Assembly (NCBI GenBank): GCA_028723425.1
Contig: JAQYEZ010000045.1
Coordinates: 1 to 47,243, forward strand
Source: Peptoniphilaceae bacterium
GTDB lineage: Bacteria > Bacillota > Clostridia > Tissierellales > Peptoniphilaceae
Length of the DNA stretch: 47,243 bases
Direction: 5' to 3'
The notes below the pieces were generated by a model. It was not told the origin of the DNA. It was given only the letters and a program-made list of their open reading frames with translations, and did no database searches. Positions 1-47,243 of the stretch are shown piece by piece (the first letter of the stretch is position 1; every line of letters starts with the position of its first letter). The translations under genes and the position numbers were made by a program.

Positions 1-375
1 CCCACTGCTGCCTCCCGTAGGAGTTTGGGCCGTGTCTCAGTCCCAATGTGGCCGTACACTCTCTCAAGCCGGCTACTGATCGCAGCCTTGGTGGGCCTTT
101 ATCTCACCAACTAGCTAATCAGACGCAAGTCCATCTTACACCACTAAGCACTTTGGTAAGGCTCTCATGCGAGAGTCTTACTTTATAGGGTATTATTCGT
201 CGTTTCCAACGGCTATCCCCTTGTGTAAGGCAGGTTACTCACGTGTTACTCACCCGTCCGCCACTAATCCATTTGATTTTACTCCGAAGAGTTAAATTAA
301 ATTTCATCGTTCGACTTGCATGTGTTATGCACGCCGCCAGCGTTAATCCTGAGCCAGGATCAAACTCTCAATTAT
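1..375 (-). rRNA. rrs: 16S ribosomal RNA, 5' part (cut by window edge)
   Basis: The reverse strand carries the universal 16S start AGAGTTTGATCCTGGCTCAG (beginning at 368) and, at the left edge, the conserved CTCCTACGGGAGGCAGCAG block near E. coli position 340-357. Only the first ~360 nt of the gene are present; the rest lies left of the window. The 5' end (~375) is placed by counting from the E. coli numbering and is good to a few bases. The variable V1-V2 part looks like that of Gram-positive anaerobic cocci, but the genus cannot be fixed without alignment. Confidence 0.97.
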
Positions 376-494
376 AGTTTGATCTTGACTTTTGTCATTT
401 TCTTTTCGTTTTAGGTTACTCAAAGTCATTGCTTTGTTTAATTTTTATTTGATTTCCAAAGTTCAATTGTTATGACAACTGTTTGTCACCAACG
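376..494 (-). other. 16S rRNA leader with small hairpin and boxA-like motif
   Basis: About 120 nt lie between the predicted transcription start (~494) and the mature 16S end. The leader holds a perfect 6-bp hairpin (TGACAA/TTGTCA, 473-488). It also holds a boxA-like stretch (minus strand TGAACTTTGGAAA, about 452-466), similar to the TGTTCTTTGAAAAC antitermination boxA of Bacillus rrn leaders. A second small inverted repeat (TGAC TTTT GTCA, 386-397) lies next to the mature end and may take part in processing. No coding potential is seen here. Confidence 0.5.
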
Positions 495-500
495 AATATA

Positions 501-529
501 ATTATACGATGTTTTTTCATAGATGTCAA
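501..529 (-). promoter_or_regulatory. rRNA operon promoter, perfect consensus
   Basis: On the minus strand, TTGACA (524-529) and TATAAT (501-506) are separated by exactly 17 bp. Just upstream (530-555) is an A/T-tract region suited to be an UP element for the alpha subunit. This is the only convincing promoter between msrA and 16S. No clear terminator was seen between msrA (end 686) and this promoter; only a loose inverted repeat (594-600 with 671-677) is present. Confidence 0.85.
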
Positions 530-685
530 ATATTTTTTAAAATTTTTATTTGCTTGGAAAATAGCCACTTATGAAAGCTTAAATCATAAAGCTGCTTGTT
601 ATAGACCTTTTTTTAATAATTTTTTTGATTTTTACTCAAACATTGATATTAAAGTAGACATTAAATCTTTAACAAGCTATTTATA

Positions 686-1177
686 TTAATTTAAGTTTGG
701 TTTATCAGATATATTTATATGGCAGTAGCCATTAGGATTTTTGTCTAAATAGTCTTGGTGGTAGTCTTCTGCAATTACAAAGTTTTTTAGTTTTTCGACT
801 TGAACTTGTATCTTATTTTTTTCATTTTTTTGCTTTTTTTCTAAAAAAGTCCTAGCTATTTCTAAATCTTCTTGGTCTTTGGAATATATGCCAGTCCTAT
901 ATTGACTTCCCTTATCGTTTCCTTGTTTGTTTATAGAAAATGGATCTATTATATAATAGAAATATTCAAGTAGTTTTTCTAAAGATATTGTTTCTTCATC
1001 GTATTTTATTTTGACCGTTTCTGCATGGCCGGTTATTTTTACTAGCTCATAGAAAGTATTGTTTCTATTTCCGTTGGCATAGCCAACTATTGTATCAATT
1101 ACTCCATCTATTGTTTTAAAGTAGGCTTCTATTCCCCAAAAACATCCGCCTGCTAAATATATTGTTTTTTCTTTCAC
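686..1177 (-). CDS. msrA: Peptide methionine sulfoxide reductase MsrA
   Basis: Cytoplasmic repair enzyme that reduces the S-epimer of methionine sulfoxide in proteins, using thioredoxin. The protein has 163 residues and shows the family motif GGCFWG at its start with catalytic Cys12, followed by the usual GYANG segment and the C-terminal NPNGYCHI segment. It is the stand-alone MsrA type, with no MsrB domain fused. The start codon is GTG, overlapping the TGA of the upstream ThrE-type gene (GTGA), with an AAGGAAG ribosome site inside that gene. It is therefore translationally coupled as the last gene of the ThrE operon. The link between an amino-acid exporter and MsrA is inferred from position only. 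Confidence 0.95.
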   Translation of the reverse strand: MKEKTIYLAGGCFWGIEAYFKTIDGVIDTIVGYANGNRNNTFYELVKITGHAETVKIKYDEETISLEKLLEYFYYIIDPFSINKQGNDKGSQYRTGIYSKDQEDLEIARTFLEKKQKNEKNKIQVQVEKLKNFVIAEDYHQDYLDKNPNGYCHINISDKPNLN

Positions 1178-1665
1178 TTTTTTTCTTCCTTATCGACTAA
1201 GTTATTGTCTACATATTTTATTCTATCTGCTCGTCTAAATTTAAATCCTTTTAGGGATTTTGATCCTGCTGAAGCAAGAGTTATTCCAAAAGCTATTGAT
1301 CCAGCTATTAGCAAAGTTTCTACTAGTTTATTTGATGCCAAATCATTTTGTTCTTGAACAAAGTATGAGAGGGTATAGTAAATTCCAGCTCCTGGAGCAA
1401 GATTTGCTATACCAGGAGTTATAAACATTGATGAAGGCATGTGAAATTTTCTGGCAAAAATTTCGCCAAGGATTGCTATAACATAAGAACCTATTACAAC
1501 GCTTAGGTATAGACCAAGAAATTTAGTGTAAGAAATTTTATATACCATCCGGCCAATTGCTCCAACTATTCCCGAACTTAAAGCCGACTTGTTAGGACAT
1601 CCAAAAAGATAAGCAAAGCCTACAGATGATATATAGGCAACTATAAATTCTCTTAAGTATGACAT
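1174..1665 (-). CDS. Threonine/serine exporter, small C-terminal-half subunit (ThrE_2 type), copy 2
   Basis: A 163-residue integral membrane protein with about four to five hydrophobic helices, matching the C-terminal half of the ThrE amino-acid exporter (ThrE_2/DUF3815 type). The conserved GEIFARKFHMPSSMFITPG...LAPG block sits mid-protein, as in the family. In many Firmicutes ThrE is split into two proteins, and the partner here is the preceding gene (1674-2462), whose stop lies 8 nt before this ATG. The true substrate is not shown by sequence; Thr/Ser export is the family annotation. Confidence 0.85.
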   Translation of the reverse strand: MSYLREFIVAYISSVGFAYLFGCPNKSALSSGIVGAIGRMVYKISYTKFLGLYLSVVIGSYVIAILGEIFARKFHMPSSMFITPGIANLAPGAGIYYTLSYFVQEQNDLASNKLVETLLIAGSIAFGITLASAGSKSLKGFKFRRADRIKYVDNNLVDKEEKK

Positions 1666-1673
1666 TTATTCTC

Positions 1674-2462
1674 CTATCTTATTAACCCTATTGTAAAAGC
1701 TACTCCCAAGGCTAAGGCCGTGGATATCAATATTGCTTGAGTCACTCCAGTAAGACCAGTAGTAGTATCTCCTGTAAGCAAGTCCCTTATGGAATTTGTT
1801 AATATGACTCCAGGCAAATATGGCATGATTGAGCCTATTATAATTAAATCTCTATTATCAACATCAAATATTATTGTAAATAATATTGACAATAGCCCTA
1901 CCAAAATCCCATTGATAAAATTATCTATAAAGTAGCCAAATTTTCTTTTTTCAACTCTTTGATGAATCAACCAAGAACAAAGTCCTACAAGAAAAGATAT
2001 AAGAGCTTGTGATATTTTACCTCCTATTAGACAAGTAAAGGCAGCAGCTGCAACAGCAGATCCAATAGTTATAAGGTATTTGTCAGTCCCAGCAAAAGAT
2101 TTTATTCTTTCTAATTCTAATAAGGCTTCTTTTAAGGAGTATTTTCCATCACAAAAATCTCTGGAAAAAGTATTTACCTTATCCACAAAAATAAGGTTAT
2201 TGCCCCTATCTTTGACCCTTCTTACATTGGAATAAACATGGCCATTTACATTGAAGGAAATCATAACAACATTAAAAGTTGAGTATACATCTGCATCTCT
2301 GACATTTTTTCTAGATCTAATAATTCTTTCCACAGTATCTTCTACCCTATATATTTCTGCTCCATTTTTTAATAGAATAGCTCCAGATGCTGTACAAATT
2401 TCTAATAGCATCATTATTTCTTCTTCTGTATTTATATATAGATTTTTTTCCGCTATTTCCAA
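1674..2462 (-). CDS. Threonine/serine exporter, N-terminal-half subunit (ThrE/DUF1212 type), copy 2
   Basis: A 262-residue protein. Residues 15-115 form the soluble region with the family motif NGAEIYRVEDTVERI, followed by about five membrane helices. The late motif MPYLPG...RDLLTGDTTTG keeps the Pro-Gly and Gly-Asp pairs expected of ThrE. The start is TTG at 2462, chosen because AGGAGGG lies 8 nt upstream; the next Met is 17 residues in and has no ribosome site. It pairs with 1174-1665, and both are paralogous to the upstream pair. Confidence 0.85.
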   Translation of the reverse strand: MEIAEKNLYINTEEEIMMLLEICTASGAILLKNGAEIYRVEDTVERIIRSRKNVRDADVYSTFNVVMISFNVNGHVYSNVRRVKDRGNNLIFVDKVNTFSRDFCDGKYSLKEALLELERIKSFAGTDKYLITIGSAVAAAAFTCLIGGKISQALISFLVGLCSWLIHQRVEKRKFGYFIDNFINGILVGLLSILFTIIFDVDNRDLIIIGSIMPYLPGVILTNSIRDLLTGDTTTGLTGVTQAILISTALALGVAFTIGLIR

Positions 2463-2477
2463 ATAAAAGCCCTCCTC

Positions 2478-2945
2478 TTAACTTATCAGCTTATCTTTTG
2501 TCCTATAAGGCTTTGATTTTTTAAATCTTTTTAAAGATCTTGACCAAACAGAAGCAAGTAATATTCCAAAAGAAATTGATCCACTAATCACAATAGCATC
2601 AAGCATCTTTTCTATTGCAAGGCTCCTATGATTGCTTATTAAATAGGTAATCATATAGAAAATAGACGTACCAGGAGCTAGTGCTAGGATACTTGGTATA
2701 GTAAAGCAAGAAGATGGCATCCTAAATTTTCTGGCAAAAATTTCACCCAAAATCCCTATAATAAAAGCCGCTATTGTATTACATATGTATAAGTTGCCAG
2801 TTTTATTTATCAAAATATAGTAAATTACCCAGCCTATAGCACCAGAAATACCAGAAAAAACAACCGCTACTTTTGGGGCAGAAAAGGAATAGGCAAAACC
2901 CATGACAGCTATAAGGCTTGTAATAAATTCTAAAAATAAATCCAT
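2478..2945 (-). CDS. Threonine/serine exporter, small C-terminal-half subunit (ThrE_2 type), copy 1
   Basis: A 155-residue membrane protein, clearly paralogous to 1174-1665; both carry GILGEIFARKF-MPSS and a later LAPG. In this copy the first Pro-Gly of the family (TPG in copy 2) reads IPS, so it is less conserved. It starts 1 nt after the stop of its partner (2947-3735), implying coupling. Predicted role: the membrane half of a split amino-acid exporter. Confidence 0.83.
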   Translation of the reverse strand: MDLFLEFITSLIAVMGFAYSFSAPKVAVVFSGISGAIGWVIYYILINKTGNLYICNTIAAFIIGILGEIFARKFRMPSSCFTIPSILALAPGTSIFYMITYLISNHRSLAIEKMLDAIVISGSISFGILLASVWSRSLKRFKKSKPYRTKDKLIS

Positions 2946-2946
2946 G

Positions 2947-3735
2947 TTAAGCTCCTACTAAAGCCATCAATTGCATTGGAAGAGCTACTCCCAAGGCAAG
3001 GGCTATTGTGGTTAGTATAGCAGTAAGGGCTGCTGTTAAACCACTAGTCACATTCCCACTCATCAAATCTCTTACTCCTGTTGTAAGTAAAGCCCCAGCC
3101 AAAAAAGGCATCATTGCACCAATGATTATGTTATCTATGATTATATTTGGTAGAAAATATTTAAAGCCCAAGGTAAAAAGTGATATTAAATTTCCTGTAA
3201 AAAAATTATTTACAAAAAATCCAAGCTGCTTTTTTTCTGTTTTTGTAGTTATAATTACTGCCATTAAGCCAACAAAAAAAGCCACAAATATTTCCAAAAG
3301 ATTCTTATTAATAACAGCAGTAAAAGCCGCTGTTGCTATAGCAACTCCCATAATTTCATGAGATTTGGGTATTGATTGTTCTTTATTTATCTTATCGAGA
3401 ATTTCCAAGGCTTGTTCAAAACTGTATTGACCCTTACAAAAATTTCTGGAAAAATTATTTAATTTGTTTATTTTTGAAAGGTTGTATTTCCTAGTTTTTA
3501 TTTTTCTTATGCTTGATTTGATATTTGAACCAACCTGATAAGAAATCATTATCCCATTAAAGGTAGAATATACGTCAACATCTTTTACATTTCCTACATA
3601 AGAAACTATTCTTTCTACAGTTTCTTCTGCCCTATATACTTCTGCTCCATTTTCAAGCAATAATTCTCCAGCATTAGATGCTATCTCAAGTAGCAACATG
3701 GCATCCATGTCATTGTTTATTTTTAATTGGTCCAT
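2947..3735 (-). CDS. Threonine/serine exporter, N-terminal-half subunit (ThrE/DUF1212 type), copy 1
   Basis: First gene of the five-gene operon. It has 262 residues, with NGAEVYRAEETVERI near the start and about five C-terminal membrane helices. Compared with copy 2, the conserved late motif is altered: MPFLAG and MSGNVTSG replace MPYLPG and LTGDTTTG. A strong ribosome site (AAGAGGAGGAA) precedes the ATG. The 176-nt region upstream contains a 7-bp inverted repeat (3767-3784) that could be an operator. The altered motif may mean a different substrate or a heteromeric role with copy 2. Confidence 0.85.
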   Translation of the reverse strand: MDQLKINNDMDAMLLLEIASNAGELLLENGAEVYRAEETVERIVSYVGNVKDVDVYSTFNGIMISYQVGSNIKSSIRKIKTRKYNLSKINKLNNFSRNFCKGQYSFEQALEILDKINKEQSIPKSHEIMGVAIATAAFTAVINKNLLEIFVAFFVGLMAVIITTKTEKKQLGFFVNNFFTGNLISLFTLGFKYFLPNIIIDNIIIGAMMPFLAGALLTTGVRDLMSGNVTSGLTAALTAILTTIALALGVALPMQLMALVGA

Positions 3736-3766
3736 ATTCCTCCTCTTGAATAAAAAGAGCTGTTGT

Positions 3767-3784
3767 AGAATAAGATATTATTCT
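3767..3784. promoter_or_regulatory. Inverted repeat upstream of ThrE/msrA operon, possible operator
   Basis: AGAATAA GATA TTATTCT is a perfect 7-bp inverted repeat with a 4-bp centre, 32 bp upstream of the first ThrE start. It does not fit the standard PerR or Fur spacing. No convincing -35/-10 pair could be fixed around it. The rest of the 3736-3911 gap is AT-rich, with nothing else recognisable. Confidence 0.3.
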
Positions 3785-3911
3785 CATTTTCCATACAAAA
3801 ATTAAGCTAAGTCACCTAAATAATTATTTATTTTGATAGTCAATAAAATTTAAATAGGGATAAATAAGCATTTGTGAAAAAGATATGATATTTATTCTCA
3901 AACAGCCTCTC

Positions 3912-4694
3912 TCATTTATACATTTGTTTATATTTGTTTATGTTTTCTTTGGACAAGAATTCATAGGCTTCGTTTATTTTTTGGAATTTTTCTGTAGCAT
4001 CTGGACTCTTGTTTATATCTGGGTGATACATCTTGGCAAGTTTTCTGTAGTTTAATTTTATTTGATACTCATCGGCATCATAGGAAACTTCCAAGGTATC
4101 ACAGGCCTTTTCATACTCTTCTTTAAAGCCAATATTTCTTTGGCCATAAGCCTTATTTTCTCCTGTAGAATATCCTCCTTGGCCAAAACTTCCAAAATCT
4201 CCGTATGAACCATCTGAAAAGTCATAGAATCTAAAGCCTCTGGCAAAATCTTCAAATCTTTTGTTAAATTCATCTTGTTGTCTTTGCCTTTCTGCTTCTT
4301 CTCTTCTACGTCTTTGTCTTTCTTGTTCTTCTTTGTACCTGTTGGAATAATCTGATAGGTTGTCATAGCCTTTCTTTTTACCTGTTATTAGGCTATCAGC
4401 CCTATCATACATCCACTCTGTCAAAGTATAGGATGCATATCTTAAAAGCGATACAAACCTAGTTCCTAAAAAAGGAATAGCTACTGTTAAAAATATCAAA
4501 ACTATCAGCTCATTTGGTAGAGCAAAGAAAAATATAGGGAAAACAAATACAAACGAGCATCCAATAAGAAACAAAATTTGTTTTATCCCCTCAAAAATAG
4601 TCACTATCAAACTTATTAAATTTATAAGAAAGTTTATTATGTATGATAAACCTGTAGCAAAAGCATGCAGGATTTTTCCAAATATTATCTTCAA
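3912..4694 (-). CDS. Membrane-anchored J-domain protein with C-terminal J domain
   Basis: 260 residues. Residues 1-85 hold two or three hydrophobic helices. Residues ~115-150 are a highly charged Arg/Glu/Gln-rich, probably helical stretch. Residues ~150-190 are Gly/Phe/Tyr-rich, resembling the G/F linker of DnaJ. Residues ~192-260 are a J domain with the HPD motif at 224-226. The order is reversed relative to DnaJ, where the J domain comes first. It should recruit DnaK to the membrane face; the client is unknown. The start is TTG at 4694, chosen because GGAGA lies 6-7 nt upstream and the gene has its own promoter. Confidence 0.8.
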
Positions 4695-4716
4695 ATCTTT
4701 TCTCCAATCTATATGG

Positions 4717-4745
4717 ATTATACCTACCTAGCATAAAGTTGTCTA
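4717..4745 (-). promoter_or_regulatory. Promoter of the J-domain gene
   Basis: Minus strand TAGACA (4740-4745), 17-bp spacer, TATAAT (4717-4722). The predicted start is ~4710, giving a ~16-nt leader with GGAGA before the TTG start at 4694. It lies just beyond the terminator of the upstream EamA gene. Confidence 0.7.
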
Positions 4746-4746
4746 G

Positions 4747-4780
4747 ATAAAAAATATCCCGACCTCTATAAAAAGAGATC
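4747..4780 (-). terminator. Terminator after the EamA transporter gene
   Basis: On the minus strand GATCTCT (4774-4780) pairs with AGAGGTC (4761-4767) across a 6-nt loop, with one G-U pair. It is followed by GGGATA and six T. It separates the ABC exporter/EamA transcription unit from the J-domain gene. Confidence 0.6.
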
Positions 4781-4790
4781 AAGATTATTT

Positions 4791-5702
4791 TTATTTTTTA
4801 TTTAAAATCCTAGAACCAAGAAGGACAAAGATAAGACCCAAAATAAGTCTAAGAGTTAGAGCTTCTTTCAAAAATATTATAGAAAATATAGTTCCAAATA
4901 TTGGAATGAAAAGTTTATATATAGAAAACTCACTAGCCTGGTTATATTTCAAAACCAAAGACCACAAAGAAAAAGCAGTGGCTGAGATAAAAGCTCCATA
5001 TAATAAATAAAGTATAATTATGCCGTCTATAGCAAATTCTTGTTTAGCTGTAATCTTTCCTATAATAATTAAAGGAATAGATCCTAAAACAAACTGACTA
5101 GCTGTTAGGCTAAAGGAATTATAGTTTTTACCATACTTTCTTAAAAATGCATTGGCCAAGGCTCCAAAAAGTGTAGACATGATAACAAAACCCTCTCCCC
5201 TTAAGCTAAAAGAAAATTCTCCAAGTCCATTAAAATTTACTATCAATATTCCTACAGTACCTAAAATAAGGGCAAGAACTTTTCTTTTTGTGAGAAATTC
5301 ATCAGCTATGAATAAGACTGCTATAATTACTGAGAAAAAAGCATTTGAAGCTTGAATTACAGATGCTTTTGACCCTTCTGTGTTAGATAAGCCAATGTAG
5401 TAAAATAAATATTGAAGAAAAGTTTGTAACAGAGCTAAAATAAGAATAGTTTTTATATTTAGTTTTTCGTTAATTTCTTTAGTTTTTGCTTTATTCTCAA
5501 TAATATAATAATAAATAAATGAAAGTAGACCTGCTAGAAAAAATCTAAGACCTGCAAGCAGTATCTTTGAACCTGTATCTCCTATGCCAGTATCTATATG
5601 CTGATAAGTTAACTTAATAAGAGGAATAGCCGATCCCCACAAAACCATGGCAAAAATACTAACTAAGATAGAATTTTTCTTATTTGTAAAAAATTTCTCC
5701 AT
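4791..5702 (-). CDS. DMT-superfamily transporter with two EamA domains
   Basis: A 303-residue membrane protein with about ten hydrophobic helices arranged as two EamA (DUF6) repeats, roughly residues 10-145 and 160-300. Family members export or import small metabolites such as amino acids or purines; nothing in the sequence fixes the substrate. The gene begins 12 nt after the stop of the ABC exporter (5715-7487), so the two probably form one transcript, ended by the hairpin at 4747-4780. Confidence 0.85.
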   Translation of the reverse strand: MEKFFTNKKNSILVSIFAMVLWGSAIPLIKLTYQHIDTGIGDTGSKILLAGLRFFLAGLLSFIYYYIIENKAKTKEINEKLNIKTILILALLQTFLQYLFYYIGLSNTEGSKASVIQASNAFFSVIIAVLFIADEFLTKRKVLALILGTVGILIVNFNGLGEFSFSLRGEGFVIMSTLFGALANAFLRKYGKNYNSFSLTASQFVLGSIPLIIIGKITAKQEFAIDGIIILYLLYGAFISATAFSLWSLVLKYNQASEFSIYKLFIPIFGTIFSIIFLKEALTLRLILGLIFVLLGSRILNKK

Positions 5703-5714
5703 ACCTTCTCCTTC

Positions 5715-7487
5715 CTAGCCAAATAATTCTTTATTATTTGAATTATAAAGATTATAATAAATTCCTTTTTTATCAAGAAGCTCTTTATGAGTTCCTTTTT
5801 CAACTATTCCATCTTCTGTTAAGACCAAAATTTCGTCTGCATCAATAATAGTAGAAAGTCTGTGGGCGATGGTTAGAGTAGTTCTTCCCTTAGTTAACTT
5901 TTCTAATGAATCTTGAACAATTTTTTCTGATTTATTATCAAGGGCCGATGTAGCTTCATCCAAAATTAAGATAGGCGGATTTTTTAGAAAAGCTCTGGCT
6001 ATTGATATTCTTTGCTTTTGACCTCCAGAAAGTTTAATGCCTCTTTCTCCTATATAGGTATCAAAACCGTAAGGTAGATCCATGATAAAATCATAAGCAC
6101 CAGCAAGTTTTGCTGCTCTAATAACATCTTCTTCTGTTGCCCTTTGGTCACCGTACTCGATATTTTCTCTTACACTTCCTGAAAATAAATAAACATCTTG
6201 TTGTACTATGCCTATGTGATCTCTCAAGCTTTCCAAAGTTAAGTCCCTTATATTTTTATCATCAATCATAACCTCGCCCAAGCTTGCTTCGTAAAACCTA
6301 GGTATAAGTTTTGTGATAGTTGTTTTTCCAGCACCTGATGGTCCAACCAAGGCCACATTTTCTCCCTTTTTGATGTCAAAATTTATATCATTCAATATCC
6401 ACTCATCACTTTCACTTTGATCTGGATATTTGAAGTAAACATGATCAAACTTTATTCTACCATATACAGCCTTTAACTCTTGTGCCCCTTTTATATCATA
6501 TATATCTGTTTTTAGACCCATAACTTCTGTAAATCTTTCAATGCCTGTTAGACCTCTTTGGAACTGATCAGTAAATTCTACTAGCCTATTAACGGTAGTT
6601 ATAAGGGTATTTAGATACAAAGTAAAGGCAACTAGATCTCCAGATGATAGTTTCCCTTTTAATACCATTGTTCCACCCATAAAAATTAAAACTGCATACA
6701 TAAGACCAGCAAAGGTTTGATTTATCATGTTATAGGATGCCATATAGTAATAAGTTTTTTTCTTTATATCTACAAATCTATCATTACTTTTTTTGAATTT
6801 ATTTTTTTCTACATCTTCATTGGCAAAAGATTTTACTACATTTATTCCAAGCAAAACATCTTCAATATTAGAATTGATATTTCCAATTTGGATTTTTTCA
6901 TTCTTTTGAGTAGTCTTAAAAGCTTGTCTTTTTTCTTTTGCTGCAAAAAACATAATCGGCATCAAAATATAAATTACAAGAGATAATTCTATATTTATAT
7001 TAAGCAGAACAACAAAGGCAATGATTAGTTTTACTGCTCCAATAAAAAATTCTTCTGGACAATGATGAGAAAATTCAGTTATATCAAACAAATCTGTTGT
7101 AACTCTTGACATAAGCTGACCAATCTTTGTTTCACTAAAGAAAGCATCTGACATGGTCAAAAGATGGTGAAAAACATCTCTTCTCATATCCCTTTCTATC
7201 TTGGCTCCCATTATATGACCTATAGATTGCATAAAAAATTTGCCAGCAATTTCTACTACCTTTGTTATAGCAAAAATAAATCCTAGTATTACTATAAGTT
7301 TTATAGTCAAAGACCCATCTTCTGCTGCATCTGTAAGCTTAGCAAGGATAATTGGCAAGACTAACTCACAGATTGTTGTCATTGATGCAGAAAACAAATC
7401 TAGGAAAAAGTCTTTTTTATATGGTATATAATATGGTGTAAATTTTTTTATTAATTGTATATTTGTGTAAGTTTTTTCTTCCTTCAT
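5715..7487 (-). CDS. ABC exporter half-transporter (membrane plus ATPase domains)
   Basis: 590 residues. Residues ~20-310 are the six-helix type-1 exporter membrane domain and ~340-580 the ATPase. Walker A GPSGAGKTT is at ~382-390, signature LSGGQKQR, Walker B ILILDEATSALD and switch IAHRLST follow in order, so it should be an active ATPase. It is of the MsbA/LmrA-like drug or lipid exporter class and should act as a homodimer, since no second half-transporter gene is adjacent. The start ATG follows AAGGAGGAC. It is divergent from nfnA. Confidence 0.9.
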   Translation of the reverse strand: MKEEKTYTNIQLIKKFTPYYIPYKKDFFLDLFSASMTTICELVLPIILAKLTDAAEDGSLTIKLIVILGFIFAITKVVEIAGKFFMQSIGHIMGAKIERDMRRDVFHHLLTMSDAFFSETKIGQLMSRVTTDLFDITEFSHHCPEEFFIGAVKLIIAFVVLLNINIELSLVIYILMPIMFFAAKEKRQAFKTTQKNEKIQIGNINSNIEDVLLGINVVKSFANEDVEKNKFKKSNDRFVDIKKKTYYYMASYNMINQTFAGLMYAVLIFMGGTMVLKGKLSSGDLVAFTLYLNTLITTVNRLVEFTDQFQRGLTGIERFTEVMGLKTDIYDIKGAQELKAVYGRIKFDHVYFKYPDQSESDEWILNDINFDIKKGENVALVGPSGAGKTTITKLIPRFYEASLGEVMIDDKNIRDLTLESLRDHIGIVQQDVYLFSGSVRENIEYGDQRATEEDVIRAAKLAGAYDFIMDLPYGFDTYIGERGIKLSGGQKQRISIARAFLKNPPILILDEATSALDNKSEKIVQDSLEKLTKGRTTLTIAHRLSTIIDADEILVLTEDGIVEKGTHKELLDKKGIYYNLYNSNNKELFG

Positions 7488-7547
7488 AAGTCCTCCTTCT
7501 TATTAAATCTTATCATACTTTACTATTTTACTAATATTTTTCATCTC

Positions 7548-7568
7548 TTATAAGTTTGCGCCTTATAA
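7548..7568. promoter_or_regulatory. Inverted repeat between ABC exporter and nfnA, possible operator
   Basis: TTATAAG and CTTATAA form perfect 7-bp arms around a 7-bp centre (TTTGCGC). It lies 12 bp upstream of the nfnA -35 box and within the divergent control region. It does not match the usual Rex site (TTGTTAA-N4-TTAACAA), although a redox regulator would make sense for nfn. Confidence 0.35.
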
Positions 7569-7579
7569 CAACTAATAAC

Positions 7580-7607
7580 TTGCAATAATCAGAAAAATTG
7601 ATAAAAT
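7580..7607 (+). promoter_or_regulatory. nfnAB promoter
   Basis: TTGCAA (7580-7585), 16-bp spacer, TAAAAT (7602-7607). It is followed directly by a strong ribosome site AAGGAGG (7615-7621) and the ATG at 7627. The transcript leader would be only ~13 nt. Confidence 0.6.
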
Positions 7608-7626
7608 AATAACGAAGGAGGAATTT

Positions 7627-8469
7627 ATGGCTAGAATTATAGAAAAGACTAACTTAAACGATGATACTATAAAATTTGTAGTAAATGCACCAGCTATAGC
7701 CAAAAGGGCTAAGCCTGGACAATTTGTAATATTAAGACTTGATGAAAAAGGGGAAAGAGTTCCTTTTACCATCTCAGAAACAGACCAAGAAAATGTAACT
7801 ATTATAGTTCAAATTGTTGGCGGAACAACCATAAGAATGAATAGTCTAAAAGCAGGCGATGGATTTTTAGATTTTGTTGGACCCTTAGGAAAGCCAACAG
7901 AGCTTGATAGCTACCAAGGAAAAAATGTCTGTGTAATAGGTGGTGGACTAGGGACTGCTATAGCCTATCCCCAAGCCAAATACCTAAATAGTATAGGCGC
8001 CCATACTGATGTTATTATGGGTTTTAGAAATAAAGACATAGTTATTTTAGAAGATGAGTTAAAAGAAAACTCTGAAAATCTTTACATAGCAACTGATGAT
8101 GGATCCTATGGATATCATGGTTTTGTTACAGACGTTTTAAAAAAGAATATAGAAGATGGGAAAAATTACGACCTAGTTTTAGCTATAGGCCCTGTGATTA
8201 TGATGAAAAATGTTGCCCTTCTTACCAAAAAATACAATATTAAAACTATAGTATCCATGAACTCAATTATGGTAGATGGAACAGGTATGTGCGGATGTTG
8301 TAGATTAACAGTAGGCGGTCAAATGAAATTTGCCTGCGTAGATGGACCTGACTTTGATGGCTTCGAAGTTGACTTTGATGAAGCAATGAACAGGTCAAGA
8401 AACTATAAAAAAGAAGAACAAGATCATATTTGTAAGATAACAGGAGAGATTAGAAATGGCAAAATATAA
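7627..8469 (+). CDS. nfnA: NfnA, NADH-side subunit of NADH-dependent ferredoxin:NADP+ oxidoreductase
   Basis: 280 residues of the PyrK/ferredoxin-NADP-reductase fold: an N-terminal FAD-binding barrel (~1-95), an NAD-binding domain with GGGLGTAIAYP (~105-112), and a C-terminal iron-sulfur loop. That loop reads DGTGMCGCC...FAC. The first cysteine of PyrK is replaced by Asp, as known for the Asp/3-Cys [2Fe-2S] cluster of Nfn small subunits. With NfnB it bifurcates electrons between NADPH, NAD+ and ferredoxin in the cytoplasm of anaerobes. nfnB overlaps its 3' end by 14 nt. Confidence 0.9.
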   Translation: MARIIEKTNLNDDTIKFVVNAPAIAKRAKPGQFVILRLDEKGERVPFTISETDQENVTIIVQIVGGTTIRMNSLKAGDGFLDFVGPLGKPTELDSYQGKNVCVIGGGLGTAIAYPQAKYLNSIGAHTDVIMGFRNKDIVILEDELKENSENLYIATDDGSYGYHGFVTDVLKKNIEDGKNYDLVLAIGPVIMMKNVALLTKKYNIKTIVSMNSIMVDGTGMCGCCRLTVGGQMKFACVDGPDFDGFEVDFDEAMNRSRNYKKEEQDHICKITGEIRNGKI

Positions 8470-9838
8470 CATGGCAAAAGAAAAAGTTTCAATGCCTGAA
8501 CAAGATCCTAATGTAAGAAATAAAAACTTTGATGAAGTAGCTACAGGCTACACTTTCCAAATGGCCCAAGAAGAAGCAAGTAGGTGTATTCAATGCAAAA
8601 ACAAACCTTGTATGGATGGCTGCCCAGTTTCAGTTAGGATTCCAGAATTTATCCATCAAATTGTAGAAAATAACTTAGACAAAGCCTACGATATAATCTC
8701 TTCTACCAACAACTTACCTGCAATCTGTGGCAGAGTATGCCCACAAGAAAGCCAATGCGAAGGCGTATGCACCAGAGCTAAAAATGGAGAAGCTGTAGGA
8801 ATTGGAAGATTAGAAAGATTTGTTGCAGACTACCACATGAACAAAGACTACAACAAACCAGTAGAAGTTATTAGCAAAAACAAAAAAGTAGCTGTTATTG
8901 GAGCTGGTCCTTCTGGTTTGACATGTGCTGCAGATCTTGCCAAACTTGGTTATCAAGTAACCATCTTTGAAGCCTTCCACACAGCAGGTGGAGTTTTGAT
9001 GTATGGCATACCAGAATTTAGACTTCCAAAAAAATTAGTCCAAAAAGAATTAAAAAATGTTATAGGTCTTGGAGTAAAATTACAAGCAAACACAGTAATA
9101 GGAAGAACCATAAGCCTTGATGAACTCTTTGAAGAAGGCTTTGAAGCAATCTATGTTTCAACCGGTGCAGGCCTTCCAAGATTTTTAAATATAAAAGGAG
9201 AAAACCTAAACGGCGTATATTCTGCTAATGAATTCTTAACCAGAATGAACCTAATGAAAGCTTACAAATATCCTGAATATGACACACCAGTTGCAGTTGG
9301 CAATAAAGTTTGTGTTGTAGGCGGTGGAAACGTAGCTATGGATGCTGCTAGAAGTGCAAAAAGACTAGGTTGTGATGTAACTATAGTTTACAGAAGAAGC
9401 TTTGATGAAATGCCAGCTAGAGTCGAAGAAAGCCATCACGCTAAAGAAGAAGGAATAAACTTTATGAACCTTCACAATCCAGTAGAAATATTGGGAGAAG
9501 ACGGATGGGTAAAACAAGTAAAACTTGAAAAAATGGAACTGGGTCAACCTGATGAGTCTGGAAGAAGAAAGCCACTTGCTACAGGAGAATATGAGCTAGT
9601 TGACTTTGATTCTGTAATTATAGCTATAGGTCAATCACCAAACCCTCTTATCAAACAAACTAACCAAGATATAGATACCGAATCTTGGGGCGGAATCATC
9701 ATTGATGAAAAAACCATGACAACAAAAAAAAGCGTCTTTGCTGGAGGAGATGCTGTAAGTGGAGCTGCTACAGTAATTCTTGCCATGGGAGCAGGAAAAG
9801 AAGCCGCAAAAAATATAGATCAATTTCTTAGCAAATAA
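8456..9838 (+). CDS. nfnB: NfnB, glutamate-synthase-small-subunit-like flavoprotein
   Basis: 460 residues. The N-terminus carries two [4Fe-4S] motifs: CIQCKNKPCMDGC, then CGRVCPQESQCEGVC. These are followed by an FAD site (VIGAGPSGL, ~145) and an NADPH site (VVGGGNVAMDAARSAKRLG, ~280), ending with a second FAD segment (AGGDAVSGAATVILAMGAGKEAA). This is the GltD-like fold; adjacency to NfnA and absence of a GltB large subunit point to Nfn rather than glutamate synthase. The first ATG (8456) is used because AGGAG lies 9 nt before it; a second ATG at 8471 has no such site. The gene ends at a strong terminator. Confidence 0.9.
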   Translation: MAKYNMAKEKVSMPEQDPNVRNKNFDEVATGYTFQMAQEEASRCIQCKNKPCMDGCPVSVRIPEFIHQIVENNLDKAYDIISSTNNLPAICGRVCPQESQCEGVCTRAKNGEAVGIGRLERFVADYHMNKDYNKPVEVISKNKKVAVIGAGPSGLTCAADLAKLGYQVTIFEAFHTAGGVLMYGIPEFRLPKKLVQKELKNVIGLGVKLQANTVIGRTISLDELFEEGFEAIYVSTGAGLPRFLNIKGENLNGVYSANEFLTRMNLMKAYKYPEYDTPVAVGNKVCVVGGGNVAMDAARSAKRLGCDVTIVYRRSFDEMPARVEESHHAKEEGINFMNLHNPVEILGEDGWVKQVKLEKMELGQPDESGRRKPLATGEYELVDFDSVIIAIGQSPNPLIKQTNQDIDTESWGGIIIDEKTMTTKKSVFAGGDAVSGAATVILAMGAGKEAAKNIDQFLSK

Positions 9839-9847
9839 TAAAAAAAC

Positions 9848-9885
9848 GAAAGACTTGTAAGCTAGAAAAAACTTACAAGTCTTTC
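9848..9885. terminator. Bidirectional terminator between nfnB and the GH1 gene
   Basis: A perfect 14-bp inverted repeat (arms 9848-9861 and 9872-9885) has a 10-nt loop. On the minus strand it is followed by CGTTTTTTT, so it works best for the GH1 operon. On the plus strand the stem itself ends in CTTTC, with weaker T content beyond. Confidence 0.9.
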
Positions 9886-9903
9886 TATAAGGATTTTAAA
9901 ATT

Positions 9904-11271
9904 TTAGAAGCCTTTATTTTCTGCTAATTTTTTAAACCAGTAGCCTGATTTTTTCAATTTCTTTTCTCCAGTCTTTAAATCAAGCTCAACAAGTCCGTAC
10001 CTGTTTTTGTACTCATTTAGCCAAGACCAGCAATCTATAAAGGTCCATACCATATAACCATGACAGTTGGCTCCTTCTTCTATAGCCTTGTGAAGATATG
10101 TTAGGTGTTCTTTGAAAAAATCTATCCTATAATCATCTTCTATCATTCCATTAGCCTTGAATTTTTCTTCATTCTCTACACCGATGCCATTTTCTGTTAC
10201 AAGCCAGTCAATATTGCCGTAGTTGTTTTTTATATCCATAGCTATATCATATAAGCCTTGTGGATATATTTCCCAGCCCCTATATGGATTTATTCTTATA
10301 CCTTCTTTTTTGTAATCATCATAATACTTTTCTGGCCTAAAGATCTTTATGTCATCTTTTTCCTTTTTTTTGACTCTCATAGGTTGATAATAATTTACCC
10401 CAAGTAGGTCAACTGTATTTTCTTCTATGATTTTTAAGTCATCTAATTCATAGTATGGCTCCATCCCATTATCCCTTACAAGGTCAACTAATTCTTGGTT
10501 AAAATGACCTTTAATAGAAGGATCGAGGAAAGACCTATTTTGGAAAAGTTGAGCTATCCTACTAGCTTTTAAGTCTAATTCGTCACAAGATCTTGGATAG
10601 GCCAAGGATAAATTAAGTATGATGCCTATTTTAGATTTAAGTTTACTTTTTCTAAAAATTTCTACTGCCTTAGAGCTTGCAAGTTGTGTATTATAACCAA
10701 CTTGGACATATTTTTTACTGTCAACTAGCATAGGATAATGAAATTGTTTTAGATATCCACATTCTGTGTGAACTACTGGTTCATTAAAGGTAAACCATAT
10801 ATCAACAAATTCTCCAAATTCTTCAAAGCATGTCTTTGCGTAATTAACATAGGCTTTTACAACTTCTCTATTTTCCCAGCCTCCAATTTCTTGAAATTTC
10901 ATTGGCATATCAAAGTGGAAAAGATTAATATAGAGTTTAATGCCTTTAGCCTTGATCCTTTTAAAAACATCAGTATAAAAATCTACTGCTTGTTTATTAA
11001 CTTTTCCTCTTCCTTCTGGTAGTAACCTTGCCCAAGAAATTGATGTCCTAAAGGCTGTTTGTCCAGTTTTATCGAGAAATTCTAAATCTTTTTTGTAATC
11101 ATTAAAAAAATTACTAGTTTTATATGGTCCAAGCTTGTTATAAAAAAGCTCTGGTCGGCTTTGAAATAGATAATCCCAGGTTGTTTCTCCGCTTATCCCA
11201 TTTCTGCTGCCCTCACTTTGAGTAGCAGATGTTGCCGAACCAAAAACAAAATCATCTGGAAATCTTATCAT
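9904..11271 (-). CDS. Family 1 glycoside hydrolase (beta-glycosidase)
   Basis: 455 residues, no signal peptide, cytoplasmic. The start MIRFPDDFVFGSATSATQ, acid/base Glu164 in TFNEP and nucleophile Glu360 in TENG define an active GH1 enzyme. The region that separates phospho- from non-phospho-beta-glycosidases is mixed: Ser416 and Tyr425 match the phosphate-binding Ser and Tyr of LacG-type enzymes, but the Lys position is Asn423, with a Lys one residue earlier. No PTS gene is nearby, so an unphosphorylated disaccharide (for example Man-beta-GlcNAc or a glucoside) is plausible. It is third in the ROK-GH84-GH1 operon; its ATG overlaps the GH84 stop by 4 nt. Confidence 0.88.
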   Translation of the reverse strand: MIRFPDDFVFGSATSATQSEGSRNGISGETTWDYLFQSRPELFYNKLGPYKTSNFFNDYKKDLEFLDKTGQTAFRTSISWARLLPEGRGKVNKQAVDFYTDVFKRIKAKGIKLYINLFHFDMPMKFQEIGGWENREVVKAYVNYAKTCFEEFGEFVDIWFTFNEPVVHTECGYLKQFHYPMLVDSKKYVQVGYNTQLASSKAVEIFRKSKLKSKIGIILNLSLAYPRSCDELDLKASRIAQLFQNRSFLDPSIKGHFNQELVDLVRDNGMEPYYELDDLKIIEENTVDLLGVNYYQPMRVKKKEKDDIKIFRPEKYYDDYKKEGIRINPYRGWEIYPQGLYDIAMDIKNNYGNIDWLVTENGIGVENEEKFKANGMIEDDYRIDFFKEHLTYLHKAIEEGANCHGYMVWTFIDCWSWLNEYKNRYGLVELDLKTGEKKLKKSGYWFKKLAENKGF

Positions 11272-12767
11272 TGGTTGCTCCTTAAATATTCATATATTTC
11301 AATCAATCTGTCTGGATTTTTTACCTTTCTTTCTACAAGTTCATTATCTGTGTATTCTTTATAGATCCAAATCTTTTTTTCCTTGGTCTTTTCAAACTCT
11401 TCATCACTTTCTTTGAATTGATTATTTAAGCAAAGGTCTATGGCTTTTAGTAAGTGAAGCAAATTTTCTACAAATACATGAATTTCTTGGTAGAGTTTAT
11501 CATTAGAATGATAAGTTAAATATGAATTTACTTGCTTAATTTTATAGGATACTTTGTCTTTTAATAAAGAAAAGTCTTTTTTTACAAAGCTCTCATAAAT
11601 TTCTTCATTTTCACTTATCAAAGGGTTCTTATTTTCTTTATAAAGTTGTGAAGAATAGAAAGAATTTGATATCTTATAGAGAGCTGGATTTTTTTCTACA
11701 AGCTCAAAGGCGTTTTTTATGGTATCTTTTACCTTGTAGTTTTTCATATCCCAAAGATAAGCTGCAATCTGGTAAACAGATATTTTACTTAGCTCTTCTT
11801 GATTCATAGGATTGGTAAACAAACTTTTAAAAGTTTTATTTCTAGACTTGTTAAAATACTCAAAAGGCTCCATAAAAATAGAATCTCTCATATAGTCGTT
11901 TACAGGCCAATTTAACCAAATATTAGGTTTTTTGCCTGAAATTTTTTCAAAAAATTCATTAGCCCTATCATCAATTGGAGAAAGTACATCTCTTCCTGTC
12001 CACATTATCTCTATATCTGTATCTCTTAACAAAGCAAAATACTCTCTTGCCTTATCATCTACCCAAGCTTGGTTGTAATATGGAATTACCACCATAAGCT
12101 TATCAAGCTTATTTTTTACCAAAAACTCTTCTACATCCATATAAAGCTTTTTATGATTATTTTTATTTTGGTAGGCTTCATCTCTGTCTATATCATCCAT
12201 AAATAAAGCAAAATGTTTTATACCAATGTCAATTAAGGACTCATACTTTTCTAAAAGAGTTTCTAATTCTTTATCATACTTATTAAAGTCAAACTTATTC
12301 ATACCAGGATGTATGGCCCAAACAAAATCTATATCAAGTTTTCTTGCCAAATCTACAAGTTTTTTTAAATTATTCAAAGAATCAAGGTCATATTTTTCTC
12401 TCCATTTTTTATTGTGATAGGGATCATCTTTTGGAGCGTAAATATATGTATTTAAAAATACCTGATCCATAAATTTTAGCATATCCATTCTTTGCTCATA
12501 AGTCCAAGGTATGGAATAAAAACCCTCTATTACTCCTCTTGTTTTTATATCAGCATAGTCAGTAAGTTCAAATACCTTATTTTTACCAACTTGTTCAAGT
12601 CTTTTTAAGGCATAAAACTTTGATCTTTGGCTTGTATAAAAAATATCTATATAATCGACCTTTGAAGAAATTTTAAAATAATCAAACTTATTAGATTCTA
12701 TCTTTTTATAAGATATTTTCCTGTCTAGTGAGGCTTTTTTTCCTAAAACTTTTATTTCTTTTATCAC
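11268..12767 (-). CDS. Family 84 beta-N-acetylglucosaminidase (O-GlcNAcase type)
   Basis: 499 residues. Residues ~76-330 carry the GH84 catalytic barrel: TRGVIEGFYSIPWTYEQR, NTYIYAPKDDPYH, and the catalytic Asp pair D191-D192 in FMDDID. A short N-terminal beta domain (~1-70) and a helical C-terminal domain follow the usual plan. It is shorter than secreted clostridial NagJ-type enzymes and has no signal peptide or binding modules, so it should act on imported beta-GlcNAc-containing sugars by substrate-assisted hydrolysis. The start is GTG, overlapping the ROK stop as GTGA, with GGAG just upstream. Confidence 0.9.
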   Translation of the reverse strand: MIKEIKVLGKKASLDRKISYKKIESNKFDYFKISSKVDYIDIFYTSQRSKFYALKRLEQVGKNKVFELTDYADIKTRGVIEGFYSIPWTYEQRMDMLKFMDQVFLNTYIYAPKDDPYHNKKWREKYDLDSLNNLKKLVDLARKLDIDFVWAIHPGMNKFDFNKYDKELETLLEKYESLIDIGIKHFALFMDDIDRDEAYQNKNNHKKLYMDVEEFLVKNKLDKLMVVIPYYNQAWVDDKAREYFALLRDTDIEIMWTGRDVLSPIDDRANEFFEKISGKKPNIWLNWPVNDYMRDSIFMEPFEYFNKSRNKTFKSLFTNPMNQEELSKISVYQIAAYLWDMKNYKVKDTIKNAFELVEKNPALYKISNSFYSSQLYKENKNPLISENEEIYESFVKKDFSLLKDKVSYKIKQVNSYLTYHSNDKLYQEIHVFVENLLHLLKAIDLCLNNQFKESDEEFEKTKEKKIWIYKEYTDNELVERKVKNPDRLIEIYEYLRSNQ

Positions 12768-13621
12768 TTTTTTACTCCGTCTATATTGTAAAATGCACCG
12801 TATAAATTGTTGTCATTTTTGTTAGTAGATGCTTTTATTTTAATTTCTGCACCTTTGAAACAAACATTTTTGCTTATCTTTTGTAAGCTAGCTATATATC
12901 TTTGGTCACTGCTAATAGCCCCGCCAATTATAAAATATTCTGGGTCTAAAATGTATTTTATGTTATACATAGCCTTAACAAGCTCTGTATTAGCTTTTTT
13001 TACATAAGTGTAATAAGGATCTTTGCCTTCTAAATAATAATCAAAGATCTTGTATGTGCTTATATCTATATTCTTATCTTTTAGTAGCCTAGCTTTTACA
13101 TTAGGTAGAGTTGCAAGCTTTGACAAATTATCTGAGGTATTAATAGAGTAAGCATAGCCAAATTCTCCAGCCTTATTAGAAATTCCTCTATGAATTTTTC
13201 TATCTATAACTACAGCACCACCCAAACCAGTTCCTACGGCAAAATAGGCAAAATCTCTGATTTTTTTATCAAAAAACAGCTCAGCCAAGGCCCCACAATT
13301 TGCATCATTTTCTATAAAAAAATTATCTCTATCAAGCTTACAATACTTAGACATATCCCCAATAAAATCTCTATCCAAATATCCTAATGCTGTTAAGCCT
13401 GATGATTTTTTATTTATGGTATCTATAATTCCAGGAGATGAAAAAGATATTTTTTCTATAGGATAAGCTTTAGAAAAATAATCGTACCAATGTTCTAGAT
13501 TTGACAAAAATTCCTGATAAGTTTTTTTGGACTGACTTTTTTTCTTAATTAAAATATTTCCTTCTTTATCAAACAAGGCGAGTTTTGTACTAGAACCGCC
13601 TATATCAAAAATCAAATACAC
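12764..13621 (-). CDS. ROK-family sugar kinase
   Basis: 285 residues. The N-terminal phosphate loop FDIGGSSTKLALFD, the catalytic segment IENDANCGALAE and the AVGTGLGGAVV phosphate-2 motif show an ROK kinase. The zinc-binding Cys cluster of typical ROK proteins is absent: the region after AGEFGYAY has no cysteine. It probably phosphorylates the hexose or N-acetylhexosamine freed by the co-transcribed GH84 and GH1. The start is GTG with GGAAGAAG upstream; the start lies only 40 nt from the divergent rpiR-type gene, so the two share control DNA. Confidence 0.85.
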   Translation of the reverse strand: MYLIFDIGGSSTKLALFDKEGNILIKKKSQSKKTYQEFLSNLEHWYDYFSKAYPIEKISFSSPGIIDTINKKSSGLTALGYLDRDFIGDMSKYCKLDRDNFFIENDANCGALAELFFDKKIRDFAYFAVGTGLGGAVVIDRKIHRGISNKAGEFGYAYSINTSDNLSKLATLPNVKARLLKDKNIDISTYKIFDYYLEGKDPYYTYVKKANTELVKAMYNIKYILDPEYFIIGGAISSDQRYIASLQKISKNVCFKGAEIKIKASTNKNDNNLYGAFYNIDGVKK

Positions 13622-13661
13622 TCTTCTTCCTTTCTATGATAAAATTATTTTGAGGTAAACT

Positions 13662-14402
13662 ATGAATAATTTTATTTATGAATATATAAATTTCTTAATC
13701 CAAAGCAAAAATGTTAAACTTTCTGAAATAGATTTGCTGATTTTGGCTGCTATAAAAAACGAAAAAATTGACATTCTTAATTCTACAACCAACGATATCT
13801 CCAAAGCTTTGTTCTTATCCAAATCAGCTATAACAAGGTTTGCTCAAAAACTTGGCTTTAATGGTTTTTCTGACTTTAAATATAAGCTAAAATCAGAAGA
13901 AATCAATACTAGGCATAGTCTAGTTGATTTAAGCTACAAGCAAGTGATTGACAATCTAAACTCTTTACCAGAAGAGATAATAAATTTAATTTATAGGCTA
14001 GATTCTTACAGGAAAGTCTGTGTTTTTGGTATTGGTTCAAGTGGTATAGCTGCAAAAGAATATAACTATAGACTAAATGAAAGTGGGCTAAGCAATGTTC
14101 ATTTTGCAGATGAGCCTTATAATTTGTTTATAGAATCCAATAAGCTAAATGAAAAAGACCTAGTTTTGGCCTTATCAATCTCTGGAGAAAATGACAACTT
14201 AATAGATAATGTAAAGCTCGCCATAGATAAGGGAGCTTGTATTTGGGGGATTTCTGCTAAAAGAAAATCTAAGCTTGAAAAACTATCAGATTATTTCCTA
14301 CAAGTCCCATATCCAACCAAATCTATATCAAAAATAATTCCACTTATCTATCTTCTAGATTTAATTTGCTACTATTTGCAAAATAGCCAAGACATACATT
14401 GA
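13662..14402 (+). CDS. RpiR/MurR-family transcriptional regulator (HTH plus SIS domain)
   Basis: 246 residues. The N-terminal HTH (~1-75) contains STTNDISKALFLSKSAITRFAQKLGFNGFSDFK, typical of RpiR proteins. Residues ~105-240 are a SIS sugar-phosphate-binding domain (VFGIGSSGIAAKEY, LALSISGENDN). It most likely senses a sugar phosphate made by the divergent ROK kinase and controls the ROK-GH84-GH1 operon. The ribosome site GAGGT is at 13652-13656. Its last 42 nt overlap, tail to tail, the 3' end of the GH125 gene. Confidence 0.9.
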   Translation: MNNFIYEYINFLIQSKNVKLSEIDLLILAAIKNEKIDILNSTTNDISKALFLSKSAITRFAQKLGFNGFSDFKYKLKSEEINTRHSLVDLSYKQVIDNLNSLPEEIINLIYRLDSYRKVCVFGIGSSGIAAKEYNYRLNESGLSNVHFADEPYNLFIESNKLNEKDLVLALSISGENDNLIDNVKLAIDKGACIWGISAKRKSKLEKLSDYFLQVPYPTKSISKIIPLIYLLDLICYYLQNSQDIH

Positions 14403-15587
14403 ATTTGCCCAGGAAAAGAACTCTCTGGTAAAATCATTTGGATTATTTACATCAAAGCCTTCATGCATTAGATAGCTACCACCATCAGTTTTTTCTATTA
14501 TGTTTAATAGTTCTTTCTTTTTGTCTATATCATCTGTTATCAAAACTTCAGTTAAGAGGGCTATATGCCATACATGGCCCTCTTTTGTATGACTGCTACC
14601 AAGGCCTTTGGCATAAGTGCCTTGATAGAAATATGGATTTTTTTCAGACAAGACAAAAGCTCTAGTGTTTTTTGCTATCTGATCATCCAAGCCAAAATAT
14701 TTTAAAGACAGTAGATTAGGTAAATTTGCATCATCAATCAAAAGCTTATTTCCTAAACCATCTATTTCATAGGCAAATATTTTTCCAAATTCTTCATCTT
14801 CAAATACCGCCTTTTCATAAACAGCCTTTCTTATAGTTTTTGACAAATTTAAGCTTTTATTTTTTATTCTTTCATCTTCTAAATACTTGCCAAGCTCTTC
14901 AAGCTCTAGAAATAGTAAAATATTTCCTGGTATATTATAGTTATAGTAGCAAGCATCATCTGAAGGTCTAAAAGCTGACCATGTAAGCCCAATTTCTTTG
15001 GTTTCTCTACCAAATCCCTTATTTTCTAATTGGTCATTGGGCCAATTATTTTTTCTAATAAAATAATATGAAGACTTGGAATGGTCTTGTTCTAGGATGA
15101 TTTGATTCAAAAGCTTATCTATCAAATCTAAATTATTATTTAAAATTGATCTATCAGAAGTTTTTTCTATATATTTATTTAATAGAAAGAAAACAAAAGC
15201 TATAGAGTCTATTTCATATTTTCTTTCCCAGACCCAATCACTTAAGCAATTGTCAGAATCAGACCAGTGCCTACCATTAGCTTCTTGATTAAAGGAATTG
15301 GCATAAGAATCAATCCTTAAATAAAAAAATTGTCTTTCTAGTGTCTTTTTTAATATATAATTAGCCTCTTTATGATCTACATAAATTAATGGTAGAACTT
15401 GAAGTGAAGAATCTCTAAGCCACATGGCTTCTATGTCTCCAGTAATTATATATAATCCATTTTCATCTTCTTTTATTGTTTTTGTAAAGGTATTATAAAG
15501 AATCTTTTCAAAAATCTTTTTTTGCTTATCTGTCAAGTCACTAGCATATACTTTTTTAACTAAATCTTCTAAAAATTCAAATTTCAT
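14361..15587 (-). CDS. Family 125 exo-alpha-1,6-mannosidase
   Basis: 408 residues, no signal peptide. GH125 hallmarks are TGDIEAMWLRDSS near residue 50, RPSDDACYYNYNIPGN mid-protein and a late MHEGFDVNNP...FTREFFSWANSMY, holding the expected acidic catalytic residues. The family releases non-reducing alpha-1,6-mannose without a metal. In Streptococcus pneumoniae a GH125 gene sits beside a GH38 gene in an N-glycan locus, as here. The ATG overlaps the GH38 stop (ATGA). The gene ends inside the 3' end of the convergent rpiR-type gene. Confidence 0.92.
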   Translation of the reverse strand: MKFEFLEDLVKKVYASDLTDKQKKIFEKILYNTFTKTIKEDENGLYIITGDIEAMWLRDSSLQVLPLIYVDHKEANYILKKTLERQFFYLRIDSYANSFNQEANGRHWSDSDNCLSDWVWERKYEIDSIAFVFFLLNKYIEKTSDRSILNNNLDLIDKLLNQIILEQDHSKSSYYFIRKNNWPNDQLENKGFGRETKEIGLTWSAFRPSDDACYYNYNIPGNILLFLELEELGKYLEDERIKNKSLNLSKTIRKAVYEKAVFEDEEFGKIFAYEIDGLGNKLLIDDANLPNLLSLKYFGLDDQIAKNTRAFVLSEKNPYFYQGTYAKGLGSSHTKEGHVWHIALLTEVLITDDIDKKKELLNIIEKTDGGSYLMHEGFDVNNPNDFTREFFSWANSMYVLAILQIVAN

Positions 15588-18160
15588 AATTTAACCGTTC
15601 TTATTTCATAATTGCTAAGTTTTTCATCTTTTACAGGACCTATTTCCTTACTCTCTATAGCAGCAAGTTCTATACCTTTGTTTAAACTATCAAGTTTAAA
15701 ATCACTTGGATTATAGAATCTAAAGATCATATGACCTTGTTTATTTCTATGAATTTCATCCAAAAAAGCACCTGTTTTTATAAAAACATCATCAGTTTTT
15801 ATCTGGCCAACATTTTTACTTATTTGTTTAGCATAAAAAATATTTCTTTGACTAAGGGCCTTTTTGTATGATTTTTCACGATCATTTATGAAATTAAACC
15901 ATAGGTCAAAAGTCATATCCTTTATCATTTGTGAATCTTTAGTTTCAAAATAACCCCAATCTCCCATTTCTCTAACAGACCTAAATAGCGTTATGGCAAT
16001 TTTATCATCTTCAAGGCTTTCATATTCACCTAGTCCCAAAGTTGCTATGGTAAATGTTGATTTATCCAAATCATCACTTATACTTACATATCTATTTAAC
16101 CTATTTGAAAAGTCAGGATTTTTCCAAGTCCTAGGCCTATATCTATCTCTTTTTGCTGCTTCAAAGAAACTTTCTGCATAGACTTTGTCTGTTTTTATTT
16201 CATTAGCAAAGATTAGTCTCATTCTGTGGTCTTTGGCAGTATTTTTAACTTTTACTTTTAGATGGATATCTTCATCCTCTCCTATGGTGAAAATTTTTTC
16301 TATAGAAATCTTTGTCTTTTCCTCACTTCTACTAGCTTTCCTATCAAAAAGAGGAATTATTTGTTTTTGTAAGTCTATAAGATCTCCATTTGCCTCTTTG
16401 GGAATTTCAATTTCTTCAAACAGACTAATTACATAATCTTGATCTATTTTTTCTATCTTTGAATCCAAAAGCTTGGTAGAATAAATCCTATCTTCACTTC
16501 CCATAAAGATATACTCAGTTCCATAATCAAGCCCATCTTCTACTAAGCCAAAATTCTTATATGTCTTATCTTGATTCTTGTTGTAGATGTCAATACTAGC
16601 ATTATCGTTAATTTTAATTTTAGCCCAGGCATTCTCAATATAGTTTCCTTCTATTATTTCTTTAGTATAGAGAAGACCTTTGTTTAGCTTTAACGTTTTT
16701 CTTTCAAAACCCTTTAGCCTTAACTTAAATCTGTAGATAACTTTTCTAGAAAAATAAGGCTTTCTAAAAGCATCATCTGGTATATCGTAAGAAAACTCTA
16801 CGCCCTTATCTATTATTTCTGTATTTATATCTTCTACATGATAATTAATATCTATATTTTCAAGTCTTTCTATGAGCTTTTTGTTATTAAAATCATTAAA
16901 ATATGTTTTGCCAAACTCCATCTCAAGATCAACATAGTTTGTAGAATCATAAGCACTTGGATTAAAGACAGTAAAGTAGCCTTGTCCATCGATATCAAAA
17001 TCAGCCTTATTTTTGTAGTAATCTAGAACTTTTTTAATCTCAAAATCAACCATTTCTATAACTTCTTTTAACCTATTTACTATTCCCCTGTTTATTGAAT
17101 CTATTCCACATGCGCATATTGAATCATGAGGATGAGTTGTCAACAAATGTTTGTAAATATATCTAAACTCTTCATGAGGATAGGCTTTTTTTTCATAAAT
17201 CATACTTGCAAGGCTAGTGAGATTATCGAGATTTCTTTCTGCTATTTTATTTAAAATTTTTATATCTACCCTATTTGATGCAGTATTTATTAGAGTAGTT
17301 CTCCCATCTGTCATCTGGCTAGTAAGCTCACCTTTTATCACTTGAAGTTTATCTTTATCAACAGCTTCTAAAATATCCTTTGAATATTGATTAAGACTAG
17401 AATGAATAAATTCATAGTTGTCATACATAGAATTTAGCTTATCTATAATTTCAGGTATGTTTTTTTGAACAGGTTGGTGGTCACATCCATTCATAAGCAG
17501 AAGATGGTCAGTTGAAGCAAAAATATTTGCATCTTCTAATCTTTTGTCCATATAGCTTTTTAGTTTATCATCATCCAAAGGAATTTCATTACCGTTGGAA
17601 TACCAATTAGAAAATATTACAGAAACAAGTTTTGAACCATCTGGTGCTTGCCATAAAATTTCTGAATTTTTTGAGGAATAATTATCTGAAACTTCATTAT
17701 TAAAGCCAGTCGTATTTACTCCCCTGCCAAAATATATTATGTCTATTCCTGATTTTTTCATAAATTGTGGCATTTGTCCTGCATTGCCAAAGGAATCGGG
17801 AAAGTAGCCTATCATTGAAGCTTTTCCAAATTTCTCACTTTCTTCTATTCCAATTATCAAATTATTGACTTGTGAAGAATTTCCAGTTAAAAATTCATCT
17901 TGAAGTACATACCAAGGTCCAATCAATAATTTTTCTCTTTTAACCAAGTCTTTGAGTATTTTTTCATCATCCTTGTTTATTTCTAGATAATCTTCTACAG
18001 CAATAAAGTGACCATCTAGCCAAAAATGTTTGAAATTTTCATTTTTACTTTCTTCTATAACATCTTTGATCAACTTATTTAACCTTAACTTGTGAACGTA
18101 CAAGGGCTCATACCATTCTCTATCCCAGTGGGTATGAGTTACTATATGAACTTTTTTCAT
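15584..18160 (-). CDS. Family 38 alpha-mannosidase (MngB-like)
   Basis: 858 residues. The N-terminal catalytic domain begins MKKVHIVTHTHWDREW, whose His and Asp bind zinc, with the Asp nucleophile D122 in GYFPDSFGNAGQMPQ and a further His in THPHDS. Beta-sandwich domains fill residues ~500-858. There is no signal peptide: a cytoplasmic exo-alpha-mannosidase. The start is placed at 18160, because the in-frame ATG at 18166 touches the ribosome site GAGGAG (18167-18172) with no spacing. Together with GH125 it could strip alpha-mannose from imported high-mannose or core N-glycan fragments. Confidence 0.93.
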   Translation of the reverse strand: MKKVHIVTHTHWDREWYEPLYVHKLRLNKLIKDVIEESKNENFKHFWLDGHFIAVEDYLEINKDDEKILKDLVKREKLLIGPWYVLQDEFLTGNSSQVNNLIIGIEESEKFGKASMIGYFPDSFGNAGQMPQFMKKSGIDIIYFGRGVNTTGFNNEVSDNYSSKNSEILWQAPDGSKLVSVIFSNWYSNGNEIPLDDDKLKSYMDKRLEDANIFASTDHLLLMNGCDHQPVQKNIPEIIDKLNSMYDNYEFIHSSLNQYSKDILEAVDKDKLQVIKGELTSQMTDGRTTLINTASNRVDIKILNKIAERNLDNLTSLASMIYEKKAYPHEEFRYIYKHLLTTHPHDSICACGIDSINRGIVNRLKEVIEMVDFEIKKVLDYYKNKADFDIDGQGYFTVFNPSAYDSTNYVDLEMEFGKTYFNDFNNKKLIERLENIDINYHVEDINTEIIDKGVEFSYDIPDDAFRKPYFSRKVIYRFKLRLKGFERKTLKLNKGLLYTKEIIEGNYIENAWAKIKINDNASIDIYNKNQDKTYKNFGLVEDGLDYGTEYIFMGSEDRIYSTKLLDSKIEKIDQDYVISLFEEIEIPKEANGDLIDLQKQIIPLFDRKASRSEEKTKISIEKIFTIGEDEDIHLKVKVKNTAKDHRMRLIFANEIKTDKVYAESFFEAAKRDRYRPRTWKNPDFSNRLNRYVSISDDLDKSTFTIATLGLGEYESLEDDKIAITLFRSVREMGDWGYFETKDSQMIKDMTFDLWFNFINDREKSYKKALSQRNIFYAKQISKNVGQIKTDDVFIKTGAFLDEIHRNKQGHMIFRFYNPSDFKLDSLNKGIELAAIESKEIGPVKDEKLSNYEIRTVKL

Positions 18161-18188
18161 TATCATCTCCTCTTAAAATGTTAAAATA

Positions 18189-18206
18189 AGCCCCAATTAA
18201 GGGGCT
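18189..18206 (-). terminator. Hairpin between binding-protein gene and GH38 gene (partial terminator)
   Basis: AGCCCC (18189-18194) and GGGGCT (18201-18206) form a 6-bp GC-rich stem with a 6-nt loop. On the minus strand TATTTTAACATTTT follows. Placed after the binding-protein gene and before the glycosidases of the same operon, it is probably a partial terminator or mRNA stabiliser that keeps binding protein in excess. Confidence 0.65.
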
Positions 18207-18213
18207 ATATATT

Positions 18214-19725
18214 TTACTTATTCCATTGATCTATTTGTTTTTGCGTCTCTTTTATTACCTTTTCTATTCCTGCATCATCAAGTCTCTTTAGGAATTCTTT
18301 ATAATAATCATCATCAAAAGCCCCTGTTTGGATATTTTTCTTGTATTCAGAATAAATTTGCTCAATATTGATTATTTCAGAATCTATATCTTTTCTATCA
18401 AGGGTAAAGCCTAGGAGTGGTGATGGTTTTAATTTTTGTTTGTAATCTTCTATAGCCTTATCATATTCAGCATCCCCTTTAGCTATTTGATCTTTCAATG
18501 GTGTTTGTGTATAAGCTGATATAAAAGTGAATGCTGGAACATCGTAGTTCATATATTTATCTGTTCTAGAAACTTTTCCATTTTCTATGTTATAGTGTTC
18601 ACCTTCAATACCATAGCAAAGAATATTTTGAAGTTCTTTACTTGAGAACATCTTATCTATGAAATCTAAAGCTTCTTTTTGATTTTCTGTTTGTGAATTA
18701 ATACAAACAAGTTTTCCTTGAACCTTATCATTAGAAATTAGGACATTTTCGCCAATTGGATAACTTACAACATCTGTACCAAAGCTACCCTTCCAAATTC
18801 CATTTGAACCAGGATCTCCTTCTGCCTTGGTTACTAGCCATGAATCTCCAGCATATTTTTGACCTGCTTCTGCTTGGGGAGCATCAGGAGTAATATAGCC
18901 TTTATCCATGTAATCTTTCATTACATCTACTTCTTCTCTATATTCAGGATCTGCGAATTGATTTTCAACTGTTAGTTTGCCATCTTTTTCTACAACAGAA
19001 ATACCACTTACAACTACATTTTGTGGTACAGGAGTAGTTACTATACCCCAGTCATTGGCAACTGCTAGTGGATATTCTACACTTGCTTCTTTTTCCTTAA
19101 CTTCTTTTAAATATGGTTCTAAGTCTTTAAGTGATTTTACCTTATCATAAGGTATTTTATACTTATCTACATATTGTTTGTTCCATACAAAATAATCACC
19201 AGCCACTACATTTTCAGCTGCTCCTGGAACACCATATAATTTTCCGTCAATAGAGGCACCTTTTATAACATCATCTGTTAATTGCTTTGTAATATTAGGC
19301 TTATCTTTAATTAAGTCTGTTATGTCTAGGAAAGCCCCTTTTTCTGCCATTGTTGCATAAGGTCCTGCCCATGAAGCTGAAAATGCTAAATCCCAGTCTT
19401 CTCCTGTATTGGAAGCTAACTGAATTTTTTGCTCATAATCACCCCAATCCCAGAATATTAGTTCCATATGGTAACCAGCTTTTTGGCTATCAAGATACTC
19501 GTTAATTTTTTCATTAACTTTTGCTAAATCCTTTGGTGGTGTACCTATATCGACATATTTTAATACCTTCATAGAATCTTTGTCGGTACTTTTTTGAACT
19601 GTTTCTGTACTTGTATCTGTACTTGTACTTTCACTTGCCTTGTCATTGTTATTGTTGCAAGATGCAAGAGTTAAAGAAAGTGCGCATCCAGCTGCAAGAA
19701 TTGAAAATTTTTTAATTATATTCAT
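18214..19725 (-). CDS. Sugar ABC transporter substrate-binding lipoprotein (NgtS/LplA-like)
   Basis: 503 residues. A lipoprotein signal peptide ends in LASC, with Cys23 as the lipidated residue; a Ser/Thr/Asp-rich linker follows, then a large periplasmic-binding fold of the family-1 solute-binding type. The length and association with two LplB/YtcP-type permeases match oligosaccharide binders such as pneumococcal NgtS, which takes N-glycan fragments. It should capture mannose-rich oligosaccharides at the cell surface; that specificity is inferred from the GH38 and GH125 genes in the same operon. Confidence 0.9.
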   Translation of the reverse strand: MNIIKKFSILAAGCALSLTLASCNNNNDKASESTSTDTSTETVQKSTDKDSMKVLKYVDIGTPPKDLAKVNEKINEYLDSQKAGYHMELIFWDWGDYEQKIQLASNTGEDWDLAFSASWAGPYATMAEKGAFLDITDLIKDKPNITKQLTDDVIKGASIDGKLYGVPGAAENVVAGDYFVWNKQYVDKYKIPYDKVKSLKDLEPYLKEVKEKEASVEYPLAVANDWGIVTTPVPQNVVVSGISVVEKDGKLTVENQFADPEYREEVDVMKDYMDKGYITPDAPQAEAGQKYAGDSWLVTKAEGDPGSNGIWKGSFGTDVVSYPIGENVLISNDKVQGKLVCINSQTENQKEALDFIDKMFSSKELQNILCYGIEGEHYNIENGKVSRTDKYMNYDVPAFTFISAYTQTPLKDQIAKGDAEYDKAIEDYKQKLKPSPLLGFTLDRKDIDSEIINIEQIYSEYKKNIQTGAFDDDYYKEFLKRLDDAGIEKVIKETQKQIDQWNK

Positions 19726-19737
19726 AAAATCTCCTCA

Positions 19738-20649
19738 TTATTCTTTGACTGCTCCTAAAGTCAATCCTTGTATAAAGTATCTTTGGAAAAAAGGGTAAGC
19801 CATAGCTATAGGTGCTGTTGTCAATACGACTATTGCCATTCTCAAAGTTTCTTTTGGTAAAGTTTGAAAGGCAACATTAGATATAGCACCTATATCACCT
19901 GCCCTTGTTGATAAGAAGGTAGTTGAGTTTTGTATTCTTATCAATAAATATTGAATAGGCATTTTACTATCACTAGTTATGTATAACATTGCATTTTGCC
20001 AGTCATTCCAAAAAGTAATAGTTAAAAATAAACCTATGGTTGCAAGTCCAGGAAGCGAAATTGGTAGAACAACTTTAAAGAATATTTGAAATTCATTGGC
20101 TCCATCAATCTTTGCCGCCTCTATTAAGGCATCTGGTATAGTTGTCATAAAGAATGTTCTCATTACTATAATGTTAAAAGTATTAAGAAGTAGCGGAACT
20201 ATAAGAGCCCAGATTGAATCCTTTAAATTTAAAAATGAAGTTATAACCAAGTAAGTACTTACTAGTCCTCCTGAGAATAGCATTGGAATTACAGCTACTT
20301 TTGTAAAAAAATTCCTAAATTCAAAGTCTTTTCTAGCTAAAGCATAGGCATAAGTTGATGTTAAGAATAAACCAAGCACAACTCCTATAACAGTTATTAT
20401 TATAGAATTTTTATAAGAAATTAGTATTTGTCCTGCCCCAGTAAAAATATACCTATAAGCATCTAAACTCAATTTTTCCGGTATAAGTTGGTAACCATTT
20501 TCAATCAAACTTCTCTCATCTGTAAAAGATATTATTACAACAAAGATAAAGGGAATTAATGATGAAATGGCTATTAAAGCTAATATTATATTAAATATAA
20601 CATTTGATTTTTTACTTATGGCAAGTGGGTCATATTTATTTTTCTTCAT
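19738..20649 (-). CDS. Sugar ABC transporter permease (second subunit, YtcP/LplC-like)
   Basis: 303 residues with six membrane helices and the ATPase-coupling motif EAAKIDGANEFQIFFKVVLP. The start is set at 20649 (MKKNKYDPLAISKK), because AGAGGT lies 7 nt upstream; an in-frame ATG at 20685 lies inside the previous gene without a ribosome site. The ribosome site overlaps the stop of the first permease (20660), implying coupling. Forms the membrane channel with 20660-21616. Confidence 0.9.
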   Translation of the reverse strand: MKKNKYDPLAISKKSNVIFNIILALIAISSLIPFIFVVIISFTDERSLIENGYQLIPEKLSLDAYRYIFTGAGQILISYKNSIIITVIGVVLGLFLTSTYAYALARKDFEFRNFFTKVAVIPMLFSGGLVSTYLVITSFLNLKDSIWALIVPLLLNTFNIIVMRTFFMTTIPDALIEAAKIDGANEFQIFFKVVLPISLPGLATIGLFLTITFWNDWQNAMLYITSDSKMPIQYLLIRIQNSTTFLSTRAGDIGAISNVAFQTLPKETLRMAIVVLTTAPIAMAYPFFQRYFIQGLTLGAVKE

Positions 20650-20659
20650 AAGACTACCT

Positions 20660-21616
20660 CTAAAATAAAGCTCTTTCGCTATCATATATTCTTACTAATT
20701 TATTAGCAAGAATTATTAAAATAGCCCCCACAACAGATTGTAATAAACTTACAGCAGATGAAAGACCTATATCTCCCGTTTTAGTCAAAGCTCTAAATAC
20801 ATAAGTATCCATAACATCAGTAACATTATATAGAGGTCCTGAGTTTCTAGGTACTTGATAGAACAAACCAAAGTCTGCTCTGAAAATATTAGCCAAGGCC
20901 ATGATAAATACGACAGTAATAACTGGTTTTAACATAGGTATGGTAATATTTTTTATCTGTTGCCACTTTGTAGCTCCATCCATACTTGCTGCCTCATAAT
21001 AGGTTCTATCTATACCAGATAAGGCGGATAAGTAAATAACAGTATTATAACCTAAGCCCTTCCAAGTATTGGTCAATATTAAAAATATAGGCCAAAACTT
21101 TGAATCCATATACCAATTCCTCTTATCAAGATTTAAAGCCACCAATATCTTGTTTAAAACACCTTTATCAGGTGACAAAAATGCATAAACAGCATAAGAA
21201 ATAACTACCCATGATAAAAAGTATGGTAAAAACATGGAGGTTTGGTAAAACTTTGCAGATTTTCTATTTAAAAGCTCAAATAGGGCTATGGCTACAAACA
21301 TTCCTACAACTATATTTAAAATAATAAATATAGTATTGTAGACTAAGGTATTTCTAATTATTCTAAAAGCATCATTTGATTTGAAGAAAAATTCAAAATT
21401 CTTAAAACCTACCCATTGACTTTTATATAGATTTACAAAAAAGTTTTTTGAATATACCCTGTAGTCCTTAAAGGCTATTAGAGCACCAAACATTGGCAAG
21501 TAGCACAGGCAAATAAACCATATAAAACCTGGTATACAAAATAAAAGCAATTGCCAGTTATTTTTTAGTTTTTTCTTAAACGGTTTCTTTCTGATTTTTT
21601 TCTTATTCTTTTCCAA
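20660..21616 (-). CDS. Sugar ABC transporter permease (first subunit, LplB-like)
   Basis: 318 residues, a basic N-terminus, six membrane helices and the coupling motif YYEAASMDGATKWQQIKNITIP. It is the first gene of the oligosaccharide import and mannosidase operon. The start codon is TTG at 21616: AGGGAGG lies 7 nt upstream and no other start exists before the first helix. No ATPase is encoded in the operon; the MsmK-type gene at 22501-23589 is the likely energiser. Confidence 0.9.
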   Translation of the reverse strand: MEKNKKKIRKKPFKKKLKNNWQLLLFCIPGFIWFICLCYLPMFGALIAFKDYRVYSKNFFVNLYKSQWVGFKNFEFFFKSNDAFRIIRNTLVYNTIFIILNIVVGMFVAIALFELLNRKSAKFYQTSMFLPYFLSWVVISYAVYAFLSPDKGVLNKILVALNLDKRNWYMDSKFWPIFLILTNTWKGLGYNTVIYLSALSGIDRTYYEAASMDGATKWQQIKNITIPMLKPVITVVFIMALANIFRADFGLFYQVPRNSGPLYNVTDVMDTYVFRALTKTGDIGLSSAVSLLQSVVGAILIILANKLVRIYDSERALF

Positions 21617-21640
21617 CTTCCAGCCTCCCTTCTCAATAAA

Positions 21641-21669
21641 ATAATAGATATTTATTATTTTTTTGTCAA
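21641..21669 (-). promoter_or_regulatory. Promoter of the oligosaccharide import/mannosidase operon
   Basis: Minus strand TTGACA (21664-21669), 17-bp spacer, TATTAT (21641-21646). The predicted transcription start is near 21634, with AGGGAGG and the TTG start following. The -35 box lies inside a cre site. Confidence 0.75.
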
Positions 21670-21678
21670 CGTTTTCAT
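21663..21678 (-). promoter_or_regulatory. cre site (CcpA-type catabolite control) over the -35 box
   Basis: Minus strand ATGAAAACGTTGACAA matches every fixed base of the cre consensus WTGNAANCGNWNNCAW, and TGAAAACGTTGACA fits TGWAANCGNTNWCA. The -35 hexamer TTGACA is part of it, so binding should block RNA polymerase. No lacI-type local regulator gene is in the window, which favours CcpA. Confidence 0.75.
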
Positions 21679-21736
21679 TACTTTAGATTTTTAATGCACC
21701 ATATTTCAATTTATAAGCTATTTTATGCAACTAGTT

Positions 21737-22366
21737 TCATATAATCTTATTTATAAATACCATTGCTAAGGCAAATAGATTTATCAAAAAAAATAAGCTA
21801 ATAATATTAAAGCCTATAAAATTGATATAAATAAATATAATTACAAAGTTTATTAATGACATATAAAAATACTTAATGCTTAAAATTAAAGAATTAAGTA
21901 ATACTTGTTTTATGCCTATATCCTCTCTTAAGCTAATTTGCAAAATAGTAAAAAAAATTACATTTGTCCAAATGAAAATAAGCAAATAAAATAAAAAGCC
22001 TAGAAAATGACTTATATTTCTTATTTTATAAAGGGAATATGGCCCATAGAAAGCCACAAAAAAGACAACTAGGTAAAACAAGTATTTTTTTCCTAGATTT
22101 CTTTTAAGTTCTTTATAGAAGTGATTTTTGAAATATTTTTTATCTTTTACAAATATTTCATGGTAGGAAAAACTTAAACCTTCTACTCCTAGGCCTAAGA
22201 ATGGCATTAGCAATGAAAAAATCAAAAAATAGTTAATAATTTGGTTATTAAGTAAAATAGAAATCAAAAATATAGGTAAAATTAAGAAACTAGCGAATAT
22301 GTTATTTATAAAAATGCTTAATAAGAATATGCCGATTTTATTAATTAATTTAGCAATTTTCTCCAT
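21737..22366 (-). CDS. Small integral membrane protein, possibly YesL/DUF624-like
   Basis: 209 residues with five to six hydrophobic helices and no recognised catalytic motif. The plan (helix pair, short basic loop, more helices) and position between an MsmK-type ATPase and LplB-type permeases recall YesL/DUF624 proteins, often found with such transporters; this is a weak match. The start is set at 22366, because GGAGGAAG lies 10 nt upstream. A longer reading frame from 22405 would translate that ribosome site and is rejected. Confidence 0.55.
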   Translation of the reverse strand: MEKIAKLINKIGIFLLSIFINNIFASFLILPIFLISILLNNQIINYFLIFSLLMPFLGLGVEGLSFSYHEIFVKDKKYFKNHFYKELKRNLGKKYLFYLVVFFVAFYGPYSLYKIRNISHFLGFLFYLLIFIWTNVIFFTILQISLREDIGIKQVLLNSLILSIKYFYMSLINFVIIFIYINFIGFNIISLFFLINLFALAMVFINKII

Positions 22367-22407
22367 TATTAATCTTCCTCCATAATATAATATCCCTAAT
22401 ATCAAGA

Positions 22408-22463
22408 GCCTATAGGTAGTTTTACTACAAGCATATATAGTAGTATTAGCTAGTCCTATAGGC
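22408..22463. repeat. Nested inverted repeats between the MsmK-type gene and the small membrane protein gene
   Basis: Outer arms GCCTATAGG (22408-22416) and CCTATAGGC (22455-22463) enclose an inner hairpin TACTAC/GTAGTA (22423-22428, 22440-22445). The outer arms each contain the self-complementary octamer CCTATAGG. T-runs are short on both strands (CTTTT on plus), so it is a mediocre terminator; it could attenuate read-through from the ATPase gene. Confidence 0.5.
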
Positions 22464-22500
22464 CTTTTATAAAAAGATTAATATTATTCTACTTTATCTA

Positions 22501-23589
22501 TTAAAATAATCTATTTCCTGTCTTAGCTTCAAAGATATGAATAAAATAAGGATTTATATAAAGCTTCTTTACTTCTCCGATATCAATATCTCTTTCCTTA
22601 CCACTTGTTTTAATTTGTAGATTTTTATTACCAGAAAATTCCAAGTGGATAATAGTTTCATCACCCAATTTTTCAATATTTATAATTTTTCCTTCAATTT
22701 CAAAATCATAGCCTTGGCCAGGATATAACTTTATATCTTCTGGTCTAATTCCTAAAACAATTTTCTTTGTTCCTTCTTGCAATTTAATTTTTTCAGGAAA
22801 ATGTGATATATCCATCTTATACTTATTAAAACTTATATAGCCATCCTCTAAATCTCCATCTATAAAGTTCATGGCCGGTGTACCAATGAAACTTGCCACA
22901 AAGATATTGGTAGGAGAATAATAAATCTCATCAGGAGTTCCTACTTGTTGTATATATCCATCTTTCATTACAACTATCCTATCTGCCATAGACATAGCTT
23001 CAACCTGATCATGGGTAACATAGATGGTTGTAGTATGTAATTTCTCATGTAAAAGAGTAATTTCAGTTCTCATCTGAACTCTTAACTTGGCATCTAGGTT
23101 ACTTAATGGCTCATCCATCAAAAATATATCTGCTTGTCTTACTATAGCTCTTCCTAAAGCAACCCTTTGTCTTTGACCTCCCGATAAGGCTTTTGGTTTA
23201 CGATCAAGATAGTCAGTAAGTTGAAGCATTTCTGCTGCTTTTCTAACCCTAAGATCTATTTCATCTTTTTCTAATTTTCTTAATTTTAGTCCAAAAGCCA
23301 TATTTTCATAAACTGTCATATGTGGATACAAAGCATAGGATTGAAACACCATGGCTATATTTCTGTCTTTAGGACTAACCTCGTTCATCAATTTGTCATT
23401 TATAAATAAATTTCCAGATGATATTTCTTCAAGACCTGCAATCATTCTCAAAGTTGTTGATTTGCCACAACCTGATGGACCTACAAAAACTATAAACTCC
23501 TGATCTTCTATATCAAGATTAAAATCAAAAACAGCTTGAACGTTATTATCATATATTTTATTCATATTTTCTAACTTTATAGTAGTCAT
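22501..23589 (-). CDS. msmK: MsmK/UgpC-type sugar ABC transporter ATPase
   Basis: 362 residues. Walker A GPSGCGKSTT (~37), signature LSGGQRQRVALGRAIVR, Walker B IFLMDEPLSNLDA, and the His switch YVTHDQVEAM. The C-terminal ~125 residues form the OB-fold regulatory domain typical of sugar importers (IRPEDIKL). Such ATPases serve several sugar transporters; here it probably powers the orphan permease pair at 19738-21616. It has AGGAGG upstream of the ATG. Confidence 0.92.
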   Translation of the reverse strand: MTTIKLENMNKIYDNNVQAVFDFNLDIEDQEFIVFVGPSGCGKSTTLRMIAGLEEISSGNLFINDKLMNEVSPKDRNIAMVFQSYALYPHMTVYENMAFGLKLRKLEKDEIDLRVRKAAEMLQLTDYLDRKPKALSGGQRQRVALGRAIVRQADIFLMDEPLSNLDAKLRVQMRTEITLLHEKLHTTTIYVTHDQVEAMSMADRIVVMKDGYIQQVGTPDEIYYSPTNIFVASFIGTPAMNFIDGDLEDGYISFNKYKMDISHFPEKIKLQEGTKKIVLGIRPEDIKLYPGQGYDFEIEGKIINIEKLGDETIIHLEFSGNKNLQIKTSGKERDIDIGEVKKLYINPYFIHIFEAKTGNRLF

Positions 23590-23607
23590 TACTTCCTCCT
23601 AGCTAAC

Positions 23608-23637
23608 TTTGATAAAATCTAGTACAATCATATCAAA
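23608..23637. promoter_or_regulatory. Inverted repeat in front of the MsmK-type gene, possible operator
   Basis: TTTGATA (23608-23614) and TATCAAA (23631-23637) are perfect 7-bp arms about two helical turns apart, ending within the last codons of the PucR-like gene. On the minus strand TTGATA-16 bp-TATCAA would also sit where a -35/-10 pair is expected. Regulator unknown. Confidence 0.3.
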
Positions 23638-24169
23638 AGTCTTTTAGGATGTCTTGTTCACTTTGCACAATATAGTATAAATGAAAAAGCCCTAAAGAAA
23701 TTAGGTCAGAGAAATCATAACCTGTTAAATTATAGGCTTGCTTTAGCCTATAGTTCAATGTATTCCTGTGTAGGAAATTAACTTGTGAAGTCTTTAGCTT
23801 ATTTAAAGAATTATTATATAATTTATATAAGTCGTATTGTATATAATCAGGCAAAATAGAAAAATTATCAACCAATCTATTAATAAGCATTTTATCTTTT
23901 TTCATAAGCCTAAGAATTGCTAGATCATAAGAAGTGTAAATTAAATTTTTGTAATTATTAAGCTTTTCCAATAAATACTTCTCTAAATAAGTCATATTTG
24001 TCGCAATCAAAAGTTTAATATTTTCTTCATAGAAAAAATTAGCTAATATTTTTTCATCATCAATATCCCTCACTATAATGTAATTTTCATAGACTTGATC
24101 ATGGAAAAGAAGAGCAAGCTTTTCTTTTTGAAAATCAGTAAGTTTATTGGAGAAAAGATAATATCGCAT
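23633..24169 (-). CDS. Short PucR/CdaR-like regulator (C-terminal HTH)
   Basis: 178 residues. The last ~50 residues resemble the PucR C-terminal helix-turn-helix (VNFLHRNTLNYRLKQAYNLTGYDFSDLISLGLFHLY). The N-terminal ~120 residues are a poorly conserved alpha/beta domain; the usual sensory and GGDEF-like domains of PucR/CdaR are absent. The gene starts immediately after the stop of the aldo/keto reductase (no gap) and precedes the MsmK-type ATPase by 43 nt, so it may control sugar uptake. Assignment rests on the HTH alone. Confidence 0.6.
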   Translation of the reverse strand: MRYYLFSNKLTDFQKEKLALLFHDQVYENYIIVRDIDDEKILANFFYEENIKLLIATNMTYLEKYLLEKLNNYKNLIYTSYDLAILRLMKKDKMLINRLVDNFSILPDYIQYDLYKLYNNSLNKLKTSQVNFLHRNTLNYRLKQAYNLTGYDFSDLISLGLFHLYYIVQSEQDILKDF

Positions 24170-25006
24170 CTAGGATCTACCTATCTCTTTTAGCCAAGCT
24201 TCATCATCTGGCCTATGAGAATGGCTTAGATTTTTATCTAAAGACTTTATTTGTTCCATTTCTTCATTTGTGAGCGTAAAATCAAAGATAGATATATTTT
24301 CTTTTATCCTATTTTTGTGGAGAGATTTTGGTATAACCATAGTTTGTCTTTGGATATTCCATCTTAGGGCAAGCTGGGCTGGACTTTTATTATATTTCTT
24401 ACTTATTTTAACTAAGATTGGATCATTAAATATTCCATCCTTACCCCTAGCCAATGGTGACCAAGCTTGATGAATTATTTTATTATCATTTAAATAGGAA
24501 ACAAGATCATTGTTTTGCAAATACGGATTTGATTCTAATTGATCCATAACGGGCTTTTGTCCTATTTTACTTAATTCATTCAATTGTTCTTGATTAAAAT
24601 TGCAGACAGCTATTGATTTTACTATGCCTTGTCTTTTATAATCTTCAAAAACTTTCCAAGCCTGATCAAAGTATTTGCCATACCAATGAAGATGGATTAT
24701 ATCAATATAATCAGTTTGCAAGGCTTTTAAGGAATTATCTATAGATTTTTTAGTAAGGCTTTCTCCAAACATTGTTGGCCAAACCTTAGTAGCTATTTGA
24801 TAATCTTCTCTTTTTTTGGGTGAATTTTTCAAAGAAAGACCTAGTAAGTCTTCATTTTCGTAGAAAGCTGCTGTGTCAAAATAAGTATAGCCATTTTCAA
24901 AAGCAGCTTGTACTGCTTCTTCCATATCTTTTCTATCTGTTATTTTATAAGTTCCAAGTCCAAGAGCCGGAACTTTATTTCCATCATTTAATTTAAAATA
25001 AATCAT
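24170..25006 (-). CDS. Aldo/keto reductase
   Basis: 278 residues, a complete TIM-barrel NADPH oxidoreductase of the 2,5-diketo-gluconate-reductase-like group. The catalytic Asp and Tyr lie in FDTAAFYENED, Lys in IATKVWP and His in IHLHWYG; the cofactor-binding end (VIPKSLHKNRIKENISIFDF) is intact. Substrate unknown, likely a sugar aldehyde or small ketone. It has GAGGAGG before the ATG and is divergent from the SDR gene, 60 nt away. Confidence 0.9.
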   Translation of the reverse strand: MIYFKLNDGNKVPALGLGTYKITDRKDMEEAVQAAFENGYTYFDTAAFYENEDLLGLSLKNSPKKREDYQIATKVWPTMFGESLTKKSIDNSLKALQTDYIDIIHLHWYGKYFDQAWKVFEDYKRQGIVKSIAVCNFNQEQLNELSKIGQKPVMDQLESNPYLQNNDLVSYLNDNKIIHQAWSPLARGKDGIFNDPILVKISKKYNKSPAQLALRWNIQRQTMVIPKSLHKNRIKENISIFDFTLTNEEMEQIKSLDKNLSHSHRPDDEAWLKEIGRS

Positions 25007-25053
25007 TTGACCTCCTCATAAATCTATTTTTTATCTACCCTATTAAAGTGTGT

Positions 25054-25059
25054 TATAAT
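25054..25059 (+). promoter_or_regulatory. Extended -10 box directly in front of the SDR start codon
   Basis: TGT-TATAAT (extended -10; hexamer 25054-25059) ends only 7 nt before the ATG at 25067. Transcription should start at or next to the A of the ATG. No Shine-Dalgarno sequence is present. The -35 region (TTATCT, 25031-25036) is poor. Confidence 0.6.
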
Positions 25060-25066
25060 CAAACAT

Positions 25067-25795
25067 ATGAAGACTGTTTTAATAACTGGAGCATCAAGAG
25101 GCATTGGTGCTGCCATAGCAAAAAAATTAAATAGTAAATATAAGCTTGTGATTAATTACAACAAATCCAAAAAACAAGCCTTAGATCTTATGGAAGATTT
25201 AAGAAAAGTTAATCCTTATGTAATCGCTGTAGAAGCTGATGTATCCAAGGAAAAAGATGTAGAAAAACTCTTTAAGATAGCTGAAGATAATTTTGGCCAT
25301 GTCGATATACTCATCAATAATGCAGGGATATCTTATTTTGCTCTTGTCCAAGATATGGATTTTATGGAGCGGCTTAAGGTAATTAATACAAATCTAAATT
25401 CTGTTTTTCTAAATTCTAAGAGAGCCATTCCAAATATGGTTTCAAGAAAATATGGGGTTATCATAAATATGTCATCTATCCGGGGTGATTTTGGTGCTTC
25501 TATGGAAGCATGTTATTCTGCATCCAAGGGTGCCATAAATACCTTTACCAAGGCTTTGGCTAAAGAACTTGCTCCTTCAAAAATTAGAGTAAATGCCATA
25601 GCTCCAGGTATTGTAGAAACAGATATGATGAAAAATGATTTTTCAGAAGAAGAACTTGACCAATTAAAAGAAGAGGTTTTGACTGGTAGATTTGCACAAC
25701 CTGAAGAAATAGCAAGTCTTGTTGAATACTTGATTAGTGATGATGCAAGCTACATTACAGGAGATATTATCCATATCAATGGTGGATTTTTATAG
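25067..25795 (+). CDS. Short-chain dehydrogenase/reductase (FabG-like)
   Basis: 242 residues: the cofactor motif TGASRGIG at the very start, NNAG at ~88, the catalytic Ser in INMSSIRG and Tyr-Lys in CYSASKGA, and a C-terminus ending YITGDIIHINGGFL. Closest in form to FabG-type 3-oxoacyl-ACP reductases or sugar dehydrogenases; context (next to an aldo/keto reductase in a sugar region, no fab genes) does not decide. The N-terminal beta strand MKTVLITGA requires the start at 25067, although the transcript seems leaderless. Confidence 0.88.
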   Translation: MKTVLITGASRGIGAAIAKKLNSKYKLVINYNKSKKQALDLMEDLRKVNPYVIAVEADVSKEKDVEKLFKIAEDNFGHVDILINNAGISYFALVQDMDFMERLKVINTNLNSVFLNSKRAIPNMVSRKYGVIINMSSIRGDFGASMEACYSASKGAINTFTKALAKELAPSKIRVNAIAPGIVETDMMKNDFSEEELDQLKEEVLTGRFAQPEEIASLVEYLISDDASYITGDIIHINGGFL

Positions 25796-25816
25796 AATAA
25801 TTTTTACCATACAAAA

Positions 25817-25861
25817 AGATTTAACCGTAATTAGAAAATTTTCCTATCTCCGGTTAAATCT
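25817..25861. terminator. Bidirectional terminator between SDR and addA
   Basis: AGATTTAACCG (25817-25827) and CGGTTAAATCT (25851-25861) are perfect 11-bp arms. On the minus strand the stem is followed by TTTTTG; on the plus strand by TATCTTTATATTTTT. It serves both convergent units. Confidence 0.85.
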
Positions 25862-25930
25862 TATCTTTATATTTTTATCGATTTTATTAAATTTATGAAA
25901 GATACTTGCAAGTGAAATAACTTCACAGTC

Positions 25931-28900
25931 TTATTTTGTTTTTATTTTACTAAATTCTCTAAAATTGTACCAGTAAATATAAGATTCTATAACTTTTTTC
26001 CCTAAAGCTTCTTCTAAGGCCTTTTTATATAGTAGTAATTGACTATCATAGAAGCCTTCTCTTTTTATTTGATCTGTTTTAAAATCTATCAAAACTAAAT
26101 CATTTTTCTTTTCAAAAACCAAATCTATCTGACCATTTACATATATGCCTTGGTATTTCATTAGGAAAGATTCTTCTTTTCTAATATTGATTGACTCAGC
26201 ACTTAGGTCTTTAATTATAGGATTGTTATAGAAATCAATTAATTTGTCATTTTCAATTATTTCTATTTCATCTTTGCCAATTTTTCTTTGACTTATTAAG
26301 TTTTCTATCTCATTTTTTATAGAATCTTTTGTGTAAGATTTTAGTGGCAGATTTTGGAAAACTTTGTGGATTATAGAGCCCTTGTCCACAGCTTTATAGG
26401 TCTTTTTTTCTGTTAAAAAATCTGGTTTATTATAGTCAAGACTGCGATAGACTTGATCATAGTCTGATTTTTCATAGCCCTCTTCTTCACTTTTGAAATT
26501 TTTACTAAGCTCAGTTACAGATTTTTTTACAGAAAGCAAGGTATCTTCTTGGTAGGGATAAGGCTTGTCTAAAATAGAGCTAAGCTTTTCGACTTCTTTT
26601 TTATCATAGTCTTTGGAATTTAAAAAATCATAAATATTTGTAAAATCTGATTGCTTATTTGCATCCATTTTATCTATAATTTTTAACTCTAATGTTCCAT
26701 CTGAAAAGCAATCACTTGTATATGTTTCTGTTATATCTTCAAAGATCTTATCTTTCATAAGTATTGAAATAAGCCATTCCATATAAGATTTAAGTCCTAG
26801 ATAGTCTGTTGTAGTTTGAAGTTTTTTAATTTGTTTATCACTTAAGTCATCCTTTCCTACTATATACATCTTATAAATTGCTCGGGTTAGGGCTACATAT
26901 AAGACTCTCATTTCTTCTTTTGTATCATTAATAATAGATTTTTCTAGGATAAGACTTCTTTTAATCGATGATAGCCTAAGTTTATTTTCATAATCAGAAA
27001 CATTTATACCTATTCCCAAATCCTTATCAAATAGTATGGGACTTCTTGTATTTTGCTTGCTAAAGGCTCTTTCGGCTTCCGCAAGGATTACAACAGGAAA
27101 TTGTAGTCCCTTAGATTTATGAATAGTCATAAGCCTTACTAGATTTTCATTTTCAGATAAATCTCTTGCAGCCTGGATGTTATCAGCCTGACCTGACCTT
27201 AGACTTGTAACATAAGCCAAAAATCCAAACAGGCCATTGTCGTTATTTTGGTCATAATCAGCCATCATATCTATAAAGGCTTCTATATTTTTTATCCTTT
27301 CTTCGCCCCTATCTCTAGCTAAGAGAAACTTATAATAGGAAGTTTTTTCAAAAATATAATTGCCAAATTCATAAAGAGACATGGTTTGCAACTTATGATA
27401 AAAATCCAAAAATATGGTCTGGAAATTTATCTTTTTTTCTAATATCTCTCCTTCTTTATCATAGGCATCAAATGCAGCGAAGAAATTTTTTTCATCTGAA
27501 GAAAGTCTAATTTCTGCTATATCATCTTCTGTAAAATCGAACAAGTTGGATCTAATCACAGCAAGTAAAGTTAAATCATCTCTAGGATTTTCTATATATT
27601 TTAATATGTTAATGAAAAATTCTACTTCCACCGCATCAAAAGAAACCTTGGAAATGTCTGAGAAAAATGGAATATTTGCTGCTTTGAAGGCTTGTTCATA
27701 TTTGTATACCTTACTTGATGACCTAAAAAGAATAGCTATATCCTTGTAGGCAAAGCCTTGGCTTTTTATTCTTTCTATGAGCTTTACCATATATTCTTCT
27801 GCATTCAAATCTTTTTTTAGAATTGAAATTTCAACTTTTGGATTTTCTATTTTGTCAAAGACTTTTTGTGGATTTAACCTATGGCCTCCATTTTTGTAGT
27901 CTATATCTGATGCTTCTTTGGTCATCAAATTGTCAAAAATGTAGTTATTAAACCTAATTATATCTCTATCTGTTCTAAAATTTTCATTTAAATCTATTCT
28001 TTTTGATAAGGGATCTTTTTGATAACTTTCTAATTTTTCTAAAAAAAGATCTGGTTGTGCAAGTCTAAAGCCATAGATAGACTGTTTAACATCACCAACA
28101 AAAAACAGATTATTATCCCTTTTCAATTTTTCTATAATATAGTTTTGGATTTCGTTGGAGTCTTGATACTCATCAAAAAAGATATACTGGTAAGACTCTT
28201 TTAATTTATCAACAGCTTCTTTTTTATCAAGAAGTTTAATAAATTTATGCTCCATATCGGTAAAATCCAAGTAGTTATTTTCTTGTTTTTTTCTTTGATA
28301 AGTCTTAATAAAGGCCTTAGTTAGCCTATTTATCTCTTTTAATACTGTTTTTTCTATAGGATTAAAGACTTGTAAGGTCTTTTGGTCTGTATTTAAACAT
28401 AGGCTACATATTTCCTTATAGGCTTTCTTGTAGGCATCTCTTTGGGCTTTCACATAATCTTTTTGGGCTGGATCATCAACTTTAGAGCGTCCAGGCATTC
28501 TACTAAAGCTTATATTTGATCTTTTTAAAAAATCTTCTAGACTACTTGAATCATCTTCTTTTAACATATTTGAAAGATTTTTGAAAGCCTTATAATCTGA
28601 CTCAAAAGTTTCTTGGTAATTAGGTCTCATATTTTTTTCTTTACTATACTTTATTAAGTCTAAGGCCTTTTCTTCCAAATCTTTTAACTTTTCTTTTACA
28701 TATGCTATAAAATAAGCCAAAGATAAGTCTTCTTCTGTCTTTTTATCAAGCCATTGTAGGGGTCTTACTTGAGAATTAATAAAATCATAAGTTTTATAAA
28801 TAACATCTCTTGCCACAGAGTCTTCTCTAGATGATGAAAAATTGTTAAGGAAGGTCCTAAAATCATCGGTCATATTTTCATAAGAATCAGTAAATACTTC

Positions 28901-29326
28901 ATCTATAGCATCCCTTTTTAATATGGCCCCTTGATTTTCATTCATTACTTTGAAAGAAGGTGAAAGATCATCTGTCAGATAAAAATATTCTCTTAGCATG
29001 TCAGAACAAAAAGAATGGAGTGTTTTGATTTGCGAATTTTTAAGAAGTTTGATTTGTTTTCTCAAAAAAATCTTATCAGATCCATCTTTTATCATTTCAT
29101 CTTCAAACGCTTGTCTTATTCTATCTTTCATTTCAACAGACGCCTTATTGGTAAAGGTAACTATAATCATCTTGTCTATATCAACTTTCTCATTTATAAC
29201 AAGAGATATTACCCTATCAACCAAAACACGAGTCTTTCCAGAACCTGCAGCTGCAGATATTATTATATTTTTATCTCTAGTAAAGATAGCTTCTTTTTGG
29301 GCTTTGGTATACTCAAAATCAGTCAT
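25931..29326 (-). CDS. addA: AddA helicase-nuclease subunit
   Basis: 1131 residues. UvrD-like helicase: Walker A SAAAGSGKTRVLVDRV at ~24-39, Walker B FFDEYQDSN, GDVKQSIYGFR, and MTIHKSKGLQFPVV; the C-terminal RecB-type nuclease carries GQIDLVFEKK..LIDFKTD. It resects double-strand DNA ends with AddB for RecA loading at Chi-like sites. It is the last gene of yaaA-sbcD-sbcC-addB-addA and overlaps addB by 8 nt. Length is a little below the usual ~1200. Confidence 0.95.
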   Translation of the reverse strand: MTDFEYTKAQKEAIFTRDKNIIISAAAGSGKTRVLVDRVISLVINEKVDIDKMIIVTFTNKASVEMKDRIRQAFEDEMIKDGSDKIFLRKQIKLLKNSQIKTLHSFCSDMLREYFYLTDDLSPSFKVMNENQGAILKRDAIDEVFTDSYENMTDDFRTFLNNFSSSREDSVARDVIYKTYDFINSQVRPLQWLDKKTEEDLSLAYFIAYVKEKLKDLEEKALDLIKYSKEKNMRPNYQETFESDYKAFKNLSNMLKEDDSSSLEDFLKRSNISFSRMPGRSKVDDPAQKDYVKAQRDAYKKAYKEICSLCLNTDQKTLQVFNPIEKTVLKEINRLTKAFIKTYQRKKQENNYLDFTDMEHKFIKLLDKKEAVDKLKESYQYIFFDEYQDSNEIQNYIIEKLKRDNNLFFVGDVKQSIYGFRLAQPDLFLEKLESYQKDPLSKRIDLNENFRTDRDIIRFNNYIFDNLMTKEASDIDYKNGGHRLNPQKVFDKIENPKVEISILKKDLNAEEYMVKLIERIKSQGFAYKDIAILFRSSSKVYKYEQAFKAANIPFFSDISKVSFDAVEVEFFINILKYIENPRDDLTLLAVIRSNLFDFTEDDIAEIRLSSDEKNFFAAFDAYDKEGEILEKKINFQTIFLDFYHKLQTMSLYEFGNYIFEKTSYYKFLLARDRGEERIKNIEAFIDMMADYDQNNDNGLFGFLAYVTSLRSGQADNIQAARDLSENENLVRLMTIHKSKGLQFPVVILAEAERAFSKQNTRSPILFDKDLGIGINVSDYENKLRLSSIKRSLILEKSIINDTKEEMRVLYVALTRAIYKMYIVGKDDLSDKQIKKLQTTTDYLGLKSYMEWLISILMKDKIFEDITETYTSDCFSDGTLELKIIDKMDANKQSDFTNIYDFLNSKDYDKKEVEKLSSILDKPYPYQEDTLLSVKKSVTELSKNFKSEEEGYEKSDYDQVYRSLDYNKPDFLTEKKTYKAVDKGSIIHKVFQNLPLKSYTKDSIKNEIENLISQRKIGKDEIEIIENDKLIDFYNNPIIKDLSAESINIRKEESFLMKYQGIYVNGQIDLVFEKKNDLVLIDFKTDQIKREGFYDSQLLLYKKALEEALGKKVIESYIYWYNFREFSKIKTK

Positions 29327-32300
29327 TTTCTTTTCCTTTTAAATCATCGATTTTTTTATTTTTATCAAGTTCAATAAACCTAGCCTGATCAATAGTATAA
29401 TCTATTTTGCAAATCCCCCTATAGATACAAGCAGAACATTCATAAGTTGATTCTGCATATTTTATTGGTCTTAGGTCTATTTTCCCATTTTTAATTTCTT
29501 TTATATGATTTGCTATTAGGTCTATTACAAATTTTTCAAGAAGCAGGTTTTCTTCTTCTGTAAAAATATTTTCATCTGCCTTTCTTAAAGCAAAGACAGC
29601 AGACTTCTTATCAAAATCCTTATCCATCATTTGTAATATATGTTCGTTAATTTTTACTATAAATCCTTCCATTTTAAACTTATCTTCAAAAGATGCTAGT
29701 ACCAATTCTTTGCTATATTGTTCTTTGATATTTACAAGTTCATCTTTTAGTGGTAAGTAAAATGCCCCTACAGGTATAAGCTCTTCCAATCCTTCTTCAG
29801 TTCTTTTCTTTTTTACACTAAGCATATAAACCACAAGTTGAAGATCAAGACCATTTAGTATATTATAAATTCTAATCTCCTTAGCTCCAGTCTTATAGTC
29901 AATAATCCTTACATAATTCTCATATCTATCAAGCCTATCAATTCTTCCTTCCAAGTAATTATTTTCATCCACATAAACTTCTGGATAAAGACCATCTTTG
30001 GCAAATTTTTCTTCAAGTCCATCAATTTTAAATTTACCTAAGGCGAGTTGCCTTAAAATTTGCTTGGAATTTTGTTTTGTATTGTCAAAAATCTTAGCCA
30101 AGATATACTTATTTTTGGCATCATTTCTTCTTAACTTGTCCAAATTTTTCTCAATAGCTTTTTTGTAGTCCTCATAAATTAACTTTTCCATAAGTTGATC
30201 AGGTAAATCTATTTTATCCATTTCTTTGATTCTTTTGCTAAAGTTTTCTATATTTGAGTGGACTATATTTCCTATTTCTATATAAGCAACATCATAGGGA
30301 TCTATAACATTTGGCTTTATACCATAGGTCATAAAATATTTGTAAGGACATTTGGAGTATGTTTCCATTTCTGAAACATTCCATCTATTTTTAGAATAAA
30401 GACCCAAGCGATTTGATTTAGAAAGATTTTCTTTGTCATTACTATAAAAAAGACCTCTTTTAAAAATATTAAAAGTATTATCTAGTTTTGTGTATTCTAT
30501 AAAGTTTTTGGTAAGCTTCTTATCTTCATCCGATATTGGCTCTCTTCTAATCATTTTCCATATTTTATCCATAAATAATCTAGTGATCATATCTTTGGAG
30601 TATTTCTTTTTTTCATAACTTAAAATAGATAGGTCTTTTACTTTTAGTTTTTCAAATAGCTTTATAATATCTATTAGGCTTGTTGACATATTTATTGCAA
30701 CATTTTCCTTATTTGAGAGGCTATATGAAAAATAAATTTTTTCACTAGATCCTATCATCCTTTGCAAATTAAGAAGTTGTCTATCATCCTTGTTAATCTG
30801 GTAAATTTTAAGGTCTATACCCTTTTCTTTTAGCTTATCTTTTTCTATCTTGTTGATCAAAAATTCTTCTTTTGAATTTGAAGGAAAGAATACATCATTC
30901 ATTCCCAAAATTATCTTATACTTTGTATCGCTTACTCTGTCTCTAGAAAAATCAGTAACTAAAAGATGGTCCTTGCTTGGTGGAATTATACCAATATTTG
31001 TATTTTCTACAGCAGCTTTTATTAGCCTATAAACACGATCAAAACTTGTATAGCTTTCTGCTAATACTTTTACTAACTGATCAAGTATATTCATAAACTT
31101 ATCCCACATTTGCTTATTTTCTTCTACATGGGCAAGATCTCCATTTTCCTCCAAATTTTCTTGATAAGCTTCTATGGCTATTTTAAAGCCTTCTTTGTCA
31201 AATAAGTTAAAAATCTCTCTAGCAAAAGCTAAGGCAGTATTATTTTCTTTTGAAAGCTCGTAAAGAGGTTTTACCAAGTCAATTAATTTGTTTCTAATGG
31301 TATTAACCTCAAAAAGTTCTTTTTCTTTTTCTTTTAAAAGATCTACATCATTTTTATAGAAGTCCTTATCCAAGCTAAAATATTTATCATTTAGAATCAT
31401 GACATTTTTAATTTTTCTATTTTCCAAATAATTTTGAAAACTTATAATCTTTTGATAAGAATTTTCTCCAAAATCATAAATTCCAGACCTTACAAAAGTT
31501 AGGATATCTTCTTTTTTAAAGTTAAAAAGGACAATTCTTAGACCTGCCATAAAACTTTTTATTATATGATTGTCAATCATCTTTCTACTTTGATCTAAAA
31601 AATATGGCAAATCATATCTATCGAAAATCCTAATTATTTGATTTTCATATTCATCCTTATTAGTCATTACTATTGAAAAATCTCTATACCTTTTGCCTTT
31701 TGCAACTGAATTTTTTATCATCAAAGCAATATTTTCAACCTCAGATGTAGTTGATGTTGACTTCAAAACATAGATATTTTTTACATCTTCCTTATATACT
31801 TTTGGATTATAGGATTCAAAGTTATCCAAGAGATAATTAATATCTCCACTTCTTTTTAAATCCTTTTCTAAATCTATTATATTTACAGGAGCAATATCCC
31901 TTAATCTTCTTATAAATCTTTTTGTTTCATCATATATTGATAAATTATATTCTTGGGGATTATTAAAGTATCTACCATCAAAAGTTAAGCCAAAGCTAAC
32001 CTTAGCTCCTAATTTTAAAAGGGAGCTAATAAATTCAAGCCTTAAATCTGATAAGCTATCGAATTTATCAAAATAAAAGTTACTTTCCTTTAAAAAATCA
32101 CACTCTTTTAGTCTTGAAATAACATAGGCTAATTTATCTTCTGAGTCTTCATAAAGATTTGAACTTTCCTTAGTATAGGCCTTATATATTTTTTCTATCT
32201 CTTTAAATTTGATTTTTAGGACAGGATCAAAATCTTGTTTATCTATTGATAAAAAAAACTCTTGATCAAAGTTATAGTCTTTGATGTTTGATATAAGTTG

Positions 32301-32660
32301 GGCAATATTTTCAACAAAATCTATGTTTTTATAAGCATTTTTAAAAAGTTCTAAATCATCATTTATATCTGATAAAACCTTTGTAAGTAGCATAATTTTA
32401 CCAGTATTGGTCAAAGGCTCATAAGGACTTTTGCCAATTTTATCTATAATAAATTGAGATAATGAATTAAAAGATAGGACTTTGGCATCCATAACTGTTG
32501 TATATTTTACATGATCTATAAAATCTACATCTGACTGAAGAGTATACTGCTCAGGTACTATTAGAAAAGATTTTTCCCTTTTATCCACATCTTCTTCTAT
32601 TTGCCTATAGATATACTTTGATGTATCTTTTGTATATCTTGATATAGCTATATTTATCAT
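29319..32660 (-). CDS. addB: AddB nuclease subunit with degenerate P-loop
   Basis: 1113 residues. The C-terminal nuclease has the RIDRLDRY...RIIDYKTG active site, and the iron-sulfur cysteines are present (CPYKYFM near ~770 and CSACIYRGIC near the end). The N-terminus normally holds a Walker A (GRSGSGKT in Bacillus), but here the aligned stretch reads SRYTKDTSK, lacking the Gly residues and Lys. The helicase-like core otherwise keeps the expected length. It overlaps sbcC (4 nt) and addA (8 nt). Confidence 0.93.
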   Translation of the reverse strand: MINIAISRYTKDTSKYIYRQIEEDVDKREKSFLIVPEQYTLQSDVDFIDHVKYTTVMDAKVLSFNSLSQFIIDKIGKSPYEPLTNTGKIMLLTKVLSDINDDLELFKNAYKNIDFVENIAQLISNIKDYNFDQEFFLSIDKQDFDPVLKIKFKEIEKIYKAYTKESSNLYEDSEDKLAYVISRLKECDFLKESNFYFDKFDSLSDLRLEFISSLLKLGAKVSFGLTFDGRYFNNPQEYNLSIYDETKRFIRRLRDIAPVNIIDLEKDLKRSGDINYLLDNFESYNPKVYKEDVKNIYVLKSTSTTSEVENIALMIKNSVAKGKRYRDFSIVMTNKDEYENQIIRIFDRYDLPYFLDQSRKMIDNHIIKSFMAGLRIVLFNFKKEDILTFVRSGIYDFGENSYQKIISFQNYLENRKIKNVMILNDKYFSLDKDFYKNDVDLLKEKEKELFEVNTIRNKLIDLVKPLYELSKENNTALAFAREIFNLFDKEGFKIAIEAYQENLEENGDLAHVEENKQMWDKFMNILDQLVKVLAESYTSFDRVYRLIKAAVENTNIGIIPPSKDHLLVTDFSRDRVSDTKYKIILGMNDVFFPSNSKEEFLINKIEKDKLKEKGIDLKIYQINKDDRQLLNLQRMIGSSEKIYFSYSLSNKENVAINMSTSLIDIIKLFEKLKVKDLSILSYEKKKYSKDMITRLFMDKIWKMIRREPISDEDKKLTKNFIEYTKLDNTFNIFKRGLFYSNDKENLSKSNRLGLYSKNRWNVSEMETYSKCPYKYFMTYGIKPNVIDPYDVAYIEIGNIVHSNIENFSKRIKEMDKIDLPDQLMEKLIYEDYKKAIEKNLDKLRRNDAKNKYILAKIFDNTKQNSKQILRQLALGKFKIDGLEEKFAKDGLYPEVYVDENNYLEGRIDRLDRYENYVRIIDYKTGAKEIRIYNILNGLDLQLVVYMLSVKKKRTEEGLEELIPVGAFYLPLKDELVNIKEQYSKELVLASFEDKFKMEGFIVKINEHILQMMDKDFDKKSAVFALRKADENIFTEEENLLLEKFVIDLIANHIKEIKNGKIDLRPIKYAESTYECSACIYRGICKIDYTIDQARFIELDKNKKIDDLKGKEND

Positions 32661-35600
32661 ATGATTATCTCAACCTCACTTCCCTGTGATTTGTCATATT
32701 TTACTAGAATTTTTGCATCTATAGAATCTTTTACTTCTTTTACATGGCTAATAAGGCCTATAAATTTATTTTCATAAGAAAGCTTTTCTATAGTATTAAT
32801 TGCATTTTCCAAATAATTATCAGATAAAGACCCAAAGCCTTCGTCTATAAAGAGAGTATCTATCTTTATTCCTCCGTTTTCAGCAGAAATTTCATCCGAA
32901 AGTCCCAAAGCCAAAGACAAGGAAGTCAAAAAGGTTTCTCCACCAGAAAGAGTTGAAGCAGGTCTTGACTTTCCAGTATTTGCATCAATTATTTCAATAT
33001 CCAAGCCCTGTTTTGACCTCATATCCCCTCCGCTAGTCTTTCTTATCATCCTATACTGGCCATTTGACATAGCAAAAAGTCTTTTGTTGGAATAGGCAAG
33101 GATTTTTTCAAAATAATATATAAGAACAAAAGTTTCAAAATCAAGCTTTTCGCGACCCTTAATTGACCCATATCCACCTGATGCAATCTTTGCAAGTCTT
33201 CCTATAATTTGACCAACCCAAGCTTTTTCCTTGTAGGACTTTTCTATATCTATAACTTCACTTAGTGTAGAATTAAGATTTAACTGATTTATTTTTTCCT
33301 TAGCAAGAGTCTCTGTAAACTTTAAGATATTTTCATTTATAACTTTTAGTTTCTCATCTAATTGGTTAATATCATGAACCTTCAAATCTTTGTAGGAGCT
33401 TAAAGAAGATAGCCTTATATCTACTGTTTTATAAGCATCAAAGAAATCTTCTATTTCTTTTTGCTTATTATTTAGTTGGTCAAAAGATTTAAGATTTTCT
33501 AAAAATTCTTGGTTTGAATCAAAATAAGGCTTCATTTTTTCTTGGAAAATTTCCGTATTTTCCTTTAAAGATTTGCTGTAGGATAAAAGATTATCCATAC
33601 TACTTGTAAGAAAAGAATTTATCTCACTTAGTTTTTTATCGGTCTCATTAAAATCACTATTAATTGCTTCAATATAAGCAGTTTTTTCTTCAATTTTAGT
33701 AGAAATATCTTTTATTTTATTTTTTATAAGGCTTTGGTCTAAATTACCAACCTGATCTTTCATTAACAAATAAGCTCTTTCTAAGCTATCAAATTCTCCT
33801 AGCTTTTGTGAAAGTAAGGTAATTTTTTCATCATATGCTTTTGTTGCAATTGATAACTTATTTTTTCTATTTTCCAATTCTCTTATAGACTTATCAATAT
33901 CTGTAAGTTCTTTTTCATTAGCTTTTAATTTATGATCTAAATCGATTATTTCCCTATCCAGTGATTTTTTCTCATTATTTAAATCATCAAGCTTTGGCAA
34001 ATCCTTGATAAGTTTTTCTTTTAAATTTTTTATTTCATTTTCTGCTAAACTTTTTTTATTAATAAGCTTGTGGTAGTTATTTCTTATAGCTTCTAAATCT
34101 AGGTCAAAGACTTCCTTTTCTTCTATCTTTTCTTCATGATAAGTAGAGCAAATAGGACAAATATGACTTTGATTTAAGATTTTAATATATTTTTGTTTAT
34201 CTATATTTTCCTGGTTAAGAAGGGCTTGGTCTAAGTCAAATTTTGCCTTATGTAGGTCTTTTTCTATAAGACTCTTTTCTTCATTTTTGGATTTTATTTT
34301 TTCTTCTACTTCTAAATTTTTGTTGACCTTACCAATAAAATCAGAATTTTTTTCTTCTTTCTTATCTAGTTCTGTTTTTTCAAGTACAAGTTTTGTCTTA
34401 TAGTCTTTAATTTCTAATAATTTATTTGATTTTTCTATTAGTTTTTCAGATACTTCTTTGTAACTATGATCTGCCTTTTCTTGATCTTCTTTTATCTTAT
34501 TAAGCTCATCCTTATATGATTTCAAGTTAAGATATGAGTCTTTTATAGTTAAAAACTTATCCAAAGATTTTTCTTTATCTTTATAAGTATTTATTTCTAT
34601 TTTAAGCTCATCAAGGTCCTTGGCTATATCTTTTAAGCCAGCTTTTTTTTTCTTTAAATCATAAAAAAGCAATTCAAGCTTCTTTTTTTCAAGCTTCTTT
34701 TTTTCTATAGCCTTTGCTACAATATCCTTATCCTTTTGTATTTGTCCAAGTCTGTCATAGTAGGGCCTAATGGTATTTGCATTTTTGGCTCTTTCTAATG
34801 ACTCTTTTAATGCTACATAGTAATCAAGCCTATTTTCTAGTTCTTCTTTCTCTTCTTTTATTTTTTGATATAGGTTAATTTGTTCATTTTCTGCTTCAGC
34901 CTTGGAAATCTTATCAACAAGCAAATCTTTTTTCGCTGTTTCATTTTTATATTTAATACTTAAGTCTTCTATTTCATGATTTTTATTTGCAAGATTTGCT
35001 TCAATTAATTTTTTAATATTTACATAATCATGGCCATACTTCCTAGCCTTATCAAGGCTAGAATAAATAGACTCATCCTTTTTTAAGATCTCTTCAAGCC
35101 TATTGTCCAGATTTTCCAAATCTTTATTATAGGTAGAATCTAAAGTTTTTAAATCTTCCTGAATTTTACCATATTGGCTTGTTTGAAAAATATCCGACAA
35201 AAGATCAGCCTTAGTTGAAGAGTCAGCTGATAAAAACTCTGAAAATTGGCCTTGGGCCAAAAGCATAACCTTTTTTAATTGATTTTGATCAAGACCAACT
35301 ATCTCTTTTATTAAATTGTTAGTTTCCCCAACTTTATCTGAAAGTAGGATTTTTTTATCGTTTTTAATCTGAAAAAGCTCTACTTCATGATTTATTTTTA
35401 CTCCTGATCTAACTTTCTTTTTTGCAAATTGGCTTGGTTTTCTTTCTATTTGGTAGACTCTTCCATCTACTTCAAAAATATAATTGACATAGGTTGGGGG
35501 ATCTTCTTTAGAAAGAAAATCACTCCTTAAATTAATTTGGTCAACATCAGGTCTTGATATTTGCCCAAAAAGAGCAAAACTAATAGCATCAAAAATACTA

Positions 35601-35725
35601 GTCTTTCCTGAACCTGTATCTCCAGAAATAACAAAGATTCTTGATGGATAAAGTTTTGTGAAATCTATTTCTGTTTTTTTCTTATAGGTCATAAAACCGT
35701 ACATGCTTAATTTTATAGGCTTCAT
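32657..35725 (-). CDS. sbcC: SbcC, ATPase subunit of SbcCD nuclease
   Basis: 1022 residues of the Rad50/SMC class. The N-terminal ATPase half has GDTGSGKTSIFDAISFALFG (~35-54). Long coiled coils flank a zinc hook CPIC near the middle. The C-terminal half has LSGGETFLTSLSLALGLSD and the Walker B TLFIDEGFGSLS. With SbcD it cleaves hairpins and blocked DNA ends. The coding sequence contains a 15-bp tandem duplication (34676-34705) encoding EKKKL twice in the coiled coil. Confidence 0.95.
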   Translation of the reverse strand: MKPIKLSMYGFMTYKKKTEIDFTKLYPSRIFVISGDTGSGKTSIFDAISFALFGQISRPDVDQINLRSDFLSKEDPPTYVNYIFEVDGRVYQIERKPSQFAKKKVRSGVKINHEVELFQIKNDKKILLSDKVGETNNLIKEIVGLDQNQLKKVMLLAQGQFSEFLSADSSTKADLLSDIFQTSQYGKIQEDLKTLDSTYNKDLENLDNRLEEILKKDESIYSSLDKARKYGHDYVNIKKLIEANLANKNHEIEDLSIKYKNETAKKDLLVDKISKAEAENEQINLYQKIKEEKEELENRLDYYVALKESLERAKNANTIRPYYDRLGQIQKDKDIVAKAIEKKKLEKKKLELLFYDLKKKKAGLKDIAKDLDELKIEINTYKDKEKSLDKFLTIKDSYLNLKSYKDELNKIKEDQEKADHSYKEVSEKLIEKSNKLLEIKDYKTKLVLEKTELDKKEEKNSDFIGKVNKNLEVEEKIKSKNEEKSLIEKDLHKAKFDLDQALLNQENIDKQKYIKILNQSHICPICSTYHEEKIEEKEVFDLDLEAIRNNYHKLINKKSLAENEIKNLKEKLIKDLPKLDDLNNEKKSLDREIIDLDHKLKANEKELTDIDKSIRELENRKNKLSIATKAYDEKITLLSQKLGEFDSLERAYLLMKDQVGNLDQSLIKNKIKDISTKIEEKTAYIEAINSDFNETDKKLSEINSFLTSSMDNLLSYSKSLKENTEIFQEKMKPYFDSNQEFLENLKSFDQLNNKQKEIEDFFDAYKTVDIRLSSLSSYKDLKVHDINQLDEKLKVINENILKFTETLAKEKINQLNLNSTLSEVIDIEKSYKEKAWVGQIIGRLAKIASGGYGSIKGREKLDFETFVLIYYFEKILAYSNKRLFAMSNGQYRMIRKTSGGDMRSKQGLDIEIIDANTGKSRPASTLSGGETFLTSLSLALGLSDEISAENGGIKIDTLFIDEGFGSLSDNYLENAINTIEKLSYENKFIGLISHVKEVKDSIDAKILVKYDKSQGSEVEIII
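34676..34705 (-). repeat. 15-bp in-frame tandem repeat in sbcC coiled coil
   Basis: The unit AAGCTTCTTTTTTTC (plus strand) occurs twice head to tail, encoding EKKKL-EKKKL. Each unit also carries a run of seven T, so both copy-number and slippage mutations are likely here. Confidence 0.9.
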
Positions 35726-36819
35726 TCTATCACCTTTTTAAATATCTCAATTTCCTTTTCGCTCATAGGATTTTTCATCTTAAACTTGTAGAATTCCTTA
35801 AAAAGTTCGAGGGTCGATAAATTTTCTATATCCAAATCAAAATCATGGTCCTTATTAAAAACAGAAAAATCCTTATATCTAATATTTACTGCGTTCGGAA
35901 ATACTACTTTTAATTTTGCCATAGCATTTTCTATTGGATAATCATCAAGAAGAATGACTTGCACGTAATCAAGTCTTTTATCCATAGCCAGTATATTATC
36001 AAAATAATCCTCTATGGTTACAAAATCACGCAAAGGAGAAATCTCTATCTCAGATATTTCAACCTTATCTGTAAAATCTATAAGGCTTACAGACTTTTTA
36101 CCTTTTTCAGAAAAACTATATTTCATAAAAGTACCGGAATACCTGATTTTTGGTTCAAGCACAAAATGTTTTCTGTGCAAATGTCCCAAAGCTACATAGT
36201 CAAAATTTTTAAATAAACTTGCATCCATAGCATCATTTCCACCTATGCTGAGCGGTTTTTCTCCCTCTGTTTCTTCCTCCTTATCCTCATATGTGTTTTC
36301 TGAAGCATAACAATGAGTTAAAAGTATATTTCTTCCACTATAATCAATATCTTTTAAGAGATAGGAATAAAGATCTGTAAAAGACTGAAAATCTTTATCA
36401 AAACTTACTCTTGCTTTAGAAAGGGAAAGATAGGGTATGGGATAAATGTTAACTTTTCCATACTTATCTTCAAAACTTAAAACTTCTCCCTTATAATCCC
36501 CAATGATATAATAAGACGATTTTTTGAAAAATTCCCTATTTACATCAAGCCTTTTGTAAGAATCATGGTTACCAGATATTGCCACAACCTTTACTTTTAA
36601 TTTAAATACCAAAGCTTCTATAAAAGAACTGTAAAGTTGCATAGCTTCTGCTGAAGGAATAGCTGTATCAAAAATATCACCTGCTATTAAAACAAGATCT
36701 ATTTTTTCTTCTTTTGAAATGGTTAAAATCTGATTTAAACAATAAGCTTGATCTTCCAAAAGCGAATAAGAGCCTATCATCTTTCCTATATGTAAGTCTG
36801 AAAGATGGAGTATTTTCAT
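35722..36819 (-). CDS. sbcD: SbcD, Mre11-type nuclease subunit
   Basis: 365 residues. Metallophosphoesterase motifs run in order: HLSDLHIGK, AGDIFD, SGNHDS, LTHCY and GHLHRKH, giving the two-manganese nuclease site. The C-terminal cap that binds SbcC follows. ATGA overlaps join it to yaaA upstream and sbcC downstream. It acts with SbcC as exo/endonuclease on DNA ends, in the cytoplasm. Confidence 0.95.
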   Translation of the reverse strand: MKILHLSDLHIGKMIGSYSLLEDQAYCLNQILTISKEEKIDLVLIAGDIFDTAIPSAEAMQLYSSFIEALVFKLKVKVVAISGNHDSYKRLDVNREFFKKSSYYIIGDYKGEVLSFEDKYGKVNIYPIPYLSLSKARVSFDKDFQSFTDLYSYLLKDIDYSGRNILLTHCYASENTYEDKEEETEGEKPLSIGGNDAMDASLFKNFDYVALGHLHRKHFVLEPKIRYSGTFMKYSFSEKGKKSVSLIDFTDKVEISEIEISPLRDFVTIEDYFDNILAMDKRLDYVQVILLDDYPIENAMAKLKVVFPNAVNIRYKDFSVFNKDHDFDLDIENLSTLELFKEFYKFKMKNPMSEKEIEIFKKVIE

Positions 36820-37538
36820 GATTCCCTCCTAACAAAAACAATATTATCATCTTTTGATAGCTTAGAATCATAGGAGTAACCCTCTAGCTCTATTTGTTTA
36901 ATTTTATCTATGGCTTCAATTTTATTTTGCACTATATATTTAAGCATCAATCCTCTCATTTGCTTGGCCCAAGCAACTACTGTTCTTAATTTGCCATTTT
37001 TATAATCTTTAAAATCTACCGTAACCATGCTTTGGTCTTTATTCAAAAAAGGCCAAAGAAGCTTGGCATATTCTTTTGAGGCTAGGTTTAATACCAGTTT
37101 ATCTTCCTTAAAAACTTCATTTTTTACCTTATCCTCCCAAAAATCATACATATTTATTTCTTTTATCATCATATCTAGCCTATAAGGTCTGATACCAGTC
37201 AAGGGCTTAAGAGCCCCATAAAGAGCAGAAAGTATGTATACTTTTTGATTTAAATACTCCAAATCTTCAAAATCATCTATAGAAAATTGCTTGTAAACTA
37301 AGCCATCATAGGTAAATATAGCAGGAGAATTCATTTCTTTAAAATCAAAATCTTGGTAAGCATAATAAACTTTTTCTGTCAAATCATCATTTAATTTAAA
37401 AATATTGCCAATCTCTGACATAGATTTATCTTTAAAAAAGTTAACCAAATATTTGCTTTCTTCTTTAAAAATAAGTGGACTTGTCTTAATATGATCTATT
37501 TGTTTAAAATTTTTAGCTGGTGAAATTATTATTTTCAT
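36816..37538 (-). CDS. yaaA: YaaA, peroxide-stress protein (DUF328/UPF0246)
   Basis: 240 residues. It starts MKIIISPAKNF, the YaaA signature, with YDGLVYKQF, LSALYGALKPLTGIRPYRLDM and the C-terminal ...GYSYDSKLSKDDNIVFVRR. In E. coli YaaA lowers intracellular free iron during H2O2 stress, protecting DNA and proteins. It leads the sbcDC-addBA repair operon (ATGA overlap with sbcD), and its promoter carries a PerR-type box, so context and family knowledge agree on peroxide defence. GAGAGG precedes the ATG. Confidence 0.93.
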   Translation of the reverse strand: MKIIISPAKNFKQIDHIKTSPLIFKEESKYLVNFFKDKSMSEIGNIFKLNDDLTEKVYYAYQDFDFKEMNSPAIFTYDGLVYKQFSIDDFEDLEYLNQKVYILSALYGALKPLTGIRPYRLDMMIKEINMYDFWEDKVKNEVFKEDKLVLNLASKEYAKLLWPFLNKDQSMVTVDFKDYKNGKLRTVVAWAKQMRGLMLKYIVQNKIEAIDKIKQIELEGYSYDSKLSKDDNIVFVRRES

Positions 37539-37550
37539 TGTGTCCTCTCT

Positions 37551-37565
37551 TTATAGTAATTATAA
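37551..37565 (-). promoter_or_regulatory. PerR box over the -10 of the yaaA operon
   Basis: Minus strand TTATAATTACTATAA matches the PerR consensus TTATAATNATTATAA at 13 of 14 fixed positions. An extended -10 (TGT-TATAAT, hexamer 37559-37564) lies within it, so bound PerR would block transcription. The -35 is weak (AGTTTT). Confidence 0.7.
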
Positions 37566-37675
37566 CATAAGAAAGAAAATGAAAACTTGATAATAGAAAA
37601 ACACAGCTTTATAAAATACTAGGAAAAAAAGATAAAAAATTCCTTTGCCTAGGTTGGCAAGAAAAGATTTTCTAT
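37566..37675. other. Spacer between yaaA promoter and zinc-operon terminator
   Basis: AT-rich non-coding DNA. The only visible structure is a 5-bp hairpin TTGCC/GGCAA (about 37651-37666), which on the minus strand is followed by AGGAATTTTTT and might be a weak backup terminator. No gene is seen. Confidence 0.4.
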
Positions 37676-37720
37676 AAAAAAATGCTAAATAAAGAACACA
37701 GATTTTTCTTTATTTAGCAT
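37675..37720 (-). terminator. Terminator of the zinc transporter operon
   Basis: Arms ATGCTAAATAAAGA (37682-37695) and TCTTTATTTAGCAT (37707-37720) pair perfectly over 14 bp. They are followed on the minus strand by seven T. The upstream arm includes the last codons and stop of the permease gene. Confidence 0.93.
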
Positions 37721-38531
37721 CTTTTTTGTTTTTTATTATTTTCTTATAAAAGTAAGAAAGAGCCGAAACTAAAACTAGGCCTATTACTGCAAGTACAACT
37801 GTTGCTCCTCCTGTCTTTATTCCGTAATTGTACGATAAGATAATCCCCGAAAGTAGAGAAATTATAGCAAAAATTATCGATAAGAAATAAGTTTGTTTAT
37901 AAGATCTGCCTATAAGTAAAGAAGTTGCAACGGGTATAACCATTAAACTTGTAACCATCAAAGCCCCAACCATTTTGGCAGAAATAGCTACCGTTATTGC
38001 TGTTAAAAATGTAAAAATCCCACTAATAAGATCAACCTTAACTCCTACAAGTCTTGCCATATCTGGGTCAATAGATATATATAAAAGTGCCCAATAAAGA
38101 TAAAGAGAAATAAAAATTACCGCAAGAGATACGGCTATTGCCATATATAAATCAACTTTAGTTAGGGTTGTAATTGAGCCAAAAAGATAGGATTCAAAAG
38201 AAGTTCCGCCTGGAGAAAAATCCGACAGTATAGCAGCAAGACCTATACCGGTAGACATGATAATAGCTGTTGCCATATCTCCATACTCTTTAAATTTTTT
38301 TCTAATTATCTCTGTGGCAAAGGCTGCAATAACACATATTATTAATGACCACCTGACTGGGTTTTGACCCAAAATAAGACCAATGCCAATACCTGCCAAG
38401 GAAGTATGGCTAAGGGCATCTCCAATCATGGAAGTTTTTCTATTTATCATAATAACTCCTATCATAGGAATAATTATGGCAAGTAGGGTTCCTACTATAA
38501 AGGCCCTTCTCATAAAATCATAAGCTAGCAT
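37710..38531 (-). CDS. znuB: Metal (zinc) ABC transporter permease, ZnuB-like
   Basis: 273 residues with about eight membrane helices of the ABC-3 permease family (MIGDALSHTSLAGIGIG, MVTSLMVIPVATSLL). Imports Zn2+ (or Mn2+) delivered by the lipoprotein 39194-40282, energised by 38525-39187. It overlaps the ATPase gene by 7 nt and ends in a strong terminator. Zinc is preferred over manganese because of the His-rich binding protein and the neighbouring Fur-family regulator. Confidence 0.9.
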   Translation of the reverse strand: MLAYDFMRRAFIVGTLLAIIIPMIGVIMINRKTSMIGDALSHTSLAGIGIGLILGQNPVRWSLIICVIAAFATEIIRKKFKEYGDMATAIIMSTGIGLAAILSDFSPGGTSFESYLFGSITTLTKVDLYMAIAVSLAVIFISLYLYWALLYISIDPDMARLVGVKVDLISGIFTFLTAITVAISAKMVGALMVTSLMVIPVATSLLIGRSYKQTYFLSIIFAIISLLSGIILSYNYGIKTGGATVVLAVIGLVLVSALSYFYKKIIKNKKDAK

Positions 38532-39187
38532 ATTATCCTTCCATTTTCTATTTTAACAATCTTATTTACATAATCTTTTACAATATTCATCTCATGAGTA
38601 ATAATAACTATAGTTTTTTTGTGGTGAGTATTTAAATGATAGAGAAGTCTTAAAAATTCAGTCTTACTTGTAAGATCAATTCCAACAGTAGGCTCATCCA
38701 AAATCAAAATATCTGGATTTGCTACTATAGCTCTTGCTATCATTACCTTTTGTTTTTGACCGCCTGATAAATCTTTAAAGATAAGATTTTCAAGTTTACT
38801 AATACCCAGTGTCTTAAAAGCTATATCAACTTTTTCCCACTGTTTAGGGCCTGGTCTATTAAGAAAATTAAATTCCTTAAAAAGATTCATCACTACATAT
38901 TCCTTGCAAGTTACAGGAAATGATATTTTCGTTAGGTCATTTACTTGGGGAACATAGCCCAATCTCTCAAAGGCATTAAAATCTTCTATATCCTTACCTA
39001 AAAGTTTGATAGAGCCACCATCTTTTTTTAAACTTCCCAAAATAAGCTTTAATAAAGTAGACTTTCCGCTACCGTTTTCTCCAACGATAGCTAGAAAGTC
39101 TCCTTCTTCTACATTTAAGCTTATATCCTTTAAAACATATTCAGTTGTATAAGCAAATTTTAAATTGTTAATTTCAATTAAATTCAT
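38525..39187 (-). CDS. znuC: Metal (zinc) ABC transporter ATPase, ZnuC-like
   Basis: 220 residues. Walker A GENGSGKSTLLKL (~36), signature LSGGQKQKVMIARAI, Walker B ILILDEPTVGID, His switch VIITHEM. A standard short metal-type ATPase placed between the binding-protein gene (6-nt gap) and the permease gene (7-nt overlap). Confidence 0.92.
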   Translation of the reverse strand: MNLIEINNLKFAYTTEYVLKDISLNVEEGDFLAIVGENGSGKSTLLKLILGSLKKDGGSIKLLGKDIEDFNAFERLGYVPQVNDLTKISFPVTCKEYVVMNLFKEFNFLNRPGPKQWEKVDIAFKTLGISKLENLIFKDLSGGQKQKVMIARAIVANPDILILDEPTVGIDLTSKTEFLRLLYHLNTHHKKTIVIITHEMNIVKDYVNKIVKIENGRIIC

Positions 39188-39193
39188 TTTTAC

Positions 39194-40282
39194 CTATTTT
39201 TCCAAAGATTGATAAATTGCCTCTAAGTTTTCTTTAATCAAATCTTGGTAATGAACCTCATTTTTCAAATCTTCTTTTGAAGCAAATTCAAGTGTTGCCA
39301 ATGGCTTAGCACTTCCAGAAATTTCATTAGCTATAGCTTGTGCTGCCTTGTCAGAGCCACCTCTTTCATAGAAAATTGTATTGATATTTTCCTTCTTTAC
39401 CTTATCGGTTACTTCTTGCATAGTTTTTGCATCTGGTTCTTTTGTAGATGTAATTCCCGTTAATGGAATTTGTTCCAAATCAAAGTCTCTGCACAAGTAA
39501 GCAAAAGCCTCATGAGGAACTACAAATTCATTGGATTTTTTAGATTCAAATTTTTTCTTATATTCACTTACAAGACTATCAAGTTCTTTGGCAATTTTTT
39601 CATAATTTGCCTTATAATAATCCTTATTGTCTGGGTCTATCTCTGAAAGTTTATCACTAATAACTTTTGCTTGTTCTTTTCCCATTACAGGTGATATCCA
39701 AGTGTGAGGATCAAACTCTCCATTGTGTTCATGGTCATGGTCTTCTTCATGATCTTGATCTTCGTGGTCATCTTGATCTTCATCTTTTTTATCTTCATGG
39801 TCATCTAAGTCTTCTTCATGTTCATCTTCGTGATCATGGTCGTCTGCGTCAGCTTTTATTAAATCCAAGCCCTTAGTTGTATCAAGAATTTCTACATCTG
39901 ATGATCCAGAAACAGAATCTTTCCAACTTTCCATACCAGCTCCGTTAATGATTAGAAGATTTGCTTCGTTCAAATTTGCCAAATCTTTAGCTGATGCTTC
40001 CCAATCATGAGCTTCAGTTTCTAGACTACCTAAATTCTCTACATCCATTTTATCACCTGCAATTTGTTTTGTAAGGTCATAAATTGGATAAAATGATGTA
40101 TAAACTAACTTTTTACTATTTTCTTTTTTTGTTTCTGCTTTAGTATCTGATGTAGTATCAGAAGTAGTATCGGAAGTTGATACTTGTGATCCTTGATCTG
40201 TATTTTCATTATTATTTTGCTTACCGCAAGCTGAAAAAACTATTGTTCCTGCAAGTAATAAAGCTAAATATTTTTTATTCAT
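39194..40282 (-). CDS. znuA: Zinc-binding lipoprotein of ABC importer, ZnuA/AdcA-like
   Basis: 362 residues. Lipoprotein signal ending FSAC (Cys19); a repetitive Ser-Asp-Thr-Thr linker (~33-50); then the cluster A-1 binding fold with FYPIYDLT, FDPHTWISP, VPHEAFAYL and the late FYERGGSD. Between residues ~145 and 195 is an exceptionally Asp/Glu/His-rich loop with about nine His, the zinc-collecting loop of ZnuA-type proteins. GGAGG precedes the ATG. Expression probably controlled through the palindrome at 40293-40311. Confidence 0.93.
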   Translation of the reverse strand: MNKKYLALLLAGTIVFSACGKQNNNENTDQGSQVSTSDTTSDTTSDTKAETKKENSKKLVYTSFYPIYDLTKQIAGDKMDVENLGSLETEAHDWEASAKDLANLNEANLLIINGAGMESWKDSVSGSSDVEILDTTKGLDLIKADADDHDHEDEHEEDLDDHEDKKDEDQDDHEDQDHEEDHDHEHNGEFDPHTWISPVMGKEQAKVISDKLSEIDPDNKDYYKANYEKIAKELDSLVSEYKKKFESKKSNEFVVPHEAFAYLCRDFDLEQIPLTGITSTKEPDAKTMQEVTDKVKKENINTIFYERGGSDKAAQAIANEISGSAKPLATLEFASKEDLKNEVHYQDLIKENLEAIYQSLEK

Positions 40283-40292
40283 ATTTCCTCCT

Positions 40293-40311
40293 ATTGCAAA
40301 CCGTTTGCAAT
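40293..40311. promoter_or_regulatory. 19-bp perfect palindrome, probable Zur operator
   Basis: ATTGCAAACCGTTTGCAAT is a perfect 9-1-9 inverted repeat between znuA and the divergent Fur-family gene. It covers the predicted transcription start of znuA (~40309), just after its -10. Fur-family sites have an odd centre like this one, but the bases differ from the Bacillus Zur box (TCGTAATNATTACGA). Confidence 0.75.
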
Positions 40312-40315
40312 TAGT

Positions 40316-40343
40316 ATTATATTCTATTTTATTATCCTGTCAA
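40316..40343 (-). promoter_or_regulatory. Promoter of the zinc transporter operon
   Basis: Minus strand TTGACA (40338-40343), 16-bp spacer, TATAAT (40316-40321). Consensus hexamers imply a strong promoter that must be repressed, in line with the palindrome at the start site. Confidence 0.8.
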
Positions 40344-40349
40344 CTAAAG

Positions 40350-40355
40350 TATAAT
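40350..40355 (+). promoter_or_regulatory. -10 box of the Fur-family gene
   Basis: TATAAT on the plus strand, with AAGGAG at 40366-40371 and ATG at 40382 downstream. The -35 (TTTTAT, about 40327) is weak. Confidence 0.5.
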
Positions 40356-40381
40356 AATATTTAATAAGGAGTGTGGTTTTA

Positions 40382-40798
40382 ATGCATACAGAAGAAATAC
40401 TAAAAGATAAGGGCCTTAGAGTTACAAAACCAAGGTCCATTATACTTGAGACAATATATAAGCTAAAAAGACCAATATCAGCTGAAGAAATATATAAGAT
40501 AATAGGAGAGAATAACCAATATCTAAATCTTTCAACAGTATATAGAAATCTAAAAACTTTGGTTGACAAAAATGTCCTCTTAAAAAATACAGATCTTGAT
40601 GGAGTTTCCTATTTCCAATTAAATATTCAAGCCCACAAGCACTTTATCACTTGCATAAAATGTGGAAAAAAAGTAACCATAGAAAATTGCCCAATAGATG
40701 AATTTTCTCACCAAGTAGAAGAAGAAACTGGTTTTACAGTAAGAAGCCACAATTTCGAATTTACAGGCATATGCCCTGACTGTATGAAGAATTTATAA
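40382..40798 (+). CDS. zur: Fur-family metalloregulator, probably Zur
   Basis: 138 residues. A winged helix (RVTKPRSIILETIYKLKRPISAEEIYKII...LSTVYRNLKTLVDKNVL) is followed by a metal-sensing and dimerisation domain with AHKHFITCIKCGKKV and a second CxxC near the end (CPDC), the structural zinc site. Divergence from a zinc importer suggests Zur rather than Fur or PerR. The ATG at 40382 is chosen because AAGGAG lies 10 nt upstream; an in-frame GTG at 40373 is too close to it. A strong terminator follows. PerR must be encoded elsewhere unless this protein does both jobs. Confidence 0.85.
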   Translation: MHTEEILKDKGLRVTKPRSIILETIYKLKRPISAEEIYKIIGENNQYLNLSTVYRNLKTLVDKNVLLKNTDLDGVSYFQLNIQAHKHFITCIKCGKKVTIENCPIDEFSHQVEEETGFTVRSHNFEFTGICPDCMKNL

Positions 40799-40805
40799 TA
40801 TAAAT

Positions 40806-40855
40806 AAAACTGAGCTTTTGCAAGTTAATAAATACTCGCAAAAACTCAGTTTTTT
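40806..40855. terminator. Terminator after the Fur-family gene
   Basis: Arms 40806-40821 and 40838-40853 (AAAACTGAG...CTCAGTTTT core, one mismatch) are followed on the plus strand by a T-run. On the minus strand TTTTATTTATA follows, so it may also stop transcripts leaving the tRNA gene. Confidence 0.88.
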
Positions 40856-40930
40856 ATCTAGTATTTGATTTCATAATATCTTATATAAAATTAGCACTAT
40901 CACATATATAGTTACTGAGAGACTTAATCT

Positions 40931-41004
40931 TGGCACGCCAAAGAGGACTTGAACCTCTACCTTAAGCTTCGGACACTTCTATTCTACCTTTAAACTATTG
41001 GCGC
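40931..41004 (-). tRNA. tRNA-Arg (anticodon CCG)
   Basis: 74 nt with CCA encoded. Acceptor stem GCGCCAA/TTGGCGT (first pair G-U), D arm GTTT...GAAT with GG in the loop, anticodon loop GTCCGAA (anticodon CCG, U33 present), T arm AGAGG TTCAAGT CCTCT. The anticodon stem has a mismatch at its outer pair (G27-A43). It reads the rare CGG codon. No promoter is visible in front; it seems to be cut from the nadE-phosphoesterase transcript. Its first 26 nt are also the end of the phosphoesterase reading frame. Confidence 0.85.
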
Positions 41005-41791
41005 CTTTTAGGGTAATATTTGAAAATTGAATCCTATTTAAAAACCTCAAGTTGTATTTAGTGTTTCCCATACCTGAGTCTATATAGATTTTGAAGTTTT
41101 TATAAGCAAATACTCCCTTGTCATATTTGGGAAAGAATCCTTCTCCAGGAGCCCAAAGTGCCCCTATAAAAGGAAGTCTTACTTGCCCACCATGGGTATG
41201 GCCAGAAAATACAAAGTCTTCCTTGCCATTATAATTATCTCTAATACACTTAGAGTGGTGGGCTAAGACTATATTAACATATTCTGGTCTTGCTTTAAAG
41301 GTTGAATAGTCAAAACCAAAATATTCACTCCCAAATATATATACTAGATTTCCATTAACTTCTATCAAATCATCTGAATTTCTCAAGATTATTACCTTAT
41401 TTGCTCTTAATCTTTGTAAAAACTCATTTAGAAGTGGCCCTCTTTCTTCATGATTTCCCAAGATATAATAGATTTTTTTATCTATATCTTTTAATTTTTC
41501 TATAAAGGAGATTGTCTTAGCTATTTTTACTTTTTCTCCATAGTCATTAATATCGCCTGTCAATATAAGAAAATCTGGATCAAAATCCTTGATTTTTTCC
41601 ATAAAAAAGTCCATATTTTTTATTGTATTTGAGTGAAGATCCGATATTTGTGTGATTTTTATTTTATTTTTTATTTTTGTTGAGCTCATCGTGACCTTAT
41701 TTTCTTTGACATAAAAGCACTGATAGTCTAGATACTTATACAGACACAAGAGCCCAATAAAAATTAGGCCCAATATTATTTTATAATTCAT
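40979..41791 (-). CDS. Membrane-anchored metallophosphoesterase (YkuE-like)
   Basis: 270 residues. One N-terminal membrane helix (~3-20), then calcineurin-type motifs ISDLHSN, LTGDIND, LGNHEERG, LAHHSKC and SGHTHGGQVRLP. Substrate not given by sequence; related proteins act on UDP-diacylglucosamine-like or other phosphodiesters. The reading frame runs past the usual family end (...NITLK) into the tRNA-Arg gene and stops there at a TAG, adding GANSLKVE. It overlaps nadE by 11 nt at its start. Confidence 0.88.
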   Translation of the reverse strand: MNYKIILGLIFIGLLCLYKYLDYQCFYVKENKVTMSSTKIKNKIKITQISDLHSNTIKNMDFFMEKIKDFDPDFLILTGDINDYGEKVKIAKTISFIEKLKDIDKKIYYILGNHEERGPLLNEFLQRLRANKVIILRNSDDLIEVNGNLVYIFGSEYFGFDYSTFKARPEYVNIVLAHHSKCIRDNYNGKEDFVFSGHTHGGQVRLPFIGALWAPGEGFFPKYDKGVFAYKNFKIYIDSGMGNTKYNLRFLNRIQFSNITLKGANSLKVE

Positions 41792-43610
41792 TTAGTTTTC
41801 TTATATAAAGTGTACTTTCCATATCTGATGGAAGCCTATAGCCAGTTCTTGGTGATAGAGTCTTTTTTCTTACTGCAGGACTATCAACTGAAGTTGATCT
41901 TTTGAATTGGCTAGATATAAATCTTTTATAAAAAGATTTCAACCATTTTTTTATTGTTTTGTCATCATATTTTTCACCAAAGGCAATTTTTGCATCAGAA
42001 TAAACTTTTTCTACTTCATAACCCTTATCCAAAGTTTCATAGATAAAGAAGTCTATAAGCTCATAAGGTCCTAAGATATCTTCAGTTTTTTGACTAATTT
42101 CTCCATCTTTTTCCTTTACAAGCTCTGGAGATATAGGCGTATCTAAAATTTCTGTTAGAACTTCAGATAGTTTTTTATTTGAGCTTGTTTCTGCCAAGTA
42201 TCTAATTATATATCTGATTTCAGTTTTTGTAAGACTTGAATTTAAAGAGTAATTTGACATATGGTCCCCATTATATGTTGCAAAACCTTGAGCTATTTCT
42301 GATAAATCCCCTGTTCCAATAACTATAGCCCCATACATATTGGCAATATCTAGCAAAACTTGGGTTCTTTCTCTAGCTTGTGCATTTTCGTAGGCAGTAT
42401 CCTTGTTTTCTATATCATGACCTATGTCTATTAAATGTTGGGTAACAGATTTTGTTATATCAATTTCTTTTAAGTCTATATTTAGGGCTTGGCATAATTT
42501 GTATGCATTGGATTTTGTCCTATCACTAGTAGCAAAGGCTGGCATAGTATAGGCTAAGATGTTATTTTTATCAAGTTTTCCTATTTTAAATGCCTCTACT
42601 ATTGATAAAAGTGCCATCGTTGAGTCAAGTCCTCCAGAAACTCCCAGGCAAACTTTTTCGATGTTTATATTATTCATCCTATTTAAAAGACCTAGAGCTT
42701 GAATTTCTAATACATCTGTGCAAAACTTGGCCCTATCTTCATAAGGTGGAAGATATGGGAAAGGATGTACTTTTATCTTTTTTTCTGTTAGGTTATTGAA
42801 ATTAATATATATAAAGTCATCAATGTAGCTATCATTTGCATATTTTTTAAATTCATAATCTTTGATATAATAGGCTGGCCCAAATTTTTCACTTTCTTCT
42901 ATTTTTCCATCATTTGCTATTATATTTAAACCTTCATAAACAAAGTCAGTTGAAGATTCTCCGAAACCTGTAGATGTATATACATAGGTTATACCTTTTG
43001 ATAGATATTTTATTTTTTCTTCAATCTCCTTTCCACTTAGGGCATATCTAGTTGATGCTTGTGGATTTAAAATTATATCTACTCCTTTTTCTTTAAATTT
43101 TAAGGAGTTAGGAATTATTTTTTCTTCATCTTCTCCTATAGATACTGCTATTTTTATGCCATTTGCTTCTATAAATTCATCATTAAGTTGATAAATATCC
43201 TCGTCTATAAAAGAATATTTTTCATAATCATCAGAAAATATTTCTTTTTCATAATCTTTTAAATTCTCTTTAGCATAACCACCAAGAATTCTACCATTAT
43301 TTATTAGCATTACTGCATTAACTAATTTACCGCTGGCCTTGAAGGGTAAACCTACTGTAAAGAGTAAATCATATTTTTCTGAAAAATCTTTTAATTCATA
43401 AAGGGCATTTTTGCTATCCTTTATTATATTTTTATCCAAGTAACCATGGTAGAGAGATGCCCCAGTTAGGCTAAGCTCTGGAAAAGAAAGTATATTTACC
43501 TTTTCTTGTTCAGCCCTTTCTATTTCCTTTTTAATACTTTTTAAGTTCTCATAAACATTACCAAGCTTGGTCTTAAAACTTACTGATTTAATTTTTATAT
43601 TTTTTCTCAT
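41781..43610 (-). CDS. nadE: NAD+ synthetase with inactivated glutaminase domain
   Basis: 609 residues, a two-domain NadE. The C-terminal synthetase (~300-609) is intact: GVSGGLDSTMALL P-loop, GTGDLSEIAQGFATYNGDHMSNY and TKTEIRYIIRYL. The N-terminal nitrilase-type glutaminase (~1-270) keeps Glu45 (FPELSLTG) and Lys114 (YAKENL), but the nucleophile Cys of ICEDLW is Gly159 (SIGEDEE); the codon is GGA at 43134-43136. It should therefore use free ammonia, unless another subunit supplies it. The last step of NAD+ synthesis: deamido-NAD to NAD. Confidence 0.9.
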   Translation of the reverse strand: MRKNIKIKSVSFKTKLGNVYENLKSIKKEIERAEQEKVNILSFPELSLTGASLYHGYLDKNIIKDSKNALYELKDFSEKYDLLFTVGLPFKASGKLVNAVMLINNGRILGGYAKENLKDYEKEIFSDDYEKYSFIDEDIYQLNDEFIEANGIKIAVSIGEDEEKIIPNSLKFKEKGVDIILNPQASTRYALSGKEIEEKIKYLSKGITYVYTSTGFGESSTDFVYEGLNIIANDGKIEESEKFGPAYYIKDYEFKKYANDSYIDDFIYINFNNLTEKKIKVHPFPYLPPYEDRAKFCTDVLEIQALGLLNRMNNINIEKVCLGVSGGLDSTMALLSIVEAFKIGKLDKNNILAYTMPAFATSDRTKSNAYKLCQALNIDLKEIDITKSVTQHLIDIGHDIENKDTAYENAQARERTQVLLDIANMYGAIVIGTGDLSEIAQGFATYNGDHMSNYSLNSSLTKTEIRYIIRYLAETSSNKKLSEVLTEILDTPISPELVKEKDGEISQKTEDILGPYELIDFFIYETLDKGYEVEKVYSDAKIAFGEKYDDKTIKKWLKSFYKRFISSQFKRSTSVDSPAVRKKTLSPRTGYRLPSDMESTLYIRKLNEL

Positions 43611-43678
43611 AATTACCTCATTTAATACTATACTAATTTATACATTATTTTAACCTAAAATACGAAAAATCTCAAAAG

Positions 43679-43702
43679 AAAAAAGAGCCTCCGAAAGGAG
43701 AC
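43679..43702 (-). terminator. Terminator after the flavodiiron gene
   Basis: On the minus strand GTCTCC-TTTC-GGAGGC (43687-43702) forms a 6-bp stem with one G-U pair and a 4-nt loop, followed by TCTTTTTTCTTTT. It ends the acyl-CoA dehydrogenase/flavodiiron operon before nadE. Confidence 0.88.
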
Positions 43703-43717
43703 CCTAATTTACTGTTT

Positions 43718-44974
43718 TTATTTCTTTTTACCTTTATTTTGAGAAGCAGATTTTTCTTTATCTTCTCTTCTCTTCTTCAGAGAATCTTTGATACCAGAAA
43801 CAATATCAAGAAGTTCTGGCTCTTTCATATCACTAAGTGATGATACTATTTCTAGGCTTTCTGGAAGAACATCCATTAGTTTCATATCATTGTCTAACAT
43901 TTCTTCCATCTTTTCAGCAGCTTGTGGTGCCCATGAACCGTTTCCTATAATTGTTACAGCTCTATTTTGGATATTAAGAGCTGACATATCATTGATGAAA
44001 TCTTTCATCTTAGGATATACGCCTAGGTTATAAGTTACTGAAGCTAGAACAAGGTTTGTATATTTGAATGTTAAAGCTATAAGTTCAGATACATCTGTGT
44101 TTGAAACATCTCTTAAAGCTATGTTTGTAATTCCTGCTTCACATAGTTGTGCTGCTAGTGATTGGGCTGCATATTCTGTATTACCATACATTGATGCATA
44201 AACTATTAGTACACCTTCTTCTTCTGGTTCATATGTTGCCCAATGTATATATTTATCAAGAAGATATCCTATATCTTTTCTCCAAACAAGACCATGAAGT
44301 GGGCAGATGTATTTAATATCTAAGCCACCTGCTTTTGCCAATACATTTTGTACAAATGTACCATATTTACCAACAATGTTTGTGTAATATCTACGTGCTT
44401 CGTCAAGATAATCTCTATCCCAGTTAACTTCATCAGCAAATAGTCTTCCGTTATTAGCTATAAATGAACCGAATGCGTCAGCAGAGAATAAAACTCCATT
44501 TGTTACATCAAAAGTCATCAAAACTTCTGGCCAGTGAACCATTGGAGCCTCAACAAAGGCAAAGGTATGTTTACCAAAGTTCATTGTGTCGCCTTCTTTT
44601 ACTTCAATATATCTATCATCTACATGGAAACCAAATTGTCTCATGAAGAGGACAGCTTTTTCTGAAGCAATTAGTGTTGCATTTGGATATTCATTTAAAA
44701 CTAAGTCTATAGAAGCAGCATGGTCTGGTTCCATATGGTTAATTAAAAGATAATCTAAATCTCTTCCATTAAGAACATGTTTAACATTGTTTAGGTAATC
44801 TCTTGCTATTGCCCAGTCAACTGTATCTACTAAAACTGTTTTTTCGTCCATTAAAAGGTATGAGTTGTAAGAAACACCTTGTGGGATTGGAAAAATATTT
44901 TCAAATAGATGAAGTCTTCTGTCATCCCCACCCACATAGTATAAATCGTCTGTAACTTTTCTAACTGTATACAT
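43718..44974 (-). CDS. fprA: FprA-type flavodiiron protein (A-type flavoprotein)
   Basis: 418 residues. Residues 1-250 are a beta-lactamase-like di-iron domain with all ligands: H80-x-E82-x-D84-H85 (HMEPDH), the His of VHWPE, Asp of SADAFG and His of PLHGLVW. Residues ~255-400 are an FMN flavodoxin domain (VYASMYGNTEYAA). There is no extra rubredoxin or flavin-reductase domain, so it is class A and needs an outside electron donor, normally rubredoxin. In clostridia FprA reduces O2 (or NO) to water. It lies 12 nt after the acyl-CoA dehydrogenase fusion. Confidence 0.93.
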   Translation of the reverse strand: MYTVRKVTDDLYYVGGDDRRLHLFENIFPIPQGVSYNSYLLMDEKTVLVDTVDWAIARDYLNNVKHVLNGRDLDYLLINHMEPDHAASIDLVLNEYPNATLIASEKAVLFMRQFGFHVDDRYIEVKEGDTMNFGKHTFAFVEAPMVHWPEVLMTFDVTNGVLFSADAFGSFIANNGRLFADEVNWDRDYLDEARRYYTNIVGKYGTFVQNVLAKAGGLDIKYICPLHGLVWRKDIGYLLDKYIHWATYEPEEEGVLIVYASMYGNTEYAAQSLAAQLCEAGITNIALRDVSNTDVSELIALTFKYTNLVLASVTYNLGVYPKMKDFINDMSALNIQNRAVTIIGNGSWAPQAAEKMEEMLDNDMKLMDVLPESLEIVSSLSDMKEPELLDIVSGIKDSLKKRREDKEKSASQNKGKKK

Positions 44975-44986
44975 TATTTCCTCCTA

Positions 44987-46912
44987 CTACTTTCTGTCTT
45001 CTGGGAATTCTACTTTAACAAATTCTTCTTTTGGTTCACCTGATACTGGAGATACCCAAGAATCTGGAAGTTTGTCAAATGGAGTTCCTGGCTCTATGCC
45101 TTGACTTGGATCCCCAAGCTCAGGGTTATATTCATATCCACTACCTTGATCTACGTAAATATCTTCCTTTGGAGCCATTTTTCTTGGTTTGCTTCTTTTA
45201 ATTTTTTTCATTTTAGGAGCTGGCTTTTTTTCTTCACCATTATCAAGTTCTTTGATTAATAGTGGAAGAACTTCCTTGAAATCGCCAACTATACCATAGT
45301 CTGCATTTGCAAATATTGGTGCATTCTTGCTATTATTTATAGCAACTATTGTAGAAGCATCTCTGATTCCCTTTAAGTGTTGACCTGCTCCAGAAACGCC
45401 AACGCCAATGTATAAGTTTCCTTTGAATGTTTGTCCAGACATACCAACGTATCTATCTAATGGTACATATTTTAAGGTTTCAGCAACTGGTCTTGATGAA
45501 GAAATAGCTGCTCCTGCTTGATAAGCAAGTTCTTCTATATATTTCATATTTTCTTTTTCACCAATACCACGGCCAGCAACAACTATTCTTTGAGCTTCTG
45601 CTATTGGTGTCATTGGGTCAATACCAACTGTGAAGTCATATCCATCTTTCTTTAGAGCAGCAACTAAATTCTTAACTGCTTCTTTTGGATCTCCTTCAAA
45701 AATTTCTCTTTTTCTAACACCAGCTATTGGTCCTGCAGCTTTCTTGCTGCCAACAGCTTTCATCTTTGGAGGACGACCTACAGTGTTAGTACCAACTACT
45801 ACTCTCATGATTTCGTTAGTACCTTCATATATTTGTGTAATCTTGGCATCTCTAAAGAATCTTTCAACGTCAACGCCTTTAATAAATCCTGATCCACCAT
45901 AAAGTTGAACAGCTTCAGTAGCTATATGCATAGCAAGATCTGATGCAACTTGTTTAGCCATAGCAGCTTCTGCTGAGTATCTTTCATGATGCTCTTTTAA
46001 TTCAGCAGCATGATAAATCATAAGTCTTGCACCGTGTAGGTAGGTAGCCATATCGGCAAGCTTGAAAGTATTTCTTTGTAAATGAGCAATTGGCATACCA
46101 AATTGTTCACGTTCTTTAGCATATGCTAGGGCTGATTCGTAAGCACCTTGGCCAATACCTAAAGCTTGAGAAGCTATACCAATTCTACCTCCATCAAGGG
46201 TAGCCATAGCTATCTTAAATCCTTGTCCTTCTTTTCCAAGCAAGTTTTCTTTTGGTACTTTAACATTGTCAAAGTGTAATTCAGCTGTTGAAGAAGATCT
46301 AATACCAAGTTTGTCATAGTGATCTGAGAATGTAAATCCTTCAAAGTCTTTTTCAACTATAAATGCTGAAATACCATGTGTTCCAATACCAGGAGTTGTA
46401 ACTGCCATTACTACATAAGTGTCTGCTTTTGGAGCATTTGTTATAAATATTTTTTTACCATTAAGAATGTAATAATCACCATCAAGAACCGCTGTTGTTT
46501 CTGTACCTGCTGCATCTGATCCAGCGTTTTCTTCTGTTAAACCGAATGCACCGATTTTTTCACCTTTAGCTAAAGGAATTAAATATTTTTGTTTTTGTTC
46601 TTCTGTACCAAAGGCAAAGATTGGCCAAGTACCTAAAGAAGTATGTGCTGAACAGATAACACCAACACCAGCGTCAACTCTTGATAATTCTTCTACTGTA
46701 ATTGCATAAGAAATAACATCAAGACCTTGTCCACCGTATTCTTTAGGATATGGTATTCCCATAAATCCTAATTCACCCATTTCTTTAACGATGTCATCAG
46801 GAAACTCATTTTTTTGATCTAATTCAAAAGCTATTGGTTTTACTTTTTCTTCCGCAAAAGCCCTAACTTTTTTACGTAAAGCTTCATGTTCAGCTGTAGT
46901 TTTAAAAAGCAT
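44987..46912 (-). CDS. Acyl-CoA dehydrogenase fused to EtfA FAD domain and cysteine-less rubredoxin-like domain
   Basis: 641 residues. Residues 1-380 are a short-chain acyl-CoA dehydrogenase (butyryl-CoA type) with [20 protein letters not shown] and the catalytic Glu in YEGTNEIMR. Residues ~430-556 match the C-terminal FAD-binding domain of EtfA ([47 protein letters not shown]). A basic linker (~557-583) leads to residues 584-630, a rubredoxin fold ([28 protein letters not shown]) whose four Cys are D588, S591, S621 and S624. No EtfB or N-terminal EtfA domain is fused. AGGAGG precedes the ATG; it is first gene of the operon with fprA. Confidence 0.93.
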
Positions 46913-46947
46913 TTCTTATCCTCCTAAATATTTTATGTTCTGACTTT

Positions 46948-46976
46948 ATTTTATTATCAAAAGGTTTTCTTGTCAA
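46948..46976 (-). promoter_or_regulatory. Promoter of the acyl-CoA dehydrogenase/fprA operon
   Basis: Minus strand TTGACA (46971-46976), 17-bp spacer, TAAAAT (46948-46953). The predicted start is ~46941, with AGGAGG at 46920-46925 and ATG ending at 46912. Confidence 0.75.
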
Positions 46977-47001
46977 GCATTTTTATTTTTATATAATTGT
47001 A

Positions 47002-47036
47002 ATAATTTTTATAAACATCTTGATAATTTTTATAAA
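47002..47036. repeat. Two in-phase AT-rich direct repeats upstream of the acyl-CoA dehydrogenase promoter
   Basis: ATAATTTTTATAAA occurs at 47002-47015 and 47023-47036, 21 bp (two helical turns) apart. Read on the minus strand, each gives TTATAAAAATTAT, which matches the PerR consensus at 12 of 14 fixed bases when extended by two. They lie 26-60 bp upstream of the -35 box. AT-rich DNA makes chance matches likely. Confidence 0.4.
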
Positions 47037-47081
47037 TATAATATGCCACATCATAAGATTGCGGGAGTTTAACAGCTAAAT

Positions 47082-47126
47082 ACAAAAAAATCTTCTTTAG
47101 GAATTGATTTTCCTATATTTTTTTGT
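47082..47126. repeat. Inverted repeat in front of the transposase gene
   Basis: ACAAAAAAAT (47082-47091) and ATTTTTTTGT (47117-47126) pair over 10 bp, with an inner TAGGAA/TTCCTA (47098-47103, 47110-47115). The two sides have unequal spacers, so it is a bulged hairpin. It may belong to the end of the insertion element or be a terminator-like structure protecting the transposase from outside transcription. Confidence 0.5.
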
Positions 47127-47145
47127 CAAATTTTATATTTTTTTC

Positions 47146-47174
47146 TTGCACAATATCTCACAATGTGTTATAAT
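47146..47174 (+). promoter_or_regulatory. Promoter of the transposase gene
   Basis: TTGCAC (47146-47151), 17-bp spacer, TATAAT (47169-47174), followed by GGGAG (47192-47196) and ATG at 47203. Confidence 0.7.
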
Positions 47175-47202
47175 ATCTATATATTACTTATGGGAGCATT
47201 TT

Positions 47203-47243
47203 ATGAGACTTCAAATTTCTAAATCTAAAAATTCTATTTCTTT
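47203..47243 (+). CDS. Start of a probable IS1634-type transposase (cut by window edge)
   Basis: Only 13 full codons are visible: MRLQISKSKNSIS. This opening, basic residues followed by SKSKNS, is the way many IS1634-family transposases begin (M-x-L-x-ISKSKN-x-x-S). The gene has its own promoter and ribosome site. The identification rests on this short stretch and on family memory, so it is tentative. The element's left end would lie somewhere between 46980 and 47145, but no boundary could be fixed. Confidence 0.5.
   Translation, partial: MRLQISKSKNSIS

Follow-up and report, generated by a model that had tools for sequence, protein, structure and literature searches.

This locus raises the question of whether coupling acyl-CoA oxidation to O2 reduction depends on the rubredoxin iron as a relay or can do without it. 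The pair of genes lies in the window, the whole stretch of 47,243 nucleotides analysed here (Peptoniphilaceae bacterium, contig JAQYEZ010000045.1), and encodes a fusion of acyl-CoA dehydrogenase, EtfA and rubredoxin-like domains followed by a flavodiiron protein, named FprA in the original prediction and FDP1 here. Butyryl-CoA oxygen oxidoreductase (BOOR) allows anaerobes that live by fermentation to dispose of electrons from butyryl-CoA on O2. According to a 2025 review (PMC12288474), the BOOR of Fusobacterium nucleatum consists of BCR and FDP (FN1424-FN1423, Bystrom & Wolthers 2024), which form a complex and reduce O2 with butyryl-CoA. The gene pair and the chain from acyl-CoA to O2 are already known from BOOR, and what is new here is a rubredoxin domain without iron ligands. 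No report of a Cys-less rubredoxin in BOOR, or of BOOR in Anaerococcus, was found in the titles, abstract starts and term counts of the open-access papers listed. Anaerococcus offers a natural experiment on this question, with the ligand-less version here, iron-bearing versions in its relatives, and a dehydrogenase-EtfA protein without rubredoxin in many genomes.

The gene pair and its domains

The fusion matches three acyl-CoA dehydrogenase domains of Pfam (149, 95.3 and 147.6 bits), ETF_alpha (85.5 bits) and Rubredoxin, the last despite the absence of all four ligand cysteines. A dehydrogenase fold was predicted for the fusion, and the structural matches of the full-length model were all dehydrogenases, spanning model residues 1-387 at most, so that this model bears on the dehydrogenase part and on neither of the other two. 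E363 of the IYEGTNE motif, which we take to be the catalytic base, was invariant in 29 aligned sequences, and by the predicted fold and this glutamate the fusion is an acyl-CoA (butyryl-CoA) dehydrogenase. In the EtfA domain, R474, S492, S507-G508-A509, Q511 and H512 were invariant in the alignment of 29 sequences. The SR and SGAxQH motifs are presumably those of FAD binding, and together with the PF00766 match they point to an EtfA FAD domain.

The dehydrogenase part is 57% identical to that of the Bcd-EtfAB of C. difficile (5ol2). In the bifurcating Bcd-EtfAB, the EtfA FAD domain acts as a shuttle. The fusion differs in lacking EtfB and the bifurcating FAD, and its putative EtfA shuttle is a tethered one with an FDP as its partner. 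Pfam gave no match to PF01012 (EtfB/EtfA N-terminal) in the fusion, which is thus not a bifurcating ETF by this measure; the PF01012 matches of the genome sit on contigs C60 and C69, and a dehydrogenase-EtfB-EtfA gene row is present elsewhere in the genome.

In FDP1, Pfam found ODP and Flavodoxin_1 and no further domain, in agreement with the prediction that it lacks its own reductase domain. Its best PDB matches were flavodiiron proteins (6etb, 197.5 bits; 1ycf, 194.4 bits). The His, Glu and Asp residues of the motifs HMEPDH (80), MVHWPE (145) and SADAFG (164) were kept in 72/72 aligned FDPs, and the His of PLHG (225) in 70/70; the remaining two FDPs are truncated at the end of their contigs. 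The seven residues that we take to be the di-iron ligands were all present, as had been claimed, and were invariant in the aligned FDPs. By these features FDP1 is a class A flavodiiron protein.

Both open reading frames and the 12-nt gap between them were confirmed (Table 1). The pair was also expected to share one promoter and one terminator. Candidates for both were found. Neither type of match was commoner in the region than in shuffled sequence (promoter-like, 14 against 17.9, sd 4.2; terminator-like, 3 against 1.9, sd 1.5), but the TTGACA hexamer was identical in the window and six near relatives that were aligned.

Table 1. Features of the gene pair, with positions in the window
Feature	Position	Strand	Basis
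BCR-type fusion gene, 641 aa	44987..46912	-	ORF, Pfam, FDP next in 71/71 full-length relatives
Acyl-CoA dehydrogenase domain, residues 1-380, IYEGTNE motif with E363	45773..46912	-	
EtfA C-terminal (FAD-binding) domain, residues 435-557	45242..45610	-	PF00766 at residues 437-517
Lys/Pro-rich linker, residues 558-583	45164..45241	-	no Pfam match; pLDDT 62 at residues 571-580
Pseudo-rubredoxin domain, residues 584-631, predicted rubredoxin fold, without iron ligands	45020..45163	-	PF00301 at residues 592-631, 48.5 bits; domain model
Asp588 (GAT), first ligand Cys position	45149..45151	-	sequence; D in 24/24 Anaerococcus rows
Ser591 (AGT), second ligand Cys position	45140..45142	-	sequence, alignment
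Ser621 (TCT), third ligand Cys position	45050..45052	-	sequence, alignment
Ser624 (TCA), fourth ligand Cys position	45041..45043	-	sequence, alignment
Intergenic stretch, 12 nt, with GGAGG ribosome-binding site	44975..44986	-	sequence
Class A flavodiiron protein FDP1, 418 aa, metallo-beta-lactamase-like and flavodoxin domains, Lys-rich tail	43718..44974	-	Pfam, PDB matches
Likely promoter TTGACA-17-TAAAAT (11/12)	46948..46976	-	motif scan; TTGACA kept in relatives
Terminator-like hairpin, 9-bp stem and T-run, just downstream of FDP1	43684..43705	-	hairpin scan

The conservation of the gene pair was surveyed in the best 80 of 458 confirmed loci, of which 71 carry a full-length fusion. In all 71, the FDP starts 8-374 nt downstream of the fusion on the same strand. 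The two genes were adjacent in 29/29 Anaerococcus genomes that hold the pair, and both were absent from the other two of the 31 genus genomes (for the fusions, among the matches listed). The linkage of fusion and FDP is beyond chance, and among these 29 genomes there was none in which the genes are unlinked and a separate rubredoxin reductase serves FprA.

The pair has the three-domain fusion and the adjoining FDP of BOOR. As in F. nucleatum, a butyryl-CoA dehydrogenase, an EtfA C-terminus and a rubredoxin-fold domain are fused, and a class A FDP lies in the same two-gene unit, with the genes in the same order. The F. nucleatum type differs in having four cysteines (Cys4; lone Fusobacterium locus, L032), whereas the pair described here has Asp-Ser-Ser-Ser and some changed EtfA-domain residues. 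In the preprint PMC13404960, homologues of BOOR from Roseburia and other gut Firmicutes lie close to a regulator of the Rrf2 type. These homologues have the same domain architecture and gene pair as here; the Lachnospiraceae fusions of our loci set keep the four Cys, unlike the fusion in the window. No Rrf2-type regulator was seen downstream of the pair here, and the upstream side ends at the contig end. We filed the pair as a variant of BOOR and not as a plain member because the Cys4 of the iron-bearing rubredoxin is missing in the window and in 23/23 Anaerococcus loci.

Replacement of the four iron ligands

The rubredoxin had been called dead, and indeed none of the four cysteines of an Fe(SCys)4 site is present in the window fusion, which has Asp588, Ser591, Ser621 and Ser624 instead (DSSS). 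DSSS occupied the ligand positions in 24/24 Anaerococcus rows (the window and 23 loci), and Cys4 in 48/48 other fusions among the best 80 of 458 loci. Among 217 database proteins listed, 70 had DSSS, 147 had Cys4 (one assigned by eye) and none was mixed; one of the protein listings held 120 of 5462 matches, 119 of them new. A sequencing or assembly error is ruled out, as the residues recur in 23 further loci and in 70 protein clusters, two sets that overlap in species. The fused rubredoxin match in the 29 genus genomes spans profile positions 8-47, which describes the profile match and not the ligand letters. In a quick tree with the rubredoxin part left out, the DSSS rows formed one clade (SH-aLRT 100), and the two nearest rows outside it keep Cys4. 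This tree suggests that the ligand swap arose once among these rows; beyond the matches listed, the ligands may have been lost independently elsewhere.

At 18 rubredoxin positions, 90% or more of the other rows agree, and the DSSS rows are fixed differently at exactly four of these, the ligands. Chance or decay of the domain is ruled out by this change of the ligands alone and by a pN/pS of 0.179, against 0.162 in the linker before it. The values were 0.103 for the dehydrogenase, 0.156 for the EtfA domain and 0.225 for the other linker. Purifying selection acts on the pseudo-rubredoxin domain and on all parts of the fusion, but it does not single out this domain, because the linker before it is at least as constrained and the dehydrogenase and EtfA domains are more so. 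The mean number of Cys per fusion was 2.25 in the DSSS rows and 6.96 in the others. A purge of cysteine from the whole protein was considered and rejected, since the four ligands account for most of this difference and Val already occupies position 504 in the two rows nearest to the clade.

The domain model had a core pLDDT of 89-91, and Foldseek aligned it to 1rdg with a TMt of 0.94 and an rmsd of 0.7. The predicted fold and the core and loop residues are in common with Rubredoxin (PF00301), and all four Cys ligands are missing. We suggest that the rubredoxin fold is kept, a prediction which is not independent of the Cys4 rows because these make up 23/34 fused rows in the model alignment. A domain with all four ligands fixed differently and the rest preserved would clearly illustrate how an electron carrier can become a scaffold. 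It also warns that a Pfam rubredoxin match above the cut-off need not indicate an iron protein.

In 24/24 Anaerococcus rows, Asp and Ser are invariant at precisely the ligand positions, which may also mean that some other metal, such as a hard divalent ion, or another ligand is bound there, with a redox or regulatory role. Ser621 stays Ser across codon boxes (TCN in 16 rows, AGY in 8), which agrees with this idea and also with the iron-free route proposed below. However, a site of one carboxylate with three hydroxyls is, on general chemical grounds, ill suited to a redox metal, and we consider such a role improbable.

The loss of the fused iron site could also mark a relic or re-purposed pair, in which electron transfer from the fusion to FDP1 has been lost, the fusion is a plain dehydrogenase and FDP1 is fed by NADH. 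The separate dehydrogenase-EtfB-EtfA gene row would suit this explanation. Against it stand the adjacency in 29/29 genomes and the joint absence in 2/31, purifying selection on every part of the fusion, and the conserved FAD motifs and di-iron ligands; we regard it as highly improbable.

Possible electron routes to FDP1

Clostridia have a chain from NADH through rubredoxin reductase and rubredoxin to the FDP, and E. coli has flavorubredoxin. Both have the same terminal FMN/di-iron enzyme as the pair described here, for which acyl-CoA is the presumed electron source and whose fused relay lacks iron ligands. The fusion is unable to form an Fe(SCys)4 centre, and so a direct step from EtfA FAD to FMN is suggested, as in the original prediction. 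Butyryl-CoA or a similar acyl-CoA would reduce the dehydrogenase FAD, and from there electrons would reach the FAD carried by the tethered EtfA domain. This mobile domain would then swing to the flavodoxin domain of bound FDP1 and hand the electrons straight to the FMN, and O2 would be reduced to water at the di-iron site. The pseudo-rubredoxin, with its fold and partner-facing loops kept, would be a docking adaptor, and a hydrogen-bonded cluster of the Asp with the three Ser probably takes the place of the metal. Complex formation and butyryl-CoA-dependent O2 reduction are expected by analogy with the F. nucleatum relative. The clean ligand swap, the predicted rubredoxin fold and the presence of paralogues without rubredoxin beside the second FDP fit direct transfer and docking. 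We hold this iron-free form of BOOR, with direct reduction of FMN and a docking pseudo-rubredoxin, at about even confidence.

Conserved positions changed in the DSSS clade were 4/71 in the EtfA domain and 2/207 in the dehydrogenase (one-sided p = 0.039), and two other clades with longer branches had three conserved EtfA-domain changes each; these changes are weak evidence for the iron-free form of BOOR. No burst of change was found in the flavodoxin domain of FDP1 (1/42 conserved positions changed), as might be expected if the donor had changed, and this counts against direct transfer. Among positions at which 85% or more of the others agree, FDP1 had seven fixed changes, six of them in the metallo-beta-lactamase part. 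A coupled change in FDP1 was not accepted, as seven does not clearly exceed the counts of other clades (LachnoA 5, Murdochiella/Kallipyga 5). An apparent insertion in the 'broken' FDP1 of locus L022 proved to be a run of N, that is, an assembly gap, and a like pattern in genome G013 was taken as the same.

Clostridial FDPs take electrons from rubredoxin, and a free full-profile rubredoxin was found in 31/31 genus genomes. The own copy has 51 aa and four Cys. A PF18267 reductase-like protein was also found in 31/31 (E <= 0.001; the family cut-off is exceeded in 29), and 3klj is the closest PDB chain to the own copy of this protein. The free rubredoxin could therefore stand in for the iron-free domain, taking electrons from EtfA FAD, or from NADH via the reductase, to FDP1, while the fused copy became redundant and is now a spacer. 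The linker in front of the pseudo-rubredoxin is at least as constrained as that domain itself, which favours this explanation and counts against a docking role. On the other hand, the free rubredoxin does not track the ligand loss, because it occurs, like the PF18267 protein, also in the two genomes without the pair, its neighbour genes are on the other strand, and rubredoxin matches occur in at least 111/123 family genomes. A mere spacer, moreover, need not keep Asp-Ser-Ser-Ser invariant. We regard supply by the free rubredoxin as rather unlikely, and the free rubredoxin and the PF18267 protein may serve the second FDP.

The original prediction of acyl-CoA-driven scavenging covered both O2 and NO. 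The O2 part is supported by the linkage, the co-occurrence, the conserved ligands and the F. nucleatum BOOR. In the PDB, FDP1 is closest in sequence to flavorubredoxin, an anaerobic nitric oxide reductase, and to 1ycf, an entry filed under nitric oxide reductase; this would agree with reduction of NO too. However, selectivity for O2 or NO is not readable from sequence similarity, and PMC12288474 reports the F. nucleatum BCR-FDP complex as without NO reductase activity. The NO part is not supported, and NO reduction by the complex seems to have only a slim chance.

Second flavodiiron protein and rubredoxin-free paralogues

A second flavodiiron protein was found in 31/31 genus genomes, apparently broken in one. 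A BCD-EtfA paralogue without rubredoxin was present in 18 genus genomes, and in 16/18 it is divergent to the second FDP within 0.4 kb. Returning to direct transfer with docking, we propose tentatively, and with slightly more doubt than assurance, that the four ligands were swapped once for an invariant Asp-Ser3 as the domain turned from carrier into docking adaptor and a flavin-to-flavin route took over, and that the rubredoxin-free paralogue with the second FDP forms a further rubredoxin-free route from acyl-CoA to O2.

Gene linkage and the known system

Scanning genome contigs gave 458 confirmed relatives; the analysis used the best 80. Among these 80 loci, Anaerococcus species were closest to the window's fusion (identity up to 92–93%); 71 loci encode a full-length fusion, and nine a shorter, rubredoxin-less (Rd-less) paralogue with nothing beyond the EtfA domain. 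A flavodiiron protein (FDP) starts on the same strand 8–374 nt downstream of the last sense codon in 71/71 full-length fusions; at loci L043 and L045 the FDP is there only in part. Across 31 Anaerococcus genomes, the fusion and FDP1 were found together in the same 29, with the FDP 8–16 nt after the fusion's last sense codon (a distance that includes the stop), and neither was found in G008 and G023. FDP1 of Anaerococcus sp. 9403502 seemed interrupted, and a broken gene was rejected, because the stretch of N in its middle marks an assembly gap.

The pair is an already known kind of system, the butyryl-CoA oxygen oxidoreductase (BOOR) of Fusobacterium nucleatum. A 2025 review (J Bacteriol, PMC12288474) describes complex formation and butyryl-CoA-dependent O2 reduction by the Fusobacterium enzyme, and by analogy the fusion and FDP1 would do the same. 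The original observation of the gene pair was accurate. Of the prediction drawn from it, acyl-CoA oxidation driving O2/NO scavenging through the fusion to FDP1, the O2 part agrees with the published biochemistry, but the NO part does not. A JBC 2025 paper (PMC12630350) and a preprint (PMC13404960) also mention BOOR; the preprint reports an Rrf2-type regulator close to it in Roseburia and other gut Firmicutes. No BOOR variant without iron ligands was found in the titles and abstract starts of the open-access literature searched. With the variant described below, one can test whether the rubredoxin iron is needed.

Ligand replacement in the rubredoxin domain

Asp588, Ser591, Ser621 and Ser624 (DSSS) occupy the former Cys sites in the window and in 23/23 full-length Anaerococcus fusions, and all four ligands are Cys (Cys4) in the 48/48 other full-length loci. 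Two protein-database searches gave 98 and 119 further proteins among the matches listed (one repeat removed). Of these 217, 70 were DSSS, 147 were Cys4 and none had a mixed set; P0153, a protein missed by the pattern search, was counted as Cys4 by eye. Every DSSS cluster with an organism in its listed name was Anaerococcus. When the rubredoxin part was left out of a quick tree of the fusions, all 24 DSSS rows formed a single clade (SH-aLRT 100), and the adjoining L061 and L023 retain Cys4, so the ligand change was most likely one event, no later than the base of Anaerococcus.

Judged from these alignments, the pseudo-rubredoxin is not a case of plain decay. At 18 rubredoxin positions, at least 90% of the 48 other rows agree; of these 18, the four ligands and no others are fixed differently in the DSSS rows, a set that a random draw would give with a chance of 1 in 3060. 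Its pN/pS in the 24 DSSS rows (0.179, pS 0.53) lies within the 0.103–0.225 of the other fusion parts (dehydrogenase 0.103, EtfA 0.156, preceding linker 0.162, other linker 0.225), which points to purifying selection, though no stronger than in its surroundings. The rubredoxin domain of the Cys4 rows gave 0.317, with pS near saturation. Codons were TCN in 16 and AGY in eight rows for Ser621, TCN in 23 and AGY in one for Ser591, and TCN in all 24 for Ser624; as both Ser boxes are used at 591 and 621, Ser itself is kept at these two positions.

In the EtfA domain of the DSSS rows, S445V, G471S, A503G and I506V are fixed at otherwise conserved positions, near the FAD motifs SR and SGAxQH. Conserved positions were altered at 4/71 in EtfA versus 2/207 in the dehydrogenase (one-sided Fisher p = 0.039). 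Eight other clades were compared with the remaining Cys4 rows plus four of the 24 DSSS rows, and two of them, on longer branches, show three EtfA changes each; co-evolution with the ligand change is therefore only suggestive. The same comparison of FDP1 gave nothing clear. Residue 87 is Cys in 24/24 DSSS fusions and 5/9 Rd-less paralogues; in the 48 Cys4 fusions it is Leu in 43 and Cys in three.

Predicted fold and proposed electron transfer

The ligand-less domain is predicted to adopt a rubredoxin fold (core pLDDT 89–91), and Foldseek matched this model to the free rubredoxins listed with TMt 0.80–0.94 and rmsd 0.7–1.2. Cys4 sequences weigh heavily in this prediction, since its alignment comprised 23 Cys4 rows, 10 DSSS rows and the free rubredoxin; confidence in the domain is lower when the full-length protein is modelled (pLDDT 74–86). 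The ligand-bearing loops, the surface where rubredoxins usually meet partners, retain their other residues. The EtfA FAD of ordinary ETFs swings between partners. We suggest that the EtfA FAD of the fusion may directly reduce the FMN of FDP1, with the pseudo-rubredoxin acting as a dock, whose Asp and three Ser would fill the former metal site through hydrogen bonds. As the main rival reading, a free rubredoxin may act in trans, although the data do not require such a carrier. All 31 genomes encode a free rubredoxin that covers the full profile, and the copy in the window's own genome has four Cys.

The 31 genomes also all encode a PF18267 protein (29 above the cut-off; closest PDB entry of the own genome's copy, 3klj) and a second FDP (in pieces with stops in G017). 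Because G008 and G023 still have all three components without the pair, the NADH–rubredoxin–FDP chain that these might form does not depend on it.

Rd-less paralogues and other loci

At least 18/31 genomes carry an Rd-less dehydrogenase–EtfA paralogue, with 63–66% identity in 15 (the G016 copy partial) and 41% in three. It is divergent to the second FDP in 16 of the 18 (gap 160–363 nt), and this suggests, without proving, that a dehydrogenase–EtfA protein lacking rubredoxin can serve an FDP. Of the remaining two, one lies 1553 nt from the second FDP and one is unlinked to it. In eight other genomes the fusion itself is the divergent neighbour of the second FDP (350–382 nt); in five, including the own genome, where the contig ends, the second FDP is divergent to neither. 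No FDP was found on the 8.8-kb contig of L071, an Rd-less relative outside Anaerococcus.

The Rd-less paralogue stands at L068, L069, L070, L072, L073, L074, L076 and L079; NAD-synthetase-like and phosphoesterase-like genes (by eye) soon follow in six (not L073, L079) and resemble genes that the window has downstream of the fusion and FDP1. A further Rd-less dehydrogenase–EtfA protein, 51–52% identical to residues 4–558 of the fusion, occurs in 4/31 genomes (G024, G016, G026, G013). At L014, a 502-aa protein with an N-terminus similar to the hydrogenase-like protein in the table is likewise convergent to the second FDP.

Coordinates of the features discussed
Feature	Location	Strand	Remark
Fusion	44987-46912	-	641 aa
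FDP1	43718-44974	-	
Residue 87	46652-46654		dehydrogenase part
Metal-type ABC transporter genes and His-rich lipoprotein (presumed)	37710-40798		divergent to a presumed Fur-family-like regulator
Two adjoining ORFs	7627-9838		presumably an NfnAB-like ferredoxin:NADP oxidoreductase pair
Second FDP and [FeFe]-hydrogenase-like protein (PF02906), own genome, contig C69	L095:3618-5126, L095:5190-6407		convergent
EtfB–EtfA fusion locus, own genome, contig C60	L096:1138-8001		630-aa fusion (PF01012 twice, PF00766); neighbours presumably FAD-linked oxidase, FAD/NAD oxidoreductase and sugar-kinase-like gene; may be a cluster for ETF-linked oxidation
Rd-less paralogue (example)	L073:6001-7683
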